Part shown: positions 1 through 35,541 of the stretch, piece after piece | How the letters are laid out: every line of letters begins with the position of its first letter | Numbering within the stretch: position 1 is the first letter of the stretch | Assembly: GCF_009856865.1 (NCBI RefSeq) | Contig: NZ_WVUD01000039.1 | Location: 1-35,541 of the forward strand | Direction of reading: 5' to 3' | Length of the DNA stretch: 35,541 nt | Origin: Solidesulfovibrio aerotolerans | GTDB lineage: Bacteria; Desulfobacterota; Desulfovibrionia; Desulfovibrionales; Desulfovibrionaceae | Notes under the pieces: model-generated | The model's input: the letters and a program-made list of their open reading frames with translations, nothing else | Told to the model about the DNA's origin: nothing | Database searches by the model: none | Program-made: the position numbers and the translations under genes

Positions 1-230
1 GGGAGATGGAGAAGACCAGGCATATTCCGGGTCAGGAAGTACGCTGGCCTGTCTTTGCGTTCCCGCCTGTCTGGATGGAAAAGAGATTTCCTTGTTCGCG
101 CACACACTTCGGTGGTCGCCGCAACGAAATCCCTAACGAAATTCCCAGATTCTTCATGGCTGCCGGCGGCTGGGAACAAGCCGTCATTTCCCCGAGCCCG
201 CCCTTTCCAATCGATCAAGCTCCAAACAAT

Positions 231-250
231 CGGCCCCGTCTTCGGGGCCG
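231..250. repeat. 8-bp inverted repeat (hairpin)
   Basis: The arms at 231-238 and 243-250 (CGGCCCCG / CGGGGCCG) are perfect and enclose a 4-base loop. No strong T-run follows on the + strand. On the - strand the stem is followed by a weak T-rich stretch, so it could help terminate transcripts coming out of moeA about 315 bases upstream. It may equally be a member of the local repeat cluster. Confidence 0.5.
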
Positions 251-260
251 AGGGCCGGTT

Positions 261-328
261 GGGGGCTGCATTTTGGCCGATGAGCCAGCCGCGCCAGCGG
301 CGGCAGCATCGGCCCAAATGCAGCCCCC
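261..328. repeat. Long inverted repeat, 22-bp arms with one mismatch
   Basis: The left arm 261-282 and right arm 307-328 are complementary at 21 of 22 positions; the mismatch is T273 opposite C316. The 24-base loop (283-306) contains a further small stem, CCGC/GCGG. No ORF here has coding character. It is best described as a long intergenic hairpin of unknown role in a repeat-rich gap. Confidence 0.7.
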
Positions 329-376
329 ATCTGCAACAATCCTCCCAACCGCTTCCCCCACTCCCGCGCCCAAGCG

Positions 377-425
377 GGGGGTCCGGGGGGATCATCCCCC
401 CGGCGGGTCCAGGGCAGCGCCCTGG
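377..425. repeat. Dispersed double-hairpin element, copy 1
   Basis: A perfect palindrome at 383-403 (10-bp arms around C393) is followed by a second hairpin at 409-425 (CCAGGGC-AGC-GCCCTGG). The same two-hairpin layout with the same linker style recurs in the opposite orientation at 4503-4551. This marks a dispersed REP/BIME-like element rather than a chance GC-rich tract. Confidence 0.6.
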
Positions 426-562
426 TGGGTCCAGGGCAGCGCCCTGGCAGGGTCCGGGACAGCGTCCCGGTGGGGTCTGGGACAGCGCCCCAGCAGGGTC
501 CGGGGCAGCGCCCCAGCAGGGTCCGGGGCAGCGCCCCAGCAGGGTCCGGGGCAGCGCCCCGG
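405..562. repeat. Seven-copy tandem hairpin array, 22-23 bp period
   Basis: Seven units each start with GGGTCC/GGGTCT and carry a 7-bp stem with loop AGC. The hairpins lie at 409-425, 431-447, 454-470, 477-493, 500-516, 523-539 and 546-562. The period is 22 once and then 23. Stem bases covary between copies: CCAGGGC/GCCCTGG becomes CCGGGAC/GTCCCGG, then CCGGGGC/GCCCCGG. Copies 4-6 carry one imperfect pair. The last hairpin ends three bases before the moeA stop codon (566-568, - strand), so it forms the immediate 3' end of that transcript. Confidence 0.75.
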
Positions 563-565
563 TCA

Positions 566-1801
566 CTAAATAGGCCGCACGGCGACGGGGGTGTTGCCGG
601 GCAAGCCTTCGAGGTCGGCGGGGATGGTGATGAGCCCGTCGGCCATGAGCAACGTTTTGAGCAGCCCGGATTTGCCGAGCACGGGATGGGCCAGGGGCAG
701 CTGGCCGGGCCGTTCTTCCAGGCGCACGCGCACGTGGTCTTCGCGGCCTTGTTTGGAGGCGACGTTGCGGGAGAGCTGGGCCGGGAAGGTACGCGGCGTG
801 TTCTCAAAGGCGGCCGGATCGCCGGCCAGATGGGCCAGCAGCGGCAGGGCGAATATCAGCAGCACGATTTGGGCCGAGGTGACCTGTCCGGGCAGGCCGA
901 TGGCTGATTTGCCGCCGAGGCTGGCCAGGATGGTCGGTTTGCCGGGACTGATGGCCACGCCGTGGGCCAGGATGTCGGCCCCGAGATTGCGCAGGGCATC
1001 GAGGGTGAAATCGCGCGCGCCAACGGAGCTGCCGCCGGACAGCAATGTCAGGTCGTAGTTGGCGGCAGCTTCGGCCAGGGCGGCCTGGATGCCGGCCAGA
1101 TCGTCGGCCACCAGGGGAAAGGTGGTGGGCGCGGCCCCGGCCTGGCGCAGCATGGCGGCCAGGGTATGGCTGTTGACGTCGCGGATCTGCCCGGGTTTGG
1201 GCGTGGCCTCGGCCGGCACCAGTTCGTCGCCGGTGGAGAGCAGGGCCACGGTGGGGATTTTGCCAACCTTTAGGCTGGTGCGGCCCAGAGCGGCCAAGAG
1301 GCCAATTTCCTGGGGGCGCAGCCGCGTGCCGGCGGCCAGCACTTTCTGGCCCACGGCGGCGTCTTCGGCGGCCAGCATGACGTTGTCGCCCGGGGCCAGG
1401 GACCGGCGCATTTCAATGGCTCCTGCGCCGAGATCCTCGGTGTATTCGACCATGACCACGGCATCGGCTCCGGCCGGGAGAAACGCGCCGGTGACGATAC
1501 GGGCGCAGTGGCCGGCGGGGAGCGGTTTGTCCGGGATGATGCCAATGGGGATGTCCATGGCCAGATCGAGGTAGCCGGGGTTGGAGTCTGTGGCTCCGAA
1601 CACTTCGGCGGCGCGCACGGCGTAACCGTCCATGGCGGCGCGGCTGGCGGCGGGCAGGTCTTCGCCGGCCACGATGTCCTCGGCCAGAATGCGGGAGCAG
1701 GCCGTAGCCAGACCGACGGTTTCGGCCGGCAGGGCGGCAAACGTGCGCAGCAGATCGCGGAATTCGGCCGTGGACACGGCCCGGAAAAAGCCTTCGCGCA
1801 T
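566..1801 (-). CDS. moeA: Molybdopterin molybdenumtransferase MoeA
   Basis: MoeA inserts molybdate into adenylylated molybdopterin, the last step of molybdenum-cofactor synthesis in the cytoplasm. The 411-residue length is normal for the family. Visible motifs are AMDGYAVR (about 57-64), the TGAFLPAGADAVV segment (104-116), STGDEL (189-194), the MoCF-biosynthesis signature SGGSSVGARDF (255-265), SPGKPT (285-290) and GLPGQ (302-306). The last is usually GLPGN, so the Asn-to-Gln change is a small oddity. The C-terminal beta domain (about 335-411) is present. The ATG at 1801 has AAGGA about 11 bases upstream. It lies 23 bases downstream of the glucokinase gene on the same strand and is probably cotranscribed. 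A hairpin array abuts its stop codon. A second MoeA-type gene lies at 4692-6635. Confidence 0.93.
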   Translation of the reverse strand: MREGFFRAVSTAEFRDLLRTFAALPAETVGLATACSRILAEDIVAGEDLPAASRAAMDGYAVRAAEVFGATDSNPGYLDLAMDIPIGIIPDKPLPAGHCARIVTGAFLPAGADAVVMVEYTEDLGAGAIEMRRSLAPGDNVMLAAEDAAVGQKVLAAGTRLRPQEIGLLAALGRTSLKVGKIPTVALLSTGDELVPAEATPKPGQIRDVNSHTLAAMLRQAGAAPTTFPLVADDLAGIQAALAEAAANYDLTLLSGGSSVGARDFTLDALRNLGADILAHGVAISPGKPTILASLGGKSAIGLPGQVTSAQIVLLIFALPLLAHLAGDPAAFENTPRTFPAQLSRNVASKQGREDHVRVRLEERPGQLPLAHPVLGKSGLLKTLLMADGLITIPADLEGLPGNTPVAVRPI

Positions 1802-1824
1802 GGTGGTATTGATCCTTGGGGCGG

Positions 1825-2799
1825 TTAGGGGACGAGCAGATTTCGGGCGATAACGGCCGCACCGAAAAGGCCCACGTTTTCTTCGCGCACCAGCCGCACC
1901 GGGATGTCCGCCAAAAACGGCGCATAGGTGGGCGAGGCGTAAAACTCCCGGGCAAATTCCGGGTGGTTGACGAGCACGGGATTTTTCGCAGCCACGCCGC
2001 CGCTGAGGTACACGCCGCCGGCTGCCAGCACGGTCAGAGCGTAGTCGCGCACCGCCCGGCCGTAGAAGCGGGCAAAAAGGGCCGTGGTCGGGCTGTCAGC
2101 GGTGAGTTGCCGGCCGATCTGGGCTGGCGCGAGGTCGTCGCCGGTCAAAAACCGGTGCAGATGGGCCAGGCCCGAGCCGGAAAGAACGGAATCGGCGCGC
2201 ACATACTCTTCGCCCGTGGCCCGGGCCAGGAACTCGGCAAAGGCCGATTCCTCGGGTCCGAAAAAGGGCGCGGCGGTTTGGCCTGCTTCCGAGGCCAGGG
2301 CCAAGACGGTGCCGTCGGCCAGGGGGACCAGGGTGGCATGGCCAAGGCCGGTGCCGGCACCGATGACGGCCTGGATTTTGGCCGGATCGAACCGGCCGGG
2401 CAAAACGATTGCGGCGGACTCGGCCAGGAGCCGGCAGCCGTGGGCCTGGGCCAGGAAATCGTTGACGCAGGCGGTGCGGCCAAGGCCGTGTTGCTGCTCC
2501 AGTTCATCAAGGTCCAGCGTCCAGTCGATATTGGCAAAGCGCACCGTGCGCCCGACCACGGCACCGGGCACGGCAAAGGCGGCGGCGGCGGCCTCGTCAA
2601 GGGGCAGATCAAACCCGGCCTGCGGCAGGGCGGCCAGCAGCTCGGCAAAGGAGTCGGCGGCCTGGGTGGACAGTTGGACATGGCGCAACAGGGTGAGGCT
2701 GCAGTCCGGGGCCAGGGTGAAATGTCCGAACCGGCTGCTCGTGCCGCCGATGTCGGCAGCCAGAATATGGCGTAGCACTGGCGGGGTCGCCTGGGGCAT
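1825..2799 (-). CDS. glk: Glucokinase (Glk family)
   Basis: Predicted cytoplasmic kinase converting glucose plus ATP to glucose-6-phosphate. From the chosen ATG at 2799 it is 324 aa. The phosphate-1 motif LAADIGGTSSRFG lies near residues 13-25 and the second glycine-rich motif AVIGAGTGLGHA near the middle. The C-terminal YLSGGVAAKNP is typical of bacterial Glk rather than the ROK family, since the ROK CXCGXXGC zinc motif is absent. The reading frame extends upstream to 2886, but AAGGAG sits 7 bases before the ATG at 2799 and the extra 29 residues do not resemble the family. moeA follows after 23 bases. The divergent lysE-like gene starts 89 bases away, so both promoters must lie in that gap. 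Confidence 0.88.
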   Translation of the reverse strand: MPQATPPVLRHILAADIGGTSSRFGHFTLAPDCSLTLLRHVQLSTQAADSFAELLAALPQAGFDLPLDEAAAAAFAVPGAVVGRTVRFANIDWTLDLDELEQQHGLGRTACVNDFLAQAHGCRLLAESAAIVLPGRFDPAKIQAVIGAGTGLGHATLVPLADGTVLALASEAGQTAAPFFGPEESAFAEFLARATGEEYVRADSVLSGSGLAHLHRFLTGDDLAPAQIGRQLTADSPTTALFARFYGRAVRDYALTVLAAGGVYLSGGVAAKNPVLVNHPEFAREFYASPTYAPFLADIPVRLVREENVGLFGAAVIARNLLVP

Positions 2800-2888
2800 G
2801 GCCGACTCCTTGAAAGCGGGAGAAGTTTGGGGCACGTATCTGTTCGCGTCGGCGGCGAGTGTGCCGGGGCGCGCAAGGAAACGCAAGC

Positions 2889-3515
2889 ATGACCGATACC
2901 GTATCCGTGGCCCTGGCCGGGGCGAGCCTGGGACTTTCCGCCGGATTTTCCCCGGGACCGCTTTTATCCCTGGTGTTGTCCCAGACCCTGGCCCACGGGC
3001 CGCGCGAAGGCGTCAAGGTGGCGCTGGCTCCGCTGCTCACCGACGCGCCCATCATCCTGGCCGTCTGGCTGGTGCTGTCGCGCTTAACGGCCATGCCGAC
3101 GGTTATGGGTGGTGTGGCCCTGGCCGGGGCAGCGCTGTTATGCCGCTACGGCTGGGACTGTTTCAAGGCTCCGTCGCCGGACGCCGGCAACCCGGATCTG
3201 GCCCCGCGCTCGGTGTTGCGCGGCGTGGCCGCCAATTTCGCCAATCCGCATCCCTACCTGTTCTGGGCCACCGTCGGCGTGCCGTTTTTGCTGGAAACTG
3301 CCACGGCCGGGGCCGTGCCGGTGATCGTTTTTCTGGCGGTGTTTTTTGCGAGCATCATCGGGGCCAAGGTGGCGGCCGCCCTGGTGGCCGGTCGATTCCG
3401 ACGGTTTCTGTCCAGCCGCGCCTATCGGCTGCTCATGGCCGGACTTGGGCTGTCGCTTTTTTATTTCGCCTTCTGCTTCGCCCGGCAAGGGCTGGTTCTG
3501 CTCCGGGGGGCCTGA
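2889..3515 (+). CDS. LysE/RhtB-family amino-acid exporter
   Basis: A 208-aa inner-membrane protein with about six hydrophobic segments. The N-terminal motif GLSAGFSPGPLLSLVLSQTLAHG matches the LysE/RhtB signature (a G-x-x-PGP core followed by an amphipathic stretch). These proteins export amino acids or similar small molecules, but the substrate cannot be read from sequence. The ATG at 2889 is chosen over an in-frame GTG at 2859 because AAGGAA lies 8 bases upstream of it. It is divergent from glk. The carbamoylputrescine amidase gene starts 86 bases downstream on the same strand, so a link with polyamine or arginine products is possible but only inferred. Confidence 0.8.
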   Translation: MTDTVSVALAGASLGLSAGFSPGPLLSLVLSQTLAHGPREGVKVALAPLLTDAPIILAVWLVLSRLTAMPTVMGGVALAGAALLCRYGWDCFKAPSPDAGNPDLAPRSVLRGVAANFANPHPYLFWATVGVPFLLETATAGAVPVIVFLAVFFASIIGAKVAAALVAGRFRRFLSSRAYRLLMAGLGLSLFYFAFCFARQGLVLLRGA

Positions 3516-3601
3516 TCGGGCGTTGTCCTTTGCCGGGTTCATCCGTATCATGCCGTCCGGCGTGACCGTGCGCCGCGTCCTATCCCAGACAAGGAGAACC
3601 C

Positions 3602-4489
3602 ATGGCCGCGCCCTTCACCATTGGCCTTATACAGATGGCCCCGGAAAAAACCGTGGCCGCGTCGCTTGAAAAAGCCGCCGGCCGCATCGAAGCCGCTGCC
3701 AAGGCCGGTGCCAACGTGGTCTGCCTGCCCGAGCTTTTTGCCACGCCGTATTTCTGCCGCACCCAGGACCACGACGCCTTCGATCTGGCCGAACCCATCC
3801 CCGGCCCCACCACCAACGCCATGGCCCAAGCAGCCAAGGCGGCCGGCGTGGTGGTCGTGGCCCCGCTTTTCGAGCGGCGCGGCCCGGGCTGCTATCAAAA
3901 TTCCCTGGCCATGCTCGGCCCGGACGGGGACCACCTCGGCGTCTATCGCAAAATGCACATCCCCCACGATCCGGGCTTTGAAGAGAAATTCTACTTCGCC
4001 CCGGGCGACCTGGGCTTTAAGACTTTTGCCACGCCCTTTGGCCCCATCGGCACGCTGATCTGCTGGGACCAGTGGTTCCCGGAAGCGGCCCGGGCCACGG
4101 CGCTCTTGGGCGCGTCGGTCATCTTCTATCCCACGGCCATCGGCTGGCATCCGTCCGAAAAGGCCGAATACGGCGAACGCCAACGCGATTCCTGGATCAC
4201 CATCCAGCGCAGCCACGCCATCGCCAACGGGCTGTACGTGGCCGCCGTCAACCGCGTGGGCACCGAAGGGTCAGGCGCAGGCTACGGCGAAACCCTGGAA
4301 TTCTGGGGCTCGTCGTTTGTGGCCGATCCCTCGGGCCAGATCGTGGTCCAGGCCGGCATCACCGCCGAAGATATCCTTTTGGCTGAAGTAAATCCCCAGA
4401 CCATCGAAACCACCCGCCGCCACTGGCCCTTCCTGCGCGACCGCCGCATCGACGCCTACGGTGGGTTAAGTAGGTTGTACGGGGAGTAA
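3602..4489 (+). CDS. aguB: N-carbamoylputrescine amidase
   Basis: Nitrilase-superfamily enzyme of 295 aa, predicted to hydrolyse N-carbamoylputrescine to putrescine, CO2 and ammonia, the final step of the agmatine route to polyamines. The catalytic triad is visible: Glu44 in LPELF, Lys117 in YRKMHIP and Cys154 in ICWDQWFPE. The stretches HIPHDPGFEEKFYF and YPTAIGWHPSEK, the run ERQRDSW, and the ending RRHWPFLRDRRIDAYG are characteristic of the AguB subfamily rather than general nitrilases. The start has AAGGAG eight bases upstream. No agmatine deiminase gene lies in the window. A GC-rich repeat region follows immediately. Confidence 0.88.
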   Translation: MAAPFTIGLIQMAPEKTVAASLEKAAGRIEAAAKAGANVVCLPELFATPYFCRTQDHDAFDLAEPIPGPTTNAMAQAAKAAGVVVVAPLFERRGPGCYQNSLAMLGPDGDHLGVYRKMHIPHDPGFEEKFYFAPGDLGFKTFATPFGPIGTLICWDQWFPEAARATALLGASVIFYPTAIGWHPSEKAEYGERQRDSWITIQRSHAIANGLYVAAVNRVGTEGSGAGYGETLEFWGSSFVADPSGQIVVQAGITAEDILLAEVNPQTIETTRRHWPFLRDRRIDAYGGLSRLYGE

Positions 4490-4502
4490 GAAAGAAGAGA
4501 AT

Positions 4503-4551
4503 CGGGGCTCTGCCCCGAGCCCCGCCGGGGGGGTCACCCCCCCGGACCCCC
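4503..4551. repeat. Dispersed double-hairpin element, copy 2 (inverted)
   Basis: It contains a hairpin at 4503-4517 (CGGGGC-TCT-GCCCCG) followed by a palindrome at 4525-4545 (10-bp arms around C4535). The reverse complement reproduces the order and spacing of the element at 377-425, including the GGGGTCC lead-in and the CGGCGGG linker. It begins 14 bases after the aguB stop. Confidence 0.6.
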
Positions 4552-4616
4552 GAAAGGGGATAAGGGGAATTGCGTATGCCACCCCCGTTGAAAAAGTTTT
4601 TGGGGAAAGAGGGGGG

Positions 4617-4666
4617 TGTGGGGGGAGGAAACCCCTTTTTCCAAAAAGGGGTTTCCTCCCCCCACA
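4617..4666. repeat. Perfect 24-bp inverted repeat with 2-base spacer
   Basis: The arms 4617-4640 and 4643-4666 are fully complementary around CC at 4641-4642, with GTGGGGGGAGGAAACCCC as the core of the left arm. It ends 25 bases before the ATG of the moeA-fusion gene and 15 bases before its GGAGG. If transcribed, the RNA would fold into a very stable hairpin directly upstream of the ribosome-binding site. It could be a mobile repeat, a terminator for aguB (the stem contains T5 and A5 runs but no T-tail), or a leader element. Confidence 0.75.
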
Positions 4667-4691
4667 TTCTCCCGCCTTTCTGGAGGTTGCC

Positions 4692-6635
4692 ATGAGACGC
4701 AATATTTATCTGCGCACGATTCCTATTGAGGAGGCGTTGGCGCGGGTTGTGGCCAAGCTGGATCGCAAGGCGCTGGTTGGGGTCGAGCGCATCGAGGCGG
4801 CGCGTGCGGCCGGGCGCATCACGGCCGAGCCGGTCATGGCCCGGTATTCTTCGCCCACCTACCACAGTGCGGCCATGGACGGCATTGCCGTGCGCGCGGC
4901 CGAGACCTTTGCCGCCCGGGAGGGGTCGCCGGTGCGTCTGGCCCAGGGCGAAGGCTTTGTCTTCGTCAACACCGGCCATCCCATGCCCGCGACGTACGAC
5001 GCTGTTATCATGATTGAAAATGTGGTCATGGACGGCGAGACAGCCACCATTGAGGCTCCGGTGGCTCCGTTTGCCCATGTGCGGCGCATTGGCGAGGACA
5101 TTGTGGCCACGGAGATGATCCTGCCCCGGCATCGGCGCATTTCCCCCTACGACGTGGGGGCGCTGCTCTCCTGCGGTGCCTACGAGGTGGCGGTCTACGA
5201 GCGTATTCGCATCCGGGTGATCCCCACTGGCGACGAGGTCATGGATTTTACGGCCCGCCCAGCCCCGGGGCCGGGACAGGTGGTGGAGAGCAATTCCATG
5301 CTGCTCTGCGCCCTGGCTGATGAATGGGGTTTTGCCTGCCATCGCGTGCCGCCCGTGTCCGACGATCCCGAGGCTCTGGCCCGGGCCGTTGCGGAAGGGC
5401 TGGCTTCGGACGCGCATATTGTGGTGACGGTGGCCGGGTCATCGGCCGGCAGCAAGGATTTCGCCCGGGCCACCATGGAGCGGGTGGGCGAGGTGCTGGT
5501 GCATGGTGTGGCGGCCATGCCGGGCAAGCCGTCGCTTTTGGGGGTTGCCACCGACGGCAAGTTGCTTGTCGGCGCGCCGGGCTATCCGGTCAGCGCGGTG
5601 GTGTGTTTCGAGCGGCTGCTCTATCCCCTGGCCTGCTGGCTGACGCGGTGCGAACCGCGTCGTCGCCAGACCGTGATGGCAAGTCTCGCCCGCAGCGTGC
5701 CGTCGCGCATCGGCATGGTGGATTTCGTGCGGCTGGCCGTGGGCCAGGTGGGTTCGCGTTATGTGGCTTTGCCGCTCTCGCGCGGGGCCGGCAGCATTTC
5801 CACCATGACCAAGGCCCAGGCCGTGACCCAGCTTCCGGCCGAGGCCGAGGGCATGGAAGCCGGGGCCGTGGTGTCGGCCGAGTTGCTGGTGGACGCCGGC
5901 GAACTGGAACGCACGCTGGTGTGCGTGGGCAGCCACGACAATACCCTCGACATCCTGGCCGATCTGCTCATGCGCCGTTTGCCGTCCATTCGGTTGGCGT
6001 CGAGTCATGTGGGCAGCATGGGCGGGCTTATTGCCCTGCGCAACGATTCGGCCATGATCGCCGGGGCGCATCTGTTTGATCCGGCCAGCCGCGATTACAA
6101 TTTCCCGTTTCTCACCAAGTACCTGTCCGGCCTTGACGTCACGGTCATCAATCTGGCCATCCGGCAGCAGGGGCTGATCGTGGCCCCGGGCAATCCGCTG
6201 GGCATCACCGGGATGGCCGCTCTGGCCGATGGCACGGTGCGGTATTTAAACCGCCAGCGCGGGGCCGGCACCCGGATTCTCTTCGACTACCACCTGGAGC
6301 AGGCCGGCATCGAGCCTGCCAGGGTATCGGGCTATGACCGCGAAGAGCATACCCACATGGCTGTGGCCATAAACATCCGCACCGGCGCCGCCGACTGCGG
6401 TCTGGGCGTCTATGCTGCGGCCAAGGCCCTGGACCTGGATTTCGTGCCGCTGGCCCAGGAACGCTATGATCTGGTGATTCCCACAGCCTATCTGGATGAT
6501 GTGAAGATCAAGGCGGTGCTGGAAGTGGTCGGCAGCGAGGACTTTAAGACCCGGGTGCGCGACCTGGGCGGCTACGAGACCGCGTGGACTGGCCAGGTGA
6601 TGCAGCCGGGCATGGGCTTGCCGGACGGGGAGTAA
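4692..6635 (+). CDS. MoeA domain fused to periplasmic-binding-like domain
   Basis: A 647-residue fusion. Residues about 1-400 are a MoeA-type molybdotransferase domain, with AAMDGIAVRAAE near 60-71, a Thr-Gly-His segment at 94-96, IPTGDEV at 177-183, VAGSSAGSKDF at 247-257, MPGKPSLLG at 276-284 and GAPGYPVSA at 294-302. Residues about 405-640 are a PBP-like domain of the kind found after MoeA in archaea and anaerobic bacteria, with SHDNTLDIL, SSHVGSMGGL, GAHLFDP and NRQRGAGTRILFDYHL. It has no signal peptide, so the whole protein should be cytoplasmic; the added domain may sense molybdate, tungstate or cofactor. GGAGG lies five bases before the ATG. It is followed after 98 bases by a UPF0016 gene. 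The exact substrate of this second MoeA (Mo versus W) is not determinable here. Confidence 0.9.
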   Translation: MRRNIYLRTIPIEEALARVVAKLDRKALVGVERIEAARAAGRITAEPVMARYSSPTYHSAAMDGIAVRAAETFAAREGSPVRLAQGEGFVFVNTGHPMPATYDAVIMIENVVMDGETATIEAPVAPFAHVRRIGEDIVATEMILPRHRRISPYDVGALLSCGAYEVAVYERIRIRVIPTGDEVMDFTARPAPGPGQVVESNSMLLCALADEWGFACHRVPPVSDDPEALARAVAEGLASDAHIVVTVAGSSAGSKDFARATMERVGEVLVHGVAAMPGKPSLLGVATDGKLLVGAPGYPVSAVVCFERLLYPLACWLTRCEPRRRQTVMASLARSVPSRIGMVDFVRLAVGQVGSRYVALPLSRGAGSISTMTKAQAVTQLPAEAEGMEAGAVVSAELLVDAGELERTLVCVGSHDNTLDILADLLMRRLPSIRLASSHVGSMGGLIALRNDSAMIAGAHLFDPASRDYNFPFLTKYLSGLDVTVINLAIRQQGLIVAPGNPLGITGMAALADGTVRYLNRQRGAGTRILFDYHLEQAGIEPARVSGYDREEHTHMAVAINIRTGAADCGLGVYAAAKALDLDFVPLAQERYDLVIPTAYLDDVKIKAVLEVVGSEDFKTRVRDLGGYETAWTGQVMQPGMGLPDGE

Positions 6636-6664
6636 ACCCGGGCGAAGATTTCATTATTTGGCTG

Positions 6665-6719
6665 TCCGGGGCGCGTTGGCGGCCCCGGATTGCCCACCCT
6701 GGCACGGCTGGGCCGTGCC
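6665..6719 (+). promoter_or_regulatory. Two adjacent hairpins in leader of UPF0016 gene
   Basis: Stem 1 is 6665-6671/6683-6689 (TCCGGGG/CCCCGGA). Stem 2 is 6701-6708/6712-6719 (GGCACGGC-TGG-GCCGTGCC). Stem 2 ends 14 bases before the ATG at 6734 and just before the AGAGGA ribosome-binding site. No T-run follows, so this is not a standard terminator of the upstream gene. A regulatory leader is possible because related Mn-exporter genes often sit behind RNA switches, but I cannot match a known class. Confidence 0.35.
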
Positions 6720-6733
6720 CCAAAGAGGACTGC

Positions 6734-7006
6734 ATGGACTGGAAACTGTTGGCTACCACCTTTGCCACGATTTTCGTGGCTGAACTTGGCGACAAGACGC
6801 AACTCGCCTGTATTCTCACCGCCGCCGACTCCAGGAATCCCTGGGTGGTCTTTGCCGGAGCGTCCCTGGCTCTTGTCGCCACGTCGCTTCTGGGCGTTAT
6901 TTTTGCGCAGTTCATCTGCAATTTCGTCTCGCCCGACATCATCAAGAAAGTGGCCGCCGTGGCCTTTGTGATTATGGGCGTGCTTATCTACTTCGACAAG
7001 CTCTAG
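6734..7006 (+). CDS. UPF0016/GDT1 (TMEM165-type) membrane protein, single-domain
   Basis: A 90-aa inner-membrane protein carrying one copy of the family signature: Glu17-Leu-Gly-Asp20-Lys-Thr in the first helix. Three hydrophobic segments are seen at about 6-30, 40-62 and 68-88. Full-length members have two such repeats; short bacterial forms presumably assemble as homodimers. Characterised relatives move Mn2+ or Ca2+ out of the cytosol, so a divalent-cation exporter role is a family-based inference. An in-frame upstream ATG at 6584 is rejected because it overlaps the previous gene; AGAGGA precedes 6734. Its stop codon overlaps the AGGAG of the UGA-containing gene 12 bases downstream, so the two are almost certainly cotranscribed. 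Confidence 0.85.
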   Translation: MDWKLLATTFATIFVAELGDKTQLACILTAADSRNPWVVFAGASLALVATSLLGVIFAQFICNFVSPDIIKKVAAVAFVIMGVLIYFDKL

Positions 7007-7018
7007 GAGCGCCCCATC

Positions 7019-7252
7019 ATGACCGAGCCGGACCGCCTGAGCTTTGATCTGCGCGACAAATGCTGAGGCCTGGGCATGGAGATAGGTTGGTATCTCCGTC
7101 TGTCCCGGGCGCGCGAGCTGGAATTTCTGGTCGGCCCCAAAACCCGGCCGGTGCTGGAGGATCAGCAGGCCACGGTGTCGGGCTGGCGGCTTGTGGTCAC
7201 GCAGGAGACGGATTTCCTGCGCGCCGTTTTCACCCGGGAGTCTGCCCGGTAG
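7019..7252 (+). CDS. Candidate TusA/SirA-like selenoprotein (in-frame UGA, Sec16)
   Basis: The frame from the ATG at 7019 to the TAG at 7250-7252 contains 77 codons, of which codon 16 (7064-7066) is TGA. AGGAG at 7005-7009 is nine bases upstream. GC-rich third positions run through both sides of the TGA, so one gene continues across it. The translation (Sec as U) begins MTEPDRLSFDLRDKCUGLG. It then shows helix, strand (ELEFLV), helix, strand (WRLVVTQETD) and strand (LRAVFTR), which is the TusA/SirA topology and length. The family pattern is D-x-R/L-G-x-x-C-P. Asp10 plus six positions lands exactly on residue 16, so Sec replaces the catalytic sulfur-carrying Cys, with Cys15 beside it and Gly17 where Pro is usual. 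A SECIS-like stem-loop follows the UGA. The protein probably handles sulfur or selenium as a persulfide/perselenide carrier or redox protein; that role is inferred. Alternatives are a 15-aa leader peptide or a recent nonsense mutation, both less consistent with the downstream structure. Confidence 0.72.
7067..7111 (+). promoter_or_regulatory. Candidate bacterial SECIS element after UGA 7064-7066
   Basis: The apical stem GGAGATA (7078-7084) pairs perfectly with TATCTCC (7091-7097) around the six-base loop GGTTGG, which contains the GU expected for SelB recognition. Eighteen bases separate the UGA from the loop, close to the 17 in E. coli fdhF. A lower stem, GCCTGGG (7068-7074) with CCCGGGC (7104-7110, one G-U pair), closes the element around an internal loop. 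The codons within the stem-loop (ata, ggt, tat) depart from the GC-ending usage of the rest of the gene, as expected when RNA structure constrains sequence. Confidence 0.7.
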
Positions 7253-7274
7253 CGTAAGGCCTGTCCCGCAACCG

Positions 7275-7308
7275 GCGCGCCCCCACTGCACTGGCGCGCG
7301 CTTTCTTT
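7275..7308 (+). terminator. Probable rho-independent terminator
   Basis: The stem GCGCGCC (7275-7281) / GGCGCGC (7293-7299) has an 11-base loop and is followed by GCTTTCTTT. It lies 23 bases after the TAG of the UGA-containing gene. This suggests that the UPF0016-selenoprotein transcript ends here and that the gene is a real transcribed unit. Confidence 0.5.
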
Positions 7309-7396
7309 GCCGCCCGCCCGCCTTTGCCCCCCGGCCCGCAGCGTGCTATGGCGGGTCCATCACATCCGGCGGCAGCCGCGCCGCGCAGGAGGTTCC

Positions 7397-7669
7397 ATGG
7401 TTCCAGAATGGGTCAGACACGACGACAGCACCCACTACATCAATCTCGGCAAAGCGCTGCTCGTGACGGTTATCCACGAGAAAATGGGCGCTCCGGGCTG
7501 GAAAATCACCGTGGGCAAACGCTCGCTCAAGGACAAAATCCCCAACATCGAGGACGCCAAACGCGTGGCTTTGGCCTTTGCCCAGCGCGTGCTCAAGGAC
7601 ATCGTCGTCGATCTTGACGTCCTCGCCCCGCCACCCCCGCCGCCTGCCGCCCCCAAGGAGCCGTCATGA
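7397..7669 (+). CDS. Small conserved-looking hypothetical protein
   Basis: 90 aa; I do not recognise the family. The ATG at 7397 is preceded by AGGAGG five bases upstream, so the longer in-frame start at 7307 is rejected. The product is cytoplasmic and mixed alpha/beta in character (INLGKALLVTVIHEKMG, then a basic KITVGKRSLKDKIPN), and it ends in a proline run of about 8 of 12 residues. The stop overlaps the start of the HD-domain gene by four bases (ATGA), indicating translational coupling. Confidence 0.65.
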   Translation: MVPEWVRHDDSTHYINLGKALLVTVIHEKMGAPGWKITVGKRSLKDKIPNIEDAKRVALAFAQRVLKDIVVDLDVLAPPPPPPAAPKEPS

Positions 7670-8223
7670 TCGACCGCGACGCCGCCCTGGCGCTCATCAA
7701 AGCCCAGAATCCCAACCCGGGCCTTATCGCCCACGGCCGTCAGACCGAGGCCGTCATGCGTGCCCTGGCCGAGCGGTTGGGCCATGATCCCGAGTTGTGG
7801 GGCCTCACCGGCCTGTTGCATGATCTGGACTACCCGGCTACGGCTGCGCAGCCCGAGCGGCATGGACTGGCCCTGCGCGAATTGTTGCCGCCGGACGCCC
7901 TGCCGGCCGAGGCCTTGCAGGCCATCGCCGCCCACAATGACGAACACACCGGCCACGCCCCGGCCACGCCCTTTGATTTCGCCCTGCGCGCCGCCGAATC
8001 CGTCACCGGCATCATCAGCGCCGCCGCCCTGGTGCGGCCGGACAAGATGCAGGGGATGGCCGCCAAGAGCCTCAAGAAAAAAATGAAGGACAAGGCCTTT
8101 GCCGCCAACGTGCGCCGGGCCAACATCCTTGAGTGCGACAAGGCCGGGCTGCCCCTGGACGAATTTTTGACCCTGGCCATTGCCGCCATCACCGGCGTGG
8201 CCGCCGAAACCGGCTTGGCCTAG
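7666..8223 (+). CDS. HD-domain hydrolase
   Basis: 185 aa with an HD-superfamily phosphohydrolase pattern: His23 in LIAHGRQTEAVM, the His52-Asp53 doublet in GLLHDLDYP, and further His residues in IAAHNDEHTGH. These residues normally coordinate a metal pair for hydrolysis of nucleotide or cyclic-nucleotide phosphates; the substrate is unknown. A basic KSLKKKMKDKAF segment lies in the C-terminal third. Many bacteria carry this short stand-alone form. The gene overlaps the preceding one by ATGA and is followed 14 bases later by a transporter gene, forming a probable three-gene operon. Confidence 0.8.
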   Translation: MIDRDAALALIKAQNPNPGLIAHGRQTEAVMRALAERLGHDPELWGLTGLLHDLDYPATAAQPERHGLALRELLPPDALPAEALQAIAAHNDEHTGHAPATPFDFALRAAESVTGIISAAALVRPDKMQGMAAKSLKKKMKDKAFAANVRRANILECDKAGLPLDEFLTLAIAAITGVAAETGLA

Positions 8224-8237
8224 CCACGCCCTTCCCC

Positions 8238-9170
8238 ATGGCCCGGACCATTTTGCTCGGCGCGTTGGCAGCGCTTTTTTTCAGCTCGACCTTTATTCTC
8301 AACCGGGCCATGAGCCTGGAAGGCGGCCATTGGGTCTGGTCGGCCTGCCTGCGCTACGCCTTCATGCTGCCCATTTTGCTGCTGTGGACCGTAGCCACTG
8401 GCGGTCCCAAGGCCGTGGTCGAGGCGCTGCGCCTTTTTGGGCGCAATCCGCTCTTTTGGACCCTGGCCGGCTCAGTGGGGTTCGGCGTTTTTTACGCCGG
8501 GGTCACCCTGGCCGCCGCCTATACCCCGGGCTGGGTCACCGCCACCACCTGGCAGGCCACCATCCTGGCCAGCCCGCTGGTGTTGGCCTTCCTTGGCCGC
8601 CGCGTTCCCACCAACGGCCTCATCTTTACCGCCGCCATCTTCGCCGGCATCGTCCTGGTCAACTACGAACAGGCCCAGCACGCCGCTGCGGTCGGCAGCC
8701 TCTGGGGTGTTGCGGCCGTCCTGGTGGCCGCCGTGGCCTATCCGCTGGGCAACCAGATGGTCTGGGAAGCCCGGCATGGCGGCAAGGGCCGCATCCCGCG
8801 CCTCGAGGCCTCCAGCCTCGACGCCGGCCGGACCCCGACCCTGCTCCTGACCATCGGCTCCATCCCCTTCTGGCTCATTCTCCTGGCCGCCACCCAGCCG
8901 CCGCCGCCCAGCGCCGGGCAGGTGACCCAGACCGCCCTGGTGGCGCTTTTCTCCGGCGTCATCGCCACGACGCTGTTCCTGCGCGCCCGCAGCCGGGCCA
9001 AAAACGCCTACGAACTGGCCGCCACCGACGCCACCCAGGCCCTGGAGGTCGTTTTCTGTCTCCTGGGCGAAACGCTGCTCCTGGCCGCGCCCTGGCCCGG
9101 CCTCCTGGGTCTGGCCGGCATCGCCCTGGCCGTGTGCGGTCTGGTGCTCTACGTCTGCCGACAGGTGTAA
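8238..9170 (+). CDS. DMT-superfamily transporter (multidrug-resistance-efflux type)
   Basis: 310 aa with about ten hydrophobic helices in two similar halves, typical of the drug/metabolite transporter superfamily. The opening ILLGALAALFFSSTFILNRAMSLEGGHWVWSACLRY and the late ATDATQALEVVFCLLGE resemble the large putative multidrug-resistance-efflux family of 300-residue proteins rather than small EmrE proteins. The substrate is unknown. The chosen ATG at 8238 is 14 bases after the HD gene stop. No Shine-Dalgarno is evident, so expression may depend on coupling with the upstream gene. Confidence 0.75.
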   Translation: MARTILLGALAALFFSSTFILNRAMSLEGGHWVWSACLRYAFMLPILLLWTVATGGPKAVVEALRLFGRNPLFWTLAGSVGFGVFYAGVTLAAAYTPGWVTATTWQATILASPLVLAFLGRRVPTNGLIFTAAIFAGIVLVNYEQAQHAAAVGSLWGVAAVLVAAVAYPLGNQMVWEARHGGKGRIPRLEASSLDAGRTPTLLLTIGSIPFWLILLAATQPPPPSAGQVTQTALVALFSGVIATTLFLRARSRAKNAYELAATDATQALEVVFCLLGETLLLAAPWPGLLGLAGIALAVCGLVLYVCRQV

Positions 9171-9655
9171 TCGTGGAGCACGGTCCGTCGCGGCAAGGCT
9201 CCAGGCGCTTTGCCACGGCGGGGAGCAACGCGTGGTCAGATCTCAGAACGCAAAAAGAAAGGCCCCGGCTGTACAAGCCGGGGCCAGTAATGTTGCGCTG
9301 TAAAAATGACTCATGGGTTATTGCGGCGGCCTCGACTCAGAGTGTAGAGCTTGTGTTTACCACACATGGAGTTTGCCAGGATTGTATTTATATCTGGCCT
9401 GCAAGTGCTCTACTGCGAGGGGTACTGTCCGACGTTTGATTCGCCCAATGGCATCGCCTCCGTTGAAGTTGCTAACAACCTTCATAAGGGACACGCCTAA
9501 GATATAGGTCCGGTCTGTAACGGTGTCTAGTGCTTTTTTCCGCAGTGGCTCCGGATAAATCGCAGTGATTGCAGCTAGCTTCAAAAAAGATCAATAATTA
9601 CAACGGAAAATTTGTTGCATTTTCTGCCAACGCACTGCTTTTACCGAACGCCGCA
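9171..9655. other. Gene-poor gap with lower GC from about 9290
   Basis: This 485-bp gap separates the + strand transporter from the - strand hydrolase. Apart from a terminator at 9251-9285 I see no supported gene. The stretch 9290-9655 is clearly more AT-rich than the flanks. The best ORF is on the - strand at 9357-9584 (75 codons, TTG start, no ribosome-binding site) and encodes a basic peptide I cannot assign. It may be a remnant of lost DNA. Confidence 0.5.
9251..9285 (-). terminator. Strong rho-independent terminator (- strand)
   Basis: The 10-bp stem GGCCCCGGCT (9261-9270) / AGCCGGGGCC (9276-9285) has a 5-base loop. In the - direction it is followed by TTTCTTTTTG. It should stop transcripts from the 9656-14147 operon or from any small gene in the gap. 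There is no T-run on the + side. Confidence 0.75.
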
Positions 9656-10861
9656 CTAGCGGGCGTTAATACTGTCGAACCAGTCCTTCTGATCCAGAAC
9701 GCCAAACAAAAACGTGCCGCGATGGTCGGCCTTATCCCCGGCGTAGACGGCCTCGGCCGGGGCTCCGGCAACCGTTTGGGTATACTCCACCGGCAGCGTG
9801 GCCACATACGGGGGCATGACTTCGTCGATCTTGCCGTAATAATAGCGGCTGGGCGTGGCCGAGCGCCAGCGGTAGGCCGCATTGTCCTGGAGCACCCGAT
9901 AGAAGCGGCTGTCCCCCATGGAGCTTTGGGCGGCAAATTCCGGTCGCAGCAGTTCCTTGACGGTCCCGGGCAGCGTTTTGGAGGCTTGCGTCCAGTCGAT
10001 CGTATTCGTGTAGAGATCGTTGGCTGTGGGCCAGTAGGCCTCTTGGATGGCCGCCTGGCTTAAGCCCGGCAGATCGTAGTAGTGCGCATAGGAAAAGAGA
10101 AACAGCAGCGGCGTGCCCGGCAGCCAGGAGGCGTCCAGGGAGGTGGGGTTATTGAGCCAGCGGGTCAGCAGCAAATAGAGGTCGCACGGGGTGCTGGCCG
10201 TGGCTGCGGCCGCAACCGGGATGGCCAGCTCTTCGAGCTTGTGGCGAAACTGCATGGTGGCCCAGGCACCCTGGGACCAGCCGCTGAGAAAGAGATTTTG
10301 CTGGGTCAGCCCAAGCGCGGTGCTGACCTCGCGGGAGGCGTAGAGCATGTCCAGGCAGGCTTGCGCCGTGACGTCCTTGACCATGTAGCTGTCCGGCTCC
10401 GGGGAGTCGCCTTTGCCGACATAGTCCGCGCCGATGACGAGATAGCCCTGCCCGGCGAACCGGGCGATCATGAGCCGCGTTTCCATGGACTCTTCAGGAT
10501 GCGAGGGCACGGCCGTTTTCGTAAACACGGTGCCGTGCTGGTAGGAAACGACCGGCAGGTTTTTGTGCGCCACCTGCGGCACGGCGATAAGCCCCGAAGC
10601 CGTGGTCGGCGTGTTCCCCCGTTCCGGGATCACGGTCTGATACCGCACCTTGTACAGGCTGACGGCGTTTTTCGCCGGCGGGTAGCTGATGGCAAAGGGA
10701 CTGAACTCCGCCAGTTCCTTGGTCAGGATCGTATTGAGCCGCTCGACGCTGTAATCGCCGATGTGCTCGTAGCGGGTTGTGGGTTGCACCGGGGCAAGGG
10801 GCGCGGCCTGGGCGGTAAGCGGCAGGACGCTGAGGAACAGGGCCAGGGCAAGACGTCTCAT
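9656..10861 (-). CDS. Exported alpha/beta hydrolase (secretory-lipase-like)
   Basis: 401 aa from the ATG at 10861, which has GAGGA upstream; the longer frame to 10888 is rejected. The N-terminus RRLALALFLSVLPLTAQA is a Sec signal peptide, probably cleaved after AQA near residue 19. The nucleophile elbow is GWSQG with Ser196. YQHGT near 107-111 is the usual oxyanion-hole region. Candidate acid and base are the Asp in KIDEVMPP and the His in KADHRGTF. The layout resembles secreted lipases and esterases of 350-450 residues. It is the last gene of a four-gene - strand run, 73 bases after the EipA-like gene, suggesting a periplasmic role. The substrate is unknown. Confidence 0.78.
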   Translation of the reverse strand: MRRLALALFLSVLPLTAQAAPLAPVQPTTRYEHIGDYSVERLNTILTKELAEFSPFAISYPPAKNAVSLYKVRYQTVIPERGNTPTTASGLIAVPQVAHKNLPVVSYQHGTVFTKTAVPSHPEESMETRLMIARFAGQGYLVIGADYVGKGDSPEPDSYMVKDVTAQACLDMLYASREVSTALGLTQQNLFLSGWSQGAWATMQFRHKLEELAIPVAAAATASTPCDLYLLLTRWLNNPTSLDASWLPGTPLLFLFSYAHYYDLPGLSQAAIQEAYWPTANDLYTNTIDWTQASKTLPGTVKELLRPEFAAQSSMGDSRFYRVLQDNAAYRWRSATPSRYYYGKIDEVMPPYVATLPVEYTQTVAGAPAEAVYAGDKADHRGTFLFGVLDQKDWFDSINAR

Positions 10862-10934
10862 GGGTGGTCCTCGGTCTTTGCAGTGCATGGTTTGGGCCTG
10901 TTGCCAAGCCCCAACGCCGTTTAAGCGAGCGCGT

Positions 10935-11915
10935 CTAGAACGGATTCACTTCCTGATCGCGGGTATAGACCTGGTAGCCGAGGGCGGCCCCCAGGCGCAG
11001 GCCCACGCCCACACGGATGGGGGCCAGGGTGATATCGCCCGAGCGTTGGTAGTTCATGCCGAACCCGCCCAGGATATAGGCGCTGCCGTCCACGCCGGGG
11101 AAGCGCTGAAAGATCTGCTCGGGCTTGGTCATGCCATAGACCAGGGTGAACACCTTGCCGGCGTTGACGCCGAGATCAAAGCCCAGGGACGGGCTTTGCC
11201 AGTAGATGGGCAGGGGCGGATAGCCCTTTAAGTGCAGCGAGCCCGTGCCGTAGCGAAAGCCCACCAGCAGCGCCCCGCCGCCTTCGTTGCCCTTGATAAA
11301 GCCCGTGGGCTGGCCGAGGTCGCGAAAGGCCCGGGCCACCAGTTCGGCCAGACCACGCGAACCGCCCTCGAAATAGCCCATGACTTCGCGGTTGACCTCG
11401 TCGCGGTTGTAGGGACCGGGCTTGGCCGGCATCGGGGGGGTTGGGGGCGGCGGCGTGCCGATGGGCTGGCCGTTGATCATGGTGCCACCGCCAGGAGCCG
11501 GTGGCGGCGGCTGATACCCGGCCGGGGGCGGTGGCGTTCCGTAAGCCGGCGGCGGTTGCGAGCCGGCCGGTGGTGGCGTTCCGTAAGCCGGGGGCGGTGG
11601 TTGATTTCCGCCCGGGGGTGGCGAGGGCTGATAGCCGGCCGGCGGTGGGGCTTGGTTCCCGGCCGGCGGCGGTTGCGAGCCGGCCGGCGGCGGTGCTGCG
11701 TATTGGGAACCGGCCGGCGGTGCCGACTGGGGGGCCTGGGGTGCAGGCTCGACGCCCAGGCCGGTGGGGGCCGGCGGCGTTTGCTGCGGTGCCGGGGCGG
11801 CCTTGGCCGGGGTATCGGCCAGCGAGCGTTCCTTCAGGACCTGGGCCGGGCAAGGAGTGCCGGCGGCAAGGACGTACCAGCCGGCCAGGACGGTTATGGC
11901 GACGAGACGTTTCAT
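10935..11915 (-). CDS. Exported EipA/DUF1134-like protein with Pro-rich linker
   Basis: 326 aa. Residues 1-24 form a signal peptide (KRLVAITVLAGWYVLAAG, then TPCPAQ). Residues about 40-165 are a Pro/Gly/Gln-rich linker with repeated PPPAGYQP, PPPAGSQ and PAYGTPP units, presumably extended and spanning the envelope. Residues about 168-326 resemble DUF1134/EipA, a beta-barrel-like periplasmic domain linked to envelope integrity in Brucella: GFIKGNEGGGALLVGFRYG, WQSPSLGFDLG and GGFGMNYQRSGDITLAPIRVGVG. The start overlaps the stop of the upstream SGNH gene by four bases (ATGA), so the two are translationally coupled. The domain is best known from alphaproteobacteria; the long linker here is unusual. 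Confidence 0.75.
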   Translation of the reverse strand: MKRLVAITVLAGWYVLAAGTPCPAQVLKERSLADTPAKAAPAPQQTPPAPTGLGVEPAPQAPQSAPPAGSQYAAPPPAGSQPPPAGNQAPPPAGYQPSPPPGGNQPPPPAYGTPPPAGSQPPPAYGTPPPPAGYQPPPPAPGGGTMINGQPIGTPPPPTPPMPAKPGPYNRDEVNREVMGYFEGGSRGLAELVARAFRDLGQPTGFIKGNEGGGALLVGFRYGTGSLHLKGYPPLPIYWQSPSLGFDLGVNAGKVFTLVYGMTKPEQIFQRFPGVDGSAYILGGFGMNYQRSGDITLAPIRVGVGLRLGAALGYQVYTRDQEVNPF

Positions 11916-12997
11916 GGCTGACCTCCGGGGGCGGGCGGGATGTTGCAGGGGAGCCGGTCGCGGATGTGGGGCAACATGGCGGCCACGATGCCTTCGCGCC
12001 CGGCGTCGGTGTTGTGGACGCCGTCAGCGGTGTAGGCCGGTGCCGTGCGGGTCGACAGAGCGTTGCGCAGATTGATAAAATAGGGTTTGCCGGCCAAGGC
12101 CTTTTCCAGAGCGGCGTAGACGGTCATGAAGTTGCCGCGCACATGGGGAAACGTTTTGCGGCCGAGGATGGTTTCGTGCTCGCTGCCAGCCACAGTCGTA
12201 TCAGCGACAGGATCGGTTTCAACCCAGTAAAGCGGTTGCAGGAAAAGCAGGAATTTTGCTCCGTAGCTGGCGCTGAGGCGCTCGGCGAAATCGTAGCGGG
12301 CCACGGCCTGCTGGATAAAGGCCGCCAGTTCCGGGGAGTTGGCGTCCAGCGGGGAGGCGGTGTAGAGGAATTTTTGCAACAACTCCCTGGTAAATGAAGA
12401 GAAATAAGCGGCATTGAGCGGTTTTAAGAGACCGACACCGGATTTATAATAGCTTTCTATAACGCCCTGGGCGCGCTCCTTGCCCTCGTGGGCGTAAGGA
12501 TCTTTTTGCACGGCAAAGTAGTTGGCGTCGTTGGCTCCGTCGTAAAATACCACGAGATTGGGCTTGATGATAAATTCCAGGAACTGCTTTTGAAGATACT
12601 TGATCTCCAACAGGGAATTAAATGAATTAACGCCAAAGTTGAAGCAGTTAAATACGCACGGCTTGTCCCGCCCGTTGAGTTCCTTGGCCACCATACTCGG
12701 GATGGAGCGCTCATAAGGCGCGGAACTGGCCCGCATGGTGGAACCGCCAAAAAACCAAATCGTGCGCGAGAATTCCGGATAGTAGGGGATCACTTCGCAG
12801 TTGGCCGTGGGCCAGACGCCGTTTTCCATGAGAAACAGCGTGTACGGATCATACACGGCCTTGGGGCCTTCGCGCAGGTTCCCGTAGATGATCCAGTTGC
12901 TGGTGGTAATAACGGCAAACGACAGCACTTCCACCGCCAACACGGCGATGATACACCATTTGACCGTCTTTCCGGCCAAAAAGAAAAAACGCTTCAC
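11912..12997 (-). CDS. Membrane-anchored SGNH/GDSL-type hydrolase
   Basis: 361 aa. I choose the GTG at 12997, with GAGG eight bases upstream, over the TTG at 13024. One N-terminal hydrophobic helix (about 13-31) anchors the protein, with the bulk outside. SGNH blocks are visible: block I FFGGSTMR with Ser86, block II NFGVNSFNS, block III YDGANDANY, and block V DGVHNTDAGREG with the Asp-x-x-His pair. Such proteins are esterases or O-acyl-modifying enzymes, some acting on polysaccharide or peptidoglycan. Codon use is less GC-rich in the middle of this gene than in its neighbours. It sits between the AMIN-domain gene (31 bases upstream) and the EipA-like gene (ATGA overlap). Confidence 0.75.
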   Translation of the reverse strand: MKRFFFLAGKTVKWCIIAVLAVEVLSFAVITTSNWIIYGNLREGPKAVYDPYTLFLMENGVWPTANCEVIPYYPEFSRTIWFFGGSTMRASSAPYERSIPSMVAKELNGRDKPCVFNCFNFGVNSFNSLLEIKYLQKQFLEFIIKPNLVVFYDGANDANYFAVQKDPYAHEGKERAQGVIESYYKSGVGLLKPLNAAYFSSFTRELLQKFLYTASPLDANSPELAAFIQQAVARYDFAERLSASYGAKFLLFLQPLYWVETDPVADTTVAGSEHETILGRKTFPHVRGNFMTVYAALEKALAGKPYFINLRNALSTRTAPAYTADGVHNTDAGREGIVAAMLPHIRDRLPCNIPPAPGGQP

Positions 12998-13028
12998 AAT
13001 GGCAACCCTCGGAGCCTGGGGCAATGTC

Positions 13029-14147
13029 TCATTTGGGGATCTTCAGGGCCACGCCCTCGGGGACGCGTTCGACTGTCGGCGCACCGCGCAACTTGGCCGG
13101 GGCGTCCGGGGCCATGTCCAGGACCACTCTGAACTTGTCGGCATGCTTGCCCACCCGAATCTGGCGGATAAACGGATCGCCGGTGGCACTGGACAGCGGG
13201 CCGTTGTAGTTCCAGGAGCCGGCGATATCGAGGACCAGTCGCGGCGGATCGGTATAAAACATCCGCTCGAAGCTGGCCGGGGGCTTGTTGGTCTGGATAA
13301 CAAGCACGTATTCGCCGGGCCGTTCTTCGGCCACAACCCGGATGACGTTGCCGGAAGTGGCGGTGGCCTTGGTCGCAGGCTTGGCCTCGGGCTTGGCCTC
13401 GGGCTTGGCGGCGGCGGGGGCAAGGGGTTTGGCTGGTTCGGCCTTGGCCGTCGCGGCGGTTTTGGCCGCCTTGGCACCAGACTTGGGATCGGACTTGGTT
13501 TCCGGCTTGGCCGGGGGAGCGGGGGGGGTAGCGGCTGTCACGGCCTCGCCACCCGGAGCCGGGGCAGCCTGGGGTTCGGGCAGGGCAGCGGCATCCACGG
13601 CCAGCGGCCCGGCAGCGGGGGCGGGGGCTTTGGCGTCGGCCTTGCTGTCAGCTTTGCCGTCGGGCTTGGCCTCGGCCTTAGCATCGGGCTTGGCCTCAGT
13701 TTTGGCGTCGGGCTTTGGCTGGCCGGACTTGCCGGCAGCGCCTTTGCCGCCCTGGGGCGCATCATTGGCCAGTTCCTCAAACATCTTTTCCAGGCTTTCA
13801 TCGCCGGCCACCGTGGGCAGGGCTGTTTTGCCGGCCGGTGCTGCGGCCGGGGGCGGGGTGGCCACCGGGGACGCCGCGGCCGGGGCGGTGTCCGGCATCG
13901 GGGCCGGTATCGGGGCCGAAGCCGGCGTCGGTGTGGTCACGGCGGCCGGCGGTGCGGTCAGGGGCAGCGCCCCGGCCGGTGCGGGTGCTGTGTCAGCGCT
14001 TGGAGCCGGCGGAATCTCGGCCGTGGGGACACTGGAACCCCTGGAAAACAATTGCGGCTTTTTGAGCACGGCCAAGCCCAGCACCACCGTGACGGCCAGC
14101 CCGACGGCACCTGCTATGATCATCTTATCACCGCGAGTCAGTGGCAT
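13029..14147 (-). CDS. AMIN-domain envelope protein with long Ala/Pro/Lys-rich linker
   Basis: 372 aa from the ATG at 14147, preceded by GGGGGAAAGG. A short cytoplasmic start (MPLTRGDK) is followed by one transmembrane helix (MIIAGAVGLAVTVVLGLAVL, about 9-28). Residues about 30-260 are low-complexity Ala/Pro, then charged repeats of the KPDAKAEAKPDGKAD kind. The last 105 residues form an AMIN-like beta domain (VIRVVAEERPGEYVLVI, FYTDPPRLVLDIAGSW, IRQIRVGKHADKFRVVLDM). AMIN domains target proteins to peptidoglycan or secretin/pilus assemblies, so this is probably a periplasm-spanning anchor. It is the first gene of the - strand envelope operon. Confidence 0.78.
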   Translation of the reverse strand: MPLTRGDKMIIAGAVGLAVTVVLGLAVLKKPQLFSRGSSVPTAEIPPAPSADTAPAPAGALPLTAPPAAVTTPTPASAPIPAPMPDTAPAAASPVATPPPAAAPAGKTALPTVAGDESLEKMFEELANDAPQGGKGAAGKSGQPKPDAKTEAKPDAKAEAKPDGKADSKADAKAPAPAAGPLAVDAAALPEPQAAPAPGGEAVTAATPPAPPAKPETKSDPKSGAKAAKTAATAKAEPAKPLAPAAAKPEAKPEAKPATKATATSGNVIRVVAEERPGEYVLVIQTNKPPASFERMFYTDPPRLVLDIAGSWNYNGPLSSATGDPFIRQIRVGKHADKFRVVLDMAPDAPAKLRGAPTVERVPEGVALKIPK

Positions 14148-14300
14148 GCCTTTCCCCCTGTTGCGCCGCAGGCAAGCGCGGCGCACTATCGGGCCGGACG
14201 CTACCCGAGCTTGCCGATTCCCTCAAGGGGGAAGCAGCCGGGGAGGCCGCGTTGACAAGGGAGCGCTTTCCGTATTTCGTGGGCAAAACGGGGGGAACGA

Positions 14301-14537
14301 ATGCAGAGCAAGGTTCGTTCGGTGCGGGTGCCGCCGGAAATCGAGACCATCGACCTGTCCGGGCTGATCAAAGAATGCGCCCGGCATCTGCGCGATCTGG
14401 AGTCTGCCTCGCTGCTCAAATCCCAGGGCAATCCCGAGGCGGCCGAGGCCTTGCTGCGGGCGCGCCAGGCCGACCTGGGCCGCCGGGTGGGCCGGCTTGT
14501 CTGGGAAGCCGGCAAACGCGCCCAACAAAAACAATGA
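14301..14537 (+). CDS. Small hypothetical protein
   Basis: 78 aa; family not recognised. It is largely helical and charged (LIKECARHLRDLESASLLKSQGNPEAAEALLRARQADLGRRVG), without signal peptide or membrane segment. GGGG lies a few bases before the ATG and codon use is GC-rich at third positions, supporting real coding. It is divergent from the AMIN-domain gene; the 153-base gap holds both promoters, with a TTGACA at 14252-14257 as a possible -35 lacking a good -10. A secreted protein gene follows 75 bases downstream. Confidence 0.6.
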   Translation: MQSKVRSVRVPPEIETIDLSGLIKECARHLRDLESASLLKSQGNPEAAEALLRARQADLGRRVGRLVWEAGKRAQQKQ

Positions 14538-14612
14538 TCCCGTCCCGGCGGCCGCGTGCCGGTGCTGCGGGCAACCAATTCTGCCAAGCCAACCGTTTTC
14601 TGGAGAATATGC

Positions 14613-15158
14613 ATGAACCGTCTTTTTGCCATCCTGCTCCTGGGCTGCCTCGCTGCGTCTGTGCCTGCCGCCGGGAGCGCCTGGGCCGGGGTCACCCTGG
14701 AGGGCGACGCCTGCCGGAAGGTCTTTGACAATCCCAAAGTGGAGACCATCGCCTGCCAGACCGGCTTTCGCCTGGATGCGGCCACGCGCGGCCAACTGGC
14801 CAACACGTCCTTCGGCATGGTTTCCGATCTGACCTGCTCAGCGGTCGTAAGCGCCCGGCGTTCGGAAGTGATCGCCAAGGTGGCGGCCCGGGGTGATGTG
14901 ACCCTGCCGCCCCAGGAAGTGCGTTGCCGGCTCATTTCCGGCGGCGAACCGATCCCGGTGACCTTTCATCTGGCCCCGGTGGTGCGCCTGGACCCGGCCG
15001 GCAAGGCTGTGGACGCGCGCCTGGGCATCCGCGACCTGACCGGCATCCCCGAGCCGCTGGCCACGGCCGTGGCCGAATTTCTCAACAACGATACATCGTT
15101 GCGCCGCAATCTGGTGGCCGCTGCCAATGCAATCATCCCCAACCTGCCCAAGCGGTAG
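14613..15158 (+). CDS. Exported hypothetical protein
   Basis: 181 aa from the ATG at 14613, which has GGAGA six bases upstream. The N-terminus NRLFAILLLGCLAASVPAAGSAWA is a clear signal peptide with cleavage expected after AWA near residue 25. The mature part contains four cysteines (for example DACRKVF, IACQTGF, LTCSAVV, EVRCRL), consistent with two periplasmic disulfides. A beta-rich core and a C-terminal helix (FLNNDTSLRRNLVAAANAI) follow. No family is recognised. It lies downstream of a small hypothetical gene on the same strand. Confidence 0.65.
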   Translation: MNRLFAILLLGCLAASVPAAGSAWAGVTLEGDACRKVFDNPKVETIACQTGFRLDAATRGQLANTSFGMVSDLTCSAVVSARRSEVIAKVAARGDVTLPPQEVRCRLISGGEPIPVTFHLAPVVRLDPAGKAVDARLGIRDLTGIPEPLATAVAEFLNNDTSLRRNLVAAANAIIPNLPKR

Positions 15159-15247
15159 CGGGGAGTATTTCGCACCAGGGGCGCACCGGTTCGCCGGTTT
15201 GTTGGAGGCCGTCATTGAGGGGCGCGACAAAACGAGGATAACCAAGA

Positions 15248-15273
15248 CGGCCTTTCTGGCAACAGGAAGGCCG
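15248..15273 (+). terminator. Hairpin with GCAA tetraloop, weak terminator or leader
   Basis: The 11-bp stem CGGCCTTTCTG (15248-15258) / CAGGAAGGCCG (15263-15273), with one G-U pair, closes a GCAA loop of the stable GNRA class. The T-richness downstream is poor. It lies 90 bases after the exported-protein stop and 127 bases before the NACHT gene start, so it may end the former transcript or structure the leader of the latter. The rest of 15159-15399 shows no supported gene. Confidence 0.4.
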
Positions 15274-15399
15274 CTTGCGTTTGCTTGTATTTCCGAACTT
15301 CATAGCCTAAAGAATATCGCCAAGCAAAAGCGCTGCGAAGGCCCGGATCGAATGCCGAAGGTGGCTGGACAATTCCACGCGCGCAACTGGAGAGTGGGC

Positions 15400-18288
15400 A
15401 TGATTAACAGAGGTACGTTGGAAGTTTCGGACCCCGCTTCCGTGCAGCGCAAAACTATCACATTTGACCGAAAGAAGTTCGCTACTGCTCTCGCCAAGGC
15501 AGTGCTAAACGGTATCCCTGTTGGATTCAGTATGGCTGCTGGACAGCCCAATCCAGCCGCCTTGGCTAAAATGGGTGAGAATATTGTAGATCTCGTGGCT
15601 TCGTTTGGCTTGAAAACAACGCCAGATCGGTTGGCAAGCAAGCTCATCTTTACTGCGGCAAGTCAAGCCGCTTTTGAGTTGGTACGGGAGGCAGTGCGAG
15701 AGGAAAGCAAGGGGGATACCCAGCCCACTATGGCCGCATTAAATGCGACACTGACGCAGTCCGAGCCTGAAGCCCTTGTCACCATGCTGGAACAGCGATT
15801 GACTGCTGAGCCACTTGAAATCGACAGACATTTTTTCAAAGACCCTGCCAAGCCGCTCCCTATTGCTGCCATTGCTGAGGTCCTTGCCTATTGGCTTGAT
15901 AACCTGGGGCTGACTCGGCCTCAAACCCAAGCGATCGCCAACCGCTTTGAACGCTATTTTGTCTATGCTGTTTATGATGAATGGAAATCTAAAGCCAATG
16001 ATTACGCCCCATTACTTCAGGGCCTGGAGACGCCATTCGACGAAGCCTTGGCCTGGGAGCGTTACTGGGCGCATCTACGCCGGCAAGTGCAACTGCCGAT
16101 GATGGCCGAACCTTTTGGGTTGGACGCGGTCTACGTTCCATTGCGGGCCTACTTTGTCACTAAGACGTGCCCGGATGGGGAGTGCGAGCAAGCAAGGGAC
16201 ATTTTCCGTCGCGGCTTGGACGACAAAAAGAGCATAGCTACCCAGCATATAGTAAAACTGCATCGGGCCGTGCACGATTGGCTGGGCAAGAATGACAAAG
16301 ACGATGCCATTCGGCTTATCTGCGGCGGACCCGGCAGCGGTAAATCGTCTTTCGTCAAGATGCTTGCAGCGGATCTCGCCGGGAACGAGCAACGTCTTCT
16401 TTTTGTGCCCTTGGCACAGAAAGACCCAAGCAAGGATCTCAAGCAGATGATAGGGGAATTTTTGCAGGGAAGCGGCCTGCTCCCGTTCAATCCGATGGAA
16501 GAACGCGACAAACCGCTTCTGCTCATCCTGGACGGGTTGGACGAATTGAGCATGCAGGGGCGAAGTGGGGCAGAAGCAGCCAAGCAGTTGCTGGATGAAG
16601 TGAGAAGCGCTGTCGGCATCGCCAACTATGACACGCTGTGCGTACGGTGCCTGATAACCGGCCGTGATCTGGCCGTCCAGGCCGTGGAGCAGGCATTGCA
16701 CCTTGAAACGACTTCTTTGCATCTCCTGCCGTACTGGATTGACGGAAAGAAGGAGACGCCCAATCCGAGTGATCCTGAAAATCTGCTTGAAGAGGACCAG
16801 CGCAGCGATTGGTGGCGCAAGTACGGCCAAGCCAGCGGCCATGGCTTCGACAGCGTGCCCAAGCCGTTCCTGCATGCTCGTCTTCGGGAAATGAGTGGAC
16901 AGCCGCTGCTCAACTATCTGCTGGCTGTAATCTATACCCAGAACCCCAAGGCGATCACAGAGGCCAGCCGGGCTCCCATCTACAACCGGCTCTTGAGCGG
17001 CGTTTATGATCGTGATTACAATAAAGCGCATTTCCCCCTGGGAGCATTGAAGTCAGAAGAATTTTCCTTCGTTCTGGAAAAGATCGCTGTGGCCATCTGG
17101 CATGGCGACGGGCGTACGGCCAGTCTGGGCGAAATCAAGGCCCACTGTCACGGCTCCCAAGCAGAACCGTTGTTGGAACGCGTCCTGGCCGGGGTGGACA
17201 AGGGACTCATGCGCCTCTTGACGGCGTTTTATTTTCGTCAGGCCATGCAGCGAGGTGAAAGCGAGACGTTTGAATTCACCCACAAGAGCTTTGGCGAATA
17301 CCTGACGGCCCGGCATATCGTGGCAATCCTGGCCGAACTGTACGAAGAATCCCGACGCAGTGCGAACAGCATGCGGTCAACCTGGAGCCTGGAAACAGCC
17401 TTGCAGGATTGGCTCACCCTGTGTGCCCCTCAGCCCATGGATGAGTACCTGTACAGCTTTATCTATGAGTTGGTTGCCGAGGAGCCCTTGGGGGCTGTCA
17501 GACAGTGGCAACAGCTCTGTGCCCGGCTCATAGGCATTGTCCTGGACCAGGGCATGCCTATGGGACCGCGTCCCGAAGGCTTGTCTTTCAAGGCCCAGTG
17601 CCAACAGGCGCGCAATGCTGAAGCCGCTCTCCTGGCCGTGCACTGCGCCTGCGCCAGTCGGACCGGGACCATCTCTGCGATAGTGTGGCCCACGCCGAAG
17701 AGCCTTCGGGAATGGCTGTCTTGGCTGGAGCCTGCCGCCGGCCCAACCCTGGCCCGTAAGGGATTGGCACATTTGGAACTAAAGCAACAGGAGTTGGCAG
17801 GGGTTAATCTTCATTCAGCAAACCTCAAGGAGGTGGACCTCATGGAGGCGAACCTCATGGGGGCGAACCTCATGGGGGCGAACCTCATGGGGGCGAACCT
17901 TGAGGGGGCGAACCTCGTGAGTGCGGACCTCTGGCGGGCGAATCTCATGGGGGCGGTCCTCGGGGAGGCGAACCTCAAGGGGGCGAGCTTCGCGAGTGCG
18001 GACCTTGAGGGGGCGAACCTTGAGCGGGCGAACCTCAAGGGGGCAAACTTCGCGAGGGCGTACCTCACGGGTGCATACCTCATGGGGGCACGCATCGGAA
18101 GCACAGTCGTCAGCAATGAATTGTTTATACAGGCAGAATTTGACGATCCAGCTCTGAGAGAAGCCCTCCGTGCCAATGTGGACATCAGCCAGCTCGAAGC
18201 CTACCGAATAGGGGAACCGGACGACGACGAAGCCGACGCCTTGGCGAGGCTAATCGAGGAAGCCAGGGCCACACAGAAAAAGAACTAG
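15400..18288 (+). CDS. NACHT NTPase with C-terminal pentapeptide repeats
   Basis: 962 aa from the ATG at 15400 (GGAG seven bases upstream). The frame is open back to 15127, but that part overlaps the previous gene and is not family-like. Residues about 1-300 are an unrecognised, mainly helical N-terminal region. The linker FGLDAVYVPLRAYF is typical just before NACHT. Walker A GGPGSGKSS is near 309-317. Walker B LLLILDGLDEL near 374-384 has the NACHT-type acidic pair. FEFTHKSFGEYLTARHI near 625-641 is the conserved helical tail. Residues about 802-900 are roughly 20 pentapeptide repeats (A[N/D]LxG), giving a right-handed beta helix; about 60 residues follow. NACHT/STAND proteins with a variable sensor are known single-gene anti-phage systems, so defence is the leading inference. 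GC is lower than in neighbouring genes. The effector activity is not identifiable. Confidence 0.82.
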   Translation: MINRGTLEVSDPASVQRKTITFDRKKFATALAKAVLNGIPVGFSMAAGQPNPAALAKMGENIVDLVASFGLKTTPDRLASKLIFTAASQAAFELVREAVREESKGDTQPTMAALNATLTQSEPEALVTMLEQRLTAEPLEIDRHFFKDPAKPLPIAAIAEVLAYWLDNLGLTRPQTQAIANRFERYFVYAVYDEWKSKANDYAPLLQGLETPFDEALAWERYWAHLRRQVQLPMMAEPFGLDAVYVPLRAYFVTKTCPDGECEQARDIFRRGLDDKKSIATQHIVKLHRAVHDWLGKNDKDDAIRLICGGPGSGKSSFVKMLAADLAGNEQRLLFVPLAQKDPSKDLKQMIGEFLQGSGLLPFNPMEERDKPLLLILDGLDELSMQGRSGAEAAKQLLDEVRSAVGIANYDTLCVRCLITGRDLAVQAVEQALHLETTSLHLLPYWIDGKKETPNPSDPENLLEEDQRSDWWRKYGQASGHGFDSVPKPFLHARLREMSGQPLLNYLLAVIYTQNPKAITEASRAPIYNRLLSGVYDRDYNKAHFPLGALKSEEFSFVLEKIAVAIWHGDGRTASLGEIKAHCHGSQAEPLLERVLAGVDKGLMRLLTAFYFRQAMQRGESETFEFTHKSFGEYLTARHIVAILAELYEESRRSANSMRSTWSLETALQDWLTLCAPQPMDEYLYSFIYELVAEEPLGAVRQWQQLCARLIGIVLDQGMPMGPRPEGLSFKAQCQQARNAEAALLAVHCACASRTGTISAIVWPTPKSLREWLSWLEPAAGPTLARKGLAHLELKQQELAGVNLHSANLKEVDLMEANLMGANLMGANLMGANLEGANLVSADLWRANLMGAVLGEANLKGASFASADLEGANLERANLKGANFARAYLTGAYLMGARIGSTVVSNELFIQAEFDDPALREALRANVDISQLEAYRIGEPDDDEADALARLIEEARATQKKN
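17851..17895 (+). repeat. Three identical tandem 15-bp units within pentapeptide region
   Basis: AACCTCATGGGGGCG occurs three times without change (17851-17865, 17866-17880, 17881-17895), followed by the variant AACCTTGAGGGGGCG. Each unit encodes one pentapeptide, NLMGA. Exact identity at third positions implies recent duplication or slippage, which can change the number of beta-helix coils without shifting frame. Confidence 0.85.
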
Positions 18289-18433
18289 GCTTTCACCCCG
18301 GCGCTTGCCGGGAGAAGGCGCTTTTCATATTTCTTTCGCGTGGTTTTGAGCTTCTGTGTGGGGGATACCGCTGGGGAAGAAAGCAGGTGGAAGACAGCGT
18401 AGCTTCAAAAAACATATAACATACTGATTTTAC

Positions 18434-18510
18434 TGGTGCGCCCGGAGCGATTCGAACGCCCGACCGTCGGATTCGAAGTCCGATGCTCTATCCAGCTGAG
18501 CCACGGGCGC
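18434..18510 (-). tRNA. tRNA-Arg (anticodon TCG)
   Basis: Read on the - strand, this forms a full cloverleaf. The acceptor is GCGCCCG/CGGGCGC with discriminator A and encoded CCA (18434-18436). The D arm is GCTC/GAGC. The anticodon stem TCGGA/TCCGA closes the loop CTTCGAA (anticodon TCG, reading CGA/CGG). The T arm is GGGCG-TTCGAAT-CGCTC. The gene is 77 nt with CCA. The NACHT gene lies just beyond its 3' end, the side where integrating elements usually insert, but I find no direct repeat of the tRNA 3' end and no integrase. Confidence 0.95.
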
Positions 18511-18518
18511 ACGGGCGG

Positions 18519-18547
18519 AAACTAAAGGCCTGCCGCGTCGCCGTCAA
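18519..18547 (-). promoter_or_regulatory. Sigma-70-type promoter for tRNA-Arg
   Basis: On the - strand TTGACG (18547-18542) and TAGTTT (18524-18519) are separated by exactly 17 bases. The -10 ends eight bases before the mature tRNA 5' end, a normal distance. Confidence 0.55.
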
Positions 18548-18571
18548 GCGAACTCTGAACCGGAGACGGCT

Positions 18572-18913
18572 ATGCCCCAATGTCCTGACCAGTCGCGCCT
18601 GGTGGCCCACGTCAGTCAGACACTTGAGCCCATCTTTGCCCAGTTCCTCGCGCTCCAGAGCCGCCAGCGCCACAACCTGGGCCAGGCCATCGCCGCCGGC
18701 GACGCCCAAACCGCCCACCGGCTCGCCCACAGCCTCAAAGGTGCGACGGCCACCTACGAACTGCCGGCCGCCGCTGCCATCGCCCGCGAGATCGAAACGG
18801 CCGTCCTCCAAAACGACATGCCCCTGGCCGCCAGCCATCTCAAAACGCTGGCCGCCTATTTTGACACCCTTGCTGTCGTGTTTATCGCAGCACCCGCCTT
18901 GCCTCCCGAGTGA
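18572..18913 (+). CDS. HPt (histidine phosphotransfer) domain protein
   Basis: 113 aa, all helical. The phosphorylatable site is His53 in RLAHSLKGATATYEL, matching the HPt consensus H-x-L-K-G. The protein consists of the HPt domain alone, so it should relay phosphate between a hybrid histidine kinase and a response regulator. A receiver-only regulator is encoded 72 bases downstream on the same strand and is the natural partner. No histidine kinase is encoded nearby. GGAGA precedes the ATG. Confidence 0.82.
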   Translation: MPQCPDQSRLVAHVSQTLEPIFAQFLALQSRQRHNLGQAIAAGDAQTAHRLAHSLKGATATYELPAAAAIAREIETAVLQNDMPLAASHLKTLAAYFDTLAVVFIAAPALPPE

Positions 18914-18985
18914 AAACGCCGTACGCTTTTTAACCAGCACGGCCCCAGGCCTTGCCTTGCAACCCGACAACCCCGGAGCCGGCTG

Positions 18986-19399
18986 ATGCGCTTTCTGATC
19001 GTGGACGACGATGAAAGCATCATTCTCTTCTTGCGAACCCTGCTGTCCGCCTATGCCGAATGTCTCACGGTCGGCAGCGGCCCGGAAGCCATCCTGGCCT
19101 TCGAGGCCGCCCTGGAAGAGAATCGCCCTTTCACCGCCGTTTTCATGGATATCCTGCTGCCCGGCATCGATGGCAACGAAGTGGTCCAGGCCCTGCGCCG
19201 CATGGAAGAAAACCACGCCCACACCATCGAACCCTTCAAACTCCTCATGATCTCCGTGCTCACCGACACCCGGAACGTCAGCGAATCCTTCTTCCACGGC
19301 CGGGCCGACGCCTATCTGCCCAAACCCCTGCGTCGCGAAACCCTGCTCGCCAAACTGACCTCCCTCGGTCTCATAAACGACCCGCTCCTGGCCCACTAA
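18986..19399 (+). CDS. Single-domain response regulator (CheY-like)
   Basis: 137 aa made of one receiver domain. The acidic pocket is Asp7-Asp8-Asp9, the phosphoacceptor is Asp55 in FMDILLPG, the switch residue is Ser90 (MISVL) and the conserved lysine is Lys113 in YLPKP. There is no DNA-binding or enzymatic output domain, so it should act by protein contact or as a phosphate intermediate for the HPt protein encoded just upstream. GGAG lies upstream of the ATG. The loop between beta 4 and alpha 4 is longer than in CheY. Confidence 0.85.
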   Translation: MRFLIVDDDESIILFLRTLLSAYAECLTVGSGPEAILAFEAALEENRPFTAVFMDILLPGIDGNEVVQALRRMEENHAHTIEPFKLLMISVLTDTRNVSESFFHGRADAYLPKPLRRETLLAKLTSLGLINDPLLAH

Positions 19400-19471
19400 C
19401 TCTCGCGGCCCCCTTTCGCGGGACACCCGCGTCTCTTGCCCGGCCGATGCAGCTGGGCTAGGCTGGACCGC

Positions 19472-20299
19472 ATGAAACGCGCCCTGGCCACCCTGGTGGT
19501 TGGCGAACCCTGCCGCCAACGCTTTGCCACCCACGCCGCAGAAAGCTTTCGTGCCTATGCCAAAGCCCACGGGCTGTCCCTGGTCGTTTTGGACCGGCTC
19601 ATCGACGATTCCGAACTGGGCCGCAGCCGCAGTCCGGCCTGGCAAAAATGCCTGCTTTTTAAGAATCCCAGGCTGCGCGCCTGCGATCAGGTCTTGTGGC
19701 TCGACGCCGACATCGTCATCCGTCCCAACGCCCCCAACATCTTTGACACCGTGCCGCCGGGCATTTTAGGGGCCGTGGAGCAGTTTTCCAGCCCCACCCC
19801 CGAGGCCTACGCGAGCGCCCAGGCCAAAACCCGACGCTATCTGGCCGGACAGGGTCTCGCCAGCCCGGAAGATGCCACGCCGCAGGCTTTTTACCGCCAT
19901 TACGGGTTTGCGGACGGCCCGGACGCGGTGGTCCAGACCGGGGTGATGGTCCTGGCCCCCGAGGTCCACGGACCGGCCATGGCCGCGGCCTACGCCGAGG
20001 AACGCCGGCCGGACAGCCGGGACATGCTCTATGAAATGCGGCCCCTGTCCTACCATCTGCTGCGCGCGGGGCCGGTGCGCTGGCTCGATCCCCGCTTCAA
20101 CGCCCTGTGGGCCACGACCCTCATTCTCCACTACCCTTTTTTGATGGAACCGGCCTTTTTGGCCGCCTACCGGGACCGGCCCGAACTGCTGGCCCGGCTC
20201 AAGGCCGCCTGCCTGGGCACGGCAGCCGACGAGGCCCATTTTCTGCATTTTGCCGGAGTCGGCGAAGACATGCGGTATCTGTTGCCGGCCAGGGCATAG
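19472..20299 (+). CDS. GT-A-fold glycosyltransferase-like protein
   Basis: 275 aa from the ATG at 19472. The metal/nucleotide-sugar motif DxD is seen as Asp78-Ala-Asp80 in QVLWLDADIVI, preceded by the PAWQKCLLFKNPRL stretch typical of families that read a sugar nucleotide at the end of strand 4. A later QTGVMVLAPEVH segment resembles the acceptor-side motif of GT8/GT34-like enzymes. It has no membrane helix and is probably cytoplasmic. Donor and acceptor are unknown. The ribosome-binding site is weak. The Gdx-like exporter gene starts 44 bases later. Confidence 0.72.
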   Translation: MKRALATLVVGEPCRQRFATHAAESFRAYAKAHGLSLVVLDRLIDDSELGRSRSPAWQKCLLFKNPRLRACDQVLWLDADIVIRPNAPNIFDTVPPGILGAVEQFSSPTPEAYASAQAKTRRYLAGQGLASPEDATPQAFYRHYGFADGPDAVVQTGVMVLAPEVHGPAMAAAYAEERRPDSRDMLYEMRPLSYHLLRAGPVRWLDPRFNALWATTLILHYPFLMEPAFLAAYRDRPELLARLKAACLGTAADEAHFLHFAGVGEDMRYLLPARA

Positions 20300-20343
20300 A
20301 CACTCCAATCCGATCGCGGCACTGGCGCTCCCCGGAGGGAATC

Positions 20344-20667
20344 ATGGGTATGGCGTGGATTTTTCTCGTCGTGGCCGGACTGTTCGAAGTCGGCTGGCCG
20401 GTTGGCCTCAAGCTGGCCCAGACGCCCGGCCGGGGCCTTGTCGGCACCATCCTGGCCGTGGTCTGCATGGCGGCCAGCGGCGTGTTGTTGTATCTGGCCC
20501 AGCGCGAAATCCCCATGGGCACGGCCTATGCCGTCTGGACCGGTATCGGCGCAGCCGGGGCCTTTCTCGTAGGACTGACGCTTTACGGTGACCCGGCCAG
20601 CCTGCCCCGCCTCCTCGGAGTCGGGCTGATCGTGGCCGGCGTGGTCACACTCAAACTGTCACACTAG
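20344..20667 (+). CDS. SMR-family exporter, Gdx/SugE-like
   Basis: 107 aa with four transmembrane helices. The essential glutamate is Glu15 in AGLFEVGWPVGLKLA. The segment MGTAYAVWTGIGAAGAF and the ending GVVTLKLS match the Gdx (formerly SugE) branch, which exports guanidinium in exchange for protons as an antiparallel dimer. That substrate is a family-based inference. GGAGGG precedes the ATG at 20344. The 44-base leader is too short for, and does not show, a guanidine riboswitch. Confidence 0.82.
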   Translation: MGMAWIFLVVAGLFEVGWPVGLKLAQTPGRGLVGTILAVVCMAASGVLLYLAQREIPMGTAYAVWTGIGAAGAFLVGLTLYGDPASLPRLLGVGLIVAGVVTLKLSH

Positions 20668-20750
20668 CCTCGGGTCCACGCAATCCGCCTGCCGCAATGC
20701 TGGAGGCACCAGGGCTGCTCTTGGCAAGCGAGAACCATTTTGGACAATTA

Positions 20751-20779
20751 TTGACCAACTGACTTTCTAATGCTATATT
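20751..20779 (+). promoter_or_regulatory. Sigma-70-type promoter for chemoreceptor gene
   Basis: TTGACC (20751-20756) and TATATT (20774-20779) are separated by 17 bases in an AT-rich gap (20668-20886). The start codon is about 107 bases downstream, leaving a leader of roughly 100 bases in which I see no clear structure. Confidence 0.55.
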
Positions 20780-20886
20780 AGTTAGCCTGAGGCTCTTTTG
20801 TAGACTCTGCACGCTTTATGCTTCGAAAAACAACAAGCTGCGTCCGTAGCTATAAATAATACGACCACACCTAATGGAGCCCTTTC

Positions 20887-22953
20887 ATGCGTATTGGAAT
20901 AACAGCCAAAATCATCGTTTTAATCATTTCATCTGTTATAATTTCCTGTCTAAGCATCCTCTTCGCTGGCCGGTTTGCCTTTGAAGCCGGTTTTTCCAAA
21001 GAGTATGACGAGAGTATCAAGGCTTTTTACAATGTCGGCACAGACGGCATCGCCCGCCTGCACACCCAGTACGGGCAACTGGCCCGAGGGCAGGCGGTGC
21101 GGCCCAACGTTATAAACGGCCTGGCCGGAGCTGACAAAGCCCTGCTTGCCCGTCTCGGCCATGATCTTGTCGGCGTCGGACAGGCCGGATTCGTCATATT
21201 TACCGACGCCGCCGGTACAGTGCTGGCAACTGCCGGCGAGATTTCCGACCTCGAGCCGGTGGTTCGGGCCAGAGCGGCGGACACGGCCGCCGGTCGGGAG
21301 AGCGAAGGTTTTGCCGCTGTCCCCGGCAATCGATTGCCGCTTCTTGCCAGTGCGCCGGTGCGAAAAGACGGCCAGATCGTTGGCAGCGTGCTGGTCGGTG
21401 CCGATCTGGCCGCCAAAGATACGCTGGTGGACAGCTTTAAAACCATGCTGGGAGCCGAAGCGACGCTGTTTTCGGGAGCGATCCGGGTCTCCTCCACCAT
21501 CCGCAGCGGCGCGTCCCGGGTTATCGGCACCAGCATCACCGACCAGGAAATCCTCGCCTCGGTCCTTGGCCAGGGCAAGACGGTCATCAAAAACATCACG
21601 CTTTTTGAAAAGCCTTACATCGCCGCCTACTGGCCGCTTTTGGACGCTGCCGGCAAGCCCATGGGTATTGCCTTTATCGGCAAGGATAAAAACATGTTGA
21701 CGGCGGCCCTTGCAGCGGTCAACCGCAACGCCGCCTTGTGCGCCCTGGGCACCGTCCTGCTCCTTGGGCTGCTCGGCTATCTGGCCTCCAAGGCCTTTAC
21801 CCGCCCCATCCTGGCCCTGGCCGCCTATTCCGGGGCCGTGGCTGCCGGCCGCCTCTCGGAGAAGCTCAGCGTGGCCAGCCGCGACGAGGTGGGCGATCTG
21901 GCCGACTCCCTGCGCCGCATGGTGGCCACCTTGATTGAAAAGATCACCGAGGCCGTGGCCGCCACGGAAAGTGCCAGGCAGGAGTCCGAGCGGGCCACCG
22001 TGGCCATGGAGGCGGCGGAAGAAGCCAAGCGCCAGGGCGAAACGGCCCGGCGCGACGGCATCCTGGACGCCGTCACGCGACTTGGCTCGGTGGTGACCGG
22101 GATCAATGAGGCGGCGGGTTCCCTGCGCGCCCAGATCGAGCAGTCGCAAAACGGCTCGGAAATCCAGTCGCGCCGGGTGGCCGAAACAGCCACGGCCATG
22201 GAAGAGATGAACGCCACGGTCCTGGAAGTGGCGCAAAACGCCTCCCAGGCCGCCGTCACGTCCGACGAAGCCAAGGGCCGGGCCGAGCGCGGGGCCGCCA
22301 TAGTCGCCGAGGCCGTGGCCCGCATCGACGCGGTGCGCGAGCAGGCGTTGACCCTCAAAACCGGCATGGGGGCGCTCGGCGAGCAGGCCACCGGCATCGG
22401 GGCCATCATCGGGGTCATCAACGACATTGCCGACCAGACCAATCTGCTGGCGCTCAACGCTGCCATCGAGGCGGCCCGGGCCGGCGAAGCCGGGCGCGGC
22501 TTTGCCGTGGTGGCCGACGAGGTGCGCAAGCTCGCCGAAAAAACCATGACCGCCACCCGCGAGGTCAGCGCAGCCATCCACGGCATCCAGCAAAACACCA
22601 AGGTCAATATCGGCCATGTAGAGATGGCCGTGACCGGCATTGCCGAGGCCACCGCCAAGTCCCGGGAATCCGGCGAATCCCTGGGCGAGATCGTGGGTAT
22701 GGTGGATTCAGCCTCGGATCAGGTCCGGGCCATTGCCACGGCCACGGAAGAGCAGTCCTCGGCCACCGAAGAGATCAGCCGGTCCATTGAGGAAATAAAC
22801 GGCATCTCAGCGGAAACCAGCCGCTCCATGAACGAGGCCGCCCGGGCCGTGGCCGATCTGGACGCCGAAGCCGCCGCCTTGCAGGAACTCATCCACACCA
22901 TGGAACGCGAAGCCAGCGACACGGCCGGCGGCCCCAAGGCCCTTGGCCGATAG
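20887..22953 (+). CDS. Methyl-accepting chemotaxis protein (Cache-type)
   Basis: 688 aa. The first transmembrane helix is about 7-30, with a periplasmic single-Cache-like sensor at about 35-270 ([55 protein letters not shown]). The second transmembrane helix is about 280-302, HAMP about 303-355, a coiled segment to about 420, and the signalling domain about 420-670. The hairpin tip [20 protein letters not shown] lies near 513-532. It should signal to CheA/CheW. There is no C-terminal CheR-tethering pentapeptide. GGAG precedes the ATG. A second receptor at 33107-35290 has a nearly identical signalling domain but an unrelated sensor. Confidence 0.93.
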
Positions 22954-23007
22954 GATGGCCCGCGCGGCCGGGAGGGCACCCGGTGGGGATTCCAAGGGGG
23001 GGCAGCC

Positions 23008-23030
23008 CCTTTGGCCGCCAAAGGCCTTTT
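23008..23030 (+). terminator. Rho-independent terminator after chemoreceptor
   Basis: The stem CCTTTGG (23008-23014) / CCAAAGG (23018-23024) has a 3-base loop and is followed by CCTTTT. It lies 54 bases after the stop of the chemoreceptor gene, in the short convergent gap before the - strand gene ending at 23035. Confidence 0.55.
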
Positions 23031-23034
23031 CAGC

Positions 23035-24291
23035 TCAGGCAAGCAGGCGCAGCAGCAGGCCGTCGAGGCGCTGGGCCAGTTCGCCGCACAGCCCGCCGCC
23101 GCCCGGGGACGCGCCGAACAGTTCGCGCCGCTCGGCCGCCAGATTCGGCTCGGTCCCGGCCCGGCGTTCCACCAGCGACAGGGTGATTTCCAGGCGCTGG
23201 GCCGGGAAAAAGGTTTCCAGCCGCCGGGCGAAGGCCGCCAGCCGGGTGGAAAACTCCGGGCCGGCCTCGCGCCAGTAGGCCAACCCCGCTTCGGTGGGGG
23301 GCAGCGCCGCCGCCCCGGCCAGCATGGCGGCCAGATTGGACAGGGAAAAGCCGGGCATGCCCGGCCGCCAGCCCAGTAGCCAGGGATTGCGCTGCACCAA
23401 CAGTCGGGATTCAAGCCCGGCGGCGATGACCGAATCAAGGTCGCGCCGGGCGGCGCCCAGATGCGGGTCGGCGAACTGTTCGGGTTCGCCGGCCGGTTCC
23501 CAGGCCGGCACTGCCGTGGCTGATGGTTCGCTGTCCGGGGCGAAAAGCCGCAGCAGATGGGCCAGCCAGGCATTGGCCCGGGGCGAAGCCGGCGTTTCCA
23601 GGTGGGCGTGCGACAGGACGTAGCGCCCCTGGCCGAAGCGGCCGGCAATGACGCAGGCCCCGCCGCTTAAAAAATCCGGGGTAAGGGTGACGCCGAAGCG
23701 TTCCTGGCAGGCGGTGAGCAGCGTCTCCGGCATGGCCCCCAGGGCGATGTCGGCCAGCATGAGATCGGCCCCGGCCCCGGCGTAGGACGCCACCACGGCA
23801 ACCGGGGGTTCCACCCCGTCCCCATGGGGCGGCGGCACAAACCCGGCCGGCCACCATACCGGCGCTTCCATATCCCGGGGCGCATCAGCCGGCGCATAAG
23901 GTGAGTCGGCCGCCAGGGCCAGGCGCACATGGCCGCTGACCAGATGCTCCAGGCGGTCGGCAAAGGGCCGCCGGGTCCAGGGGCACAGCCCCAGCCCGTC
24001 GCTGTGGGTGAGCGCCAGCCCGGACCCGCCGCACACGCCGAAATAGGCCCCGCCACCGGCCACGTAGGCCCGCACGGCCGCCACGCCGGCCGGGCCCAGG
24101 GCGGCAAATTTGCGCCGGGCAAAGCCGCCCGGCACCAAAAGCGCCGGCGGGGCAAGACCGGCCAGGGCGCCGGCGGCCACGGCGGCGCAGGTCACCGGGA
24201 CAAAGGGAACGCCAAGGGCGGCCAGCCCCCGGCACAGGAGCAGCCCCCACAGGTGGGAATGATCCCACAACACGGCAAATGACGCGGCCAT
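23035..24291 (-). CDS. BPL_N / glutamine-amidotransferase-like protein
   Basis: 418 aa. I choose the ATG at 24291, which has AGGA eight bases upstream, rather than the ATG at 24297. The N-terminal 230 residues look like a class I glutamine-amidotransferase fold of the biotin-protein-ligase N-terminal type: PPALLVPGGFARRKFAALG, a nucleophile-elbow-like YFGVCGGSGLAL with Cys87, and GRFGQGRYVLSHAHLETP with candidate His. The remaining part is helical and not recognised. No biotin ligase domain is present. The role is unknown; related proteins are annotated only as BPL_N-domain proteins. It is divergent from the CheB/CheR gene. Confidence 0.65.
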   Translation of the reverse strand: MAASFAVLWDHSHLWGLLLCRGLAALGVPFVPVTCAAVAAGALAGLAPPALLVPGGFARRKFAALGPAGVAAVRAYVAGGGAYFGVCGGSGLALTHSDGLGLCPWTRRPFADRLEHLVSGHVRLALAADSPYAPADAPRDMEAPVWWPAGFVPPPHGDGVEPPVAVVASYAGAGADLMLADIALGAMPETLLTACQERFGVTLTPDFLSGGACVIAGRFGQGRYVLSHAHLETPASPRANAWLAHLLRLFAPDSEPSATAVPAWEPAGEPEQFADPHLGAARRDLDSVIAAGLESRLLVQRNPWLLGWRPGMPGFSLSNLAAMLAGAAALPPTEAGLAYWREAGPEFSTRLAAFARRLETFFPAQRLEITLSLVERRAGTEPNLAAERRELFGASPGGGGLCGELAQRLDGLLLRLLA

Positions 24292-24412
24292 GCCCATTTC
24301 CTACAGCCATGACCGGCCGGCGGCAAGAAGCTCCTTGTATTTCAAACCGCGCCGTTTTAATTGTGCAGGGTTCTACTTTCATTTCTGGCGTGCAACGCCA
24401 GCCGAGGCCCCC

Positions 24413-27400
24413 ATGACAAACGATGCCGCTACCCCAGACGCCCCAGACAGCCCAGACGCCCCTGGTGCCCCTGCCGCACACGATTCCAGCAACGCGCCCC
24501 AGGGAGAGACCCCCGACACCCTGGTCCCGTCGCCGGAGGCAGCGCCCCAGTCGGGTCCGCCACCGCATTTCGTCATCGGCATCGGGGCTTCGGCCGGCGG
24601 ATTTGAGGCCCTGGAGCAATTTTTCTCGGCCATGCCCGGCGACTGCGGGGCCAGCTTCGTGGTGGTGCAGCATCTCTCCCCGGACCACAAAAGCCTCATG
24701 GTGGAGCTGCTCTCCAAACACACCCCCATGCGGGTCTGCCAGGCCGAGGAAAACGCCCCGCTGGCCCCTGACACCATCTACCTGATCCCGCCCAAGACGG
24801 TCATGACCGCTTCAGGCGGCCACCTCCATCTGGCCGCCCGGGAAGACCGGCCCGTGCCCAACTACCCCATCGACGTGTTCTTTAATTCCCTGGCCGAGGA
24901 CAGCGGGGACAAGGCCGTGGCCATCATCCTGTCCGGCACCGGCTCGGACGGGTCGCGGGGCATCCGGGCCATCAAGCAGGAAGGCGGCATGGTCATGGTC
25001 CAGGACGTGGACTCGGCCAAATTCGACGGCATGCCGCGAAACGCCATTGCCACCGGAGTGGCCGATTGCATCCTGCCGCCGGCGCGCATGCCCGAGGAAC
25101 TGCTCAATTACCTGCGCCATCCGGTCATCCGGGACAAGCTGCAAGGCCACTCCGGGCTGCCCGAGGACGACGACCGGCTGCGCCAGATCTATCTGGCGCT
25201 CAAGCAGCACACCGGCGTCGATTTTGCCCTGTACAAGCAGTCCACGGTGTTGCGCCGGGTGGAACGCCGGCTCACCATCAATCATATCGACGGCCTGTCG
25301 GATTACGTCGCCCACCTGCACCAGACGCCCGAGGAAGTGACGGCCCTGTACAAGGATCTGCTCATCGGGGTGACGAACTTTTTCCGCGATCCCGAGGCCT
25401 TTGCCGCTTTGACGCGGCGGCTGCCGGAAATTTTCAAGGAACGCCGCAGCACCATCCGCATCTGGACCACGGGCTGTTCCACCGGCGAGGAGCCCTATTC
25501 TTTGGCCATCCTGCTGCGGGAATACATGGAGGCCCTGGGCGAGATCCGCGACATCAAGATCTTTGCCACGGACATCGACCGTAACGCGTTGGAGTTTGCC
25601 AGCAACGGCCAGTACCCGGAAAATATCGTCGCCGACGTGTCCCGGGAACGGCTGCAAAAATTCTTTGTGCGCCGGGGGGACGGCTACCAGATCATCAAAC
25701 CCATCCGGGAAATGGTCATTTTTGCCGCCCACAACATTACCAAAGACCCGCCGTTTAATAAGATCGATCTGCTCAGTTGCCGCAATCTGCTGATCTATCT
25801 CCAGCCGGTGCTGCAACAACGGGTCATGGCCTTTTTCAATTTCGCCCTCAATGAAAACGGCTTTCTTTTCCTGGGCAGTTCCGAAACCGTGGGCGGCTTT
25901 GCCAATTATTTCAATCTGATCGATCCAAAATGGAAGATCTACCGTTCCCAGGGCAAACACATCCCGCTCAATCTCGAAGGCTTTTCCATCTCCCCGCCCC
26001 AGCCGCGCATCCCCGGCAAACCGCGCTTAAACGGGCTGCGGCGGCGCGACGATCTGGAAACCCAGACACTCGATGCCCTGTTTGACGATCTGGTGGCCCG
26101 CTATGTGCCGCCCACGGTGGTGGTGGGCGAAAACCACGAGGTGGTCCACGTCATGGGCGAGGTGGACCATTACATGAAGCTGCGCCCGGGCCGCACCAGC
26201 CTGGATGTGGCGGCGCTGCTGCGCCAGGATCTGGTCATCGCCGTGGAAACGGGCCTGAACAAAGCCAGCCGGGAAAACGCCGAAGTGCTCTACAAGGACG
26301 TGCGCCTGGAAGACGACGGCGCGTCCCTGCGCCTGGATCTGGCCATTCGCCCCTTTGCCGATCCCAAGACCGGTACCCGGTTGTTCGCCCTGACCTTTCG
26401 GACAGCCGAGGCCCCAGCCGAACAGTCCCTGGCCGAACACTTCGATCTGGACGTCAAGGCCCGGCAGCGCATCTACGATCTGGAGAATGAGCTCAAATAC
26501 AGCAAGGAGAACTTGCAGGCCACCATTGAAGAGGTGGAAACCACCAATGAAGAACTGCAGGCCACCAACGAAGAAATGCTCTCGGCCAACGAAGAGCTGC
26601 AGTCTACCAACGAGGAACTGCAATCGGTCAACGAAGAACTGATCACGGTCAATGCCGAATACCAAAACAAAATCCAAGAGTTGACGGATCTGAACAACGA
26701 CGTCAACAATCTGCTTTCCTCCACCAGCATCGGCGTGCTGTTCCTGGACCGCGACCTGTGCGTGCGCAAGTTCACCACGGCGGCCAAGGAGGAAATCAAC
26801 CTCATGGATTTCGACATCGGCCGGCCGCTTTCCCACGTATCGTTTAATTTCGACCTCGATGGTCTGGTGGACGAAGCCCGGCGGGTGTTGGAAAGCCTGG
26901 TTCCCTTCCAGGCCGAAGTGAACAGCACCCGGGGCAAGCGCCTGTTCCTGCGCATCCTGCCCTATGTCACCGTGGACAACGTTATCAAGGGCGTGGTCCT
27001 GACCTTTGTCGATGTCACCGGCATTAAAATGGCCGAGGCCAAGGTGCGCAAGCTCTCCCTGGCCGTGCAGGAAAGTCCGAGCATCGTGGTCATGACCGAC
27101 CCGAACGGCATCATCGAGTACGTCAACCACCAATTCACCCGGGTCACGGGCTACAGCGCCGAGGAGGCCGTGGGCCGGCGCAGCGCCATGCTGGCGTCCG
27201 GCGAAACCCCGCCCGGGGTCAGCCGCGCCCTGTGGGAGGAGGTCACCCAGGGCCGGGTCTGGCGCGGCCGATTCCGCAACCGTCGCAAAAACGGCGAAAT
27301 CTACTCCGAACAGGCCTGCGTCACCCCCATCCGCGACGCCGGCGAGGCCATCGTCGGCTACCTCAAAATGGCCGAGGACGTCACCGCCTTCGAGGACAGC

Positions 27401-28159
27401 GAAGCCGCCCTGCGCCAGGAGCGCGACCTTATCGCCCGCATCGCCGACACCTCGCCGGTGGCCATTGGCGTCATCGACCCGGACGGCAAGGTGACCTACG
27501 CCAGCCAGCGCTGTGAAGACATTTTCGGCGTTGATCGGGAAACCCTGCTGACCCGCTCCTTTGACGATCCGGCCTTTTCCATTACAAACGCCGCCGGGCA
27601 GCCTATCGCCTCGCAGGAGTTATCCTTTGCGCGGGTCATGGCCACCGGCGCACCGACAACCGACATGCGCAGCACCATCCGCCGGCCAGACGGACAGACC
27701 GTACACCTGTCGATCAACGCCTCGCCCATGTTCGACGACGCCGGCCATATCTCCGCCGTGGTCTGCTCCATCGAAGACATCACCTCCCGGGCCAAGGCCG
27801 ACCAGCGCTGCGATTTCATGGCCGCCGTGGTCGATTCCTCGCCCGAGGCCGTGGTGGGCCTGGATCTGGCCGGAGCCATTGTCAGTTGGAACCGGGCCGC
27901 CGCAGTCCTTTACGGCTACGACGCTGCCGTGGCCACCGGGCACAATGTGGCCATGCTGGTTCCTGAGGCGTTCCGGGAACAGTTGGCCGACGCCCTGGCC
28001 CGCATCGGACGCGGCGAGACGGTGGAACCCTTCACGGCCGAGCGCATGCGCCGCGACGGCAGCCGGTTTGCGGCCAGACTGACCCTGACGCCGGTCCTTT
28101 CGGCCACCGGGGATATCGCCGGGGCCACGGTCACGGTCAGGGAGATCGGCCCGGCCTGA
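24413..28159 (+). CDS. CheB-CheR fusion with coiled coil and PAS domains
   Basis: 1248 aa. A low-complexity start (1-50) precedes a CheB methylesterase domain (about 52-235) with the triad Ser60 (GASAGG), His87 (VQHLSPDH) and Asp179 (SGTGSDG). A CheR methyltransferase domain (about 255-525) has the AdoMet motif IWTTGCSTGEEPYS and FATDID. After a spacer, a Glu/Asn-rich coiled coil (about 690-760) repeats TNEELQ-type heptads. About four PAS modules follow (765-880, 885-1000, 1005-1125, 1135-1245). Relatives often end in a histidine kinase; this one stops after the last PAS. It also lacks the CheB receiver domain. It probably adjusts receptor methylation or an analogous pathway in response to a PAS signal. 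The ATG at 24413 follows GAGG; the upstream frame to 24290 is not family-like. Confidence 0.88.
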   Translation: MTNDAATPDAPDSPDAPGAPAAHDSSNAPQGETPDTLVPSPEAAPQSGPPPHFVIGIGASAGGFEALEQFFSAMPGDCGASFVVVQHLSPDHKSLMVELLSKHTPMRVCQAEENAPLAPDTIYLIPPKTVMTASGGHLHLAAREDRPVPNYPIDVFFNSLAEDSGDKAVAIILSGTGSDGSRGIRAIKQEGGMVMVQDVDSAKFDGMPRNAIATGVADCILPPARMPEELLNYLRHPVIRDKLQGHSGLPEDDDRLRQIYLALKQHTGVDFALYKQSTVLRRVERRLTINHIDGLSDYVAHLHQTPEEVTALYKDLLIGVTNFFRDPEAFAALTRRLPEIFKERRSTIRIWTTGCSTGEEPYSLAILLREYMEALGEIRDIKIFATDIDRNALEFASNGQYPENIVADVSRERLQKFFVRRGDGYQIIKPIREMVIFAAHNITKDPPFNKIDLLSCRNLLIYLQPVLQQRVMAFFNFALNENGFLFLGSSETVGGFANYFNLIDPKWKIYRSQGKHIPLNLEGFSISPPQPRIPGKPRLNGLRRRDDLETQTLDALFDDLVARYVPPTVVVGENHEVVHVMGEVDHYMKLRPGRTSLDVAALLRQDLVIAVETGLNKASRENAEVLYKDVRLEDDGASLRLDLAIRPFADPKTGTRLFALTFRTAEAPAEQSLAEHFDLDVKARQRIYDLENELKYSKENLQATIEEVETTNEELQATNEEMLSANEELQSTNEELQSVNEELITVNAEYQNKIQELTDLNNDVNNLLSSTSIGVLFLDRDLCVRKFTTAAKEEINLMDFDIGRPLSHVSFNFDLDGLVDEARRVLESLVPFQAEVNSTRGKRLFLRILPYVTVDNVIKGVVLTFVDVTGIKMAEAKVRKLSLAVQESPSIVVMTDPNGIIEYVNHQFTRVTGYSAEEAVGRRSAMLASGETPPGVSRALWEEVTQGRVWRGRFRNRRKNGEIYSEQACVTPIRDAGEAIVGYLKMAEDVTAFEDSEAALRQERDLIARIADTSPVAIGVIDPDGKVTYASQRCEDIFGVDRETLLTRSFDDPAFSITNAAGQPIASQELSFARVMATGAPTTDMRSTIRRPDGQTVHLSINASPMFDDAGHISAVVCSIEDITSRAKADQRCDFMAAVVDSSPEAVVGLDLAGAIVSWNRAAAVLYGYDAAVATGHNVAMLVPEAFREQLADALARIGRGETVEPFTAERMRRDGSRFAARLTLTPVLSATGDIAGATVTVREIGPA

Positions 28160-28321
28160 CCCGCGCCTGACTAATGCTTGGCCCGCGTCTGACCCTGCGC
28201 CTGCCCCCGGGCTTGGCCGCGCTTGGCCCGCCCCGCGTCCAGGCCGTGACATCGGGGCCGATCTTTTGTATCCAGGGCCGCTTGGCGACGCATTGCGCCG
28301 CAGACCCCCAAGGAGCACATA

Positions 28322-30991
28322 ATGACCAGCGAGGCCCTTTCCAAGGGATATGAGCCGGCCGACGTCGAGGCCCGGTGGATTGCCTACTGGCAGGACGAAA
28401 AGACCTTCACCCCGGACCCCGACGGTCCGGGTGAGCCGTATTCCATCGTCATTCCGCCGCCCAACGTCACCGGTGCCCTGCATATGGGCCATGCCCTCAA
28501 TATCACCATCCAGGACATCCTGTGCCGCTACCACCGCCAGAAGGGCCGCAAGGTGCTCTGGATTCCGGGCACGGACCACGCCGGCATCGCCACCCAGAAC
28601 GTGGTGGAACGCTCCCTTGCCGCCGAAGGCTCTTCGCGCGAAGCACTGGGGCGCGAGGCCTTTATCGAGCGCGTCTGGAAATGGCGCGAGGAGTACGGCG
28701 GCAAGATCCTCAATCAGATCAGGCGGCTTGGCGCCTCCGTTGACTGGAGCCGCGAGCGCTTCACCATGGACGAAGGCCTGTCCAAGGCCGTGCGCGAAGT
28801 CTTCGTGCGCCTCTACGACGAAGGGCTTATTTACCGGGGCGACTACATCATCAACTGGTGCCCGCGCTGCCACACCGCCCTGGCTGACCTGGAAGTGGAA
28901 TACGCCCCGCACATCGGCAAGCTCTACCACATCCGCTACCCCGTCGAAGGCACGGACCAATTCGTCACCGTGGTCACCACACGCCCCGAGACGCTGCTGG
29001 GCGACACGGCCGTGGCGGTGCATCCCGACGACGAGCGCTACCGCGAATTCGTTGGCAAATACGTGATCCTGCCCCTGGTTGGCCGGCGCATCCCGATCAT
29101 TGCCGACGCCTATGTCGAGCGCGAATTCGGCACGGGCTGCCTCAAGGTCACCCCGGCCCACGACATGAACGACTTTGAACTGGGTCGCAAACACGGCCTG
29201 GAAGCCATTGCCGTCCAGGACGAGGCCGGGCGCATCAATGACAACGCCCCGGAAAAATATCGCGGCATGGATCGCACCGTGGCCCGCAAGGCCGTGGTCG
29301 AAGATCTGAAAGAACTGACGCTCCTCGATGATATCCGCGACTACGAGCACAATGTGGGCGAGTGCTACCGCTGCCGCACCGTCATCGAGCCGTTCGTGTC
29401 CAAGCAGTGGTTTGTCAAAACCAAGCCCCTGGCCCTGGCGGCCCGGGCGGCGGTAGAAGACGGCCGCACCGCCATCCTGCCGGACCAGTGGACCAAGACC
29501 TACTACGACTGGCTGGACAACATTCGCGACTGGTGCATTTCCCGGCAAATCTGGTGGGGCCATCGCATTCCGGCCTGGACCTGCCAGGCCTGCGGCGAAT
29601 TGATTGTTTCGCGCGAAAATCCGACCGTCTGCCCGGCCTGCGGCGGCGACCAGCTCGAACAAGACCCCGACGTCCTCGATACCTGGTTCTCCTCGGCGCT
29701 GTGGCCCTTTTCCACCTTCGGCTGGCCTGATAACACCAAAGAGTTAAAGACTTTTTATCCCACCACGGTTTTAAGCACCGCCTTTGACATCCTCTTTTTC
29801 TGGGTGGCCCGCATGATGATGATGGGCCTGCACTTCATGGGCGAAGTGCCGTTTAAGCATGTCTACATCCACGCCCTGGTGCGCGACGCCGAGGGCCGCA
29901 AGATGAGCAAGTCCCTTGGCAACGGCATCGACCCCCTGGCCATGATGGAACGCTACGGCACCGACGCCCTGCGCTTCACGCTATGCGCCTTTGCCGCCAT
30001 GGGCCGCGACATCAAGCTGGCCGAGGAGCGCATTGAAGGCTACCGGCATTTCATCAACAAGCTGTGGAACGCCACCCGCTTTGCCCTTATGCATGTGGGC
30101 GAGGGCGCGCCGGACATCTCGCCGGCCGAGGCGGCCAAGGCGGGCCTGTGCCATGCCATGATCCTCTCGCGTCTGGAACGGCTCAAAATCACCGTATCCG
30201 GAGCCATCGAGGGCTATCAGTTCAACGAGGCGGCCCAGGAGCTGTACGGCTTTTTCTGGCGGGAATTTTGCGACTGGTACCTGGAAATGGCCAAGGTGGA
30301 CCTCGGCGGCGACGACGAGACGAAAAAAGGCGCGGCCAAGCGCGTTCTTTTAACGGTCCTGACCGAGACGCTGACGCTCATGCATCCGATCATTCCTTTC
30401 GTGACCCAGGAAATCTGGAGCAAGCTGCCGGGCATTGGCGAACCCAATCTGGCCAAGGTGCCCTTCCCGCCGCTGCGGCCCGAACTGATCAGCGACGCGG
30501 CCGAGGCCGACATGGAACTGTTGCGCGCCATCGTGGTCGGCGTGCGCAATATCCGGGCGGAACTCAATATCAACCCCGGGGTCAGGCTGACGGCGCTGGT
30601 CCATACGGAATCGAGCGCCCAGGCGGCGTCGCTGACCGAGAACGCGGCCATGATCAGCTTTTTGGCCAAACTGGAGAACTTCCAGGCCGGTCCCGAGGTG
30701 GTTGCGCCCAAGGCCTCGGCCTCGGCCGCGGCCGGATCGTGCGCCCTGTACGTGCCGCTGTCGGGTGCTGTGGATTTTGACGTGGAGTATCTGCGGCTGT
30801 CCAAGGAAGAAGTCAAAACGGTCAAGGAACTGACCGTTGTGGAGAAAAAGCTCGGCAACGAGGATTTCGTCTCCCGCGCCCCGGCCGAAGTGGTGGCCAA
30901 GGAGCAAGAGAAGCAAGGCGCCCTGGGCGAGCGGCTGGCCCGATTGCGCGAGCTCAAAGACCGCATCAAGAAGCTGATGGCCGACGAATAG
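28322..30991 (+). CDS. valS: Valine--tRNA ligase
   Basis: 889 aa class I aminoacyl-tRNA synthetase charging tRNA-Val. The HIGH-type motif is His54-Met-Gly-His57 in [15 protein letters not shown] and the KMSKS motif is near 526-530 in [14 protein letters not shown]. The editing domain (about 190-350) is present, and zinc-ribbon-like CxxC pairs occur near GECYRCRT and in CQACGEL/CPACGG. The C-terminal 70 residues form the usual ValS coiled-coil arm ([19 protein letters not shown], then a charged helix). AAGGAG precedes the ATG. A strong terminator follows at 31019. No regulatory leader is seen in 28160-28321. Confidence 0.97.
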
Positions 30992-31018
30992 GGCCGGGCG
31001 CTGGAGAGAGAATAAAGC

Positions 31019-31050
31019 AAAAGGGCGGTCCCGCGTGGGGCCGCCCTTTT
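31019..31050 (+). terminator. Bidirectional rho-independent terminator
   Basis: The 10-bp stem AAAAGGGCGG (31019-31028) / CCGCCCTTTT (31041-31050) has a 12-base loop, followed by AATTTCT on the + strand. On the - strand the stem leads into TTTTGCTTTATT. It ends valS and can also end the - strand XRE gene that stops at 31079. Confidence 0.8.
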
Positions 31051-31078
31051 AATTTCTCCCAGGGCAAACCGCCCTCAC

Positions 31079-31321
31079 TTAGATCGTAGGGCCTGGATCG
31101 AAGCTGATTTTGAGCTTTGTTCCAGTGGCAATGGCAAACCGTTGCAGCGTTCGCGTAGACGGCATGACCCGGCCGCTCTCAAGGCGGGCAATCACTGTTT
31201 GCTTTGTATGCATATGCTGCGCCACTTCTTCTTGCGAGAGTCCGGCACGGGATATACTCCAATCAAAGCGGCTGTGATACAGAACTGACTTTATATTTCT
31301 TTGTGCAACGCCTTCTGGCAA
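31079..31321 (-). CDS. XRE-family HTH regulator, possibly N-terminally truncated
   Basis: 80 aa from a TTG at 31321, with no ribosome-binding site. The helix-turn-helix is clear from about residue 26: RAGLSQEEVAQHMHTKQTVIARLESGRVMPSTRTLQRFAIATGTKLKI, which closely resembles HigA-type antitoxins. The 25 residues before it do not resemble the helical N-terminus such antitoxins normally carry, and a stop codon lies four codons upstream of the TTG. I suspect a remnant of a toxin-antitoxin pair, since no toxin ORF is adjacent. It could alternatively be a functional short antitoxin with an atypical start. Confidence 0.55.
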   Translation of the reverse strand: MPEGVAQRNIKSVLYHSRFDWSISRAGLSQEEVAQHMHTKQTVIARLESGRVMPSTRTLQRFAIATGTKLKISFDPGPTI

Positions 31322-31486
31322 TGAGACTAGCTGCTATTTTCGTCGCCATTGCACCACTGGCATTATCTGTTTCAAGCCATACACTAGACGCAGATATTAC
31401 AAATGCATGTATCTACTCTTCAGGGAAAAACGCCTAAGAACTGACGCCATCTGCTATAACAACGATTTTATCTTCCTGAGCAGCAA

Positions 31487-32089
31487 TCACACTCTGCCGT
31501 CAATTAAGGCAGAGTTTATATGATTAAGCGTGTTACGTAATTGGCTTTTATTATTGGCATTCGTAACCATATACGATCCAGATGGCATGGAAATACTTAC
31601 CATGTACCTTGAACTGTATAACCCAAACAGGCCAACGGGAATATCCTCATAGCGATAAGCGCCGTCAAGCTTGACAATAACCGGACGGAATAATGTTTTT
31701 ACACATTTAATATACATATTACCATTCACAATAATAATCATTGAAAGAAAATAATCACAAAACACAGACACCGATCCAACGATAGTCATTATGAACGCGA
31801 ACATATACCCGGCTGTCTTCCAAAAACTATGGTCAACTAGCAATATAGAAGACAAGAATCCGATAGCAGACAATGGCAATATACACATAAAACACAAGGC
31901 AGCAAAACTTTTTTCTAAAACAAATACAGCATCACTGCCAACACTTTTTTCATGATACGCCACCTCAAAAAGCATCTCTTTTAATTTTACATCTTTTTTG
32001 TTGAGGTAAATTGAGTAAATATACAACAAAATAATCGCTGCAGGAATACAAAGTGAAAAACATAGCAAATACAAAATATTTGTACTCAT
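31487..32089 (-). CDS. AT-rich orphan membrane protein
   Basis: 200 aa; no family recognised. About four hydrophobic segments are present (5-28, 63-85, 90-110 and 112-125), then a soluble C-terminal part (about 130-200: CVKTLFRPVIVKLDGAYRYEDIPVGLFGLYSSRYMVSI). Base composition is strikingly AT-rich, with many A/T-ending codons, unlike every neighbouring gene, which implies recent acquisition from a low-GC source. GGAG lies about ten bases before the ATG. It lies between a possible antitoxin remnant and a damaged vapBC pair, so the stretch looks like an accessory patch. A small membrane effector is possible but unsupported. Confidence 0.6.
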   Translation of the reverse strand: MSTNILYLLCFSLCIPAAIILLYIYSIYLNKKDVKLKEMLFEVAYHEKSVGSDAVFVLEKSFAALCFMCILPLSAIGFLSSILLVDHSFWKTAGYMFAFIMTIVGSVSVFCDYFLSMIIIVNGNMYIKCVKTLFRPVIVKLDGAYRYEDIPVGLFGLYSSRYMVSISMPSGSYMVTNANNKSQLRNTLNHINSALIDGRV

Positions 32090-32263
32090 CTAAAATCGCT
32101 CCATCTCCAGGTCGCAGAGAAATGCGGTGCTCATCCGCCGAACACCCCCCGATCGATTCATCAAGAAACATCGAACCGTAATGCGAATAGGTTTCCAAAG
32201 CCAATAAAAATTGGCCTTCCGCTCCTAAACACTTCTATCATTTCAACATGTTTTCTGAATCGA

Positions 32264-32673
32264 CTACCCGTCCACGCCCACCCAATTCTCGCAGCGCAGC
32301 CCCGAAACCCGCGTAAATTCGCGCATGTTGTTGGTCACCAGCACCAGCCCGGCTGCCAGCCCTGGGCGGCGATGCGCATGTCCATGCCGCCGATGACCTC
32401 GCCGCGTCGCTCCAAATCCGCTCGCAATGCGCCGTAGCAGGCCGCTGCGGCGGCGTCGAAGGGGAGGATTTCCAGCGGTAGAAGCATGGCCTGCAACGCC
32501 GCCGCATTCTTCTCGCGAGCGCCAGACTTGGCGACGCCGTATTCCAGTTCCGCTACGGTGATCGATGACAGACACATGTCGCCGTAAGACAGCTCGGCAA
32601 ACCGCTGCCGGACTTCCGGCGGCCGGTGCTTGATCAAATAGATGCAGCTATTGGTATCGAGCAGATAGGCCAT
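32264..32673 (-). pseudogene. vapC: vapC toxin (PIN-domain RNase), frameshifted
   Basis: The first 104 codons give a standard VapC: Asp6 in YLLDTNSC, Glu42 in VAELEYG and Asp98 in IGGMDMRIAAQ. The frame then runs into nonsense residues and a stop near 32335. The expected ending, LAAGLVLVTNNMREFTRVSGLRCENWV, continues in another frame to a stop at 32264-32266. One missing base near 32358-32362, in a run of C and G, reconciles the two. The break removes the TNN motif that completes the PIN active site, so the toxin is predicted to be inactive unless the shift is a sequencing error or is suppressed. The start overlaps the end of vapB. Confidence 0.8.
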
Positions 32674-32903
32674 TAGAACAGCGCTTCCCGCTGCTGCACG
32701 GCGGGTTGGTCGCGCTCCTCCATGAAATCCGGGCCAAACTGGGTGAGCGCCTCAAAAAAACCGTCAAAGGGCGCGTCCTTGGGCAGCAGCACCACGGCCT
32801 TGCCCACCCGCTTGATGCAGACCGAATCCCCTTCGAAACGAAATTCCTTGGGCAGCCGTACCGCCTGACTGCGCCCGTTGGTGAAAAGCTTGGCTTCCTG
32901 CAT
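32673..32903 (-). CDS. vapB: VapB-type antitoxin (AbrB/SpoVT fold)
   Basis: 76 aa. The N-terminal half MQEAKLFTNGRSQAVRLPKEFRF is the swapped-hairpin DNA-binding signature of VapB antitoxins. The C-terminal half (FFEALTQFGPDFMEERDQP) is the toxin-wrapping tail. It would bind VapC and repress its own operon. GGAGG lies six bases before the ATG at 32903. It overlaps the frameshifted vapC gene. A near-perfect operator palindrome lies just upstream. The antitoxin itself looks intact. Confidence 0.88.
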   Translation of the reverse strand: MQEAKLFTNGRSQAVRLPKEFRFEGDSVCIKRVGKAVVLLPKDAPFDGFFEALTQFGPDFMEERDQPAVQQREALF

Positions 32904-32914
32904 GGCGACCTCCA

Positions 32915-32954
32915 GTATCTATCGCTGATAGATACCGCTGGTCGGGCTTGTCAA
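32915..32954 (-). promoter_or_regulatory. vapBC promoter and operator palindrome
   Basis: The palindrome GTATCTATC-GCT-GATAGATAC (32915-32935, 9-bp arms) lies 12 bases upstream of the vapB start. A TTGACA -35 (32954-32949) with a weak -10 CTATCA 17 bases on falls inside it. Binding of the VapBC complex here would block transcription, which is the usual autoregulation of such pairs. Confidence 0.65.
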
Positions 32955-33025
32955 CCGCACCGCCCTCCACCCCGTTTGCCGCAGCCCGGCCGGGCAAGGC
33001 GGCCCCGTGCGGGAAGCAAACGGCA

Positions 33026-33053
33026 AAGGGCGGTCCCTCGCGGTACCGCCCTT
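33026..33053 (-). terminator. Probable terminator of chemoreceptor gene
   Basis: The stem AAGGGCGGT (33026-33034) / ACCGCCCTT (33045-33053) has a 10-base loop; in the - direction it is followed by TGCCGTTTGC, a weak T-tail. It lies 53 bases beyond the stop of the chemoreceptor gene at 33107. The stem sequence is shared with the valS terminator at 31019. Confidence 0.5.
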
Positions 33054-33106
33054 ACGTCCTCTCTTGCTTCCCGAAGGCCGCGCGGCGCTTGCGCCGCCGC
33101 CCTGCC

Positions 33107-35290
33107 CTACGCCGAAAGCGCCCGCGCGCGGCCACGGCTCTTGCCGCGGCCGGCCGTGGCCGACGCCTCGCCGCGCATCTCGCCGATGAGCTGGGTCAAA
33201 ACGCCGGACTGGGTCGCTACTTCGGTGACGGCCTGGGCGGATTGACGCATGCCGTCGGAAGACTCCATGGAAATGCGGTTGATCTCCTCGATGCTGCGGT
33301 TGATCTCTTCGCTGGTGGCCGACTGCTGCTCCGAGGCGGTGGCAATGGACTGGACCTGACCGGCCACGGCGTCGGCCAGACTGACGATTTCATTGAGGGC
33401 GTCGCCGGACTGCCCGGCCAGATGCGTGGTCCGTTCGATGACTTCCACGGTCTTTTTGACATTTTGCACATTGACCGTGGTCCCCTGCTGGATGCCGACA
33501 ATGGCATCCCCGACCTCGCGGGTGGCGTTCATGGTCTTTTCGGCCAGTTTGCGCACCTCGTCAGCCACAACAGCGAATCCTCGCCCGGCGTCGCCGGCCC
33601 GCGCCGCCTCAATGGCGGCATTGAGCGCCAGGAGATTGGTCTGATCGGCGATGTCGGAAATAACGTTCATAATGGCCCCGATGCCCTTGGCCCGCTCGCC
33701 AAGCTGCTCCATGTCGCGCTGCAGCTCCTGGGCATGGGACTGGACCTCGGCGATGCCGTCCACAACGTCGGCCACCACGGTCTTCCCGGTCATGGCCTTG
33801 CACTTGGCCTGCTCGGCAGTGTCCGAGGCCAGGGAGGCGTTGCGGGCCACTTCCAGGACCGTGGAATTCATTTCCTCCATGGCGGTGGCGGTTTCAGCCG
33901 CCCGCTGGGACTGGATGCCAGCCCCCTGGCTGGCCTGTTCGATCTGGGCTGAGAGCTCTTCCGTAGCCGAAGCCGTGGCCTGGGCCACTTCCTGCAGGGT
34001 GCCGGCGGCGGTCATCATGGCGTCGCGCTGGGCCATGGCCTCGCGCTGGGCCTGTTCGGCCTGGGCCGTGGCCTGCTGGGCTTTGGCGGCTTCGTTGGCC
34101 GCTTCGGCAGAACGGGCGTTGGCTTCCTCAATACGTTCCTTGAGATTTTTGACCATGATGCGCAGACTGTCGGCCAGTTTGCCCACTTCGTCTTCCTGGC
34201 GCACGGCCAGTTCGCCGTTGAGGTCGCCGCCAGCCACCCGGTCGGCAAAGGCCGCGCTGTCGCGAATGGGGCGCGTAATGGCCCGGGTGAGATAGACGGC
34301 CACCGCGATGCACAGCGCCAGGGCTGCGGCCAGTCCACTGAGCATGGCCGTGGAGGCCGTGCCCAGGTCGGACACGGCAACCAGGGACAGGCGCTTGGTG
34401 TTGTCCATGCCGGCAACGGCCATCGCTTTGGCGTCGTGCAGGATGCCGTCCGCCGCCTTGTTGCGCTTGACATCGAGGTCTTGCAAGGTGGTCATGGTGC
34501 CGTCAAAGGAACTGATGGCCGCCTTATACTGGGCCAGGGACTGGCGCACGTCGCCCAGTTCTTTCTTGTCGCCGGCATTGCGGGTGACTGCACCCAGCCG
34601 CTCAAGCAGGGGCTCGGCCTGGGCAAAAAGGCCGAGCGCCTGCTGCCGCAGGGCGGGGGCGCTGAGCGCCTGGGCCTTGAAATTGAGCACCCGTATCTCA
34701 GACCCCAAATCCATGAGATCATCGATATCCAGCAGTTTGCCGAGCCGCTCCAGCAGCGCGGCCTCGCTGGCACCATCGCGAATTTCAGCCTCAAATCGTT
34801 TTTTTTGGCTGTCCGTCAACATCGTGACGCTCTGCATAAAATCGCCGGCGGCCGCGTCCATGCCCTTACGGTTTTCAATCAGGGTGCGGATGTTTTTTTC
34901 CGTCTCGTCGGCCAGGGCGAAATACGCGTCGGCATCCTGCCTGGCCGTGCCCACCTCGGTTTTGAGTTGCACCAGCGCCGGGTACTTGTCGGCGTGGGCC
35001 TGGGCCTGGGCCAGGGCCTGACGCACCAATTCGATTTCCGTTTTGGCCTGATCCCGAAAGCGCTGTTCGAAGCTTAAGGCATAGCCGCGCATGGCAAACA
35101 TGGTGAGCAACGACGTCCGTTCGATTTCATTGGCGATGGCTGTTTCCGGAATATACTGCTCGGCCAGGGAGGTTGCGGTGGTTTTAACGCTTTGCATGTA
35201 GAGGACGCCCATGCCACCGAGCGCCATGGCGATAAGAATCAGACCCCCAAAACCAACTCCGATTTTGACGCCGAGTTTCCAATTTTTCAT
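33107..35290 (-). CDS. Methyl-accepting chemotaxis protein (helical sensor)
   Basis: 727 aa from the ATG at 35290, which has AAGGTG seven bases upstream; an ATG eight codons earlier lacks a site. The first transmembrane helix is about 9-33, followed by a long all-helical periplasmic sensor (about 34-305; size fits a helical-bimodular or four-helix-bundle type). The second transmembrane helix is about 318-340 ([18 protein letters not shown]), with HAMP about 340-395, an Ala/Gln-rich coil, and the signalling domain to about 700 with the [20 protein letters not shown] tip. There is no CheR-tethering pentapeptide; the tail is basic ([11 protein letters not shown]). The signalling part is close to that of the receptor at 20887-22953, indicating a recent shared module with different sensors. 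Confidence 0.92.
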
Positions 35291-35541
35291 GGTTTTCACC
35301 TTTTTGTCCTTCATTCATGCATATAACACTACACTAGACCGGGGAAAGCTATCACTTTCACAACAATTCCGAGAGCAACCTTGCGCCAGAACGACAATAT
35401 TTATACGAATATACTCATTTCTGTCCGGCTAATTTAGAAGAGATAGCCTGCTAGAATTGTTTGGTTTTAAGCGTTGCCGTCGCGGGTCAATGAGGTCGAG
35501 AATTTCACATTGCTGAAACAGATTTCGTTGCACCAGCCGGG
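35291..35541. other. AT-rich upstream region, no gene seen
   Basis: This is the leader and promoter region of the - strand chemoreceptor, running to the window edge. It is AT-rich to about 35465. I see no convincing promoter pair, RNA structure or coding frame. Confidence 0.4.

Follow-up and report, generated by a model that had tools for sequence, protein, structure and literature searches.

The window, a 35,541-nucleotide stretch of Solidesulfovibrio aerotolerans DNA, contains a small gene (7019–7252, plus strand) that, judging from its sequence and homologues, very probably encodes a genuine and so far uncatalogued selenoprotein of 77 residues, with selenocysteine (Sec) at codon 16. This reading, proposed in an earlier note on the same DNA, is upheld by a conserved TGA, a SECIS-like hairpin, a full set of Sec machinery, Cys at the aligned place of eight of nine TGA-free copies, and the loss of the TGA along with the Sec genes in one, incomplete, genome. 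The UGA site, its conservation and the surrounding gene order were read directly from the DNA, and a Cys–Sec redox relay appears to be the most likely function. As a full explanation, a selenoprotein with a TusA-type fold and a Cys–Sec redox mechanism is probable.

Direct reading of the sequence bore out the frame layout of the earlier note. An AGGAG ribosome-binding site (7005–7009, plus strand) overlaps the stop codon of the gene before it; the frame opens with ATG at 7019 and runs for 15 codons to the UGA (7064–7066, plus strand), followed by 61 codons and a TAG at 7250–7252. The spacing that places the UGA at Asp+6, counted from Asp10, is real; the ETD that had been likened to E. coli TusA lacks conservation among the homologues. 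Purifying selection acts on the part after the TGA, in agreement with the claim that it is coding: over the 45 pairs formed by 10 of the 13 genus genes (L007, L010 and L011 left out), the mean pN, pS and pN/pS are 0.125, 0.476 and 0.26, respectively, and changes at codon positions 1, 2 and 3 number 351, 321 and 1035.

Protein search revealed a homologue in 36 of 59 genomes, the host included, with one in-frame TGA in each best match, and this TGA occupies the aligned place in all 36 homologue genes. Profile A1 (33 sequences; the close relatives L007, L010, L011 and L028 left out) matches 172 of 348 genomes of the class, and the only stop-free match among the matches listed is a second copy, G033:C21, which has no TGA. 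Profile A2 (62 sequences) was run against a sample of 395 genomes of the phylum and matches six, every one belonging to the same family as the window. Scanning genome_contigs (84,980 species) with a DNA pattern returned 71 stretches, of which 61 are members scoring above 59 bits by profile; the other ten (L054, L063, L080, L081, L083, L095, L099, L100, L109 and L112), all below 19 bits and all from other taxa, were rejected as chance matches. The scan pattern requires TGYTGA and is therefore uninformative on TGA conservation, which the protein and profile searches address. Of the 61 members, 54 are titled with the name of a genus, family or order which we take to belong to Desulfovibrionales, and the remaining seven read only Proteobacteria, Deltaproteobacteria or delta proteobacterium. 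Cultured strains with a member include Nitratidesulfovibrio oxamicus NCIMB 9442 and Solidesulfovibrio alcoholivorans DSM 5433; Nitratidesulfovibrio is also the genus in which D. vulgaris is now placed. A plasmid search gave no match.

A closer search of 25 genomes, mostly picked for weak or double matches so that the Cys:Sec ratio is not a population figure, yielded 27 matches, 18 with and nine without the TGA. Eight of the nine TGA-free matches belong to a divergent subgroup that reads CGLVP, CGLMP or CGLIP and has its Cys at precisely Asp+6, as expected if homologues align either Cys or Sec at this place. These copies (L150, L191, L199 and L200–L204) read CCGLVP, VCGLVP and similar, several end in LDLLDY or LDTLDY, and by sequence they apparently form a separate subfamily beside the Sec form. 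The ninth, L188 in genome G074, has C-P-C with one extra residue; it lies between the genes for an MBL-fold protein and a flavoprotein and is therefore an orthologue by position. In G074, the best SelB match (92.4 bits) stays under the cut-off and no tRNA-Sec match exceeds 46.8 bits, whereas its congeners G042 and G073 have kept TGA, SelB and tRNA-Sec. It is suggestive that TGA loss in G074 goes together with missing Sec genes, which could be unsequenced because the genome is only 85% complete. An ordinary stop or a decayed gene, in which translation would stop at the TGA after 15 residues and the remainder would be fossil or chance, would suit the lack of any Pfam or NCBIfam match to the protein (P0001); however, the retention of the TGA in every genome with a homologue, the protein-type evolution after it and the Cys of the divergent copies leave this explanation a negligible probability.

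The selenocysteine machinery was sought in the host genome (4.6 Mb, 161 contigs), and all four genes were found: selA (C97, 4003–5373; 599.5 bits), selB (C97, 7109–9013; 365.1 bits), the tRNA-Sec gene selC (C80, 26957–27046; 83.3 bits) and selD (C95, 202754–203677), which itself contains one TGA. SelB is over the cut-off in 53 of the 59 genomes. In the 36 homologue-bearing genomes, tRNA-Sec scores at least 76 bits throughout and SelB passes the cut-off in 33, the three others (G009, G012 and G027) being drafts of 220–490 contigs. For G019, G021 and G049, which lack the gene, the matches listed include no tRNA-Sec above 75 bits. Since almost every one of the 59 genomes has the Sec machinery, its correlation with gene presence is weak.

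Just downstream of the UGA, folding revealed a SECIS-like hairpin (7078–7097, plus strand) composed of GGAGATA, the loop GGTTGG and TATCTCC, with the hairpin starting 11 nt and the loop 18 nt after the UGA. The hairpins of the window and of 30 of the 36 genes agree with the bacterial SECIS criteria found in the available part of PMC13188914 (loop 3–9 nt, stem 4–16 bp, G in the first two loop bases, 16–37 nt, MFE ≤ −7.5), and the isolated hairpins of the other six (L015, L017, L027, L028, L030 and L031) fall outside these criteria when strictly applied. The fold of the 61-nt region has a z-score of −2.47, with one of 200 shuffles as good. Across the 36 genes (35 distinct), 88.2% of cells are paired versus 84.8% when shuffled (0 of 500); the changed-pair and extra-pair-type counts, two of the five measures, are not above shuffles, 212 and 494 of 500 of which reach them. 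Pair 31–42 is A-U in 20, G-U in seven and G-C in six of these genes, and pair 33–40 is A-U in 22, G-C in two and unpaired in 11. Over all 36, the covariation of the hairpin (0.122) is lower than that of the slid controls (0.155 with the partner at −2 and 0.192 at +2), and RNAalifold gave no consensus structure. With seven rows removed, namely those with a shifted hairpin (L017, L027, L028, L031 and L040) and the near-duplicates L010 and L011, RNAalifold gave a six-pair hairpin of −8.27 kcal/mol. In these 29 sequences, 97.0% of cells are paired versus 93.3% when shuffled (0 of 500), the hairpin outscores every slid version, and A-U to G-C exchange occurs at two pairs, in six and two rows; the two measures again lie within shuffles (174 and 479 of 500).

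Codon-preserving randomisation gave a moderate signal, with a mean z of −1.50 and p<0.05 in 13 of the 36 rows, which are not independent. The hairpin codons for E, I, Y and L are frozen as GAG, ATA, TAT and CTC in all 10 genus genes examined. This includes ATA, otherwise rare: it accounts for 3.7% of the Ile codons counted in window genes (gene limits from a mechanical ORF list, in which some starts may be off). Loss of the hairpin in Cys forms is not clear, the L188 region still folding at −10.5 kcal/mol. Alternatively, translation might restart after the UGA, or the UGA might be read as Trp or another residue. The window does have an ATG at codon 20, four codons past the TGA, but this codon is Leu CTG in nine of the 10 genus genes examined; moreover, the TGA-free copies are a single frame with Cys rather than Trp at the site in all but L188, and the SECIS-like hairpin is present, which together make this alternative scarcely credible.

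The AlphaFold2 model built from 62 sequences (mean pLDDT 91.7) has the elements E6–10, H18–28, E33–38, H40–52, E56–62 and E67–73, with residue 16 just before helix 1. On this model, the protein is likely a compact β-α-β-α-β-β domain of TusA/IF3-C type, in which the neighbouring Cys15 and Sec16 would sit between strand 1 and the start of helix 1. Structural similarity search of the PDB gave full-length matches in both directions to the SirA-like 3hz7, HP1264 (2lxr) and E. coli TusA (3lvj_C), with TM scores of 0.63–0.66 and E not below 0.001. None of the best 50 matches, which also include IF3-C and parts of methyltransferases and TDP2, has E <0.001, and the viral fold library gave nothing useful. 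Searches of Pfam, NCBIfam and the PDB by sequence found no convincing relative, the matches being at chance level (E at least 0.07).

The earlier note took the protein to be TusA/SirA-like, which holds for the predicted order of strands and helices, the similar size and the D-x-R-x3-[C/U] spacing common to the TusA alignment. The assignment to that family did not stand: PF01206 and the NCBIfam TusA models each match 0 of 33 members, profile–profile comparison (hhalign) with 20 TusA domains (alignment A4; ten of the 30 fetched loci left out) gave a probability of 1.8%, and CPxP, invariant in these 20 domains, is absent here, where all 61 members have C-U-G/H/R. Since the fold order comes with neither a profile match nor CPxP, we speak of a TusA-like fold, not of the TusA family. 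Sec in place of Cys and different gene neighbours also set it apart. The sole PF01206 place in the host genome is a separate gene on C75. The connection of YedF with selenium raised in the earlier note holds in part. The available part of PMC2432076 describes SirA-like proteins beside selD, with a COG0425 SirA domain and a distant DsrE-like C-terminus, which resemble the present family in having a SirA/TusA-type domain and a selenium setting; however, that part does not call them Sec proteins, and the present family has no match to the Pfam model of their domain.

Outside the window's genus, the selenoprotein gene is usually flanked by an MBL-fold gene and a flavoprotein gene. Where the flank is 700 nt or longer (54 of the 61 loci), the gene immediately upstream encodes an MBL-fold protein in 33, and the one immediately downstream encodes the flavoprotein in 43 of 53; in L047, L068, L077 and L086, a glycosyltransferase-like gene (by reading of the sequence) separates the MBL-fold gene from the selenoprotein gene. 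The one MBL-fold example scanned matched PF00753, with NCBIfam GloB and Blh matched below their cut-offs, and the one flavoprotein scanned matched PF03358/PF02525. The downstream frame overlaps the selenoprotein gene by 4 nt in 12 of 39 cases, and all 39 frames examined (38 by script, L092 by eye) contain CX2CX2CX4–11C, which we take to be the motif of iron–sulfur flavoproteins.

SelB and tRNA-Sec very probably decode UGA16 via the hairpin just downstream. We propose that Cys15 and Sec16 might be linked reversibly as a selenenylsulfide. At most of the other loci seen, this bond would be reduced by the next-door flavoprotein, with its flavodoxin fold and CX2CX2CX4–11C motif. The freed selenol could then reduce, or strip sulfur from, a small persulfide or thiol substrate made or consumed by the neighbouring MBL-fold hydrolase (GloB/persulfide-dioxygenase-like). 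We infer every one of these reaction steps, and the scheme as a whole, from the Cys15/Sec16 selenenylsulfide through the flavoprotein reductant to the MBL-linked substrate, falls somewhat short of probable. More doubtful still is a three-part selenium-dependent module of Desulfovibrionales, in which an iron–sulfur-type flavoprotein would drive the TusA-fold Cys–Sec protein and sulfane sulfur or peroxides would be handled together with the MBL-fold hydrolase.

Cys15 is not invariant, being G in L198, where G-U replaces C-U, and V or T in five of the eight Cys copies, which weakens the idea of a Cys–Sec pair. This variation, together with the TusA-type fold order and spacing, speaks for the same selenoprotein being a TusA-like carrier, in which perselenide-type sulfur or selenium on Sec16 would be passed to an acceptor with no redox cycling of Cys15. 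Nevertheless, the protein has no CPxP and no profile similarity to TusA, and its usual neighbours are a flavoprotein and an MBL-fold hydrolase rather than a cysteine desulfurase or a sulfur-relay acceptor; we regard the carrier as unlikely and retain the Cys–Sec relay.

Neither the window locus nor the same locus in its own genus has MBL-fold or flavoprotein neighbours. In the window, a GDT1-family gene (6734–7006, plus strand; Pfam match to PF01169) ends 12 nt upstream, and GDT1 recurs in seven of the 61 other loci, none of which has these two neighbours in the available DNA; at seven loci, it was rejected as the general partner of the family. This association would fit a Sec redox protein whose role in the window's genus differs, for example in handling metals or oxidative stress next to the GDT1 cation exchanger. 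No separate role is needed, however, for genes that are 64–74% identical within the genus and carry the CUG site also seen in the operon forms, and we consider it quite improbable.

The family is absent from the catalogue and the protein-family models checked, as far as the available text of the catalogue extends. That text (PMC13188914, 2026, 119 families) has no TusA, SirA or YedF selenoprotein, nor does such a protein appear in the available parts of PMC12013277, PMC1794560 and PMC11124144; the 2006 list of eight D. vulgaris selenoproteins in PMC1794560 is without it. No NCBIfam 20.0 model matches above chance, and the listings from a wider search of openly accessible articles gave no record of such a protein. 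The DsrE-like selenoprotein listed for D. vulgaris (PMC1794560) is likewise a Sec protein that takes its name from a sulfur-relay family, and it comes from the same bacterial group, but as catalogued (PMC13188914, available part) it has UxxC and PF02635, whereas in the present family CU precedes G, H or R and PF02635 is not matched. Adjacent Cys and Sec are shared with the CU-motif families SaoL, SaoC, HgcA, CopZ form 2, MbdU and KCU-star in the same part of that catalogue; these differ in their domains and models, and their named NCBIfam models match 0 of the 33 members here. If the reading is correct, about half of the class genomes examined encode a selenoprotein missing from NCBIfam and the available catalogue text, which would be the first with a TusA-type fold going by that text, overlooked in well-studied sulfate reducers. 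It would also connect selenium with a flavoprotein/MBL gene order that is conserved, and offer a testable use of Sec in a TusA-type fold.

Elsewhere in the window, a GC-rich unit of 23 nt is arrayed in 7.3 copies (398–562). A MoeA fused to a PBP_like domain is encoded at 4692–6635 (plus strand), and a second MoeA-like reading frame was recognised by reading of the sequence (566–1801, minus strand). An HTH_3 reading frame (31079–31321) and a PIN-domain, VapC-like reading frame (32335–32673) lie on the same, minus, strand. A NACHT protein with pentapeptide repeats (PF22735, PF05729 and PF00805; 15127–18288, plus strand) is encoded by a gene that ends about 150 nt from a tRNA-Arg gene (18434–18510, minus strand); it has a weak PADLOC match to mad8 and is possibly a defence gene.
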